This document shows, piece by piece, positions 1 through 64,000 of a DNA stretch of 64,000 bases. The translations under genes were made by a program, and so were the position numbers. This DNA is from Deuterostichococcus epilithicus (Eukaryota > Chlorophyta > Trebouxiophyceae > Prasiolales > Stichococcaceae), in the NCBI GenBank assembly GCA_033439295.1, contig JAVTLE010000007.1:1798001-1862000 (forward strand). Direction: 5' to 3'. Position 1 is the first letter of the stretch; every line of letters begins with the position of its first letter. Below the pieces are notes generated by a model. The model saw only the letters and a list, made by a program, of their open reading frames with translations. It was not told the DNA's origin and ran no database searches.

Positions 1-1273
1 GAATTTATCTCTACGATTTTGGGAATTTGGCAGGGTGCACCGCCACACATTGTGGCGATGTATGATGCAGCAGGATTGGTATGCTGTACTTCCTCGCTGG
101 TAAGATAATGCTGGCATGCTGCCATCACATGGATGAGGACGCACAGGTGCGTTAGGCTGCATAGTGTTTGCTATGCCATGCGTGTTTCAACAGTTTCTGC
201 ATCACGGCTAAAAGTTTTTTCCAAGGTGGATCATCACCATGTCATCGGAGCATTTATGGTGATATGGTGTTTATGAAATTTAGAAGTATATGTCGGCAAC
301 ATTAATGCTACTGTGCCGCTGGAAACCACAAACAGTTTTTTCTCATGTCTGGAGCGGTGTCCATCGTTGCGAGGTCAGCATTACTGTGAGGTCCATACGA
401 CATACCCTCTCAGAGTATCCTTCTGCAGCCGCCGTCCTTTCTCGTATCAACGGGCGCCTTTCCGGTCGTTAGCTCAGGGCTCAGCCCAGCGCCCCAGATC
501 AGACGCTTCCTCTGCTTGTGTCATGCTCGACCGACTCTCCTCGAGTATATGCTAGCCGTCTGCGCTCTGGTCGGATTCCCATCGTGGCTGGGAACGTCAG
601 GACAACAGACCTGTGCAGCCAGTGCCCCCTGCAACCGCCTCTCGGCGCATCGGCGCACACCAGGTACCAGGTGCCCCNNCCGGGTCGGCCAGCTCCTCAG
701 ACCAGGTGCCCTCTCTATCTGTGTGCACGCTTAACCGAACCGGCCTGCGTGCATTCCACCCGCTCGCACTTCTGGTTTCCATCGCTGCGGGAATAGTAAC
801 AGCAGACCTGTGCGCCTTTGAATTTCAAAAGTTCGCAAAATTGCACAGACGCGCGAACAATTTCGACACGCGGGGGTAGATGCATCGGCCACGACGACAA
901 AGGCTTGACAACGTGCATATATGCCTGATTGCACCACCGTGTGAATGCAAATGCATCACTGAACAGGAGCGAATCGTGATGGCCGGCGGCATGCTGCTAA
1001 ATTGCGGGGCGGGGACCTCCCCCCACCTTCTGTGTGACATCCCTCCTGTCCTTCGCTCGCTTGACAGCGCTTCAAGACGTGTGACGCATGAAATCTCAAA
1101 ACCTGGACCGAAACGACGCTCAGACCACGCCAGTACATGCATGCGAGCAGTTGGCCCATCGGCAGGGAGGCATGCAGAAGCTGCGCCAACGCTGGCATCC
1201 AGCTTTCCTGACCAGGTTCGACGTGTTTCTCATGCAACAATCAGCAATGATCCAGTAAGCAACATCTGATCAG
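1..1273. other. Intergenic sequence upstream of FO synthase, no gene recognised
   Basis: This stretch lies upstream of the FO synthase start and probably holds its promoter and 5' UTR. Short open frames exist on both strands (for example a 129-codon frame at 880-1269 on the plus strand), but none shows a recognisable family motif or ends at a convincing splice site. Two ambiguous bases sit at 677-678. It could also contain the edge of a neighbouring gene outside the window. Confidence 0.5.
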
Positions 1274-4200
1274 ATGAAAACTACCGAAGTTCCACCACCT
1301 GTGCAGGAGCTCCGAAACATGGCTCATGCCGCCAGCTTGTCGGAGCTCATGGCGGAAGCTGCACGGCTTCGGGATGAAGGCCATTCAATTGTCACATTTT
1401 CACCCAAGGTGACCGCGGTCATCCGAGGACGACTCTCATCTCGGTCGACAATTCTCCGTGGAACCCCCTTCTGGAAGCGGCGCAGTCCCGTGATGCCAGG
1501 AGCCGCGGCAGTCCCAGTCCAGCCTATACAGTCGCCAGTTTCCAGACACATGCGATGCGAGCGAAGTTTGGTGTCTCTACCTCGTTCTCGCTCGTGTCTT
1601 GCTCAGGTTTTCCTGCCGCTGACGCGGCTGTGCCGCAACGAGTGTGGCTACTGCACCTTCGCAACGCCGCCGTCCTCGGGCCGCCGCGCCTACATGACGC
1701 TGCCCGAAATCCTGAGCATCGCGCGCGCAGGCGCCGCACAGGGCTGCACTGAGGCCCTGTTCACCCTGGGTGAGAGTCTTGCAGCAAGCCCGCAATGCTG
1801 GGATCCAAAACCGAGCCCAGTGTCTCATTGTCAGGTGTGCAGGTCTTCCTCAAAGGCGTGCTGGCTTGGCTGAGTGTGCACAAAGACAGCGTCGCTGCTG
1901 CAGCCTGATCATGGGACCACTCAGTAGTCGACTCAAGGCGGGCAAGGGAGCTGGCGGTCCCCAGTGGCAACGCCTGACGCCCAGGGTCTCATGCATCAAT
2001 GCCGCGCATCCTCCACACCAGGCGACAAGCCAGAAGACGTGTACCCCGAAGCAGCGGCGGAGCTTGCAGAGCTGGGGCATGACAGCACGGTGTCGTACGT
2101 GGCGGCCGCGGCGGCCGAGGTGCTGCGGGAGACGGGGCTGCTGCCCCACGTCAACGCCGGCATCCTGGACCAGGACCAGCTGACCAGCCTGCGGCGCTGG
2201 TCCGCCAGCCAGGCAGGGGCTCCACTTCTTGGACGGTCACAAGCTGAATGCGGGGCGCCTGCGCTGTGCAGCGTCGCCAGCATCGCTGGGCGAGCTGCAG
2301 CCGAGCGGACGCGCCTGAAAGCAGCGCTTGTTTGTTAGAGAAGCGTCCGCTGGTCGACCCTCTGGTCAGCGTCGCGCCATGGGCTTCTCTGAGCACGCGG
2401 GAACCACCTGCTGGAACCCAGCAGTCGACGTGCGCATGGCTGACGACCTGGCAACCCCGCTGCAGGGCCTGATGCTGGAGAGCACCTCTGAGCGGCTGCT
2501 GCAGCCGGGCATGGCGCACCACAACTGCCCCGACAAGGTGCAGTATCTTTCAACTCAAGTGTGCACCTGAAGCGCATGCTTGCCATATGAAGGATTACAG
2601 CGGTCAATGCGCTCACAGCCTGCTGTCCCACGGGCTTGACAGTGGCCCCATCAAGAAGAGCTGCGCGCCCCAAATTGCGCCACTGCATCGCCTAAAAAGC
2701 TTTGGACTGCACCTGTCCGTAGGTGCCCGCAGCGCGGCTCGCGACCATCGAGGCGGCCGGCAGGGCGCGCGTGCCCTTCACCTCCGGCATCCTCATCGGC
2801 ATCGGCGAGACGCGGGAGGAGCGACTGGACTCCTTGTTCGCCATCCGCGACCTCCACGCCCGCTATGGCCACATACAGGTGTGAGGGATGTGAAAGAAAT
2901 TGGCCTGTGCATGGCCTCGGTCCAGGCCCAGTCTGGTGGCACCTGCTTGAGAGGCGCTGCTGCCAGCTGGTCTGCCCTGTGGCTCGCGCAGTGTCGCTGA
3001 AGGCGTCGCTTAGCGCGGTGCAAGCAGGCCCTCGAGCGCATCCTCGCACGCGTGCCAGCCCGCTGTGCATCTGATGCTGCGCGCATGCTGCGGTGGGATC
3101 CCGTCATCGAGGCGCAAGCGTCTCCAGACCGCCCAGCGGCCATGCAGCAAGGATGAAGCAGCTGGGAACACCTTCACCTCCTCGTTGTGCTGTGAAGGAG
3201 GCATCCAGTCAGCTCTTCAGCCGCCCTCATCCTGACCATGCTCTTCACGGCGCAGGAGGTGATCATCCAGAACTTTCGTGCCAAGAAGGGCACCGCAATG
3301 GCAGCCTCCCCGGAGCCCCCGCTGGAAGACCTGCTGTGGACCGTCGCCATGGCGCGCATCATCCTGGGTCCCCACGCCAATGTGCAGGCGAGCAGCATTC
3401 CGGCTTGCGTGAATATTATGTCGTTGGGCGGAAGACAGCTTGCAGCCAAGACGCCACTGAGCAGAACCTTCGCAGGGGTACTGCTGAGTGTGCAGCGTCG
3501 CCTTGCTGCGCAGATTTGATGGCCTGCCGCATTGTCGAGCCCCTTGCTGTGGCAGCTTGCAGTGTATCAACGTGTGGAGCAGAGTGACTTGGCTGAAGAC
3601 CCGAGCGGCTCAGGGCTCCGACCCTCCCGGATGCTGACGCCGCGCAGGCTCCGCCGAACCTAACGCCCATCGAGCAGGGTGCCGAGGCGTGCGGCGGCCT
3701 CGAGGCCAGCTGGGCTGCGCTGCTGGCGGCCGGCATCAACGACTGGGGCGGCCTGAGCCCGCTGACGCGCGACTTCGTCAACCCGGAGAAGCCGTGGCCG
3801 CACATCGCGGGCCTCGCCGCCGTCACTGCCCGTGCCGGCTACGCCCTCCTGCCGAGGTTTGTGCAGCTTGTGCAGCTTGGAGTGCCTACGGAGATATCTG
3901 CACTCGGAGATCAATGTGGTGTCGCAGGTGCAGCTACCTGCGGGCTACCAACCTCTGGCTCGGCATGGTGCTGACAGTAGTCCCGATACATGAGGGCATT
4001 GCAATCTGATACACACAGACGAGCATATTCCGCCAGCCGTCACTGCACGAGTCGAACGACCCTGGGAAGCTGCAGCGCGCGAGCGCATCGTGACCATACT
4101 GCTGAACCCTGTCTTGACCATCGCCCTACTACTCTACTACACTACTGACGCTTGCGCAGGCGTCTCCATTCTTCCATCGCTGCCGCCGCAGGCTGACGGT

Positions 4201-7200
4201 GTACCCAGAGTACATGGCGGACGCGACCGCCTGGCTGAGCGACGCCGGCGCCCACGGCAGCATGCTCGCGGCCGCACTGCGGGCGGCGGACACCTCAGGC
4301 CTCGCGCGCGGCAGCCCCTGGTGCCCCGGCTCCTCCGTCGGCGAGCGCTACTTCGGCAGTGCCCTGGAGACTGACGGCACCGCCTCGGCTGCGGGCGGCG
4401 CCGAAGGGGACCATCCCGCCGCGGCTGCGGGTGCCGCTGCAGGAGGCGGCGACGCCGCGCCTTTCTGCGCGGCCGGTCCCACGTCTCCCGGGGCGGGCGG
4501 CGGCCGGCGCGGCATTGGCGGAGCCAATCTCCCTGGCTTTGCTGTTCTGGGCGGTGCCAACGCCGCGCCAGCCACCGCAGGCAGCTCAGACGCCAGCAGC
4601 TGCGTGACCGGCGTTAAATGCGCCGGTGCGGCAGAGGTGCAGCCAGGCGAAGCCAGCACGCCAGCGGCGGGCGCAGCCGTCCCGCAGGTCACTGACGTGG
4701 CCGCCGGGGAGGTGGAGCAAGCAACGGCCGGCGGCTCGCCGCTGGACGCCGGCAAGGCTCTGGCGGCGCAGGCAGACGACTGCCGAGGCGACGGCTCGGA
4801 TGCAGACGGGCCTCAACCGCCAGCGGCAGCAGCACCAAGCAACAGCAGCTCAGAAGCCAGCACGAACGTCAGCGGCGCCGTCGGCGGCCAAAAGTTTGCT
4901 GGCATCGCCGCGCTGGGGGACGCCGGCAGCAGCCCCGGTGCTGGCGCCCCTGCCGCCCTTGCAGGCACCTCAGACGCCAGCAGCGGCGCCATTGGCAGCA
5001 GCCGTGTCGGCACGGCAGAGGTGCAGCCAGGCGAAGCCAGCATGCCAGCGGCAGGCATGGCCGTCCCGCAGGTCACTGACGTGGCCGCCGGGGAGGTGGA
5101 ACAAGCAACGGCCGGCGGCTCGCCGCTGGAAGCCGGCAAGGCTCTGGCGGCGCAGGCAGACGACCGCCGAGGCGACGGCTCGGATGCAGACGGGCCTCAA
5201 CCGCCAGCGGCAGCAGCACCAAGCAACAGCAGCTCAGAAGCTAGTACGAACGTCAGCGACGCCGTCGGCGGCCAAAAGTTTGCTGGCATCGCCGCGCTGG
5301 GGGACGCCGGCAGCAGCCCCGGTGCTGGCGCCCCTGCCGCCCTTGCAGGCACCTCAGACGCCAGCAGCGGGGCCATTGGCAGCAGCCGTGTCGGCACGGC
5401 AGAGGTGCAGCCAGGCGAAACCAGCATGCCAGCGGCAGGCATGGCCGTCCCGCAGGTCACTGACGTGGCCGCCGGGGAGGTGGAACAAGCAACGGCCGGC
5501 GGCTCGCCGCTGGACGCTGGCAAGGCTCTTGCGGCGCAGGCAGGCGACCGCCGAGGCAACGGCTCGGACGCAGACGGGCCTCAACCGCCAGCGGCAGCAG
5601 CGCCAAGCAACAGCAGCTCAGAAGCCAGCACGAACGTCAGCGGCGCCGTCGGCGGCCAAAAGTTTGCCGGCATTGCTGCGCTGGGGGATGCTAGCAGCAG
5701 CCCCGGTGCCGACAACGCGCTTGTTGCAGGAGGCAGCTCAGACGGCAGCAGCGGCGCCATCGGTGGGAGCCGTGCTGGTGCAGCAGAGGTGCAGCCAGGT
5801 GAATCCAGCACGCCAGCGACGGGCGCAGCCATCCCGCAGGTCACTGATGTGGCCGCCGGGGAGGTGGAGCAGGCGACGGCTGGCGGCTCGCCGCTGGACG
5901 CCGGCAAGGCTCTGGCTGCGCAGGCAGGCGACCGTCGGGGCGATGGCTCGGATGCAGACGGGCCTCAGCCGCCAGCGGCAGCACCGCCAAGCAACAGCAG
6001 CTCAGAAGCCAGCACGAACGTCAGCGGCGCCGTCGGCGGCCAAAAGTTTGCCGGCATTGCTGCGCTGGGGGATGCTAGCAGCAGCCCCGGTGCCGACAAC
6101 GCGCTTGTTGCAGGAGGCAGCTCAGACGGCAGCAGCGGCGCCATCGGTGGGAGCCGTGCTGGTGCAGCAGAGGTGCAGCCAGGCGAAACCAGCACGCCAG
6201 CGACGGGCGCAGCCATCCCGCAGGTCACTGATGTGGCCGCCGGGGAGGTGGAGCAGGCGACGGCTGGCGGCTCGCCGCTGGACGCCGGCAAGGCTCTGGC
6301 TGCGCAGGCAGGCGACCGTCGGGGCGATGGCTCGGATGCAGACGGGCCTCAGCCGCCAGCGGCAGCACCGCCAAGCAACAGCAGCTCAGAAGCCAGCACG
6401 AACGTCAGCGGCGCCGTCGGCGGCCAAAAGTTTGCCGGCATTGCTGCGCTGGGGGATGCTAGCAGCAGCCCCGGTGCCGACAACGCGCTTGTTGCAGGAG
6501 GCAGCTCAGACGGCAGCAGCGGCGCCATCGGTGGGAGCCGTGCTGGTGCAGCAGAGGTGCAGCCAGGCGAAACCAGCACGCCAGCGACGGGCGCAGCCAT
6601 CCCGCAGGTCACTGATGTGGCCGCCGGGGAGGTGGAGCAGGCGACGGCTGGCGGCTCGCCGCTGGACGCCGGCAAGGCTCTGGCTGCGCAGGCAGGCGAC
6701 CGTCGGGGCGATGGCTCGGATGCAGACGGGCCTCAGCCGCCAGCGGCAGCACCGCCAAGCAACAGCAGCTCAGAAGCCAGCACGAACGTCAGCGGCGCCA
6801 TCGGCGGCCAAAAGTTTGCCGGCATTGCTGCGCTGGGCGATGCTGGCGATGGCCCCGGTGCCAACAACGCGCTTGCTGCAGGAGGCAGCTCAGACGCCAG
6901 CAGCGGCGCCATTGGCGGCAGCCGTGCTGGTGCGCCGGAGGCGCCGCAGGGGGACGACGCCCTCCCGGCTGCCGGCAGGGCCATTCCGCAGGTCACTGAC
7001 GTGGCCGCTGGGGATGTGGAGTCGGCAACGGCAGGCGGCTCGCCGCTGGACGCCGGCAAGGCCCTGGCGGGCAGCGCCGCAGCTGAGCGCGGGGAGCCCA
7101 GCGGTGGCGGCGCGTGGGGCTCGGCACAAACCTCGGCCGGCGCTGCTGCCCCCGGCGACGCAGCAGGCGGGAATGCAGGAGGCGGGTCGCAGCGTGGCGC

Positions 7201-10200
7201 CGACCCTCCTGCTGACAGTGGGCTGCCGAGGGCGACAGCGGCGGAGCCGTCAGCTTTGGCAGCGGCGGCGGGCAGCAGGAGCCGAGCCGCGACGCCGCAG
7301 CCGCGCCTGGCGCCCCGCCGCGCATGGCAGGTGCAAGCTGGTCGTACGCAGTGGTGTGCATGCAGGAGGGCCTGCCCCCTGTGACCCAAGACCGTGCTCC
7401 GATCCGACGACCCAGATGGTGCAGACACACGAGTTGCTTGTTGCCGATTCGGGGTCGTTGGGTGGACAATCTTGAACCAGCGGACGGTGTGCGCCAATCC
7501 TGAAGTATCGCTTTGCATATGACCACAGCTCGAGGGAGAAGACGGCGAGCGATCTCTGCATGAAGCTGCCAGCCGAACGAACTCTCTTGCGCTTTGACGT
7601 CTGAAAGTTCATCGAGGGATTCACACACTGCACAGGTGGCGGTCGGCGAGGATGGCCTGATGCGCGGCTGCGAGCGGCCGGCGGCGTCGCGCGACGTGGC
7701 GGCGCTGGTGGCGCGCGTCCTCGGCGGCGGCGCGCCGCTGGACGAGGCGGATATCACCCGCCTGTTCCGCACCCGCGGCGCTGACCTGGAGGTGCTGCTG
7801 CTGCCCTCCCTTGACCTCAGCACTAGGGGTCTCGACTTGTGCATGCAGAGTGTCTGTCCCACGCTCGCGGCGCCGACCTGGGAGGCGCCGTTACAAACCA
7901 TCCGCAAACCTCTTTCAGTGATTAGACAGGCGTGGTTACTTCGGTGGTCACTGCCGCGCCCGGGACGCCAAACTGGAGGTGCTGCCACCGGCCCTCCTGA
8001 CCTCAATTTTTCGAACATACAAAGTGTGATCATCTCAATCTTTGCGACCGGCGGCCACACATAAGGCGCTGGTGTGGAGGTGCCGCCACCAAACCTCGTA
8101 CATCGCAAGTGTCGGTTGGTCCTTCTAAGGTGGCTGCTGCGCGACAGCGGCGCCAATCTGGCGACGCCCGCCGATTTCTTTCCTAGCTTTTCATGATATT
8201 TCTCGACAGACACAGGCGGCGCGCAGACTGCGGCTGGCGGTTGCCGCATCCTCCAGATCAGGAGCTTATTTTACAGGCAGGTGGCGGGTCACAAGTCAAC
8301 TTTCGTACGTCGAGGGCAAGTAATGTCGACTGTCTACTTTCGTAAAGTTGAGGGCAGGAATGTGTTTGCCCCCGCGAGTCGGGTCCCAAACCAGAAAGTA
8401 GGTCGTTGGAATGCAGGATATTTTCCGCTGTGTTGCAAGCCTTTCCTGGAACCTGCCACTGTTGGTACTCCTGGCCAAGGCCGGCTGGCCGACACCAGCC
8501 AGCTGGTCCCAATATATGCGGGTCCACTACGACAGGATTCCGTCGTACCCAGTGGTGCGGGGCCAAAGTCGGACCTCGGAGGTTCCGCCAGCTGTAATCG
8601 TATTGGTACTGTCAGACAGGCACTGATCGGCAACTGATCGTACCATCTGTTTTAATACTGAAGACGTACAGGCCCTCGTGGCAGCGAGCGATACGATTCT
8701 CGGTGCCGGAGCTGGTTCTGGCTGGTGTGTGCTGCAGACGCCGCAGGCTGGCCATCTTACCACAACTGGACGCCTGACCTGCCCGCCTGACAGCAGCTGA
8801 TGACGCGAGCCTGCCTCAGGGTTTAGGGGCTGCCCTCTAAATGCTGCAGGGTGCCCCAATCTAATCAGCTTCCCTCCTCCGGCCTGACCCAATCCTCAAT
8901 GACGCTCCGGCGCACCAAGCCTGCGAGCGGTCGCTGTGCACCTGACTACCATTGTGCTGCATCCTGCTAGCAGGTGTTGATGGTAGCTTCTTTGCTCTGC
9001 TGTAGGAGGTGTGCCGCGGAGCGGATGAACTGCGGCGCCGGGTGCACGGCGATGCCGTGTCCTACACCGTCAACCGCAACATCAACTACACCAACATCTG
9101 CACGTGATGCTTCCTCCCCTGATGAGGGCGGCATAACGAGGATGCCCGCCGAGTTTGGATTCCTGCGCACCGCGCTGGTCGACCTGCCTGCTGAAGGCTG
9201 GCCTTTCAACATGGTTGCAGGTACAAGTGCCAATTTTGCGCCTTCAGCAAGGGCAAGGTGATTTCGCTCTGCACCCATCATCCGTGCCTTACTCGCGCTG
9301 CCTGCTGCAGCGAGGCCTGCTGCAGCGAGGCCTGCCCGCCGCAGTGCATACCCAGAACCCCAGTCGGCACAACAGCAGTCCCACCTGGACGTGAGGATGC
9401 ACTGGAATCCGGACCCTGACCGGCGCTCAGCAGGCGAACGAGGAGCTGCGGGGGGCGCCGTACCTGCTGGGGCTGGAGGAGGTGGGTCGGCGGGTCGCCG
9501 AGGCCTGGGAGCGGGGCGCGTCGGAGGTGTGCATGCAGGGCGGCATCCACCCCGACTTCACCGGGGAGACGTACCTCAGGTGGGGAGCAGCCGCCTGGAA
9601 CAGGGGAACCATTGTGGTGCTGTTGTGTGACACCAGGGCGGCCCCTCATCCGAAATCAACATTCGGCGCCCAGTCTGCCGACGCCCCCACAGCTCGGACT
9701 GACTCTGATAGACGAGGCTAGTAGACGAGTCCAGCAGAACGAGTGTGCTTACGGACCAGATCTGCACTGCCACGGCCCGGCTGGTGGCGACTGCACCGTC
9801 GGCAATGCAATGCGGCGCTCGGGACCCTTGTTCTCACACAGTGCCCCGCAAGCCGCAGGCTGCTGCAGACGGCGCGGGAGGCGGCGCCGGGCATCCACGT
9901 GCATGCATTCAGCCCGCTGGAGGTGGCACAAGGCGCTGCTGCGAGCGGTTGGTCCCTTAGCACGTGAGGAATCCCCTCTTTTGTGATGTTTTGCTTCACC
10001 GAGTGGAGCTTCACCCTTCCTGTCGCTTTCACTTGCGCATAGGGCTTACCCTGTCGCCTACCCCTTCCGCCTGCATCCTGCGATGTAACGAATGCACGTT
10101 TTGCATGTCGTGCCTGTAGCCGCGGCGCCCAATGCCAGTCGTGCGTATCCCTGTAGGTACCTGCGCAAGCTCAAGATGGCAGGGCTGGGCAGCCTGCCGG

Positions 10201-12287
10201 GCACAGCGGCGGAGGTGCTGGATGACCGCGTGCGCTCGGTGCTGTGCCCAGACAAGCTGTCAACCTCCGAGTGGCTGGAGGTGCCGCCCTCCGTCCTTCT
10301 GGCTGTTCTGGATGTGCAGCAGGTTGTGCAAGGGCCAGCTGTCAGAAGTTCCTGTGCCTTTGCGGCGCTGGCAAGGTGCATGCCCAAATGTTGGCTACGA
10401 TGTGGCAGGTGTTGTGAGCACGACAGGAAGCCGAAACCCTGTGCTAAGCCTCGCCCATCCAACCCTGCCAAGTCACTGCACAGTCCACTCCGCAGCAGCA
10501 GTCGCATGTCCCTGCAGCCGGGCTTGGGCTCAAGTCATTCGCTGCGGACGACACCGGGTGCCGGTAACATGCTCATCCGCCCGCCCTGCCAGCACAGTGT
10601 TTCAACCCCTTGCCCTAGCCAAGAGTCTGCAACGCCATCATGCAACCTCCATGTCGTCATGCCCATGTACCCCACGTGCAGGTGGTTGGCGCTGCGCACC
10701 GGGCGGGCATCCGGACCTCGTCCACCATTATGTTTGGGCACGTGGACGGCGTCGGCGCCTGGGCGCGCCACCTGCTGGCACTGCGGGCGCTGCAGGCGGC
10801 TACCGGCGGCGTCACCGAGTTCGTGCCGCTGCCCTTCGTGCACATGCAGGCGCCCATATACCTCAAGGGTGCGGCACTCATCTCCTCCTGTTCACCCTCC
10901 TCTTCCTGCCTGTTTCCCTCCCTCTCTCATGCTCTCGCCCGCGAAATTGGCCGTATGCTGTGAAAAGTCCCCCCGTCTGGCGGGAGGCATGCGGTGCGCC
11001 ATGCCAGCGCAGCGGCCTGCCCACCAGCGACGGCAGGCGACTCCGGGTAGCACTGCGAATTCACTGTCCTGGCACCCAAAAGATGCCTCTGGTACACTGC
11101 AGCGCGGCGCTGCCTGGTACCCCACATGTGGACATGCTGTGTTTTGTGCTTTGCTCAAATGGCCTCGTTTCCATGTCGCGGGAAACCCCTCTGGGTCGAA
11201 AGCCTAGACCAGCCAGCAGCCAGGCGTTGGGAAGACAGAAAGGCCTGCTGTACATCACATGCTGCCAGGTTGCAGCGGCCCTACTGCTAATTGAGGGCTG
11301 AGTAGCATTGTACTCCGGCAGTACCTACACCTACTCCTCAACACCAGAGATGGTATTGTCGTACTCCGGGAACTACAAGGGCTTAGCCATTCGCGACCAG
11401 GAAGCTATAGACTGTAGAACAGAGGAAGGCCTGCTGGACGAAGAAACAGCTGCTGTTGCCGGCGCAGGTCTCTGGTTTCCTGACGGCTTGCAGCCACCAG
11501 ATGCGCTGCAGAGGCCTTTGCCGCAGCTGCAATCTGCGAGAAGTTGTGCACCAGACGACCTTTTTAGAGCGGCGGTTCAGCTGCACAGCCGCCATCAGCT
11601 GGAGGACACCTAGCGACACAGACATCCAAGTTGGTTTCGAGCCTCTCATCTGACTGCGGAGCCTTGTCACTTGGTGCAGGGCGGGCGCGCCGCGGCCCGA
11701 CGCTGGCGGAGTGCGTGCTGATGCACGCGGTGGGGCGGCTGGCGCTGCATCCGGTGCTGACCAACGTGCAGGCCAGCTGGGTGAAGATGGGGCCGGAGCA
11801 GGCGGCGCGTCTGCTGGCCGTCGGCTGCAACGACATGGGTGGCAGCATCATGAACGAGTCCATCACCCGCGCCGCAGGCAAGGCGCTGCCAGGTTCAACA
11901 GCCGCTTGAGGCAGCCCTGGATGGCTGGCCTGCCCTGGGGGTGTTGTGTGTCGTGGAGGCCTTCGCGATGGGAATTTCAGCTAATACCGCATCCCAAGCA
12001 GAGCTGCGAAGGTCCACTCCAGCAGACGCAGTAAAGTGCTCAAGCCTCCATGCGAGCATCTGGCTTCAGCTGGAACGGTCACATTCATGTCTCTATGACC
12101 AGAACTCGTGCGCGCCCCTGCAGGTGCGGAGCACGGCCAGGAGCTGCCGCCGGAGCGCATGGAGGAGCTCATCAGAGAGGCGGGGCGCGACCCCTGGCAG
12201 CGCACCACGCTGTACGCGCCGGCGGACCTGCGGCAGACGATGCGCTCCTTCGGCGCCGCGCCCCTCGCGCAGCTTGCGGCGCGCTGA
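1274..12287 (+). CDS. FO synthase, fused CofG-CofH radical SAM enzyme with a giant repeat linker
   Basis: This is 7,8-didemethyl-8-hydroxy-5-deazariboflavin (FO) synthase. The CofH half couples tyrosine to 5-amino-6-ribitylaminouracil and the CofG half closes the ring; in green algae FO is known as a photolyase/cryptochrome antenna. Seventeen exons join in frame: 1274-1408, 1607-1769, 2022-2212, 2466-2537, 2723-2878, 3256-3387, 3648-3856, 4192-7330, 7636-7791, 9006-9103, 9221-9257, 9431-9579, 9859-9963, 10157-10280, 10682-10868, 11680-11877, 12124-12287 (5415 bp, 1804 residues). CofG has a CX3CX2C cluster at Cys54/58/61, then GILIGIGET and the stretch AGINDWGG. CofH has a CX3CX2C at Cys1483/1487/1490 inside [10 protein letters not shown], then [14 protein letters not shown] and [10 protein letters not shown]. 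Residues about 462-1314 are tandem repeats between the halves. Three introns (2213, 3388, 11878) start with GC. The first in-frame ATG is taken as start; another lies at 1319. Family assignment is secure; the N-terminus and linker function are inference. Confidence 0.95.
4518..7075 (+). repeat. Coding tandem repeat, 384-bp unit, about 6.6 copies
   Basis: A 384-bp (128-codon) unit recurs about 6.6 times inside exon 8 of the FO synthase. The segment beginning QPPAAA occurs at about 4812, 5196, 5580, 5964, 6348 and 6732, and the segment with [12 protein letters not shown] occurs seven times. The units at 5964-6347 and 6348-6731 encode the same 128 residues and look identical or nearly so in DNA, which suggests recent unequal exchange. 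The first and last copies are more diverged. Because the period is a multiple of three, several other frames are also open over kilobases. The translated unit is rich in Ala, Gly, Ser, Pro and acidic residues with no predicted fold that I recognise, so it is probably a disordered linker. Confidence 0.97.
8299..8362 (+). repeat. Short imperfect direct repeat in the long FO synthase intron
   Basis: Two 27-base imperfect copies (8299-8325 and 8336-8362, both containing CTTTCGTA and GAGGGCA) lie 37 bases apart inside the 1214-bp intron 7792-9005. That intron is the longest in the gene and shows no recognisable gene or mobile element. Confidence 0.6.
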
Positions 12288-14424
12288 CGGCCTGTGTCAC
12301 TGATCGGCTGTGCCGCACAGCGATCCGGCCTGTCCAGGCGGGCTACCCGCTGTGCGCGCAAAGGGTTATATAGGATGCGCGGCGGCCGGCGGCTGTGGTG
12401 AGGTCGGTGCTGCGACTGGCTCATTCCTTGGAATTGTGAGCGGTGCATGGTGTCCCACGCCTCAGGGGCCGGCTGCCCTCCCGTGCTGGCAACATACGTG
12501 GGCGCGCAGCAGCGGCGGGCGGTGGGCATCCCATGCAGCAACTTGCAGTGACGGGCGCCAGCTGCCTTGCCCGCTTGACTGGCACCGCAGCAATGTGGTG
12601 ATCACAACGACGCGGACTCACTTTGGCGAAGGTTCACAGTCCTAGGCGCACAAGGCGAGCGGCGCCATGCCTTGACAACTTGAAAGGCCGATACTCATAC
12701 AGCACCAAACTATGTACGGCTGCTGAAAGCGGGGTTGTCGCAGCTTGTTGCAGCAGTGGCATGTTGGCACTCTGAGTCGCAGACATTTATCAGCTGTTTG
12801 ACACTTAAAGATGGCTGATGTCTGAATGGGATTTGTTTTGATGTGCCGCCGTGCGCATGCTGCTGACCTGACCTCACATCAGAGTTTTGCATGGGCCGCC
12901 GCCGCCGACGATCGTGGTGAGGAGGAACTGGGATTCTGCTGTGACACCTGCCGGTGTCTCTCTCTGCAAACAGCAGCAATAGGATCTTCCAGATATGTGC
13001 CCTCAAATATGCCGATGGTGGCTGGAAGCTGCATGGGACTCAGTCGCGACGGTCGGGAAACCACTAATCACTAATTGATAGCGTTTCAATACCAGCTCGC
13101 CAATATCATACTGCAACCTGCCGACGCTAGCGCGACGAGCCTCACACGCTCGCCACAGCGGCTCACAAACGACCTCTTCTGCCACCTGCGTCGTTGGCCA
13201 TCAGCGCGCCTTTCTGTAGCCCTGGTGAGCACCGTCCTTCGTCACCATCAGTGTTAGAGAGAAGCTCGCCGTGAAACTTGCCGCTGGCCGCGTACGGTAA
13301 GTAACATGCCCAGAAACTGAGGCGCCACACCACGTCTAGTTCAGCCTGTTGCGCGGAGCTGCAAGCGTGCAGTCGGGAGCGGTCGGCACTCTCAGGGCGT
13401 CGCAGACAGCACCAAGGTCAATTTCCTTGTCTGACAGCCGCTACTGCTCGCTGCCGCACGCGGCCACCGCCCTATTGCCCGGGCGATGCGGCAGGCAGGC
13501 GCTGCTATTCAGCAATTTTTTGCCGCGCCGCCCGCTGGCGCCGCGGTTGGGTGCCCGGATCGTAGGGCCACACCGGGAATCTGTCAACGTGACGTTGGCA
13601 ACTCGGGTTCTTTGTTGGGACCCTCGCCGGCCCCTGCCCCGTGCACACAGCAAGCCTGACAGTGCTGCTCGGGCCATAAGCTTCATATAGCATGGTTGTG
13701 CACGTTGCCAAACGTGTATTGCCCAACGTGTACGAAGCGTCCCCTCCGTGCACTTGGAAGTGCGGAGGTTACTATGTTTTGGCGTGTTAAAGTTTGGGCC
13801 CGCGACCACTCAGGCTGAACAAGCAAATAACTCCTGTTGGTTTGCGATAACACTGCGACTCAGACTAGCTTAGCAGGGCTGGGATGCGGAAACGGGTGAC
13901 AGCGAGGGTGCTTACAATTGGGGAAGCTGCCCAGGCAGCACCGTTGTGGTACCAGCTGGCATCGACGACGATTATGGTGTAGGGCCATGGCACAGCAGCA
14001 GCCGGGCGCTGGGCTCCGTCCCGCCGGACCCAGAGCGATTTCCCACCATCGCAGCCGTTGCGCTGCTCCGAGGCAGCTGGCATCGGCCGTTAGGGTGATC
14101 AGGGTTTAGTGGCCCTGCCGTTGCCGCCATCGAAAGCGCAGCTGCGATACAGGCCGTGCATCACCTGTCGCTCATTGCCCAAACTCCTGCTACAAACTCT
14201 CCCGGTCCACTTGCTGGTGCGTCTCCTGATAGGCCTGGTCGCGACTGCGCGGCGCAGCGGGTGCGTAGCCTCGATACTGTTTGCATAGCGGCCAAGACGC
14301 GCCAGTCCGCCTCCAACCCCTATCTGAAGCAGTGCGGCCGAGCGGAGCCGCTGTCTGCCTGTATCTTCTTGCTTCGTCTTTCGAGGGTCACTGAGTGCTC
14401 CGTGCGATTGTGCCGCAGGGTATC
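12288..14424. other. Intergenic sequence between FO synthase and LysM gene 1
   Basis: About 2.1 kb between two plus-strand genes. It should hold the 3' UTR of the FO synthase and the promoter and 5' UTR of the LysM gene. Several frames of 60-125 codons occur on both strands, none with a recognisable motif. The bases just before the LysM start (14414-14420) resemble a 3' splice site, so a 5' UTR intron is possible. Confidence 0.5.
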
Positions 14425-16030
14425 ATGGCATTCCCGAGGGCCCTCGCGCTGCTGGCCGTGGCCACCATCCTGAGCTGCTCGGCTGGCGTGGACGCGACAA
14501 CCTTCAGCACTAGCAGGCTGCGGTTCCGCCGCCCTGACTTCCTGCCGCTGCTGCCGCTGGCACTCAAGCTGCCTGGCGACTGCGGCTCGGTGTACCAAGT
14601 GCTGCCGGGCGATACTTGCCAAAGCATCGCGTGAGTGATATCGATCATCTGCCGTTTGCTGGCAGCCCTGGTCGGTGCTTATCACAGATAATATCATGTT
14701 GCTGCGTTGTCGATCTCCTTGCTGTAAAAGCCGTTATGCTGCCGCATTGTTTGGCTGCTGATCGGCCGTCCTTGTTATGCCGCAGGAACTATGCCGGCAT
14801 CAGCGTGAAGCAATTTCAAAAGCTGAACCCTCTCACGCTCTGCGGCATCCTGCCGCTGGTGCCGGGCTGGCCCGTCTGCTCAGGCGACAAGCTCGCCTTT
14901 TGCAGCAACCGATTTGTCACCTCCGGTGGCGACTCGTGCAACTCGATCGCGAACACAGTGGGCGACATCCTGGCGCTGCAGCCCGGCGCCAGCTGCTCCA
15001 GCCTCGACAGCGATGTTGATGTCTGCATCGCGCCAGCAGCAAACGCGGTGAGCAACTGGCTGCGGCTCGCTGCATTGCCATCTGCTCCTTCGGACATGCT
15101 CCTGATCCTGATTCAACCTACTGGCTGTACCACTGTTGAAGGTTTGAAATCGTCAAACGCAGGGAATGTCGCTCACCGCCGAGCACTCACCTCACACGTG
15201 TTATGCTGCCGCAGTGCGCCAAGGACACCCTCTGCGGGGTCTCTATCTCCCCGGCAATGCAGGACCTGTTTGCCACTGCACCAGACTACTGCACAGTGGT
15301 CAGCGCGTGCGAGGTGAGCGCTTGCAGCCGCATGCCGCAAGCAGCACTGATTCATCAAAACATTCCTTAGGCGTGCTTTGCATTCCTGTGGCATGCTGTG
15401 CATTCCTGTAGCTTCAGAGGCGTATATTGTACTGTGGCCCTTTGCCATCCGCCAGACACCTGCCTGTAGGCGCATCAGCGAGCCTGGATGGTCTGTTCAC
15501 TCCACACCATGCTGCTGATGCAGGCTCCGCTGACAGCCGGCATCAACAGCTTGGGGCTGGAATCGCTGACAGTGACCCTGACAGACGCAACGCCTAGTGT
15601 ACAGAACGTGGTGGGCAACGATGGGCACCCAGAGCTGCAGGCGTTTGTCGATGCCCTGGCGGTTAACCCAGCGCAGCTGGCGGTCACATTCACGCCTGGA
15701 GCTCTTTCAGATGGCTCCAATGTCATCTCATTCATCGGCTCAGGTCCGCATCCACTCCGGCGGATGGATGTTACTGCTTTCTGTGAAAACAGAGGTAGCA
15801 AGCATGTTTGTACAGGCTGCCCCAGTCGGTCTGCTCTGCACAGCTGGTTGTGCATGTCATCAAACCAGAGCGCATGCACGCTGCTGACTGCAAGCTTGCA
15901 CACACGGACCTAACGCCCCTGGTGTCTTCCTGTCACAGTTGCCGCTTCATCCCGCCGCAAGCTGCTCCAAACGAGCTACCCGCCCACTGGCTCCACGGGG
16001 ACACCTCGCAAGTGGTACTGGGGCCGATGA
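14425..16030 (+). CDS. Secreted protein with two LysM domains (copy 1)
   Basis: Five exons join in frame: 14425-14630, 14786-15047, 15215-15313, 15524-15743, 15939-16030 (879 bp, 292 residues). The N-terminus is a signal peptide (MAFPRALALLAVATIL followed by a small-residue region). Two LysM modules follow: the first carries GDTCQSIA, split by intron 1, and continues to LNPLTLCGILP; the second carries GDSCNSIAN. LysM modules bind N-acetylglucosamine-containing glycans such as chitin and peptidoglycan. A further domain, present also in the second copy, contains a GHPEL motif and DGS, and the protein ends in a basic tail (SRRKLLQTSYPPTG). I do not recognise that C-terminal domain. The protein is probably secreted or cell-wall associated. 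A TGTAA motif 238 bases after the stop could be the polyadenylation signal. LysM identity is firm; function is inferred. Confidence 0.9.
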
Positions 16031-16267
16031 AGCAATGGTTGCTGTGAGCTTTGGGTGTCTATCCATCGCCAGCTGTTTAGCTATGTGCAGGCAGCATCTG
16101 CCGTCTGTTAACAATCGAACTCTTTATTGCACAACGCAATGTGCATTCCTTTTTTTGAACGCACTCTTCCAATTTTCTTGGTTCATTCAGCAGTCAGGTC
16201 ATTCAGCCGCTGGTTTCAGCGACGTCGTCTTAGTCTTACTGCCAGTTCATAACGGTTATGCCGGGGT

Positions 16268-16272
16268 TGTAA
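16268..16272 (+). promoter_or_regulatory. Candidate TGTAA polyadenylation signal of LysM gene 1
   Basis: TGTAA is the usual polyadenylation signal of green algae. This copy lies 238 bases after the stop codon at 16030. A pentamer occurs often by chance, so the call is tentative. Confidence 0.35.
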
Positions 16273-16907
16273 CGATGTGCAGTTTTGCAAGCCAATGAGG
16301 AATGAGCCCTTGCTTCCTGCTTGTCGTTTGACTGAAATGGTTAGGTAGTAAAAGTACAGCGAGTGACACTTCATGCTGCCCCAACTCTTCGCCGCTTTGC
16401 ATTTTAATTGCGCAGGCCCTTGATTGCTGCTTGAATCATTGTTACAAGCATGCGGCTCCCTGGCTTCCCATGTGTCAACAACCTGACTACCTTCCTCTCT
16501 GCGCTGACAGCAGCTACCTACGGGCCATCATGGCAGTGTAGACGATATGTGGCGCCAACACCTGGGAGGAGCTTCTGCCTTGGCAACCTCACCCGCCTCC
16601 CGCCCCTGTGCCTCCTCGCCGACACTACCCCTGTCTACCCAGGTAGCTGCAGGAATCTGATGCGCCACGGCGCAGCAGTGGAATAACCCCCCCCTCCCCC
16701 CAGCTACACGCCGCAGCGCCGCTAGCGATAGCACCGCAGCATGGCGGCGTTGCAATTACACCTGCCATATCGCAGCGCTGTAGCAGCAGACCTCTGGCGC
16801 TGGCGCCCCTGCCAGCGGCAGCGGCAGACCCGCTAGCGACTGCGCCGCAGCACGGCGGTGGTGCTGCTGCGGCGGCCGCCGCACTGCTTGGCATGTGGCG
16901 GTAATAA

Positions 16908-17198
16908 ATGGCATTCAAACACGCCAGCGGCAAGGGCGGCGGGCGACATCGTGCGATCGATGCCGATGCTGCTGGCAAGCTGCCCCATCGTCGCTCCACG
17001 CCCGCCCGAGGTCAGCGAGCTGTGTCCTTGCGGCGAAGCAAGAAATCCAGGCCGCATATACCACCACTAGCAGTGAAAGATTGCCCATGCGATGGTCTCC
17101 GCCATGGAGGTCGAGTTGTCAGCATCTACCGCCGCTGGAGCAGTGCCACCAGCCGCCACTGTTCTTACAGCGACAGCTTTGGCGGCAGAGCAGCAGCG

Positions 17199-17234
<36 letters not shown>

Positions 17235-17594
17235 CCAACAGCAGCGGCGGCGGCGGCCGAAGCAGGGGCGCCGCCTGCAGGTGGTGGTAGTCTGGCACTT
17301 GAGTCTTCAGCGGGGGTAAGAGCCGGGTGTCGGGCACCTGGTGTGCCTAGCAGCCCTGTCCGTTCTGCGATATGGGCGCAGGCTGGCGGCATGCCGCATC
17401 CTGGATGGGCAGCAGGCGGCGTGGCTAGGGCCTCATATCAGCTGGCCCTGCAGGTGCAGCAGGAGGCCGTAGCACGCTTCTGGAGTGTCACATCGGAATT
17501 TTGGCAGCAGGGAGCGGCCCCAGAGCGGTGGCAAGGGTCCGCCGCCGCCCAGAGGCCCTTCGTCAGATGTAGCAGCCAGCAGCTCCAGCAGTAG
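16908..17594 (+). CDS. Doubtful Ala-rich open reading frame over the CAG tract
   Basis: A 228-codon frame opens with ATG at 16908 and runs through the CAG tract as an Ala run, then a stretch SYQLALQVQQEAVARFWSV that looks helical. No family is recognised, no splice partner was found, and the opposite strand is also open for 228 codons. It may be a chance frame in GC-rich repeats or part of an unrecognised gene. Confidence 0.2.
17200..17233 (+). repeat. (CAG)n microsatellite
   Basis: About 11 uninterrupted CAG units, with interrupted CAG/CAA and CGG triplets continuing to about 17255. It lies between genes, or within the doubtful Ala-rich frame. Confidence 0.95.
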
Positions 17595-18489
17595 CAGTGC
17601 AGTCCTTCAGTTGGCAGGCGGCGCCTATCAGCTGGCGGAGGGTTGGTTCCACTGCATGCGTTGTGGTTTGTTCTGGATTTGCTACTGGCTCTGATGGCAT
17701 CGGGTCCTACAGACTGGCCGTTTGTGCTCTTGTGGTGCGCTTGTGGCCCGCGGGTCGGTGCCTGACATGCACCTATGCGGTTCACTAAAGTTACAGGGGC
17801 TCCCCCCACCCCCNNACGGTGCCCTTTTCTGTGTCGTCCTGGGGCCCCTCCACCCCACAATGATGAAGGGGCCACACACTGTCGCCGCGCAGGCGGGCTG
17901 CGCCACGCACTGGCCCGGCCCGCTGCCCGCCTCGCGGCAGCGGCGGCGCTTGCTGTCCTGAATGTCCTGTTGCCCCACCGAGCACCGCTGCCCGTAACGC
18001 CATCAATGGCTGTTGCTCCTGGCCAGTGATCCTCATACCAGCCCTTGCTCACATAGAGGCCCGGTTTGGGGAGTGTCCCTAGCGGCTTGGCTTTACTACA
18101 GCGTTCCACTGCTTGCCGCCACACCCTCGCTGTTGCTATATTTCGCTAACCCCTACCTATTAACTGCTGATGCTTCGCTGGGGCTGGTGTGATATGATGC
18201 CGTGCAAAGCATGACGAAAGTAAACCCGCTGCTCTACTCCTCTGCGTCGGCGCATTGGCACACCAGACATTTAACTCTTGTACAATCACACATTTATCTA
18301 TTAAAGCAGGTGTCAATTTCGGCAATTTCAAAACATGCTGCAAAGTAGATGAAACCTAGCTGTTGAAATCACCACAAACCAAAGATGTTGGTATGGATAA
18401 CCAGCCAGACGAAACGTGGAACCTTTGTGTGCCGTGTCTCATGCAAGAGCTATCGCCTTGCCGCTGCTGTGCATCAGCGGCCAGAGAAA

Positions 18490-21150
18490 TCAAGGTGCCC
18501 CAAATGCCGCCCCGTCAGGGTCAGGCCCTGTGTCCATTGCGTTCAGCTGCTCCAGCACTGCACTGGCTGTTGGCCGTTTGTCTGGATCGGTCTGTAGGCA
18601 GGCGTCAATAATCTCTGCCACCGGCTGATTGCACTCCTCTGGCACCCTGTGTGAGAGCACAAACGTCAGCGACCTTCAGCTGCAGTTCAAGCGCCCCAGC
18701 GCAGGGATCTGATCCGTCTACTGATGGCCAGTCGACGTCAAGCCGTAGAAGACGGAAGTTGGGCACCAACGAGATGTGGACCAACACTGCGACAGTAAAA
18801 GGGCAGCATGACCACATGCTGAACAAGCGCACCTGACGTCTCGCCGCCCACCGCGAACGGGCTGCTCGCCGGTTACGATCTCCCACAGCACGATGCCAAA
18901 GCTGAAGATGTCTGCCTTCTCTGTGCACCTCTCGTTCGTCAGCACCTCGGGGGCTGCCCACGCAAAGGTTCCTGCATCCCAGCGCGCACAGGAGTGGTCA
19001 CGTCAGGGCAATCAGACAGCAGGCTGCTGCCCATTGCCTTTACGTCAGACCATTGCATTGACCTGGACGAGTCGCGGTGCATTGAGGCAAAGCGCAGAGC
19101 AGTGGAGCAAGACAGACGAAGAGGATGGAGGCGAACAAAACTGCCAGAAATCTGAAAGGGCTGCCGCACATGGCGCACAGATCCCTTAGGGCTGACTCGT
19201 AATAGTCTTGCTTCTGGCACATGTGATTATGGTGTTTGGCGGCAGGCACATGCACATGGATAGAGCAAAGACGCACCGATGACGGAGACCTGGGTGATGT
19301 AGTTGCGGTCGCGGATGACCTTAGCCAGGCCCACATCCGCAAGCTTGGCGTCGCCGTGCCGTGTGAGCAGGATGTTGGGGCTCTTCAGGTCCATGTGTAC
19401 TATGCGCTTCGAGTGCAGGAAGTGCAGGCCCCGCAGCACGTCAATTGCGATGCTCCTCCCCCTGTTGACGACAAAAGCGCACATGGGTCTTGCGACAATG
19501 GAAAAATCAAAATGCCGCTGTCCCACTGTTAAGCTGCGTTGACCAGGGCAACCAGAGGACGGCAGACGCCACACTGACAGAGACATTGTCCCGACAGACA
19601 AAAAGCTGGAGAACAAAGACGGCGCACCGCAGGTTCCAGGAGACCTGCTTGCGTGCAATGGCCTTGAAGAGGTCACCGCCTGCAGCAGGTAGGTGCCGCA
19701 GGTCACTTTTCATCCGGCAATTGCGCCCTCTTGCACCCCGGGGCATCAGCGGCAGCTGCCATCCAAGGACACACAGCGCAGGACTGGGCGACAAACAAGA
19801 TGCAAGCACACGAAAGCCTGCGCCTGTGCATGCCAGCAACGGCTTACATGCAGACTTAACTGCAGCAAAAACCGACTGATCGAGTGGCAGATGTGTACCT
19901 GGCATGCGTTCACCCGCCCTAGACGCACTGCCGACAAGAGCACAGCACCACCCTGCAGCAGTCTGGGTGCACTGCACAGGCACAGCATTGGCAGCAAGGC
20001 AGAGCAGCACGCACCGTCCATGTACTCTGTGATCAGCAGCATCTTGTCCTCCTCCACACATGCGCCCTGCACATCAGCAGCGGGGGTACACTCAGGCAGA
20101 AACCAGTTCTCAGGAGGGAGCTAGGCGTGAGGCGTGAGGAAGCGCAGAAGCACTCCTGCAAAGTGGCACCATGTCGATGCTGGTCAACAGAGGCGCGCAG
20201 ACTCACACGGCGCGGCAGCACGACCGCTCTGTCGCCACAAGCTCACAGCCCGTGCAAGTTCAGCCACAGGCCACTAGAGCTTGTGACCTCAGCATGTGAC
20301 TACAGCGTGAGACTCCAGAGCACGAACGAGCATGAGACCTCTCGAGGAGCAGACCTGGAACTGCACGATGTTGCTGTTGTGCAGCGCCTTGAGGAGCGCC
20401 ACCTCCCTGCTGAACTCGTCGCGCGACGTGTAGCTCTGGTCCCGCAGCACCTTCACCGCCACCGGGTTCACCCCCTTCAGCATCGCCTTGTACACCTGCG
20501 AGAGCACGCCAGATACATCACGAGTGTGATGTCAAGAGATCGTTGGGTCTGGGCGGTCTGCACGTCTGCTTCCAGCTGCCAGGACCTCTGCCAGCCTCTC
20601 TGACTGCCATGCTGGCGCGGCATGCCCACCTGCAAGCTCATCACCAGGCCCAGCCAGGGTGTCGGATTGCCAGCCTGCAGTCGATTGTGGTCCTGCAGCT
20701 GGCTGGCCTGTCTTCTGGCTGGCCCGTCTTGCCTCACCTCACCGGGCGCGTGCCCCAGCTGAGATGGAACTGGCTCAAGCATGAGGGCCACTGTGGGGGC
20801 TTTGCAGTGCATCTGGTGCATCTTCAAAAACATGTGCTCTGCCTGCCTCGATGGAGGCTGGCCAGGTGCGCAGCCGCATGGTGTGCAGACACCGCCCTCC
20901 AGCCTTGCCCCACCCCCACGAGTCTGTGCACGGGTGCGCACTGTTGGGCAGCCAACCAAGCACCTCGACAGCCTCATTCGAGAGTCAGCAGCTGTGGGCT
21001 GGGTGGGTTCCGAGGCGCCCTACCTCGCCAAAGGCTCCGCCGCCAAGCTTCCACTCGCGCCCATCATCGCGGCGCGCCACCTGGATGTCGCGTGCGTCAA
21101 TCTGCCACTCGCTCCAGGGCACCTCGGGGAAGGTCACGTCTGTCCTCTCC
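18490..21150 (-). other. Kinase module of the receptor-like kinase (TKL type)
   Basis: The cytoplasmic catalytic domain lies here on the minus strand. Visible landmarks in order are the glycine loop LGGGAFGE split by an intron from VYKAML, the catalytic lysine in [17 protein letters not shown], the hinge ITEYMDG, the catalytic loop HMDLKSPN (Met for the usual Arg of HRD), the magnesium motif ADVGLA (Val for the usual Phe of DFG), the P+1 segment [23 protein letters not shown], and the C-lobe end DPDKRPTA. The layout is like plant and algal Raf-like/TKL kinases. Asp and Lys residues needed for catalysis are present, so activity is plausible. If the ectodomain belongs to another gene, this would be a separate soluble kinase. 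Confidence 0.92.
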
Positions 21151-24100
21151 GTCCTCTGCGTGCCGTTGCTGGTGCCTGTCCAGGGTTTGTACCGATATTC
21201 ACCGACCGATATTCATCAACTGAAGCAAGAAGTGACTGGTGCTGCAGGTGGGCTCACATATTCGAGGGAAGCTCACAGCTGCAGCCTCTATCAGAGAGCC
21301 CACTGGCCGTTTGACAAGTGTACAAGGTGACTGAGGAACTGCTGTACACTTGTCTGCCGACCACATGCTCACATGCGGACCTCAGCCATGAGTCCAGCCT
21401 GCATGGATGGCCACTGCACTTGGCATCAGGGAGCCGATCGTGGCAGCGCGAGAGGGGAAGGGAGTCCGACCTGAGTGGAGGTTGATGAGCGGCGCGCTAG
21501 ACCGGCTGTCGTATGTGTTTGCCGTGCCTGCCGTCTTGTCTGCAGAACCAGCACCTAACCGGTCAGCAGTCGCAGGGACATTCGCCAAGGGGGAGAGAAT
21601 GAGGCCGTTTTGTGCAACTTCACTCAGCAGCAATGCTGCACACTTTGCGGTGGTGGGCACAGGTATTATGTCGCGCCCTTGTTTTTGGCAAATCTGTGCA
21701 GCGCACCGCCTGGACAGGTGGCTGCAGTGAGGGGGATGCTAATTGCGCAGCCAGAGCCCGCACCTGTGCTGTATGCATGGGAGCTGAGCTCGTCAACGCG
21801 CTCGCTGTGCAGGTCACTGACGCTGCCGGTGGGCACCGAGCGCGGGTTGCTCCAGAAGCTGCCGTTGCCCTCCTCCGAAAATGCTGACGGCACTGCACAT
21901 GACATCCGAGTTTCTGAAAGTTGTTGCAGGGTAGCAGCTGATGCTTGGCTGCTTCATCAACTTCTGGCAAATTGCTTAGAAAGGCGAGGCAGTTGCCTGC
22001 CAATGGCCCAAAGCACATCCAGCTATTGGGGCAATCAGACGGCCATCGCAGCACCCAACCTGCACTCAATTTTGTGACATACAACGCACAATGCGATATT
22101 GCGGTTGATAAACACCCCTGGACTGGTAACATTTGTATCGGTGCAGTAGCCAGTACTACAGGCCTGAAGCACTGCAGTGCTTTTGCAGGCCTCGAGCACA
22201 GACGTTTCCGGCGCTGTGGAGCATTTTGCTCCACATGATCCTGCTGAGTCGTGGCTAAGAGACTGTAGGGACGCATTTATCTAAACACTGTCAGTGGAGA
22301 GGTTCGCACCCTTGCTGCGTTGTGCCGCAGCGGCCACAGGGACCTCCTTGCGGCCCTTGCCGCCAGCCATCTCCATGTCACCCTGGCGCCGGCGACGGCG
22401 ACGCAGTAGGAACCAGATCGCGAGGCCCAGAAGCAGCAGGCCGGCAAGCACGCCGATGACTATGCCTGCTATTGCACCGCCAGACAGCCCTCCCCCGCCC
22501 CCGCCATTGGCTGGCTCTCCTACACCGTCATCAAGCACGGTTTGCTGCTGCTGCTCCTTTCAGAAAGTGCAAGCCGGGAGAGATTGACGAGATGGCTGTC
22601 CAGGTCACAGGGGGCCCCGCACCAGTCTTGGCACGACACCAAGTAAGCAGGACAGCGCATTTCGGACCATTCCAGCAAAACAATGGCGCTTCTACAGCAG
22701 CTGGCCGACGCAGAAACGGCATACCAGGTACGGTCGTGCCAGACACGCTGGAGAGCGACGGCGCGTTACTGATGTTCGAAGCTGCGCCGCTGCCTGTCTG
22801 AAGTTGACAAGTATTGCACCCAAGATCTGCCGTCGAGGACACCGTTGCGGTGTTGCCAAACTGCCGCACGCTGGCAGTTGTAAACAGGGACCCACTGTTG
22901 CCGTACATGCCGCCGCCAGCATTGGCCTGTGAGGATAGAGCCACCTGAGAAGTGCTGCTTGTGCATGCTCGGTCATTGTCGAGTGGCAGTATCTGTGCTA
23001 GCTCGAAGACTGACGTCAGGAACCGCCTGCTGCTGACGGGTTGAAGCTTGGCGCACCTTGTTGTTGGAGATGGTGGTCGAGGCGACATTGAGCTTGGCAG
23101 AGGGACTACTGACGAAAGCGATGCCGCCACCAAAGTCGACAGCACTGTTGTTCTGCGCCAACAAACAGCCTTGCAGACTCAGACACCCATGCACAATGCA
23201 GCCAGAAAAGCCAGCAGCAGGATGAGAATGAAATTGCCATGAGAACTGCAAGCACAGGGCAGCGAACAAAGCGGTGCAGCAGACAGCACGCGCACCGTGA
23301 TGGTGGATTGGGAGATGTTCACTGCCAGGTTGTCAGTGACTCCAGTTACGAATAAGCCGCCGCCCAGTGCCGCTGCTGTGTTGCCGCTAATGGTGTTGTT
23401 GGAAAGGCGCGCACTGATGGTGGCATTGGTCATAGAAATCCCGCCGCCGCCTGCACAGCATGCCAAGACATGTCGGTAAAGTGCTATCGATACTAACCTG
23501 CATGTCACACCATACTCCTTGCACCCAGCGCAGAGTAGCAGGGCTTCTTGAACAAACGCAAGAGCCGCGGAACACGTACTCTGAGCGGTGTTCAGCCTGT
23601 AAGTTGACCCGGACACAGATTGCCGAAGATTGTCCTCCAGTGCGAGACCGCCGCCAGGGCCAACGCCGCCATCGTTGGAGGTGAAAGCCGAGTCAGAGAT
23701 GACCACATTCTCCAGCCTATCCTCACATAAACCGTGAGTCAGACTGGGTTGGAATAGCAGCAGCAGAGGTAGAAGCAGTGGCAGCGGGGGGACACGGCTG
23801 TATTGGCAGCAGGAACAACAGGTTGCCAAACTTGCAAGCTTTTGCAATTAGGGCAGACACTCTGCAGGCGTAAACCAGAGGGACCTCAGCGCACCCTCGG
23901 ATGTACATTGCGCCAGAGCCTTCATCAGCTTCGTTTTCGAGAAACTCTGAAGTGCTGACACTGAAGGATCCGCCATCGCCAGACCAGACTGCGCCCCCAG
24001 TGCCACCTGTGTTGGACAAGGTGCAGTCTTGTGTGGGACACGGTGCAGTCCCAACAGTCAGCTCAGGGCAACATCCAGGGCATGAAGGGTTCATGCTATG

Positions 24101-25905
24101 GCTGCGCAAAAGGAGGGTGCACCTGTGCCTCTCACAGCAGAGGCGGCGTTTGTAGTGAAAGTGCAGCCAGATATATCTGCTTCGGCGAATTGATTGACGA
24201 GCATCGCGCCGCCCATGCCTACAAGAAGCACAACAAACGTCAGCACGCGCCAGAAATCCACGGCAGGAGAAAAGGACAAGGCAGCCAGAAGTTTGCTGCA
24301 TAAAATGCCCTGGCCATGATGCATTAGTGCGAGCACTCCAACCTGCTGTGGCAGTGTTGTTTGTGAAAGTGCTCTGTGTCATGATAAGGCTGCCGAAATT
24401 GTCAATGTGCAAACCACCACTCTCAATCTGAGCAGTGTTGCCCTCGAAGGTCAGGGTCCTTAAGCGGATGTTGGCAACCGCGCTCTGCATGGTCAGGATG
24501 AGCAATGGTCACGAGCCACGTGCAACTGGTGCATCAACAGCAATCAGGGGTGTCGAGGCTGGGCAGCAGAATGGGCAGATCCTCAATCCAGGGTGCGGAA
24601 TGTGAGGCACCAGATAGCCGCCGCCGCCGCTGGCGGCTCCAACATTGTTTCGGAAAGTGCAAGCGGTGAAGTTTGAAGTTGCGGTCCCAAAGGCATACAC
24701 TCCAGCCCCGGCGCCAGGATCCGACAGTGCGCGGTTACCGTCAAACCTGCAGTTCATTGCGCAGCAAGCTGGATTGTCGATCAGGGCAAACACCTCTTCC
24801 TGGGATGATGTGTAAGCGGTGGACCGCACATCTGACAAGTGCCACATGCTGGCCCTCAGGGCCAAGAAATGGAGAAAAGACAGCCTCAACTCACGTGCAG
24901 TTGATAATGGCGGTCTCAGTGGCGTCCAAGCCAACAATCCAGATGCCACCCCCTGCCTTAGCAGCAGTGTTGTTCTCGAAAATGCTGTCGCGAAGGGTGA
25001 TTGCCAACAGGTTGGAGAATGCCATAGCGCCACCGCCGCCAGTGGCTCCCATCACCTGAGGAGCTCACACTTATAATTTCCAACTTCGGTGAGACATACT
25101 GAAAAACCTGATCTAGGGCTGCAGAGATGACTGGTGCATGCGGACTGATACTGAGAGTGGCTGCATGATGGCGAGTTGGCTGCCATGATAAGCGCTTGCT
25201 GCACGCGCAGTGGCGACGACAGCCCCTGACGGGTACCTTGTTGCGGCGGAAGGTGTTGGCGCCGACAGACAATGTGTTCTGGGTCACCTCTTGCCCTGTT
25301 CCAGCCAATGCTAATCCTCCGCCCGTGTTGCCTGGATACCCCAAACAGCAGTGATGCTTGTTAGGGTTTGGACGGACACAGGCCCACGAAATCCAGCGTC
25401 TTTGCTCCAATCTGGCACAAATGCACCTTCAAGACTTGGCAAGGAGCCTCAGACAGCCTCACCCGCAAGGTTGTCATCGAAAGCATTGTTGGTTATGACC
25501 AGCGCCTTTGGCGCACTGGCAAACATGCCGCCACCGTCACCAGAAGGCACAGAGTTCGAGAGGAACGTGTTGCCGTCCACAAGGCAGCCACTTGTGCAGC
25601 TGGCGTAGAGTTGCACGCCTCCGCCAAACCCGCCATCTTGAGGGTTTGGCGTTCCTGCGGAAAATATGCGACAAGCTTTGTTGGGTGGCTTCTAGGCAAA
25701 TGACACTGGTGTAAGGTAGCGCACTGCACCAAGAGGCAATCAATTCTGTTTCACACCATGGTGCAGATGTGACAGCGGACCTAGGTTGTCACGGAAGTTG
25801 CTGTTGGTGATATTGACAATGGAGCCCTCTTGGACATAGATACCACCGGTGCTGGCACCTGCAAATGCATGGCTGCGAGTCAGTATGTCGACTGACACCA
25901 TGAGC

Positions 25906-25948
<43 letters not shown>

Positions 25949-27818
25949 TAGAGACCAGGCAGACCGGATCTCAGGTGCATGCTGAGGGCTTGTGCGCCAT
26001 GACGTGCGCCACATTGCAGACCTGTATTGTTGACGAAGTTGCAGTCGTCCACTGTGACGGTAGTGGCGGATGCAACCAACACACCACCTGTTCGGCCGTT
26101 GTCCTGCACATTATTGGTGATATTGCTGCCGCTCAGGCGAGCAGTGACGCCATTGTAGAGGAAAGCGCCACCACCGTCACCGTTCCCACCATTACCATCC
26201 AGTCTGCAGCAAATTCCACACACCAGAATCAGCCATTGGATCATGAGTTGACAAGCCAAGGGTGAGCTTGTACACTAGCATGTGCTGTGTGAGGCACTGC
26301 GTGCAGACCATGCCAGAGGGCTTCAAGTCCTGCACAAGTGACCAATCATGAAGACGCACGTTGTCCTGTTCAAAGTGATGATGCTGTATGCCTGTGCGAA
26401 CAATCCGCTGCCGGCAGTGACGCCAGTCCTGTACTTATTGAAACACACGCCGCCGGCATCTGGGCTGCCCTTGTATTCTGAGACGCTGTTGTTTCTGAAG
26501 AGACTGTCAGTGATGGTGATCGTATCCACTGTCAAGAAGGAGGTGCCTCCTCCAAGGCACACTGCAGCACATGGACCGGCGACTAAGCAACCTCCACAGC
26601 AGGAAAGGCAGGCAAGTATACATGTTCCTCGAGGTAGCTGTGTGGGCAGACAGGGCATGAAGCAATCGTACCAGCAGTGTTGTCCGTCACGGTCACGTTG
26701 CGGAGGGTTGCAATTGAACCGGATGTGCTCACAAAGCTGATTGCACCGCCATTGACTCCCGCTGCATTGCCGACAAACCTGCAAACGAAGCAACGACATT
26801 GCGATGATACCATGCAGTTGTCACGCAAGCATTGGGGTGTTGCACCAGGAAAGCCGAGATACAGCGCAGGTGGCTATTGCCACACAGCCATACAAGCCCT
26901 CACGTTGAGTCCTCAACGATGAGCGAGCCTGCGCCCACGGCGAGGCCGCCACCAAACTCCGTCACACTGTTGCCCTCAAACGATGATCCGCTGATTGTTG
27001 TGTCGCTGCCATTGACCACGAGCACCGAGGCTCCGTCACCTATCGTGTTGCCTGTTGAAGGGCATGAAAAGAAGATGTTGTGGTAGGTGCAAACCGGCCA
27101 AATGCGGTGACGGCAGTCAGAACCATGCGCTGGAGCAGTGTGAAGCTCGTAGCACTCGTATGCTAGAACGCGATCGTGGGCGCAGGTCTCACCTGAGAAC
27201 GTTGACCGTGTGGCATTAAAGGTAGCATTGAAGACCGCCAGCGCCGAAAGTGTGCCCAAATTGAGGTTTGTGAACGAGGACTGGTCAACGGTGAGCTGCG
27301 GAACAAACAGCAAGCATTGCAACGTCAGGAGACGGCTCAGCTGATGTCAGGCAAGATCTTCGTCAGCAAGCCCAGTATATGAGTGACTGGGAACATCATG
27401 CCCACCTGAGCGCCGCTGAACGTCAATAGCCCTGGTGCATTTGCGTCCACGGTGAACGTGGCGCCTGCATGCGCGTCCACGGTCAAGCTTCAAGAGCACG
27501 CTTCGCAGCGCTTTCTGTTCGGTTCTGCGGCCCTATGGGAAACGGACTACAGTGACCCAGCCAGGGCCAGAAGATCGACGTACCTGTGAAAGACCCCGAG
27601 CCTCTCAGTGCCACGGGACCAGTGAACGTCACAGCCGCGCCGGTGCACTGCACTGTTGACGACCTGATTGCAGCGGCTGTAGCCTGCGCAGCGGTGGGCG
27701 GTGTGCCAGTCCCAACCACGCGGATTCTGCAAGTGGACTGGCTTACAGCGCCAGGCGCACGCAGAAATGCTGCCAGAGTCGTCAGGAGGGCCAGCTGCAG
27801 CGCCAGGGCCCTCCCCAT
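18490..27818 (-). CDS. Receptor-like protein kinase with right-handed beta-helix ectodomain
   Basis: Read on the minus strand, the gene starts at ATG 27818 with a signal peptide ([19 protein letters not shown]; exon 27584-27818). Some twenty exons follow down to about 22790. Each carries one or two coils of the type NNTA / GGGL / xFxxN, typical of right-handed parallel beta-helix (polymorphic outer-membrane-like) repeats. An exon at about 22290-22530 encodes a Gly stretch, one hydrophobic helix and a six-Arg stop-transfer. Juxtamembrane exons lie near 21763-21893 and 21390-21620. The kinase exons are about 21024-21140 (LGGGAFGE), 20355-20495 (VAVKVLR), near 20040, near 19650, 19290-19460 ([18 protein letters not shown]), 18830-18975 (FAWAAPEVL) and about 18500-18640, with the stop at 18490-18492. 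The likely role is a plasma-membrane receptor of the TKL group sensing a polysaccharide. Joining ectodomain and kinase in one transcript is inference from order, strand, frame and spacing. Exon edges are approximate. Confidence 0.8.
22290..22530 (-). other. Transmembrane exon of the receptor-like kinase
   Basis: On the minus strand a Gly-rich stretch leads into a hydrophobic helix ([20 protein letters not shown]) followed by LL and six arginines. This is a type I stop-transfer arrangement between the beta-helix exons and the juxtamembrane and kinase exons. Confidence 0.85.
22790..27580 (-). other. Beta-helix ectodomain exons of the receptor-like kinase
   Basis: Each exon codes for one to two coils. 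Examples on the minus strand are [14 protein letters not shown] near 27250, [18 protein letters not shown] near 26950, [10 protein letters not shown] near 26690, [10 protein letters not shown] near 26480, [18 protein letters not shown] near 26100, [17 protein letters not shown] near 25550, [15 protein letters not shown] near 24980, [17 protein letters not shown] near 24640, STFTNNTAT near 24350, [17 protein letters not shown] near 23930, [18 protein letters not shown] near 23660, [16 protein letters not shown] near 23380 and STISNNK near 23060. The motif pattern is that of the parallel beta-helix/pectin-lyase-like fold found in cell-wall-binding and carbohydrate-active proteins. No catalytic motif of a pectate lyase was seen. 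Confidence 0.85.
25909..25945 (+). repeat. (GA)n microsatellite inside a receptor-kinase intron
   Basis: Eighteen GA units. On the transcribed strand it reads (TC)n and lies about 45 bases upstream of the 3' splice site of the exon near 25860, so it forms an extended polypyrimidine tract. Confidence 0.95.
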
Positions 27819-29480
27819 GACCTTGTGCGACGCTCAGGGCTCGCGTGCGCTGGCAGAACGCAGTGATGTACGTTGAACGTCAGCAGAGGTTGAGGAGCAG
27901 ACTGCGCATCACGGCTCGCAGACCTTCGATCAGAAGCCACAAGCGGCACAGGACAGTTCGTGGTGTGTTTGGGCGCTAGGACGAAGGGGGTTCAAGCTCC
28001 TACGACATGGCGGACACTCATGACGACACGCAGAAATCTAGCGGCCGCGATTTCGACGACTCACAGCAGGACCCCCGCTGTACCGGCATGAGCAATCTAA
28101 CATGTAACAGGCTCACAAGTATCAGGAGACGAGCATGAAAGTCGGCGCGAGTACCCATCCTTTTCCAGCCTATGTCGATGCAGAAGCAGATAGTCGTGCA
28201 CGTTGGCGAGGCTTCGGCAGTACTTCGTCGCGACACAGCTGGACGGCTGGTTCGAACCGCCGCGCGTGGGATTGGGATCGAGCTTGCCTTCGGGGTCAAC
28301 AATTGATCAGCTGTGCAGGAGGAGTCGCAGGTAAGATTTCGCGGTGCCCGTCTCTCGAGATGTCAGACACCACATCTGCATCGGCCCGTCGGCGCTGCAG
28401 CTGATCGAACGACGCCGGGCGTTTCCGTCTTGGATCCTGAAGCTCGAAGATGTGAAATTTATTCCAGCATGATGAACCAGGAGCCGCCTTCTCATTAGAG
28501 GAAGTGAAACACGAGGGCTCTGAGATGGCGGCGCAGGAAATGAAATATGTGTCCTAAATGTCGCCGGCACATGCAAGGGTCCGGCCTTGACCGCGCACAG
28601 CAGTTTCGCAATCGGGCTCCAGAACCTCGCTGGTACAGATCTGCGGTGTAGTGTCGCTGCCGAGCAAAAGAACAGAAGCATTTACACCATTTTGGTGAGG
28701 GCGGGACCCCCAGATCTGCTTGGGACTATCACTCAATATTTTGCTCCTTAGTTTTCTTCAACCCTTTGAACCCTCTAAAGTCTAAACCCCTGTGAAATTA
28801 GTCTGTCGCACCTTCGTGTTGGCAAGGCAGCTGCCGTTGTATCGGCGGTTTGGCCAGCCGTTACCGAAGTGTTGGCCAGGTGGCGCTCTCCTGACGTGGC
28901 GACCTCTCATTGGCTGATCGGAAGGGCAAAAAGGCAACTCTATGTCGTGCCGTACTCACTCTAGCTAGAGCAGCAGCTCTTTGCACTTCTGTCCTTGACA
29001 AGAACAGCGCCAAGCTATCCGGCATTCCTGACTCCGACTGTTCTCTTGCTCCGTCCTGACTCGTCAGCGGATCGGCGGCAGCGGCGACAACAGGTCTGCA
29101 TCATCAACACTGTCTTCCGGCTCAATTATTGACGAAGTCACGACCAGAGTACCGTAACCTCGCCGGCCAGCAAGGTGGGTGTTTCTGGCAGTGTACTGAC
29201 GCACGTCGGGGGCACGGCAGAGCGTTCCTCTGTGACTCAGTGCGCGGTTGCATGCGGCCAGACAACCTCTGACTCTATCTGGCATTTGAGCAAGGCGGAA
29301 CAAGTCTGCTGATGCATCATTCCACTACTTGGGCGTGCTGGTTCCACAGCAGAGCTCGGAACTTGCCGGGTCTTGGTCCGGATGCCGCAACGGCCGTTAG
29401 ACTTGGTGCCTGACGGCGACGCCCCGCCTGCCACCCTCGTCCCGTCCCTGATCGGGCTTCACAACGCCTCTGCAGGATAC
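27819..29480. promoter_or_regulatory. Divergent intergenic region between receptor kinase and LysM gene 2
   Basis: The receptor kinase is transcribed leftwards from 27818 and the LysM gene rightwards from 29481, so this 1.66 kb should hold both promoters. The part around 28740-28990 is less GC-rich and has an ATTGGCT (inverted CCAAT-like) string near 28909. No recognisable gene was found; frames of up to about 125 codons on both strands lack motifs. Confidence 0.45.
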
Positions 29481-31011
29481 ATGGCGTTGTTGAGGGCCCT
29501 GTTGCTCGTAGTGCTAGCCGTCACAGCCTTGGCTGCGGACCTCCCTCCGCTGCCCGACTTCACGGCGCTGCCCCCCTCTTGCGGGTCCGTGGCGCAGGTA
29601 CAGGAGGGCGACACCTGCGCCTCCATCGCGTAAGTCCCCCTCTGTGGTCCTGCTGCTTGCAGTGGCTTCCCTCCTTTGGGTCCCCGCATCTTCCATTCTT
29701 GACAGACGCTGTTGGTGGTACAGTACTCTGTACCAGCTGTTGTGCATGGTGACCTAGTTTGCTGCGACACGCCGCTTATATGTTGTATGGTACGCTCACT
29801 GGCTGCAGGGCATGGGCAGGCATCACTCTCGAGCAGTTCGAGGCTCTCAACCCTTTCACGCTCTGTGGAGTGCTGCCGCTGCTGCCCGGCGCACCTGTCT
29901 GCACCGGTGACACAATCTCATTCTGTAACAACGTGTACGTTGCGGATCGGGCAGATACTTGTGCCAAAATTGCCAGCGACGTGGGCACGATTATAAACAT
30001 CGACGGTGAGGCCTGTGCAGCAACTGGCCTTCTCTGTTTGCGCCACAACATCTGCATGCTGCATGAGCACGGCAGCATGCGGCCATCTGCCCTGTCCTTG
30101 TTGACTAAACGAACGGCCACACTGGTGTTGCGCATAGGGAACAACGCTACCGGCTGCAAAGAGCTCGCCAGCAGTGCCGGCGTCCCAGTTTGTGTTGCTC
30201 CCGCGCCCAGTCCGGTGAGCGATGCTGATGTTTTGGCGGCATAGTTGAGCATCTGTTGTTTTTGTTGCTGTGTGCACATATGTGTTGGCTGGTGGCGCAG
30301 CTGCACTGATCCACTGACAAATGTCGTGCTTATGCAGTGTGCCGTCGACACGCTGTGTGGCGTGGCCCTTTCTAAGCCACTGCAGGACGTGCTTGCTGTG
30401 CTGACTGACTACTGCACCATCGCTGCTGAGTGCCAGGCGAGTATGCTCAGCATCAACAGTGCCTGCCACAGTCTTGTCTGGCGTGTCACTGATAATAGCA
30501 GCATGAGCAGCATGGTTGCGTATGATCACGTGCAGTTCGACCGGCTGGCTGATATGCCGTGCATTCTTCCGTTCTGCAGAGCGGCTTGACTCTCACGGAG
30601 ACGAATGGCCAGCCAGCCCTGGCACTTGCCATCAGTTCTGCCACGCCCGCTGTGCAAGCCGTCAAGGCAAACTCTGGCCACCCCGAGCTGGTGCAGTTTG
30701 TGAAGAACCTGGGGGCTGGCCCCAACACGCTGACCATAACTGTCACGCCAGAGTGGTTTGCGGATGGCAGCGCCCTCACATCTTCGGACTTCACCTGTGA
30801 GCCCTCTGTTGCAACCCTGTCATCGGTGCTGAGATTCTCCAATATTGCATGCCTGATGTCATGCTGCGCCTCATGTTTCTGTGTTTCTCCGCCGCTTATG
30901 GCCCCTTTCTGTCTTCCTGCAGTTGCGTCCCGCCGGCTCAGCCGCAAGCTTCGGCAGACGAGCTACGGGCCTACCGGAAAAATGAACGTTCCTCGGAAGA
31001 AATACTACTAG
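29481..31011 (+). CDS. Secreted protein with two LysM domains (copy 2)
   Basis: Six exons join in frame: 29481-29629, 29809-30005, 30138-30214, 30338-30436, 30580-30796, 30923-31011 (828 bp, 275 residues). The start at 29481 gives a clear signal peptide (MALLRALLLVVLAVTALA); an in-frame ATG at 29383 would bury it. The first LysM carries GDTCASIA, split by intron 1 at the same place as in copy 1, and LNPFTLCGVLPLLPG; the second carries ADTCAKIASD. The shared C-terminal domain has GHPEL and ADGSA, and the tail is RKLRQTSYGPTG. The fourth exon is 99 bp, as in copy 1. An intron at 30006-30137 inside the second LysM is absent from copy 1. The intron at 30437 begins with GC where copy 1 has GT. The likely role is binding of chitin-like or peptidoglycan-like glycans outside the cell, by inference from LysM. 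Confidence 0.9.
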
Positions 31012-33064
31012 ATTCTGCCGAAGGGCATCCCTCACCCCAGCCGGATGGTTGTGCTGCTTCCAGAGTCGCTCTGAAAGTTGAGCAGACCGGCAAAAGCAGC
31101 GCAGGTACAGATGCAGAGGACAACTTCAGGCCAATCACTCTGCCCGCCAGAGCCGCATCCTGCTATGGGCCATGACCGGCGGGGAGCAGTGCTAGCTGGC
31201 CGCCGCTGCACCCTTTGCAATACACACTTTTGCAAAAACATTTCTTCATCAACGTTTTCCAGCGAAAATGACTGATTAGTGAATTCTGAGCGTTTATTAT
31301 GTCACTCACTGGTTTATGGTTCCGCCTTTCCCTCCGTGTTGTGTCGAGCGTGAATCATTTGAATGTATTCGGTGCACAAATTTGCATATCATGGCTGCGT
31401 CGCAGCCAGGTAAACATCTCTATTGGCCACATGCAACAGTCACTTTAATTGTCTTCTTCATTTACTCATTTGCCGCAACGATGATATTGCCAGACCAGAT
31501 TAGCCCGCTTAGACATAGGTTTGCAACTTAGGCCACCACCCACAGCCACAAGCGAGAACTTGGCCTGTGTAGCCCATAATTGTCAGAAGAGCGCAATCAC
31601 AAGCTGTCTCTGGACAATGGATGCGGGCGACATGATTGGCAAGTAATGCACATCTACGCCGATCGCCCCACAGAGCCGCTGCTGTGGCACAGTCTTGCAT
31701 TGTGCTGCAGCCGCCACGCCCCTGCTGCAAGGCACCGCCCCCAGTGGCGAGCTTTGGCCTTGGCGAAGTCTAGGAGCGGCTGCCCAGCCAATCCTACTGC
31801 ATGTGCACACTGCAATTTGCTGGCGGCATCCTCACCGAGTACATGGGCGATGGTGTATGTCCTGACCGGCGATGGAGCCGACGTCCTGCAGCATGAAAGC
31901 CTGCGGTGCGCACACCTCGAGCGCCGCCCGTGTGCTGCCTCCAGCCACGACTGCGCCAGCTGTCCAGCAGCCGGCAGCCAGCAGCGGCAGTAGCGACGGC
32001 AGCTGTTGGACCAGGTCGGATCAGCGGCAACCCCTGCCGCCTTCTGGGATTGCAGCACGATGCATCCGGCAGAGCGACGATTCCGGCAGAGACAGCGGTG
32101 CTTCTCAACTGCTGATGTCATGCTGCATATGACCTCTCGGCCAGTGCTCGTGAGAGGGTTGCTCGCCCGCACTGAGGCTGACTTCCTGACCGCAGCCACT
32201 GCCGCTGGCACACTCGCCACCATATTAAGAGGACTGCATCTGCAGCAGACTGATGCAGCCGGCCGGCTGCATCCATAATTGAGCAACGGTCATGCAGCAG
32301 TGCCGTCACAGAATAGGCATGTCACTCCGCTGCTGGCAAGAAGACGTCTTGTTGCTACGTCAGAGTGATTCTAAGTTTGCCTTGCTGCTGTCAGCCTGGC
32401 TGCTTGACCACCCGCGCGCAGCCTGCTCATGGATGCGGCAGAGATTGATGCATGGGCGCTGTGCTGGCATCATGCAGAGGGTCCTTCAATGTAGTTGCCG
32501 TCCCTTCCCCGCCAAGTGAGGCAGCCAAATGTGAGGCATGATCACAAGCCCCGTGCAAGCCCCGCACCAACGAACCCAAGGGGAATGAAAGAGATAGTTG
32601 CCATGGCTTCGCGCTGGACAGTTTGCATCACCGTCGTGAGACATCACCTGCCCGCCTCTCTAAAATCGGCAATATCAAAAGGTGCAGCTGTTCAGACAAC
32701 CACATTGCATATTCCGCAGTCGTCGACCCCATCTCTCGATAGTCAACATGCACCGGAGTATGCCTGCATCTCTCATCGCTCTTCGACACGCAGTATACGA
32801 TACCACACAGCTTCTCAACCCCAAACCCCCGCGGGACCTCCTGAGCGGTGCAGGCGACCAGCTGGTCTCCCTGCGAGCTTTCGGCGGCACAGCGCGGTGC
32901 AGGTCCCTTCTGCGGAATATCGGCTATGTACTGCAATTTGCACACCCTGTCACAATGCGCAGTCAAGTTGTCCTCACTGTCGTCTGCCCATCTGCCGCCC
33001 GACTCACCGAGTGCGGCGGCGCCATGGTGAAACGGTTTGCCCCGTATGCAGTGTTGGTCTGCCG
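31012..33064. other. Intergenic region between LysM gene 2 and the prolyl hydroxylase gene
   Basis: About 2 kb without a recognised gene. A 210-codon minus-strand frame (31654-32286) and a plus-strand frame ending at 32278 overlap; neither shows a family motif. Sequence near 31200-31520 is AT-richer and likely untranslated or spacer DNA. Confidence 0.45.
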
Positions 33065-34966
33065 ATGCAGCGGCTGGAGTGCGCCGTCACGCCGGCGGTC
33101 GCCGCACAGTTGGAGCACAGCGGCTTTGCGGTCGTCGACGGCGTTTTTGGCGCCAAGTGCGCCTCGGCGCTGCGTCACGAAGTCATGCAGCTTCACCAGG
33201 CACGACTGCAGCGCACGCCTTCAAGTGCATGGCATGTTACGCCGCAGACCCGTGCTCCCTCGCTTGCCGTGCTGAAGACATGCACACGCCCAGCGTGTGC
33301 GGGACGGGCTCGACCTACACCTGCAGAATGGCCAGCGGCGCCCAGTGACCGAGCTCTTGCCACCCTACAGGGTGGTCGCATGCACCTCAACAGCACGCAT
33401 CTGGTGCGCGGCGGCGCAAAGGCGCTGCTGCAGAAGCGCGGCATCCACGAGGCGGAGCTGCTGTCGCCCGTGGTGCAGGCCGCGGCGCCGCTGCTGGTGC
33501 GCTTTGCTCGCTGCGGGGCATGCGGATTCATCCCAGCCAGTCCCAGCGGACCGCCGCTGGGACCAGCACTGAAATATATGGAGGGCTCCTGCAAAAAAGG
33601 TGCCCCTGCCTCACTGTGCTGGAGCAAGTGTTTCAAAGACCGGATCGATAGTGGCAGGGCCTCATGTGCGGCACCAGCTCCTTCACATTCTGGCCCTAAG
33701 GAGCCCGGTCCGTGAGCCTCGCTCTGCGCCCCCCGCATGTGCAGGCGCAGCTGCAGCACGACTCGACGCTGCGCACGCTGCTGAGCGTCTACCTGCCGCA
33801 GCACACGCTGGCGTCGCAGGCGATCAAGGCGCAGTTCAATGAAGGCAAGTCGACGTGGGCGCAATGACGTCATTGCAGGGATCACTTGGAAACCTTCAGC
33901 CGGCAGCACGCTCGCCCAGCCCTGCTCCATCACCCGACTCAGCGGGAAGCGATTAGCGCAAGTACCTGGCAATGTCGAAACGCCGGGGATGCACATCCCG
34001 CAGGCGGCGGCGCCTGCTTCCCAATGCACTTTGACTCCGACGAGGCCGTGGACGGCCGCCGCCTGAGCGCCATCTTCTACCTCAACCCCGGCTGGCGGCC
34101 GCGCGACGGCGGCGCGTTGCGCCTCTTCCCCTTTGCGTCGTCGCCGGTGGACATAGCGCCGGCACACGACCGGCTGGTGCTGTTTGCCTCAACGCGCATG
34201 CTGCACAGGTGCGCAAGGGCGTTGCAGTCCTCGGCAGGTTGTCATCCTGCACGGTGCTCCCCTCACTGGCGCTGCTGCGGCGCCCCCACAGCTGCTCCCT
34301 CACGTCCTATGCCAGTCCTGGGCGTGCAACGACTGATTTAAAGTCTGCACCAAAGTGCTGCCACGTCTCTCAGGGAGCGCCGGCGCATTTGCAGGGTCAT
34401 GCCGGCGCACTCGCCGCGCGCCTGCTTCACCATCTGGTTCACGGACCACCGGGGGCGCCGGCGGGCGGCGCCGCCGCCGATGCAGCTGCTGCGGGACGCG
34501 CTGCGGCAGGGGGAGACGGGACAGCAGCTGGCGACGGACGCCGTGCGGGCGCTGCTGCGGCAGCCGGACGTCCAGAAGCTTGTCGCGCAACTGCATTACG
34601 CGGACGAGTGGGCGGCCTCCATCGAGGTGCATCGGCGACGGGGTTGGAGGGGGGGCCGGGCGGAGACGACATGTTTGATGGTCGTGGTCCATTGGTCATT
34701 TGTCCATCTAGCTGTTTGCTTGTAGAGACCCTGAAGGGCAGCGTCTTTCCCTTCTCTGCTGCCAACGTCCACGCTGGAGAGCGATCCGCGGTGCTGGTGC
34801 CCTCCTGCCGCAGGACAGCCACGGTGACGGCGAGGGCCGCGCGGCGGCGCTGCAGCAGTTCTGGGCTGACCTAGAGGTCGTGGGCCGCCTTCTGGCGCCG
34901 CTTGCAGAGTCGCTACAGGGCATCTTCCCAGCCAGCACCGACATGCAGCCGCGCCTGATCGCCTGA
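33065..34966 (+). CDS. Prolyl 4-hydroxylase-like 2-oxoglutarate/Fe(II) oxygenase (PHD/PhyA type)
   Basis: Six exons join in frame: 33065-33199, 33371-33496, 33745-33844, 34004-34208, 34395-34626, 34814-34966 (951 bp, 316 residues). The double-stranded beta-helix core carries the iron ligands His129 and Asp131 (MHFDSDE) and His188 (MLHRV), plus Arg197 (PRACFTIWF) for 2-oxoglutarate. The strings AIFYLNPGW, GGALRLFPF, VDIAPAHDRL and RACFTIWF follow the order seen in HIF-type PHD/EGLN enzymes and protist Skp1 prolyl hydroxylase PhyA. Introns at 33200 and 33845 have GC donors (CAG/GCACGA and AAG/GCAAGT). The reading frame is open upstream of the chosen ATG, so a longer N-terminus is possible. The gene converges on the F-box gene at 35821-39567. 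The oxygenase fold is firm; the substrate is unknown. Confidence 0.9.
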
Positions 34967-35109
34967 ACCATGGGCGCCGGCCTCACACCCGCAACCCCCC
35001 GCATCATGCTGCGTGTTGTTGCGGGGCTGTTAGCAGTGAGTTGCGATGTTGGGACTGCAGCACTGCGACTGCTATGCATTAGTTCGTGGTTTCCATATTC
35101 ACTTCGACT

Positions 35110-35114
35110 TGTAA
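35110..35114 (+). promoter_or_regulatory. Candidate TGTAA polyadenylation signal of the hydroxylase gene
   Basis: TGTAA lies 144 bases after the stop at 34966, a usual distance for a green-algal 3' UTR. Chance occurrence cannot be excluded. Confidence 0.4.
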
Positions 35115-35770
35115 GCCATGCACCAAAGAAGAAAATGAATACTTCACACGGGTCCTATGTCATTGCCAGAGGGCAACGGCGACATCACCTTCATCAGACC
35201 TACGTAGGCGACTGATAGTTGTCTGACTCAATAAACCCATACAGACGCCCTGAAACGTTCGCCGCGCTTCCTGCAGATGTTTCTGCTGAGGGGCACTTGA
35301 GTGACGGCCCGGCTGAGCTGCGCAGAAACAAAACTTCCCCTGTTAACGAGACATACCGTCAACAGCAGCAGCATAACATTTGGCAGTCGCGCTGCAGTTG
35401 CAGCTGCGATGTCGTGTGATGCTGCTTCTGGCGAGGGTTGCTTAATCGCACCGCGCACAATACATTCTACATCCCACACCAACGAAGCTCCCGTGTCACC
35501 CAGTGCAAAGTCTGCAGATGTGCCGTCACTGCTGGCCCCAACCGCAGCAGCTGCTGATCCTGCTGCGGCCAGGTGTGGCACATCGCCCCGGCGAATTCTA
35601 CAGGCTGTCACGCTAGTCGTTCGCCAGCCAGCGCGGCCTTGGAGCGCTGCGGAGGAGCCCCGCAGCATCGCCCCGGCCGCCTGAGGGCCTTGCTGCCCGT
35701 TTCAATCACGTATTTGTCCCGCCGCGCCGCTGCTGCGCTTCCAGCAACGCCACCGCCGATGCCCAGCGGC

Positions 35771-35814
35771 GAGCGGCGCCACCGCCGCCGAGCGGCGCCA
35801 CCGCCGCCGAGCGG
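35771..35814 (+). repeat. Tandem 19-bp GC-rich repeat
   Basis: Two full copies of a 19-base unit (35771-35789 and 35790-35808, starting GAGCGGCGCC) and a partial third. It lies just downstream of the stop codon of the Tubby-like gene, in its presumed 3' UTR. Confidence 0.85.
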
Positions 35815-35820
35815 AGAAGC

Positions 35821-38800
35821 TCACACCAGCAGCTTGCAGTCGAAGTTGGTGAGCGCGATGCAGAAGGCCTGCAGCCCCGTGATCACCGTGGGGTTGAAAT
35901 CCAGGATGTAGCGGTCCGTCTCCACCTGCGAGGACAATGGTGCCGGCCCGTCAGTCGGAGCACGACGAATTGCCATGTTGGCCTTTCAGAGCTTCTGCAC
36001 AGGGCTTGCGCGGGCGCTTGCGGAATGTGATCTGCGATGCAGGGACTAGCTCCAAGACAAAAGGGCAAGGCTTTGGCATGTGTGCGTGTGCGGCGGAGAC
36101 CGTACACAGGGTCCGGCGGCCGTCACCTTGCCGAACTGCATGGCGACCGCACGCGCCGCCCGGGAGGGCGTCGGTCGGCTGGTCCCTGGCGGCGGCTCCG
36201 CGGCCGCCGACAGTGCCGCCGCCAGCGCTGCGTCCGCGCACACCTGCACAGGTTGCCCAGAAGCTCGCGCTGGGACCCTTCCAAAACACATGTGTCCTCT
36301 TGTTATATTGCAGCCGGCTTGCTCTCGGCGGAGGCCGGNGGGGGGCACCCAGCACCCAGCACGCACGACGAACAGGTGGCGACAGTGCAGTGGAACGAGA
36401 CGTGGCAAGTGGGGTTTGATGCAGGGTTCGACTGCTGTGCACGGGAGCCACACGCACCAGCTGGAAATTCTTGACGGAGGCCTCCTTGACGCGGCCATGG
36501 AAGTTCAGGCAGTGGCAGCGCAGGTCTGCACCGCCACAAGGAAGGCAGCACGGGTGAGCGCAGCTTAACTCAGAAGCTCTCCGTATGAGACACTGCTCTA
36601 CGCGACGACGGCGATACGAGCTTCAATGAAGCGGCGAGTTTGCAGGCACAGAGTGCAGACGCGGACGCCTGCACGAAGTGGCTGCTCAGGTACATAGCGC
36701 AGGACAGGGGCTGTTCTCGAGGGCACTGGAAGCGCTCACTGTCGTTCCAGTGGGGCTGCTTGTTGCGCAGGCCCAAGGGCAGGCGCTCCGTGTTGCTGGG
36801 CGGCGACGCCGCCGGCGCCAGGCCCGCTGCCTGCAGTGCAAGTGTGCAGGTGCGTTCGAAAACCCCGCTCGCTAGTCATGAGGATAGAAGCAGCAGGGGC
36901 ACCATTGCGATCGTCACGTTTACTGCTCGGCACGTCACCGCTCCGAAGGCAAACCCATTCGCAACGAGTCTGCACCTCCAGGGCCGCCTCTGCAGCCGCA
37001 TCCAGGACGGACGCGGGGGCGCTGTTGGCGGCCGCCATGACGGCGCCGCTGCTCCGCAGCCGGTGCAGCAGCGAGCTGCCGAGCGCGGAGACCGGGCCTG
37101 CAGGGAGGTCGAGCGCTCATGAGCAGAGCCTCCAGGTCAAGGGCGCAGCCCGGGCGCCCTGTGTTGTCGCCACACAGTGCAGGAGGCAGGAGCTGTGCAC
37201 GACCATCCGTCCGTGGTACACAAGAGGGAACCTCCTGCAGGACGACGAAAAGGCCAAACGACGAAAAGGCCGCACCGCTGGCGGCGCGCTTGAAGGCGCC
37301 GCTGCGGGCGGCGGCGTCCGCCTCCGGCAGGGGGCAGGTGCCGCACACGGAGGCAAGGCGCTGCGTCGCCGACGGCTCGTCCATGTCGAAGCACGCCAGC
37401 TCCAGCGGGTGCGGCAGCGTCACCCGCATCCTGTCGGCCATGTCAAGCTGGGCGCATGAGGACAGGAGCTGCAACGTCCCATGCAAGGCGAGCAGCGCCT
37501 GCCATGCACGCCGCCGCGCAGCAGTTCAGCGCACGCGAGGTGGGCCAGGGCTGTGCGCCCCTGATCCGCATCTTAGATGTCGATTGTCAACTGACCAGCT
37601 GGGCAGCTTCGAGCAGCCAAGAGGCGCAGCTTTGGATGGTTGTGCACACAGGGTCGGCGGGGCACGCACTTGCGGGGGCGCATGAAGCCCTTGAGGCGCA
37701 TGTGGTATTGCACCTCTGCGAGCACCGGCGGCAGCCTCGCCAGCTGCACCGCCGTGTCGTCTGCGCGAGGCAGCAGCACGAGCGGCTCAGACGTGCACGG
37801 CGACCGCACACTGGAGGAATCATACCTTCGGAGAACAGCCCGCAGAGACCGCCCCTGGCGCAGGCATATGTTGGGTTCGGCCGTAGCCTGGAGAGCAGTA
37901 GAGAGCAGGACTTGACCGCGGCCCAGGCTGCGGTTCAGTGGTTGTGGATTTGCGATTCAGAGCGGCGCACCGGGGAGGGAGGTACGGGAGCCCAGCCGCG
38001 GCAGCAGCAGCCCGGCCAGGCTGGGGCGGCGGCCAAGGCCGTCCGGCCGCGTCAGCGTGTCCACGAACGGCAGCGCGCAGCCGGGCGTGACGGTGATGCG
38101 GTAGTGCATCTGCAGCAGCGAGCAGGCGACGCGCGCGATGGGGCGCCCCTCGCACGCCCGGTCCAGGTACACCAGGATCTCCCGCCTGCGTGCAGTTTGC
38201 ATTCTTTCATGTGACCGTGTGCCTTCCAGTCACTGATGAGGCAGGCAAATGCACAGGCGTGACCTACTGAAGCCACGCTGTTCTGAAACGCAGGCGGATG
38301 CAGCCTCATCCAGACAAGATCCTGCGCAGGCGCGATGGCGACGGCCGGGCGAGGCATTTGCAGGAGGGCGTCATGAGATTCTGTGGCGCTCAATGTGTGC
38401 TGGCGCAGCGGCGCATGGTCGTTCCAATTCGAAAGACCAGATCTGTGCACGCCAGTGCGCCCCGCACCTGGAGGTCTGCAGCGCGGCCAGCAGGAACTTC
38501 GGCGGCGCAGCGGCCAGCCCCGCAGCCGCGGCATCCGGGCCAATTGCGCCGCCCAGGTACAGGCAGTAGCGAGCGGCGCCGAGACCGTGCCGTGGGGTCT
38601 CCTCCCGCCGCACAAAGGACCGCAGCAGGTTGCCGGCGACCGCTCGCCCGCTCTGCATGCACATTAGCGCACAGATTTTAGGAGCCTGGTCACTTGCTCG
38701 CAGTCGTCCTTCGTCTGCCATACAATGAGTCACAGCTGCGCCAGACGGAGATTTGGGTGCGCATTACATACGTGGTGAGCCAGCCACTTTGAGGCCCACG

Positions 38801-39567
38801 CACCAGGGCGAGCAGCTGCAGGGGGTGCACGACATCATCGGCGCCCGCCCACGGGCGCAGGAAGAACTGCTCGAAGCCTGTGCGGCGCCATGCCTTGCAC
38901 ACGCCCACCGCCGCAAACATGTCCTGCATGGGAAGGCGCGCGCGTTAAGCCTGGTTTCTGTTGTAGTACAGCCAGTCTGGCTCCCGAGACGTTTTGGCCG
39001 CTACCGCTCCGCTGGCCGCCTGACATGTCTGACAGCAACATGTTACACCTGCGCGAGCTCCGAGCGGCAGTCAGCCGCTGCCTCAGGTTTGCAACATGCG
39101 GAGGTATTAGCAGCCGGCGGTTGCAAGGCCTGCTGCGCCCGACCCTCAAGCAAAGAGTCATGATCACGAAAAGACGTGCAGCTAGGTCTGGCACGTTCCT
39201 GGCGAACAGCACTGCAGACAACCGGCCGCGTGAGATGTATGCATGATAGCGTGCACTGAGGTATCGACGTGGGATACAGCGAGCATCTGCTCACCTTTCT
39301 GGCTGCTGGATTGCTCTTGCCTTCCTCCAGCAAATTGTGGAAAATGTCCTCCAGAAGGTGCGCGGGCAAGCTCGTCCATTCTGTCTGCTCCGGCTTTGCT
39401 CCTCCGTTCGTGGCAGAGCCGGCCCGGCTGTTCAGCGGCACTACGCGTCCGAGCAGCCGGCTGAGCATTCCGGACGAGCTGCGCTTGGCCTTGCCGGTGG
39501 CCTTCTCCAATGCCGCGTCGTCATTCGCTGTGAAGTTCTCAAACGGCGAGCGCATTTGCTGCGCCAT
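35821..39567 (-). CDS. Tubby-like F-box protein
   Basis: Exon 1 (39295-39567) encodes a basic N-terminus and the start of an F-box (SLPAHLLEDIF). Exon 2 (about 38770-38923) continues it with VGVCKAWR. The Tubby domain follows: about 38468-38660 (RSFVRRE, YCLYLGGA, PKFLLAA), 37986-38185, about 37666-37830 (VQYHMRLKGFMRP), a variable exon from 37447 downwards, about 36984-37095, 36740-36832 (RNKQPHWND), 36458-36525 (CHCLNFHGRVKEASVKNFQL), 36127-36243 (MQFGK) and 35821-35925 (ITGLQAFCIALTNFDCKLL, stop). The last three match the Tubby signature order (WHEQ..CLNF.GRV..ASVKNFQL, FGKV, QAF.I.L..FD.KL). The F-box should recruit Skp1 in an SCF ubiquitin ligase, and the Tubby barrel binds phosphoinositides, as in plant TLPs. 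The central barrel strands are diverged and contain Ala-rich insertions. The family is firm; inner exon edges are approximate. Confidence 0.92.
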
Positions 39568-40106
39568 GGCTGCACGGCAGCAGCTGCAAAATCACGGACA
39601 AGCACGCTAAGATATCTTCGCGCGGTGAGCGGCTCAAGCGTTTGCGCCGATAGGCTGCAGCCCGCGACTTTGCGCGATGTAAGCAGTGCAGACGCACAGG
39701 TGAAACACTCGATCAGGTCTGCGTGATCGCGACAAGCTGCCTGCACCTTTCGGATCGCGTGTTACTCGAATTGACAGCGCGGATGTCGCTGCTGGCCAGG
39801 GGGTGCTGGGCGTACACAGCACGCCGACCAGTAACCTCTGACACAGTGGTCCAGAACTGCTTGACCGCTGCTGCGTGGCATTGGGGATTCGCCGTTGCAG
39901 ATCTTCCTTCTCTTGGTACCAGTGCACGCAGGTTATGTCATCATCCAGGGACACCTGAAAGTCACCTGCTCTGGCGCAAACTCGCAGTGTGTTTGTTTTG
40001 AGGCTTCCTTTGCAAACCGCTTCATCGCCAGATTCTAGTGCTGCTTCCGTGATCAGATTTTGTATACTGCGCGCCTTGGCGATCACCGGAACAACACCAG
40101 TCGTCC
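39568..40106. promoter_or_regulatory. Divergent intergenic region between Tubby-like and S4-protein genes
   Basis: 539 bp between two divergent start codons, so it should contain both promoters and 5' UTRs. No distinct elements were recognised. Confidence 0.5.
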
Positions 40107-42436
40107 ATGAACTTGAGTTTTACAGCGCATCGTTGCATCGGCGCCGTGGCGGTGCAGCTGCCGGTCAGGGCGGCAGCACAGTTGTGGTACTCTGTAAACA
40201 GCCCTTGTCAACGCCAGCGGCGGGCGTCGGCGCCGCCGCAAGCAGCAGGATGCGGCAGAAGGCTGCGGTCAGCCAGCACTGACTCCGTAGCCGCGTCTGC
40301 TGCGCCGTGCCTTGAAGGCAGAGCGCGGTCACTGGGCGGCGGCGGCAGAACCGTGCGCTTGTCAGTGCGCACTGCCGCCGCGGCCCGCGACAAGCTACTT
40401 AGAGGTACACTGACAGGAAAGAGAGACGCAGTAAGCCACAGACGTGTTGCGTTATCGTCCTGCGAAAGCAGTTACCAACGTCCTGCGCCTGTTCACCTGC
40501 CAACACCCACGTTCTTCACGAGCGTTGCCGCAGCGCTCTGTCCGATGTCAGAAAAGTTTGCCCTTAACACCCTGCCGATGCCGCGCAGGCGTGGAGCCCG
40601 AGTTCCGGGAGGATGTGGTGCGCGTGGTGGAGGCGGCGGAGCGGGCGGCCGACTCCTGGCAGACGTTCGTGACGGACTTCCAGACGCCGCCGGTGGTGGC
40701 CTTTGCGACCAACGCCGTGCGGCAGCTGGCGGGCGTCGGCTGCGTCGCCTGGGGCGGATACCCCCAGGCAGGTGCACGGCCGCCATGCTGTTCTCGAGCC
40801 GAGCCATCCCTGCCACCACAGATCAGCCTTCCCTGCGCTGGATGGGCTGTCCCGTAAAGCCTTGGCAGACGCGGATTCGGCAGCCCTGTCTGGCAGCCCG
40901 CCCGCGAGGCAAGCCGCTTCATGCGCCTGCTTGCTACACATGCATGGTCCGCAGGTAGTGAGTTGCATACGAGCCTGTCTGCCACTGGTAACACTGCAGG
41001 CGGAACGGTGCCGCATGCTGGTCGGGCCCGCGGATGCGGTGCCGGAGGCTCCGAACACGGATGACGCAGACTTTGAGGCGCCCTTGGCGCTGGCAGACGC
41101 CGTCGCGGCACTGGACGTCAGCGGCAACTTCATGTTCGACGCCGCCACGCACCGCGACTTCCTGGGCGCGTGCCTCGGCACCGGCATTGACCGCTCGAAG
41201 GCGCGCCCGCATTCCCGCTGCGCTCCAAAGAGCAGCCCTCCGGGCTGCTCTTTGACAAGCGACCTTGCTCTGAAAGTCTCGACGCTGCTGCTGCACTGCC
41301 AGTTGCGCTACAGGCTCAGCTCAGCAGGCCCTCGCCTGGCTGTCGGCCTTCGCTGGTGGCAGCATCTGCGCCATGTGCGCAAGGGCTTCGGTGCTCGCAT
41401 CTCCAGGTGGGGGACATCCTGGTGGTGGCTGACCGCGGGGCGCAGCTGCTGGTGGCGCCCCAGCTGGCCGACTTCCTGTGCGGAGCGCTCACCCAGGTGC
41501 ACCACGTTTCCGGACGGAGACGTGCGGTGCCCGTTCACATCATTCTGTTGGTTGCGCGAGCAGCGCCGATGCTCACGCTCAAGGTTGTGCGCTGCGAATG
41601 TTGGCAGCGCTGCTCCTCGCAAAGTCGCTGCTTCACAACATGCAGGCTGAACGCCTCCGGGCAGGTGCCGCCTGTTGACACACACGCTGGAGGCGTGTGC
41701 CAGGCGCCTGGCGCGGTCGACGCTGCTCGCCCGCACCTTCCTTCCATTGGCCGCGCAGGTGCGCTCGGTGCCGGTGGCGACGCGGCGGGTGCCACTCGGC
41801 GAGCTGCGGGTGGCGGCGCCGCGGGTGGAGCGCCGCAGCAGCGTGGAGGCGTCCATGCGGCTGGACGCGCTCGCCAGTGCTGGGTTCCGGCTGTCTCGCT
41901 CTAAGCTGACGGACCTCATCAAGAAGGGTGACGTCAGGTGGGGACAACGGATCTTATCTCCTTTCTAAGACCTCTTGTCAGCGGCAGCGCTTGCGCTTCA
42001 AGCTGACATGTCCTACACAAAAGGGCGACATCAGGTCGGCGCCTGCATGGTTGGACAAGAGTACAGATTCTTTTCGTTGGCTTGGTCACTGAAGCAAGCT
42101 TGCGAATTGCGCACAGGCAGCAAAAGTGACGGGAGGTGCAAGCAATGCTTTCTGCAGGAGGATCAGGGTACGGCGCAATGGGCATGTGCTTCCTCTGCGC
42201 AGGGTCAACTGGCGGCCGGCAAAGGCCAGCGTCACGCTGAAGACTGGTGACGTCATCAGCTGCGCCGGCAAAGGGCGCCTGGAGATCGGGGAGGTAGGCA
42301 AGATGCAGTAGCAGGATGTGTGCAGCTCCTACTTACTTCGCATGATGCAGCTTTGAACCGGGTGATTGGCCTGCGCCTGCAGGTGTCCGAGACGAAAAAG
42401 GGCAAGTTCGCCGTTGAACTGGCGAGGAGGGTGTGA
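40107..42436 (+). CDS. S4-domain RNA-binding protein (YlmH-like, plastid type)
   Basis: Seven exons join in frame: 40107-40404, 40589-40767, 41000-41200, 41407-41496, 41759-41937, 42203-42293, 42383-42436 (1092 bp, 363 residues). The first 95 or so residues are rich in Ala, Arg and Ser without acidic clusters, as expected of a chloroplast transit peptide. The YlmH-like N-domain follows (FQTPPVVAFA, GDILVVADRGAQLLVAPQL). The S4 domain starts near residue 288 (MRLDALASAGFRLSRSKLTD, then IKKGDVRVNW) and ends with TGDVISCAGKGRLEI. The closest families are cyanobacterial/plant S4 proteins reported as photosystem II S4 domain proteins, and bacterial YlmH. Introns at 40768 and 41201 have GC donors; the homologous peptide GIDRSK/VGDILV needs the second. 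It probably acts on plastid ribosomes or RNA. Identity is firm; the target is inferred. Confidence 0.92.
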
Positions 42437-42892
42437 TGTTCTCGTGCTGAAGCTACCTATGCAGGAGGAACGATGCACATTGCTGATTCATTGGCTGCGC
42501 CGTGGAGTCGGCAAGAGTATTGGCGAGTGTAAGAGGTCAGATCTATCACAAGTAGCCGCGTGCAGCCTAGTTTGTAGCCATGTTAAAATTGAGGAGGCAA
42601 ACAAGTTGTCAAGGCTGACAATGGAAGAGCAGGCATGAAACCAAGGTCAACAATAGCATTCGGCAATGCTGATCCACAAAATATCAACTCACATGTTGAC
42701 AGATAAATGCACGGCGGTCTGCAAAGACAGGTCCTGTGGATAATCACTTGTAAAAAACTGGTCATCCTGCACAGCACAGTATTCGGCTGCTTGTGGCAAA
42801 AATGGTTGACTCAGGCAACTCGCTGCGCTGCATGATGAACATCAGCCCTGCGGACTTGGCAGCGGCGGCGTCTGGGGCGCTTCACCGTTGCC
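42437..42892. other. Convergent intergenic region
   Basis: 456 bp between the ends of the S4 gene (+) and the K+ channel gene (-), presumably both 3' UTRs. A TGTAA at 42528 is the only candidate signal seen. Confidence 0.5.
42528..42532 (+). promoter_or_regulatory. Candidate TGTAA polyadenylation signal of the S4 gene
   Basis: TGTAA lies 92 bases after the stop at 42436. The position suits a green-algal polyadenylation signal; the evidence is the pentamer and spacing only. Confidence 0.4.
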
Positions 42893-45800
42893 TCATTCGG
42901 TGGGCGGCTTGGTGTTGTCGCCATCACCGCTGCCCTTGCCACCGTCTGAGGCGGGGCCGCCACTGTCGCCGCCACCGCTGTCGGCAGAGGCACCACCGCC
43001 GGAAACGTGGCCTCCTGACGCCTCGTCGCCGCTGTCACCAGACCCACCCTGGTCGCCGCCGCTGCCGCCGCCGCCGCCGTCGGGGGGCGAGGAGCCGCCT
43101 GCGCNGNCGCCGCGGGAGCCGGACTGGTGCTGGGANGCTGGCGTGTGCGGCTGCAGGAACTCGAAGACCGGCGCCGCCCGCACGCGGCGCGCCTCCTGCA
43201 GAGCCGTGCGGCCCCAGCGGTCTTGAAATGCCGTATCGGCATGGCCCACCTCCACGAGCAGCTTCACCTGTTTTGTAGGTAACAGCTATCAAAGACCACC
43301 AGCGCGCTGGTGTGAAGCGGGTAGGCGGCCGCGCTGCCGCCGACGCAGCGTGGAAGCTTCACTTTGCAGGGTGCGCTGTGGCGGTGGGCACCGGCCTCGC
43401 TTGGGCGCCTGGGCGCTGCCATCTGCTGCATCCTGCACTGCGAGCCAGGCTTCGTGCTGCAGGTCCGAAGCCGGCCGATGCACATGGCCGAAGGAGGGGG
43501 CAGGGGGTGAGGGAGGTGGCGGTGTTCAGAAGCTCGCGGCGCCCACCGCAGGGAGGTTGCCCTCGGCGGCGGCGATGTGCAGCGCGGTGCGCTTGTCGTA
43601 GTCGCACTCGTCGGCGGCCGCGCCCGCCCGCAGCAGACGGCGCAGCAGCGGCAGGTCGCCCTCGAAGACAGCCGTGCACAGCTGCGAAGCGATGCGCACG
43701 CCGCGCCCGCCCAGCCTGCGAGCAGATTTCGTGTTGAGGACATGTCAAATCGGGACGCCGACATGGATCGAGCCCGCAGGGCTGGCCGATTGCAGGTGCT
43801 GCAGCTGGAGCCGGCCGGGTCGCAGGCACGCTTGCATAGGAAAGGCCGCGGCGGCATGGCGCACGCCGCAGCAGCCGCCGCAGGCCGGACGCCGGTCAGG
43901 CGGCGCGGTGCCGCCGCTAGAGTGGTTTGTTGTTGGGCGGGGGAGTTTGGCGGCGCAGCAGGAGCATGGTGCGGCAACAGACGCGCGCACTTGGCGCCCT
44001 TGCGGGTGAGCAGCGCGATGACGTCGTCGGCGGCGTGGGAGCATGCCTCGTCGAGCGCGGTGGCGCCGGCCAGGTCGGTGGCGTTGACGTCGACGTTGGC
44101 GGACAGCAGCAGGCGCGCCACGCCGGTGTGGCCCTTGGCCGCCGCCAGCATGAGCGCGGTGCGGCCGTCGTAGTCGGCCTTCTGGCAGTCGAAGCCCTGC
44201 TGCAGCATCTGCGGGGGCGGGGACACGGGAACGCGGTCGAGCCTGGGGGTGCCCGGGCGGCCATGCAGGCTGCCCCTCGCATATTGGGCAAGACGCCCAA
44301 GTCCGGTCCGCCTGGCTGTTGCAAGCTCCGAATGTTCGGCTCGACCTGGCTCCAATATGCCTGATTCCAGGTGTCACCAATCCCCGGCACCACCATTCGA
44401 TGCCTTCAGCGCCTGCGGATGTGCTTTGTGCGCGACACCAGCTCGATGCAGCACATTGCAGGCCGTCCTTCTGTTTCCATTCCGACAGATTGGCCTCGAT
44501 ATCCCTGCTCCTGCTCCTGCACTGCGGTGCACTGCACTGCACTGCACTGCTGGGCTTTGCGCAGCACGCCACACCTGGAGGATCGTGTCGGTCTCGCCAT
44601 GCGAGGCGGCGGACAGGAACTGGTTGGTGCGCTGCTCGTCGGACTTGTTCACTGCCGAAGCCACCAGAGCGCGCACGCGCATCGCCCCCGCCAGCACCTG
44701 CGGCGGCCGGCAGGCGCTTTGGTGAGCATGCTCTGTCGTGCAACCGTACGAGAGATGTCTCCAGGTGGTGCTGCCGTGCCGAGTGTTCAGGCACCAGGCG
44801 ACTAGCAGCTGGTGCCTTGCAAAGGCATCTGTGGGACGGCTCCAAACAGGCAACCGGCCCGCCAGACGCTGGCGGCCGTGGTGCCTTGACATCAGAAGGG
44901 CCATGCTGCGACTGGCAGGCGACGGCACCGACCGACGCAGCCTGGTCGGTTCGTGCTGCCAGCCCAGCAACGGCCGCCTCACCTGCTCCTGCTGCGGCGT
45001 GAGGCCCCGGGAGCTTTCGTGCGCGCGCCGCAGCTCGCGCGAATCCGGCGGGTTGCGGCCACCCCTGCGGCCCCCGCCGCGCCCGGCGCCGGCGCCGCTG
45101 TGCCGCCGCCGGCCGCCGCTGCCGCCGCCGCCGCCGCTGGGGCCACTCTCGGCGCTGCTCACCGGGTTGGTGTCCTCGCTGCCATGCCTCGGGTTCTGAG
45201 AGTCGTCTTGTCCCTGCGCACCCAGTGCGAGGCAAAGCGTCAAAGCCCGATCTGGACGACTCCATTTGGGGGAGCCCTTCTGGCACGAAGAGGCAGCACC
45301 CGAGCAGCGGCTCCCGCTCTGGGCCACACACCTTCCAACAGCTGTCACAAGGAGCAAGGCAGGGATGGCGTCGACGCCGGCAGGACAGCAGCGACGACGC
45401 GCCTCGTGGTCGGGCATGAGCTCCGGCGACGCCCAGGCGAAGCTCAGGGCCGCAAGATCGTCCGTGGATACCGTCGCGTCACCGCTGCCCCGCGAGTCTG
45501 GCGCCTGGCCGCTGCCGCGGCGGCCGCTGCCGCTGTTGTCCGACAGCAGCGCCTCACTGCCCATGCGGGCCATCTCCGTGTGCAGCCGCCGCTGCTGCCC
45601 TGGCCCCCGGAAGTGCTCGTCCACCATCTGTGGGAGGAGAACCGAATCGCATCTGTCAGGGTTTCCAGGCCGTTGACGCCGGTGCCCGCGAGAAGCTGCG
45701 GGGGAGTTGTGGCCCAATTAAGGGGCAGTGTGTGCGGCAAGCCGCGCACAGCGCAAGGTGCAGGCACCGCAGCCAGGTGCGGTTTGCCATCTCTGGCGCC

Positions 45801-48800
45801 ATCGAAACGAGACGCGCCGCCTTCTCGGGTGAAGCGGAGGCCAAAATCAGCGCGCCCGGCGGTGTGCTGCGAAACACCCAGTGTGTGTGACCTGCATCTG
45901 TGCGTGGGTAGAGGCACACCGAGGACAAGGAATCCGGCCGGCACATCCGGACACGGATTCGACCAGTTTGAATAGAGCCGGTGAGTGCACCCCACCTTCT
46001 GCGCCCGGACTCGCAGGTTCTCCAGCACCGATCGCGCGCCCAACGGGAAGCCGTCGGCGGTGGCATTGTACGCGGGGCGAGGGATGGTCAGCACGCGCGC
46101 CACGGCGGCGGCGCGCACGCCCTCCAGCTGCGGCACCTCTGTGAAAAAGGCGATCTCCCCGAACACCTCCCCCTCGTTCACAAGCCGCTGGTGCCTGCAG
46201 GTCGCACCGTGCACAAAGGCTATTTGGTCCCTCCAATAGATCTGGAAGGGAAAACTCGCAGCGATGGCATCTGACGACGGGCACTGCCTCCGCTTCCTGG
46301 TGTAACCTCTGATCCGTTTGGCATGTGTGCAGACAAAATGGAAAATCCCACACGACACTGGCCGTTTTGGCTGCTGCCCTCAGTCGCATGTGTGTGCTGA
46401 GCTTGCGCTGCTCCACTGCAGGTCAGGTGCTGGTGCTGCCCTGAGAGCAGAACCTACTCGGACCACCAAGTAACCGCAGAACACCCAGTCAAGATGACGC
46501 ACTGGTTGCCATCATGGACGGATGTTGTGCCGTCGTTGGCCAAGGGGACGTCCTCAGGATGCTGGCTGCTGGTGCGACTGACCACCTCGCACGAGCCGCT
46601 CACCTGCGCGGTTGGGAGCACCACTGCATCAGGGGAGCTGCTGTCGGTGGTGCGGATCGGCCGTATGGGCACAGACTTTAATGCTCTACGACAGCGCCGC
46701 AATCGCAGCTGCCTGCGCGCGCTGTTGGTGAGTTGGACCTGGCAGGAGCCATCGTGCAGATGACCACAACGATGTCCTTGCTTCAAAAATCGACACTTCT
46801 GAGCAAAATCAACAATGCTCCTGGACGGCATGCACCACTATGAACAGCTCGTGGTTGTAGTCGTCTTCCAGCGGATGCCCTCGTTGATGCTATCATGATC
46901 AGGCGTGCCACCAGAAAGACTCATGCTTTCGAGTCTGTTGTTTCGAACGCTTGTTCAGTTTGTAAAATTGACAAGGTCTGATTTATGGCGGCGTGCGCGC
47001 ACCACCATGAACAGCTCGTTGACGTAGTCGCCCTCCAGCAGGATGTCCTCGTTAGGCATGTAGCAGTCGATGCGGGACACCGCGAGCAGCGCGTCCACAA
47101 ACTTCTGGCGGCAGCCGGCCAGCAGGTAGGTCTGCCGCAGCTGCCCCGAGTACAGGTGGCGCAGGATGCGCCGCCTGCAGGGGCTTTAGGGATTCAGGCC
47201 TAGCAGGGGGCAGAGGCGTGGGCGCTCGCCTTCATCATCGTGCTTGAGGGTGAGCCGCGCTGGACGATTCTCTCAGTCGCAGGTGTGCTGCATTGCACAC
47301 TGACAACTTTGCCGCCTCGGGCGTGGCAAAGCACGGCTGTTGTGATGCGACCGCTATTCAGAACAGAGCCAGAGCGGCGCTGCAGCCGGCGGCATGCCAG
47401 TGCAAGATGTCATTTCTCTGCCACCGTTCAGATGCACCTGATGGTCGCAGGGTAGGCGGCCAGCACCGCCTCGTCGGATGCCTCCTCCGTTTGAAAGTGC
47501 AGCCGCAGATGCGACTGCATGCTCTCGTGCAGCTCCTGCTTGCACACAGACCGCACCGCGGACTCAGCTCTCAGCCGCTTTGGCAGGCCATCTCGACGCA
47601 ACAGCATACCCAGAGGCAACTGCTGGCAGCACAGCAGAATAGTTCAATTGCATTGCAGGCCCCTGCTGGGGGTCGAAGGCCCTTTCGAGGGCCTTGCAGC
47701 CATGGACACTCGCAGCCGCCTTGCCACCGGCCAAAAGCGTGAGACCGCCTTGGGAATGCCAACCTGGGAGCTGATTGCGCACCGCTGACCAGCAGCTCAC
47801 CAGCCATTGACATTTCTGGTCGCGCCTTGGGATGCCAGCGGCTCTGCGCTGTGCCGCGAAGTTGCGACGCTTGCCACACTTTGTGCGCAATTTACTGCGC
47901 TCAGCGCACTAGATTACCATCCCGCACCTTGGGGATGTGGTTCTGGGCGCTGTACTCGCGCAGGTTGGAGCACTTGCTGCGGTAGGCGCCCACGCGCTCG
48001 TCGCCGCGGATCACAATGAGTGTGAAGGAGCCCAGGATGTACGCCGATAGGCCCAGGTTGTAGAACATGTACACTGTCGCCCACACCTGCGCAGCAGGCG
48101 CCGAGGGAATAGTCGAAACTCTGAAATGCCTGCCGCTGCCCCCCCTCCTTGGGCGGAGGTTCTGTGCATTTTGCTTGGTGCCAGAGATTGGGCGTGCTGT
48201 ACGCCCGGCTCCTTGGGTGTAACGACGGGGCTGAATGGCTCTTGTTGCCATCTTTCAGGCGTCGTAGTTCGATGAAGCGGGCACTGCTCACCGTTTCAGG
48301 AATGTTCTCTGCGGTGAAGTCCCCGTAGCCGACGGTCGCCAGGGTGGTGATGCTCCAGTATAGCGAGTAGAGGTACCTGTGCAGATGCGCACGCAAGCGT
48401 TCTGCTCCATGCTCCATCTCATGTGGCGCAGGAGAGCAGTTGAGTGAACACTGCAAGCTGGCAGTGTCGGCGACTTGCCCCTGCGAGTCCATCATGGTGC
48501 GGGTGAGCGCCATCACGGGTGGAAAGGCGGCCTGTGGGTGCGCGATCGTGATGGGCAAACGTCATGGGCAGACGCACCGCTGGAATGGCGTGGACTCCTT
48601 CAGCAGGGAGGTGTGGTGGCCGATCCAGGTGTTGCGCCCCAGGCCGTACAGGCGGGCAATGTAGTAGAAGGTGCAGGCGCTCCAGTGCACGCTGAAGTAG
48701 GTGAACTGCGGCCAATGCAGTTCTGAAGCTGATTGGAAGTGAAACATGATGTACAAAGCACAGTCATTCCAGTGCACGCTGAAGCGGGTAAACTGGGACC

Positions 48801-50624
48801 AACAGGTTGACGAGTTCATCGGCTGAGCCCCTGATCCACCAGTCATCGTCTGCAAAGACGTTCAACTTCCATGGTGAAACGACATTCGCGCCGCTTTGCA
48901 GTTTGCAGCAACTCGGTGGCTTGCAGCTTTGCGCGTGTCCTGTGTGCAAGGGTCCACAGCATGGCAGACGGCCCTGCTGTCATGTGCTCGAGCGGCAGAG
49001 AAGGGGGGCTCCTCGTCCGACAAGATGCTGCGCATGACGCGGCGCCATGCAGGCGATGGGGCTCAGTGCAAAGCGGCATGCCGGCCTCGCGCACCACGAA
49101 GTTGCGCACGAGAGTGACCGCCAGCAGGCTCACGGTGAGCTTGTACTCCAGGTGCAGGAAGAACTGTGGCACTCGGTACATCCGCAGCTGCGCAGCAGAC
49201 ACAACGGCATCGACAGGTCAGCAGAGCAGCCCGAGTCGGTTTCGGTTGCATTCGTGGCGAGCAACCAGGCCGGATGGTCTCCACCAGGAGCACCCCACTC
49301 GTTCCATGTGACAGCAAGGCGACTGGCTCTTCAGCAGGTGCGGCCGGGCAGACGGCGCCTTTCTTGACAGGGCCTTGCGACACCAGTGTCCTGCTCTTCC
49401 AAACCCAGAAGCGAAGCGCAGTGTGCACGCACCAGGCGGAGCATGCGGAACAGCTGGAAGTAGTTCATCGCCCACTCGGAAGCGCCGCCCCGGGAGTACA
49501 CCGTGGCGCATACCACGAGGAAGTCCAGCGGCAGCAGCGCGATGAGGTCGACCCAAAACATCTTGCTGCACAGCGCGCACACGGCATGCTCGCTTCAGTG
49601 AGCTGCTTGCATCATCACGGTCAAAGGCGTCGATGCGGGGCAGTCACTCACCACAATGTTCCCTTCCACCAGCCCTCCTGCGAGCTGAGCCAAGCCTGTC
49701 ATGACGGCAGAGTGCCCGCCGCCAGAGGAGAAAGAAGCCAGAAAAGCAGCCCTCTCGCACCTCAGGTACCGCTGCCGGATGCTGGTGGGGTCGCCGATGA
49801 GCTGCTCGTTCTCGCGGTAGGCCAGCCGGAATTTGAGTGCCATGTCCACTAAGAATATGGCTGTCAAGACGTACTCATGTATGGCCGGCTGGTCGACAAA
49901 GGGGCTGCGGACACACAAAGCCTTGTCGTCATGATGCCTTACATTGCATCAAGCTTAGCCCTCTAGCTGCGCAATGAGTCCGCACCCCCTGCCAGCAGCA
50001 GTCCGCAGAAGCCAGGTGCACAAGCGCTTTGGACCTTTAATCCGTTGCAAAATTTGTCCCGAGACTCACTGCTTGCTGGGAGTTGGTTCGAAGGCTATCG
50101 TGTATGCCTTGATGACGCCGGTCCACGCGGCGGCGGCAACGGTGAGGTACCAGAATGCCACGTACATTTGCGAATCTGGGCAGACGACCCAGGGCGGCAG
50201 CTTGATGCTTTGCTTTGTGTCGCCCCCGGTCTCCTGTGCGATGCAGGGAGATCTCGCTCAGGGTGTGCCCCATGCTTGCGCAGCACATCCGCAAGACTGG
50301 GCTAGACTTGCGTTCCGTCCCAGAGCAGTCGAGGTATGCATGGCGTGACTTTGCATGTTGTGCACGCGACGTCCAGATCACAGCCGGATGCCATTCGCGT
50401 TCTGGCAGGCGCTGCATGGTTGCTGGCGACTGGTCTCAGCATGGGCTGTCAAGCGACCTCCGCGTAGTGACGCGCACCAGGTCGCTGTCCAGCTGAGAGT
50501 ACGAGCCGGAGCTGTCCTGCCGCTGAGGCTTAAAGCCCAGCAGCGAGAAATTCAGCAGCTTCCTCTTCACATGGCGCAGCGGATGCGTCAGTACCGCCAC
50601 GCTGCCGCCGGCGGACCCCGCCAT
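42893..50624 (-). CDS. Shaker-type K+ channel alpha subunit with cNBD and ankyrin repeats
   Basis: About 18 exons on the minus strand: 50478-50624 (start), 50070 to about 50204 (S1, FWYLTVAAAW), 49761-49904 (S2, FLVDMALKFRLAYRE), 49433 to about 49570 (S3, FWVDLIALLPLDF), about 49084-49187, 48578-48705 (S5), 48292-48376 (pore, TTLATVGYGD), 47928-48086 (S6), 47438-47535, 47003-47174 (C-linker/cNBD), about 46494-46610 (uncertain), 45996-46194 (cNBD, GEVFGEIAFFTE), about 45410-45629, 44993 to about 45215, 44575-44697, 43991-44208, 43547-43715 and 42893-43267. The joined S4 reads FRMLRLLRMYRV with four regularly spaced Arg. TVGYGD is the K+ filter. About five ankyrin units follow (DGRTALMLAAAKGHTGVARL; DKRTALHIAAAEGN). 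The tail is Gly/Ser/Asp-rich with unknown bases at 43105, 43107 and 43137. The layout matches plant AKT/SKOR channels of the plasma membrane. It is head to head with its presumed beta subunit. Confidence 0.92.
44521..44550 (+). repeat. (ACTGC)n short tandem repeat in a channel intron
   Basis: Four adjoining ACTGC pentamers at 44531-44550 with one more at 44521, inside the intron between the exons ending at 44575 and starting at 44208 (minus strand). Confidence 0.85.
48681..48806 (-). repeat. Tandem partial duplication of the S5 exon of the K+ channel
   Basis: A string starting TCCAGTGCACGCTGAAG at 48681 (inside the S5 exon) recurs at 48768, 87 bases away. Similarity extends about 20 bases to the left and about 20 to the right. 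On the minus strand the copies read FTYFSVHWSACTFYYI and FTRFSVHWNDCALYIM in one open frame. The spacing is exactly 29 codons. The outer copy lies in the preceding intron and has an AG just before its FTRF codons, so it could be a decayed or alternative exon. Confidence 0.85.
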
Positions 50625-51483
50625 CGCGCTTGCGGAGGCCACGGCGGCTGTGGTGGCTCAAAGCCACCGAAGTTGTGCTGCTGTTGGATCCTCGAGCCCT
50701 TCAATCGATCCGAGACCTGCTGGGACCTGCGGGCCATGGACAGCTGGTTGCGCCACATGGCGTATTGCCAGATAACGCCAATCATGCGGTCGATGTTCAT
50801 TGGCAACATATCATGTTGAGGTGCGACCGTTGTTTGTGGGGTTGATCTCCAGCTTTCTGTAACAGTGCGTACCTGCTTGACGATCAGGCTGCGAGCGAAG
50901 ACGGACACCCTCATTTCTCTCAATATGCAGAGCTGGCGAGTAGGACCATGTGGATGTGGAATCCATCAAGGTGCTGCAACGAAACTTCGGCAGGACAGTG
51001 CTATGACGCACTTCCCTGGGTTTCTTCTTCTGCACGACAAAACAACCTAGATGCTGAGCAAGCAGCTCGAGCTCAGCGCCCCGCAAGACAGAGTCGTGAC
51101 AGTGCTTGAAGCAAGTTGCGCCACGCGTGATCCCCCGGATCGTTGACTGAGTCCTAGTGGTGGGTGGGGGGAGAGGAGCTCACTTTGTGAGCACACCATG
51201 TGCCGCATGTGGGATGACGGGAAAAGGGTTTTGGATCACACGTGCCGAGAGTTGCAACGCAACTGGCAATCATGTGCAGCAGCAATCTGTCAGCAACTGA
51301 GTGTTGGGATTCCTGTCGCTTGATTCACGCTCGACGCCCCTTGAGGCGCAGACGGCGTCACACTTTCAACTTTCAACAGCAATCGCCAATGAATCTAAGG
51401 AATCGCAACGTTGTGTAACGTGTTTCAATAGCCGCTGCGTAATCGCCAACATCTCTGCAGGATCTTTTCCAGTTTGGAACAAC
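50625..51483. promoter_or_regulatory. Divergent promoter region between K+ channel alpha and beta subunit genes
   Basis: 859 bp separate the start codons of the channel (leftward) and its beta subunit (rightward). This should hold both promoters and 5' UTRs. A G-run is present near 51164-51177. No conserved element was identified and no gene was recognised inside. Confidence 0.6.
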
Positions 51484-54090
51484 ATGGCCGGCGAGATGCC
51501 TTACAACAGGTTGGGATCCACAGGACTCAAGGTAATGCATGGTGGTAGATGCAGGTATGATGCCTTCGAAAGCAAACTGGAGCGGATGTGTGGATGCGAG
51601 GTGTGAGTGCATGCCTGCTCGCTGATTTTCTGTCAGCGTGCTGCGCATCACAGGTGTCCGCACTCAGCTATGGCAGCTGGGTCACGTTCAACACGCAACT
51701 GGACACTACCAAGGTAAGTTCAAGATGCTGGCGGGGGGGCGCCCTATCCCACTCGTTCATGCATTGAGTGCTGCTCCTCAGCCATCATCCTGACTAATCA
51801 GCCGGCTTCGCTGCATGTTGATCGTGGCTTGAGCCTGCCGCACACACAGTTCAATGCGTCATGCAGGCGAAGACGCTGATGGGCCAGTGCTTCGACGCCG
51901 GTGTCAACTTCTTCGACAACGCGGAGGCGTACGCGCAAGGCAAGAGCGAGGTTGTCATGGGTGAAGCAATAAAGGAGCTGGGCTGGAAGCGCAGCGACGT
52001 CGTCCTGTCCACAAAGATATTCTGGTGAGCCATTCAATCGAGCCGTGCACGCGGGTGTGCATGGCCATATGCATGTGCCTGGAAAGCGTCGCCAGAAGCT
52101 CAAAAACACGGCGCCCGTCCGCAGGGGCGGCAGCGGCCCAAACGACAAGGGCCTCTCGCGCAAGCACATCATCGAGGGCACCAAGGCGAGCTACTACTAT
52201 CACGCATAGAGCCCTGTGCACTTGCGTCCTGCGGCAGTCTGCCGCACCTGATTTGCTTGCCTGCCTGAGACAGGCCTTCCCAGCCTGCGGCCTTTCGCAA
52301 AGCGCAGCCGCATCCGCGATGCCGCCGCCGTACACGCTGCCAGATGCCACTGGCAGATGCGGCTGCTGCTGACTCGACCGACGTTGCTGCTGCAGGCGGC
52401 TCTGAAGCGCATGGACCAGGAGTACGTGGACCTGGTTTTTGCGCATCGACCCGACCCAGACACGCCCATGGAGGAGACGGTGAGACGCGCGGTCGTCCTG
52501 CACTGCACGATGACACAGCTGCACACCTGCAACATATGATCATGAGTTGCCTGCCAGGCTAATGCCATCTCTTCGCTAATCTTGGCTGTGATTTACGAAT
52601 CAGATCCTGCGCAGCCGCTGAGCAGCGCAAATGAGCCTGTTGCACCTGCGGGGTGTGTAGGTGCGTGCCTTCAACTGGCTGATCGACCAGGGGCTGGCAT
52701 TCTACTGGGGGACGAGCGAGTGGACCAGCCAGCAGATCACAGAGGTGCGTGGCTGCGGTGACTGAGCCCTCCTTCCTGCCCAACACTGCCGAAGTGTTTG
52801 CCGCACACGCGCCTGAAAAACATGCCTGCAATTTCCTTGGAGGTTCCCCAAAGCTGAGTTTCATTTGATTGCGTGTGGTCCCAGGCTTGGGCCGTGGCGC
52901 ACCGCCTCGACCTGATTGGCCCGGCCATGGAGCAGCCCGAGTACAATCTATTCGAGAGGAAGAAGGTGCACAATCTGCTCTCTCGCTAATCTCAACTGCA
53001 ACATGACTGAGCGTTGAGGCCGCTGTCAGGTAGAGAGCGACACGCTGCTGGCACCACAGCCTTGCGGAATCTCACCCTGTGTCATCCTGTACATTGACCA
53101 GTTCTCCATGGTGCCGTCAGGTGGAGAGCGAGTTCGTGCCGCTATACCAGCGGTACGGGACGGGGACCACGACCTGGTCTCCCCTGGCATACGGGCTGCT
53201 GAGTGGCAAGTACGGAAAGGACAACATCCCGGAGGGCAGTCGCCTCGGGTTGGAGCAGTACTCGGTGATCCCCAGATGGCTGTAATGATCGGCTGTAGCG
53301 TTTGCGCACAAGGTTCGATTGTGCTCGAACTTGGTCGAGTGTCAACTCGAACATTTGAACAGCCATGTTGCGACTGCAGCTGCGCACAACGTGCAGCTCG
53401 TGTCGGGCCGAGCCCTGTGGCTCAGCGTGCTTGTGCTGGTGCAGGGCCTGGCAAAGTCTACACTTGTCGAGGAAAAGCTATCCAAGGTGCGCCTACTCAG
53501 CTGCCTGCATTGTTTCCGTCAGCACTAATGCTGCCTCCACAGGAACTGTCGTTAACACGGCACTTGCCCTCGCCGACACCTTAGACGACCCTCAATCTGA
53601 CAGTTGCCGCCGCCCCGCTGCCTGGCAGGTGGATTCGCTGAAGCCGGTGGCGGCGGAGTTGGGCTGCTCGCTGGCACAGCTCAGCATCGCGTGGGCCGCC
53701 AGCAACCCGAACGTCAGCACCGTCATCACAGGCGCCACGTCCTCACAGCAGGTTGGTGCCTTTATAATGCATTCCGCACCTCTGTGCTGCCGGCACTCAG
53801 CTTTGGCCGGAGCAAGTCAAGCAATCGGCTTGCTGTACTGACATGGCCTGTACGTTTCGCAGGTGACGGACAACCTGGGAGCTCTGGCATTTATCCCCAA
53901 GATCGACAGTATGAGGGACAAGATCGAGGACATCATGCAGGTGACGGCAAGACCGCCTCTCAAACAGCTGCTCCTGTTCCCAATCAGCTGCTGCTGGCAC
54001 GACATGCAACACTCCCGTATCTGGTGGTGCTGCTGACGTGAGGCCATGTGCACGCAGAACAAGCCGGAGGCAGTGAAGACATATAAGTAG
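51484..54090 (+). CDS. Voltage-gated K+ channel beta subunit (aldo/keto reductase)
   Basis: Twelve exons join in frame: 51484-51531, 51654-51713, 51867-52024, 52125-52185, 52396-52479, 52661-52744, 52885-52965, 53121-53264, 53445-53486, 53629-53751, 53863-53940, 54058-54090 (996 bp, 331 residues). The sequence follows the Kv-beta/KAB family over its whole length: [91 protein letters not shown], and ITGATSSQQ in the NADPH region. Aldo/keto reductase tetrad residues Asp53, Tyr58, Lys86 and His126 are present; animal Kv-beta has Asn at the last place. The length equals the plant family (about 330). Intron 52186 has a GC donor. The protein should bind the cytoplasmic face of a Shaker-type channel and couple it to NADPH state. 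Its channel partner is the adjacent divergent gene. Confidence 0.96.
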
Positions 54091-54791
54091 CGGTGTAGTC
54101 ATCGAGCGTTTCCACGCCTTTTGATGGCCCCAATCCGCAAGCGAGCACCGCTGTGCCGCTATGCTGCTGCGCAAGCGCCAGCTTGGCCATGATGTGTGGC
54201 GCTGTCAGGGCTGACACCTCTGACACTCGCAGCAACCATTGCGTGCTTGTTTGGTTGCGGGGGTATCCCTAATATTATTTTTAAGAGCAGGCAGCACAGT
54301 ACAAGTACTGGGCGAGACTCCGGCGAGTGGTGTACACGGTGGCCAGGCTGGCAAATAAATCCAGCTGGCGGAGGTCTCGTGATTTGCACATTTGCTTGAT
54401 CAGCGCACAAGTGTTCGTCAGAAACTTCTCCGCTTGAAGTCGACGTCAATTCAGCGTCATTCCTTTACTTCTTTTCTTTGTTCTGCATATCCCTCTTTGT
54501 TTGGCCTGTCGGAGTCGTGCACACTCCACTCCTGCTTGCACTTGACGATCGTCTGCACATCTGAGTGCTTACAGAGTGGATACTCGCCGTCAACGGTAAA
54601 CTGACAGCGAAAGGTATTGCTTGATCTGTCCGTGCAGAAAGGGACACGCTGCCATCGTATTAATCAGTTGGTTCGGCCAGTCAGGCTAGAGTATCCTTGC
54701 AATAACATCCATCGATGTCTGCATGTTGTGTGGGGACGAGCTGATCACAACGTTGGTGGACGACTTGCCATGCCGTGCACGCACGCTGCAG
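54091..54791. other. Intergenic sequence between beta subunit and patatin 1
   Basis: About 0.7 kb containing the 3' UTR of the beta subunit and the presumed promoter of the patatin gene. It is somewhat AT-richer around 54240-54500. No gene motif was seen. Confidence 0.5.
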
Positions 54792-54884
54792 ATGGTGCGG
54801 GCGGCGTGCATGTTTGGCAACAGCATGACGGTGCTGCTGGTGTTCATGTCCAGCATGCTGGCGGGGGCGCCGGCGGAGCGCGCC

Positions 54885-57800
54885 ATGGCGAGCCAAGGAA
54901 GCAATGGACGCTGCCTGGGTACCATCAAATTCCCCAGGCGCTCCGCATTCAAGACCATTCTTTCGGTCGATGGCGGCGGGCTGCGCGGCCTGATCCCAGG
55001 TGCAACTGCTCGTCCGACCTCGCCACCGGCATCCTGGAGTTTCTGTACGCCGCGTAAGATTACTCGAATCAACGGTGGATGGATCGGCGGTGCCAGCTAA
55101 CGACTGTTGGCATGGCTTGCAGCCGGTCTTCTTGAGGGTGTGGAAGACGCGATCAAGTACACAGCAAGGATGCACGGCCTGACTGGTGTGGACGAGCAGG
55201 GCAATTCCGTCACCGTCACGGAGGGCGACGAGTTCGACGTGCTGCCGTCCGATCTTTTCGACGTGGTCGCTGGTGAGGCGCTTGCATCCCGTACAGGGCG
55301 GCGCCGCCAGCGCCAATGGCATGCGCACTTCGTCATGTTGGAAGTGCTCGAGCTGGCATGCCCAAACCTTCACGAGGCTTGTACTTCTGTATCGCATGTT
55401 TTAAAGCATGCACTGTCTGGGTGGCCTTCCAGTGCCGCCACTGAGCCTACTCGGACCGCCCATGCGCAGGCACCTCGACCGGGTCCATCCTGGCCACTTA
55501 TGTGGCAAGCAAGGGATCGCGGGCCAGCACCCTCCATGACAGCGAGGGTTTTAAACGGGGTACGTGGCCCTGGGCCCCAGGGCTGGCTTGGTGCTGAGAC
55601 CCTACGCAACCTAGAGCGTCATCCCGCACCGCCGGGTCTGCCATGCGCTGAATATGCTGCGCTGACGCCCGTGCCTCAGTTCTGCGCAGAGTCTGCGAAG
55701 GCTGCACAGGTGAAGGCTGCGATCGACGGCAGGCGGGCCGTGCCCTCCCCTCGGCCCGCAACCCCAGGTGAGCTGCTGCTGTCTTCAGGCCCGCGTGGCA
55801 GTCCCCGCCACAGCCTCTGCTGCCTGGCCCTGTGCGCACATCGCACCTGTACACTGCGCGCTGTACTGCCTCGCCCTCCAGCTGTGGCAGCCCTTCAACC
55901 TGGTCGTATTGCTGCTGGCGTGCACATCCGCAGGAACCTCGGCGGCGGCGCAGGCCCTGTTCATGTCGCAGGCGCTGTCCATCTTCCCTCGGCGCAGCTG
56001 GTGGGACAAGCTGACTGCACTGTTCAGGTGCAGATGCTATCTTAACTTCGCACATCCTCTGATCCAGACAAAGACTGAACGATCGACAATGCCACACTGT
56101 CGCGCAATTGACGTGCCAGCCGTGCCGGCCCTGCGAAGTACGTTACAAACTGTGCGGCGTTCTCAGCGTTGGTGCGCCTCCAAATCGCAGGCCCAAGTAC
56201 CCGGCATCGTACAAGGTGAAGGGTGTGGAACAAGGCATTGAGTCGGTGCTGAAAGCCTCCTTCGGCGGTGACGAGGTGCTCATGTCCACGCCGGACGTGC
56301 TGCACACCAGCCTGGTAGTCACCTCCTATCAGGTACCTATCCTGAATATGTCACACCTCTTGTGTGCGGATGAAGCTGCGATGCAGTCAATGCCGCATTG
56401 ACCAATGCTGCAATGCGACTCCCATTACAAGCAACCATGCATCTTGCACAGCTTACTGTGACACATCTTCCTTGAAGGAACCGGCAATGCGGGGTGTGTT
56501 ACAATGCGAGTCTGACAGGGGTTGCTCTGCCCTCGCAGCTGGACTACGACCGGCCGTTCCTGTTCTACTACTCCAGCGCTGACGGTGCGCAAAAGTTCCG
56601 CTCCTGTGCCTGCTGCCGGGGACCAAACAGGAACTTTGCAACGATTGCTCAACTTCCTCACCTTCTCATGCTTCTAGTGTCACTGGCAACTTTGCTTCCC
56701 GGCCCTCATCCTGCAATCCTGCACTGGCACCTTCCCGGTCACGCCCTGGTTCCAGCACTGCATAGTTCCCAGCAGTGCATGCAGCTGATGGATGTATCGC
56801 ATGTGCATGCACGCAGGCCGGGCGGCCGGCCAAGGGGAATCTGGCTACGGCGCTCTGCGCCGCACGCTGACGAAGGACCAGGAAAAGAAGGCGAAAACCA
56901 AGGACAAAGGTGCAGTCTGACCTAGGATTTCGTGAGAGAATGCACCACCCGCAGTGCACCTCAGCGCCTCCGCTTGCAGCCCTGCAGCTCTCCTTACTCC
57001 ATGTGGCCAGGGTCAACGCTGGTGCTGCTGACCGCTTGGTGGGTGTACATGCTACGATCCAGTAGCCTCCAGACTTGACACACGCGACATGTGGAGCCAT
57101 CGATGTTGCACAGGCGCATCGGATCTTGTGCGGGTGCCGGACCAGCAGTTCAAGCTGTGGCAGATCGTCAGGGCCAGCACAGCCGCGCCGACCTTCTTCC
57201 CCACCGCCGATGTGGACAACCTGGGAGACTCCGCCGGGACCAAGTCCGACCCCCTGAAGTCCTATCAGATGACGGACGGTGCGCACTTTACAACCACGAT
57301 GTTCGGCAGCTGCACGGCAGGCTGTAAGTGCTCGTTGATACGGACATAGCAGCGCCTCCTCAGCGACAGACTTCTGGCTCCATTCTCGCAGGAGGCGTGG
57401 TCGCCAACAATCCTGGTAGGTGTTGCTAAATGCGTCCCTCGCGATCCAATTGCTTGTTGCTGCAGCGATGGTGCAACATGCTGGCATGCCGTGCTGCATG
57501 TACTTAGACTCCAGTCAATCTCCGGGCCAGGCTCCTGTGATAAGTGGCAGTGTGTGCTGTCTGCAGCAATGGTGGCGCTGACGTTTGCGATGTCCAAGTA
57601 TGGTGAGGTCGGTTTCGCATGTTGTGATGCTGAATGCCGTGGATGAGCACTTTGCAACCGGGTGGGTTAAGACATCGACACACATCGTTGAGCCTGCAAG
57701 GACATCCCTTTTGGGTATGCGCAGACACTGCTTTTGTGGGGTTGGAGGGTCGGCCCTCGCTGGCAGTGCTGTCGCTTGGCTGCGGCGGCAGCTCCGAGCT

Positions 57801-59437
57801 CAGGTGCAGTTCTGCAGCCGTCGCAACATCTAGCCGCCTTGGCTGCCAGCCTGTTGGTCGCGCCATTCGTTATCATCGGCTCCGCAGCCACCGTCAAGCT
57901 CAGCCACCATTGCTGACCATTGCTGAGACATCGTCATGGCTGTGGCGCTGCAGCCATGTGGACAAGGAGGCGGGACCGCTGGACTGGGTGGTGACAGGTG
58001 AGGTGTTGTAACAAGGCCTGTTTGGGATTGCCCTGTCTGAAGGTAAATGAACAGGGGGCTGTCGTAAGTTGCTGCTCATCGTATGCTGGTCCAGCCTGTG
58101 CGTGACGCACAGGATGATGGGAACCCTCGTGGCATTCAGCTGGGCACGCCACTGCAGCTGTGCAGTTGACCTGATACCAGCACGCATTCGCCCATGGGGG
58201 TTGTGTGTGTTGATCAGGGCCGCTGATCGACATCCTCGGCAATGGTGCGGGTGAGCTCACCGCTGCGCTCAACCAGCAGCTGGCGCGCGAGTGGCCGGTG
58301 CGCTTCACAACTCGGGTTCCTGCCTTCTGAGTACATCATCAGTCTGATGCCGAACCTGCAGCGGTGAACATGTGAATGCAAGTCCACCCTTCTCGAAGCA
58401 CGTCAGCAGCACATGCCATCAACATAATGGTGCACAGCACCTGCACGCCCGTTCTCAGCCGCCAATGTTGCCGAAGGTGATCATGGTTTGCAACCTGCGC
58501 AGGGGCGGAAGAAGTTCCAGTTTATGCGCCTGCAGCTGACCGCTGGCGTGGACGCCGCTCAGGACGAGACACTGTCCTTCAGCAAGGACCTGGTCACGCT
58601 GTCAGACGGCGCCGGCGCTGACAACGACGAGCAGTGAGCTCCTGGCAGACTGTGCTGTATCACCTGTGCCATATCTGGAGCCGACGTCAGTACAGGCAGC
58701 CAAATCAAGCATGGCGCCCATGTGCCTTCCTTCACTGCAAGGCTTCACGCAAGCAGATGGCAGCCGGGCGCGGCTGCTTCACGAGCCAGTGCGGCTGCCA
58801 GGGAGTGCTACTACTGCCTGAAACCTCAAACGCAAACTCACTGCCGTGCCAGTTTCCTGGCTGCAGTGCCACGCCCTTCAAGACGGCGCTGTTGGGAAAG
58901 AAAGCAAACAAGGTCCTGTCCAACATGGACGTGGTGCGCTGTTGTCTGCTGTTCAGGACCTTGTTCTGCTGGCATAACTTCAACAATGTGCACACAAAAG
59001 CCTCCAAGCGGCAGTGCGGCGTGGACTTTTAAAGTGCAGCAGGGCACAGCGCGAAGTGCACCATGACATGCGCCAGCGCAAAGTGGAGCCCTACCGAGCT
59101 GACGTTGGCACCTGCGGGCATGCAGGTCGACGAGCGGCAGCAGCTACTCGGCCTCGGGTGCGCCCATCCGCCTTTCCTGCATCACTTGCCACTCAGTATG
59201 CTCGGCATCCGGGTCCCTTTTGCGTGTGGGTGGCACTTAGTTCCTAGTTGCCCACCGTGCGACGTGGCGCTGACTGCTCTGTTGTGCGCCTGTTTCAATC
59301 ACAGGTACGCCGTCGCGCGGGACGAGCATGTGCAGGAGCGGCTGCGCACCTGGGTTGCCTCCTTCGTGCTGGACGTGCCCGTCGCCGCTGCGCCTGCCAG
59401 CAAGGGGGCCCGCGCAGCAGCGCCGGTGGCGGCGTGA
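54885..59437 (+). CDS. Patatin-like phospholipase 1
   Basis: Sixteen exons join in frame: 54885-54999, 55123-55272, 55470-55559, 55690-55767, 55934-56027, 56191-56332, 56539-56584, 56817-56909, 57114-57278, 57392-57415, 57567-57602, 57725-57803, 57954-57997, 58218-58297, 58503-58633, 59305-59437 (1500 bp, 499 residues). Patatin landmarks are the oxyanion loop DGGGLRG (residues 29-35), the nucleophile elbow GTSTG with Ser91, and the catalytic Asp324 in TDGGVVANNP, which is split across exons and seen only after splicing. These make a Ser-Asp dyad lipid acyl hydrolase. An in-frame ATG at 54792 would add 31 hydrophobic residues (for example MTVLLVFMSSMLAGAPAE) that could be a signal peptide. The paralogue starts at the position of 54885, so that start was preferred. 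The gene lies in tandem with patatin 2. The lipid substrate is unknown. Confidence 0.93.
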
Positions 59438-60762
59438 CTTTCTCGAAGGATTCGTGCGCCGTCCTCTCCTTGTTTCGAGGTCGAGAATAGACGGTCGGGA
59501 GCGTCCGACGGCTGCCTGCCGCGGGGCCTGCCTCATCAGGGCGAGTGCATGGGCGGAGGGTCCATCTGCATTGCAATGCAAGTATGGTCTTTTCATTCAT
59601 CGGTGCGAACAATACTCAGGGAGCGAACTGATATTGACGGCGGCTCGCCGACCGCAGCAGCGCATTCGTTCACCAGCAGTTTGATCAACAGCCAGAGACC
59701 GACTTGTCAAATGCTCTCCTTGGCCGTGCCTTTTACTAGGGATTTCTATAAGTTTAGTTGCGGCTTTGAATCAGCACTCGATCTCTGATTCTTCGTCGGC
59801 CTTCTTGCTCCTTGCCGTCCAGGCTGCGGTGAACATTTGTTTTGCGATGTTGATTCATTCGAGGAAATGAGCTGCGCAGTGAGATGCACCTAATGTCATT
59901 GTTCAGATGACCTCGCAGAAAGATTGATTGTACGTAGCTGATGCTGAACTTCATGGCACTGCCTCCCAACGGTCATCAGTTTCGATTGCTGCGGATCATC
60001 CGCACATAATGACACAGCACTGTCAGCTGCACTGCCGCTCCCGGCAGCAGCCCTAGGCGCCACTTCAGCTGGAATGCAGGCATGTTGACGTGGTAGAGCC
60101 TTACAAACTGCGCCTGTCGCAACCAGTAGCACTCGGTGCTCCGCTCTCCCACGAAGGCAGGCGTGCAATTGGTGTGTTGATTGCGCCGCCAGACACACAT
60201 GGCATAGGGGCGGCGGTGGCGGCGGTGGCGGCGGCAATGGCTGGGCGGGCAGTGAGCAAGACGGCTGCTGAGCTGGTGGTGTGGCTCAGGATCGGCTGTC
60301 GTACTCTTCAAATGGATAAGTGATCAGGTGATCTGCATCTCTCCTCATACCCCCATCGTCATGCATGCCAGACTGGCTCATTCCCAGCTTCGACCTTCAG
60401 AAACGGCGTCAAAGTATCAGCGTCAGCTCACTGTTTCATATCAGATCAAAGTTTGCTGGGCTTGCAACAGAGCTGAGTCGCGAGCCCAGGTGTTTACGAG
60501 CAGGGTTGACATGCAACTTGTGTCGCACACGCGCAGCGCAGCATCGTGCTCAGCCGCCGTTCGAAGGGTCTTCATTTGCCACCAGGCGTCTTCCATAGTA
60601 CGCAAGGTGTGCTCTGCTGCACGTCAACTCCGGAACCGACAAGATGTGATCAGCTGCAGCAGTCGGTCAGGTTTCCGGTTCGTGTGGCAATCGCATCTAC
60701 GTCTCTCCTTTGAGCACGATCGGTGGCAGAAAGTGCAGGGATCCAGGCGTCGCGTCCTCACG
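59438..60762. other. Intergenic sequence between the two patatin genes
   Basis: 1.3 kb. It contains a GGC/GGT-rich run at about 60209-60237 that opens a proline-rich frame on the minus strand; no family motif was seen. The part around 59690-59950 is AT-richer. It should contain the 3' UTR of patatin 1 and the promoter of patatin 2. Confidence 0.5.
60209..60237 (+). repeat. Imperfect (GGC/GGT)n microsatellite
   Basis: GGC and GGT triplets repeat about nine times between the patatin genes. The minus strand reads as a proline run. Confidence 0.85.
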
Positions 60763-63700
60763 ATGGCAGCCACGACGGGCGCAAGACCGGTTTTGCGATT
60801 CCCGAGGAAGGACAGCGACTTCAAGACCATCCTGTCGGTGAGGGCTCGGGCCGTTGATGCACTCGCCGGTGAAAGAGTGCATCTGCAACACACGGCAGTT
60901 GGAATTCTTGCAGCTCAATCAATTGGTGAACCAGGAACACAACTTACGATGAGAATAATGCACCACGATCGAATGTGATCGCCATGCTTTGCCTGCTATG
61001 CGTGTGACGTCAGCACACAATGACCTCGCAACGATACAGCACACCCCCAATCAAAACAAGCGGGTAGAATGCACTCCAGCGGGATTGATCGTATTGTCAC
61101 GTCGGCACGATTGCTGCCTGCCAGTGTCTGATCAGCCTGAGCTCAATTTTACGAATCTCTTTGTAGCGAAGCAACCTTGCAACTAGTAAATAAAATCAGA
61201 TACCGAACGATTCCGTGTGCCTCCGACATGCCCTGGGTTCCATGCAGATCGACGGTGGTGGGCTGCGCGGGCTTATTCCAGGTCAGGACATGCCGTGTAC
61301 TCCCGCAGCGCATGCAAGCCACCGGACTCATCATCGGCTTTTGTCGAGCATATGAGCAACCTCGTGTGATGCCTGGCATGTCCTCAACTGAATGCCACCC
61401 GAGACCTCAGCCTGGTGTGCCACCTGCTCCAGCGGCGCTTCTGGAGGGAGTTGAAGATGCCATAAAAGCTGTCGCGCTGGAGCGGAAATTGGAGGGGCTG
61501 GATGCGGAGGGCAACTGGGTGAAGCCAGATGCAGCGGACGGCTTTGACGTTGTGCTCGGGGACTATTTTGACGTGTGCGCGGGTGAAGGCCCACATCTCT
61601 ACACAATTTTAGGCTCTTGTATGAAGTCGCCCACACTGCACCAAGACCTCTGCGCAGCAATGCAGCTGCTTGCCAGATGCTTCGCTGCGCTGCGTCGCCA
61701 ATCAGCCGCCAGACGTGCTGACGATCTCTGATGCAACCGGCCCTGCAGGCACGTCCACAGGATCCATCGTTGCCTCGTACGGTGCGCAAGCAGGCCGAAG
61801 CAGTTGCCTGTCACTGCAATCCCGCCGTTCACGACACAGAGCAAGTCGAGTCCGAGAACGCATCCGCATGCGCAAGGAGACATCGCGTGTCGTTGGCTGG
61901 CTGCATCCTGCAAGGCATGCTGTGAATTTGATTGCAGTGGCATCCAAGGGCAGTCAGGCAGGCAAGCTGGAGGCCCTGGACAACAATCGGGCAGGTAGGG
62001 TATCCTTGCCTTGTCCATGCAGCAGAGCCTGACTGATCGTCGGGCAGCCTGCAGCTCCGGCATGCTGGCTGGCCTATGGTCACACGAATGCTGGCCTCTC
62101 TGCAGGTGCCGCGTCCGCCGCCGCGGTCAAGGCGACAGTGGGCCCTAATGCAACCGACAAGATCCCCGACTTCCCCAAGATCGAGGCTGATGCGATCGCA
62201 ACGAAAGCCCCTCTGCCGGTGTCGGGTGTGCTGATTTGGAAATTGGAAATTGGAAATATCAATTCGCTGCTGGCACTCACTCCCAATGCAGGCAACCGTG
62301 CCTGTCAGCTTGGCAAACGTTGTTCCCGTTGGAGCTGCAATGTGCGGCGGCATGCCGTGCCTACTGCCGGCCACTTCCCCTGCACCAACCCCACATCATG
62401 ACTTTACAGCTCTGCAGCCCGAGCGCGTGTGACGAGCAGATTGGGGCCGTGCCGTATTATACTTCAACCAACTGTGTAACACTTTGAATGCTGACGGCCA
62501 TCTCATACGCTGCAGGCTCTGCGGCCGCGGCGCAGGCGCTCTTCCTCGCGCAGGCCCTGTCTATCTTCCCAAGGCGTCCCCGCTTCATCCTTGGTGACGC
62601 GTTCAACGCGGTCCACGACTTCTTCACTGCGAAGTACAAGGCCAGATACGAGGTGCGTGGTGGTCTCTGCGGGGGGCACCCTCATGGCACCTCCAGGCGG
62701 TGTGAGTGACGGGTGCGGCAGCAGCGCTGGAGCTGCGCTCATTCGCCAGTTTTGTGGCGCATGTTGTCGTGCGGCCAACACCTCGACGTCATCTGCGTGT
62801 TGCAGGACGAGGAGGGCAACCCCCAGGGCGTGGAAGTCGTGCTGGGCAATGCGTTTGGGGAAGACAAGCGCATGACGGACGAGGGCGTCCTGCACAGCTC
62901 CCTCGTGATAACGTCATACCAGGTGCGGCCCGTGGGCTCTGTCTTTCAGTCGGCATTTACTCGAGACGTCCTCAAGGCGCCTCCGAGGAGCAGCTGCTCC
63001 TGCCGAGTGTTGTCGAATGGGATGTGCACTGTCTCTGGATGCAGCTGCGCCCACAGCTGCCGTGCGATCTGCACATGACCGGCGATGTCCGACCGCAGCT
63101 ACCGCGCCACCTGCAACCTGACCTGCTGCAATGCACAGTTCATCCAGTTGCGGACCCTGCGGCGTGGCCCTGAGACGCATATGACTGGTACCTTGCAGAT
63201 CGATTACGACAGGCCCTTCATCTTCTACTTCTCGCCAAAGGGTGCTGGGGTTGCCCACCTCCATGTATGCCTGAGGCTGCCGCAGCAGAGTTTTGCCCAC
63301 TGGTGGTCATGCTGTGCGGCTTCATTTGGCAGCCGGACTGCTGGCATGCAGACTTGACTCTTGAATGAATGATGTGGCAATTGGCTTGCGTGCTGCAGAC
63401 GAGGAGTACGGTTACAAGAAGAAGCATTCGGGGTACGCCGCGCTGCGGCGGTCAATGACGCAGGACGAGATCAAGATGGCCATTGCGGGCGGCGCCAAAA
63501 TGGAGGAGAAGGGGCTCAGCGACATCGTCCTGGTGGGCGCATGAACATGCTCATAACTATCGGATCTGCACGCAGCAGCACAGAGACCTTGTATCACCGT
63601 ATATGCGCGACCCTGCCCTGCCCTACCATGGCACCTGCAGCCGCGGTTTCCTATCAGGTTTCCCAGCTTAAAACTTCGTGCCCACGCCTCTGCTGCAGGT

Positions 63701-64000
63701 GCCAGACCGGGACTTTTACCTGTGGCAGGCAGTGAGTCTGTTGCCGCTGCCGCAAAGCCATCAATTTTCAATCATTCAAGGCAACCTATTCCACTGCATA
63801 TCGAGCCCAACAAATGCAGATCTCAAACTGCCTCCTTGTCGATGTTATGGCTGACCAATGCCGTGCAGATCCGAGCATCAACATCAGCACCGACCTTCTT
63901 TCCTGGTGTGATTCCTCCGCACCTCAGTGCAGCATGCAAAGCCATGCTTGCAGCCGTATAGCCGTGCTTCCAAAACACATTCCGTCCGTCAAAGGCAGCA
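60763..64000 (+). CDS. Patatin-like phospholipase 2 (3' end beyond the window)
   Basis: Twelve exons are visible: 60763-60837, 61248-61281, 61433-61582, 61749-61781, 61938-61994, 62106-62225, 62516-62652, 62806-62922, 63199-63241, 63399-63532, 63699-63731, 63869-63905. The last ends in APTFFP at a donor, and further exons, including the DGG motif, lie outside. The oxyanion loop DGGGLRG (residues 27-33) and the nucleophile elbow GTSTG with Ser89 are present. The order of segments matches patatin 1 (LLEGVEDAIK, AQALFLAQALSIFPRR, VLHSSLVITSYQ, YDRPFIFY, ALRRSMTQDE). Its exon 3 has the same length (150 bp) as the matching exon of patatin 1. Exons 4 and 5 (33 and 57 bp) equal one 90-bp exon there, and intron 1 also splits the oxyanion-loop exon. 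Intron 1 contains an rpoC2-like fragment. The gene arose by tandem duplication and is incomplete only because the window ends. Confidence 0.92.
60888..60953 (+). other. Plastid rpoC2-like fragment (probable nuclear plastid DNA) in a patatin intron
   Basis: Within intron 1 of patatin 2 the plus strand encodes AVGILAAQSIGEPGTQLTMR. This is the invariant core motif of the bacterial/plastid RNA polymerase beta' C-terminal part, rpoC2 in plastids. Codons are A/T-ending (GGA ATT CTT GCA, CAA TCA ATT GGT GAA), unlike the GC-rich neighbours. Similarity stops after the MR codons, so only about 65 bases are left. It is read as a short plastid-to-nucleus insertion and is not expected to be functional. 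Confidence 0.8.
62235..62258 (+). repeat. Short ATTGGAA tandem repeat in a patatin intron
   Basis: Three copies of a heptamer TTGGAAA/ATTGGAA in the intron 62226-62515 of patatin 2. Confidence 0.8.

Follow-up and report, generated by a model that had tools for sequence, protein, structure and literature searches.

The analyzed window, a 64,000-nucleotide stretch of the Deuterostichococcus epilithicus genome (contig JAVTLE010000007.1), contains one complete fused CofG-CofH (FO synthase) gene with 17 exons (Table 1). All 17 exons join in frame, with every phase consistent, so that in the gene model CofG and CofH share one reading frame. The predicted product has 1803 codons plus stop (~176 kDa); the start codon is provisional, and a further exon upstream is possible. 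Each half passes the respective profile cut-off: 443.8 bits against 213.35 for CofG (TIGR03550) and 477.3 bits against 374.1 for CofH (TIGR03551). Scanned singly with NF006687, whose cut-off of 1018 bits applies to the whole protein, the halves scored 513.9 and 536.6 bits, the sum of which does not amount to a whole-protein score. The translation of each half contains a CX3CX2C sequence (CRNECGYC in CofG and CTYKCQFC in CofH), which we take to be the cluster motif. In addition, 211 of the 217 positions that are invariant in 32 bacterial FbiC proteins are kept in the algal protein. Across this genome, profile matches to CofG and CofH are confined to this single locus, which apparently encodes an intact bifunctional FO synthase.

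Table 1 Features of the FO synthase locus (positions in the window)
Feature	Position	Strand	Composition and basis
Fused CofG-CofH (FO synthase) gene	1274..12287	+	exon placement from homology and phase; one open product
Exons 1-6	1274-1408, 1607-1769, 2022-2212, 2466-2537, 2723-2878, 3256-3387	+	FO synthase gene
Exons 7-12	3648-3856, 4192-7330, 7636-7791, 9006-9103, 9221-9257, 9434-9579	+	FO synthase gene
Exons 13-17	9859-9963, 10157-10280, 10682-10868, 11680-11877, 12124-12287	+	FO synthase gene
CofG half	1274..4339	+	exons 1-7 plus 148 nt at the start of exon 8; residues 1-402; CX3CX2C motif
Exon 8	4192..7330	+	end of CofG, then 83 residues without conservation, the repeat array, and 85 more residues; CofG frame open, phase-0 end
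Tandem array	4579..7074	+	6.5 copies of 384-bp (128-codon) unit; TRF, unit comparison
Candidate alternative intron	4637..7635	+	unit 1 donor GAG/GTGCAG (phase 0) to CofH acceptor; would remove nearly the whole array
Region under 611-bp perfect direct repeat	5805..6799	+	5805-6415 = 6189-6799, 0 mismatches
Intron 8	7331..7635	+	305 nt, phase 0, repeat exon to CofH; gene model
CofH half	7636..12287	+	exons 9-17; residues 1400-1803; CX3CX2C motif spanning exons 10-11

The closest known system is FbiC/CofGH (NF006687, PRK09234), with which the algal gene shares the order of CofG followed by CofH in one frame, the halves matching profile positions 42-398 and 475-843 of 849. Unlike this system, the algal gene has 17 exons, a repeat array, and a longer span between the halves. 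Two papers place FbiC in eukaryotes: a figure legend states so directly (PMC8498797, Fig. 11), and the Chlamydomonas reinhardtii protein “CrFbiC” is treated as a eukaryotic FO synthase of the FbiC type, like the one described here, with the passage adding that none of the FO synthases tried in yeast, the algal one included, gave FO (PMC10949242).

Exon 8 had been described in the initial annotation as a single in-frame exon of 3139 bp, and the gene model confirms its extent. The first full codon is at 4193, the flanks are cgccgcag/ and GCAG/gtgcaagc (slash, splice junction), and there are no stops in the CofG frame compared to 3 and 16 in the other two forward frames. The peptide RLTVYPEYM indeed lies in this exon but does not, as had been proposed, represent the last CofG residues: conserved CofG sequence runs on to residue 399, 46 residues inside the exon. 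TRF reported a period of 384, with 93% matches and 0% indels, for an array with units starting (in codon register) at 4580, 4964, 5348, 5732, 6116, 6500, and 6884, the last being about half a unit; periods in the remaining 13 TRF rows of the window do not exceed 22. For the linker, described as 850 residues long, two lengths can be given: the array itself comprises 832 residues (483-1314), and the whole stretch between the final conserved block of CofG and the initial one of CofH is 1020 residues long. Residues 397-1399 consist of 25% Ala, 18% Gly, and 12% Ser, with a pI of 4.06; judging from this composition, the linker is most likely disordered.

The short linker ascribed to known fused enzymes is borne out for bacteria. 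We examined 83 bacterial loci, 78 of them fused, and measured the span from LTVYPEY to VNRNIN, which is 109-164 residues in the 78 fused loci versus 1119 residues here. The repeat has expanded at the point where the length of bacterial FbiC is variable.

The rest of this genome yielded no further copy of the repeat below E 0.23 (three matches had E values of 0.23-1.65), and there were no relatives of it in phage records at E 1e-5 or in viral contigs; the 87 CofH pattern matches in viral contigs included no relatives. Candidate degenerate extra units flanking the array were rejected on both the 5' side (shuffle P 0.124) and the 3' side (shuffle P 0.518). For nine other long ORFs of the window, Pfam gave no match at E 0.001.

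Of the six reading frames across the 2496 bases of the array, only that of CofG is open. In this frame, changes between copies are concentrated at third positions (43 vs 31.7 expected, P 0.002), and 41 of the 82 inter-unit changes are synonymous, compared to 26.6 expected from base-matched draws (reached in 0 of 2000) and 30.2 from trinucleotide-matched draws (P 0.0028), although these P values are optimistic because the copies are not independent. The synonymous excess is absent in the other two forward frames of the array. In nine comparisons of units 1-3 with units 4-6, dN/dS was 0.19-0.32 at dS values of 0.24-0.41 that indicate old divergence; among the youngest units, the ratio is not low (0.36, 0.97, and 1.28), with few changes. 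Within the array, codon preference is highest for the CofG frame (0.198 vs 0.036 and -0.134), and 32 of 33 values in 11 longer introns are negative. Judged by the differences among its copies, the array is evolving as coding DNA does.

These signatures bear on the possibility that the array is an intronic repeat that is mostly or always spliced out, leaving a linker of at most ~170 residues, or that repeats are variably skipped in frame. Each of the units 1-6 contains GAG/GTGCAG at phase 0 (beyond unit 1, at 5020, 5404, 5788, 6172, and 6556). With a score of 7.3, the donor-like site in unit 1 is on a par with the modelled donor (7.0), and it would join the CofH acceptor in frame; CCGCAG acceptor-like sites in the units outscored the modelled CofH acceptor with the draft matrix, this acceptor scoring 5.7 in the final scoring. 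Furthermore, codon preference does not favor the CofG frame in the segments flanking the array, either in the 80 codons 5' of it (0.057 vs 0.416 and 0.12) or in the 85 codons 3' of it (0.028 vs 0.392 and 0.361). However, an intron would be expected to show neither a synonymous and third-position excess restricted to the CofG frame, nor low dN/dS in the older unit pairs, nor a single frame fully open throughout the array without indels. We regard removal of the array by splicing, or variable skipping of repeats, as rather unlikely. If the array is not translated, it would be an example of an intronic repeat imitating coding sequence.

The units differ in age. Units 1-3 diverge by 7-16% from each other and from units 4-6, whereas units 4-6 share 97-99.5% identity, and the 611-bp perfect direct repeat, at the level of the assembled sequence, shows recent duplication or homogenization. 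Two neighboring units had been said to encode identical residues, which holds in the register of the perfect repeat but not in the register of the units used here, where 2 base differences, one of them changing an amino acid, separate unit 4 from unit 5 over 384 bases. The accompanying proposal, that the array is expanding or being homogenized while staying in frame, gains support from the coding-type differences among the copies and from the consistent phases.

Could the repeat have a function of its own? It is conceivable, if improbable, that the array serves as an adjustable module under selection, in which a conserved core provides multivalency or localization and the number of repeats varies by strain or isoform. 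Such variation could arise because units 1-6 carry in-phase donor-like and acceptor-like sites and because gain or loss of whole units would keep the frame. A related reading, in which the core (approximately unit residues 34-63) binds something or makes the enzyme multivalent, draws on the distribution of changes. Among units 1-6, 2 of 30 core residues vary compared to 30 of 98 elsewhere, with 8 synonymous and 2 nonsynonymous changes in the core versus 33 and 39 outside it; between the divergent last half-unit and unit 6, 7 synonymous and 3 other codon differences fall in the core, compared to 7 and 11 in the 33 residues preceding it. The contrast yields a Fisher P of 0.088 for a region picked after inspection, and recent homogenization can equally make columns uniform. 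Nor did the repeat match a credible family. Iron-containing alcohol dehydrogenase (Fe-ADH, PF00465) was rejected as a source of the repeat, the whole ORF scoring 26 bits against a cut-off of 31.3 with no stretch passing alone, single units giving no match, and the core alone reaching E 0.098; the best match in a PDB sequence search with the repeat had E 0.69. We consider this related reading quite improbable. The enzyme is familiar, and its form here is striking, but nothing so far points to a separate role for the repeat stretch.

Long near-identical repeats are of the type that assemblers misplace, and an artefact of this kind could have altered the number of copies, or made units 4-6 nearly identical, in an otherwise real array, as the close match of units 4 and 5 and the 611-bp perfect repeat might suggest. 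Against this, units 1-3 are divergent and there is no N inside the array; therefore, an array of some length is real, and we consider such an artefact very unlikely. Finally, it is extremely unlikely that the gene yields CofG (with the repeats as a tail) and CofH separately, through distinct transcripts or linker cleavage: with intron 8 retained, the CofG frame would stop at 7384, and the two activities are described as separate proteins in archaea and some bacteria (PMC8498797), but splice sites of ordinary strength at phase 0 join the halves, and the 78 fused relatives have the same CofG-CofH order.

The reading that we consider probable, on the strength of the gene model and the unit comparisons, is an apparently intact FO synthase in which a repeat array has grown within a length-tolerant CofG-CofH link, giving a product with a disordered, slack linker. 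Unequal exchange or gene conversion would have enlarged the array of 384-bp in-frame repeats within this naturally length-variable link, and we infer that the mRNA keeps the array. Two radical-SAM domains would then be joined by ~1,000 residues of acidic, Ala/Gly/Ser-rich, presumably disordered chain. A role of the linker in tethering or spacing active sites between which an intermediate passes finds no support: the FbiC domains appear to act independently, with the CofH product reaching CofG by diffusion, according to a review (PMC8498797) that cites Philmus et al. 2015. We propose that diffusion of the intermediate from CofH to CofG is what makes the long chain tolerable, in which case the linker would be a slack leash, neither a channel nor a ruler. 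In a simple chain model, lengthening the link from 25 to 1003 residues lowers the effective concentration of one half at the other ~250-fold, from 26 mM to 0.1 mM, this being our own estimate.

EPYC1 and PYCO1 are algal repeat proteins that phase-separate with Rubisco, and Rubisco linkers of this type have basic repeats with Rubisco-binding motifs; the pI of residues 397-1399 speaks against a basic repeat here. PYCO1 (PMC10288592) resembles the FO synthase repeat in having low-complexity repeats with one more-conserved stretch per unit, but the latter is acidic (pI 4.06) and links two enzyme domains. In-frame repeats in coding exons, as seen here, are frequent in green algae, being present in ~9% of annotated mRNAs of C. 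reinhardtii and V. carteri (PMC3887541); the commonest in that survey are 3- and 6-base motifs, compared to a 384-bp unit between two catalytic domains in the present case. Among the matches listed in our literature search, which covered few subscription papers, no title or abstract opening concerned an FO synthase linker expanded by repeats.

Should the array be translated, this slack-linker FO synthase would be a natural linker-length experiment on a two-step radical-SAM enzyme and would clearly exemplify the growth of a coding tandem repeat within a conserved single-copy enzyme; a working long-linker enzyme would be consistent with an intermediate that diffuses freely and would count against channelling. 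The FO produced could be used as an antenna pigment for cryptochromes or photolyases. CofD had no match in this genome; an animal-like-cryptochrome relative is present.

The gene model, based on homology and reading phase and with a provisional start codon, specifies an FO synthase of 1803 residues plus stop, every exon joining in frame. The CofG half matched TIGR03550 (443.8 bits) and the CofH half TIGR03551 (477.3 bits), both above the cut-offs. Of the 217 positions invariant across 32 bacterial FbiC proteins, chosen from 68 complete fused open reading frames that were delimited, 211 are kept in the algal protein, and one of the six losses is due to the cut point chosen for it. A profile search of the genome (46.8 Mb in 21 contigs, the window being bases 1798001-1862000 of contig C6) yielded 6 matches to the CofG model and 8 to the CofH model, all inside this gene, which we therefore take to be single-copy. 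Introns 3, 6, and 16, beginning at 2213 (CAG/GCAGGG), 3388 (CAG/GCGAGC), and 11878 (CAG/GCAAGG), have GC donors (3/16) and would be overlooked by GT-only gene finders. The longest intron, intron 9 (7792-9005, 1214 nt), interrupts CofH just ahead of the conserved core.

Features of the FO synthase gene, in window positions
Feature	Position	Description	Basis
Fused CofG-CofH (FO synthase) gene	1274-12287	17 exons, 16 introns	homology and reading phase
Tandem array	4579-7074	period 384, 6.5 copies, 93% matches, no indels	TRF
Intron 8		305 nt, phase 0; joins repeat exon to CofH	

Exon 8 spans 4192-7330, as the initial annotation had placed it, and is 3139 nt long compared with a median of 156 nt for the exons of this gene. 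It encodes, in order, 46 conserved CofG residues, 83 non-conserved residues, the array (residues 483-1314 of the predicted product), and 85 further residues. The array contains 0, 1, and 13 stops in the forward frames and 13, 6, and 18 in the reverse frames, the stop-free frame being the one carried over from CofG. Searched against the whole genome as DNA, the 384-bp unit gave seven matches, every one within the array, and a genome search with the unit as protein found no copy elsewhere. Ala, Gly, and Ser make up 25%, 18%, and 12% of residues 397-1399, which have a pI of 4.06 and almost no aromatics, a composition that suggests disorder.

We consider the array to be real and in frame, and probably translated. 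Across its six full units, 80 columns hold 82 departures from consensus. Of these, 41 are synonymous in the CofG frame, compared with 26.6 in base-matched draws (0 of 2000 reached 41) and 30.2 in trinucleotide-matched draws (P = 0.0028, 5000 draws), and 43 fall at third positions, compared with 31.7 expected (P = 0.002); these P values are optimistic because the array copies are not independent. The two other forward frames showed no excess of such changes between units. Pairwise dN/dS was 0.19-0.32 between units 1-3 and units 4-6 (9 comparisons), 0.31-0.63 inside units 1-3, and 0.36, 0.97, and 1.28, from few changes, inside units 4-6. Codon preference, trained on the other exons of the gene, peaks in the CofG frame within the array (0.198 vs 0.036 and -0.134) and is negative for 32 of 33 frame values from the 11 introns scored; it does not favor this frame in the segments before (0.057 vs 0.416 and 0.12) and after (0.028 vs 0.392 and 0.361) the array.

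Splice sites were scored with a matrix built from the 15 other introns of the gene. The modeled exon 8 donor at 7330 scores 7.0 and the CofH acceptor 5.7; a donor-like site in unit 1 (GAG/GTGCAG, after 4636, phase 0) scores 7.3 and recurs in units 2-6, and each of units 1-6 has an acceptor-like CCGCAG site that keeps the frame by position count. Given this match between in-array and modeled sites, splice signals alone leave retention of the array undecided; the substitution pattern speaks for its being kept in the mRNA.

The proposal that the array is expanding or being homogenized in frame agrees with the unit comparison: units 4-6 are mutually 97-99.5% identical, and the array contains a perfect 611-bp repeat at an offset of 384. 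Units 1-3 diverge by 7-16%, among themselves and from units 4-6, and unit 3 is a mosaic, its start resembling unit 2 and its end units 4-5. Tandem arrays that undergo unequal exchange or conversion typically show this pattern. The array sequence contains zero N, and its exact copy number is assembly-dependent. Coding-sequence tandem repeats are described as frequent in green algae (~9% of mRNAs, two species; PMC3887541); FO synthase with a repeat linker is a known enzyme altered via a known mutational process.

For comparison, the 80 best loci were taken from a single scan of prokaryote genomes, which gave at least 571 CofH relatives, and 3 plasmid loci were added. Of these 83 loci, 78 encode both halves fused in a single frame, and there the span from the conserved CofG block LTVYPEY to the CofH block VNRNIN is 109-164 residues (median 116; a range for the loci examined, not all FbiC) vs 1119 in the algal gene, in line with the short linker initially assumed for known fused enzymes, as far as bacteria are concerned. 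Unmeasured were L057 and L102 (best CofG match located after CofH), L064 and L065 (no CofG match, CofH near contig end), and L071 (halves out of frame). The expansion site is a length-variable stretch between the CofG W.PG block and the point where CofH conservation begins. The five longest bacterial spans (135-164 residues; L077, L036, L038, L054, and L056) belong to records titled Acidobacteria, Acidobacteriota, or Holophagales, and in L077 a Gly/Ala-rich insert occupies the position of the algal expansion. By record titles, the best 80 of at least 571 relatives (L025-L104), from a scan seeded with proteobacterial sequences, are mainly proteobacterial, Chloroflexi/Dehalococcoidia, and acidobacterial, with no cyanobacterium among them; as far as titles from a scan so seeded can indicate, the fused gene of the alga may have a source other than the plastid ancestor. 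Two metagenome-assembled genome records titled Klebsiella pneumoniae (L046 and L051) each have an FbiC-type gene, and these titles look wrong or like placeholders.

The idea that the linker tethers or spaces the two active sites finds no support here. According to a review section, FbiC domains appear to function independently and the intermediate moves from CofH to CofG by diffusion (PMC8498797 section 29, citing Philmus et al. 2015); a long slack linker should therefore do little harm. Within the unit, residues 34-63 are the least variable (2/30 varying vs 30/98 elsewhere). A test of amino-acid constraint on this region, picked after inspection, is only suggestive of a possible function (Fisher P = 0.088).

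The photolyase family has 13 genome matches at seven places, and for the best-matching exon the nearest solved structure is 5zm0, an animal-like cryptochrome from Chlamydomonas. Chlamydomonas aCRY is described with an FO pigment (PMC9178010). Of CofC, CofD, and CofE, the one searched for, CofD, gave no genome match at E 1. Because an aCRY relative is present, aCRY is described with FO, and CofD is unmatched, FO is probably an antenna pigment here, not an F420 precursor. The chlorophyll a/b-binding family has 39 exon matches in the genome, which marks it as that of a photosynthetic eukaryote, probably a green alga; among 14 control genomes, the family matched in one, from a cyanobacterium. The next gene downstream (14426-15050) appears, by eye, to encode a secreted LysM-type protein, with a signal-peptide-like start followed by motifs such as VYQVLPGDTCQSIA.
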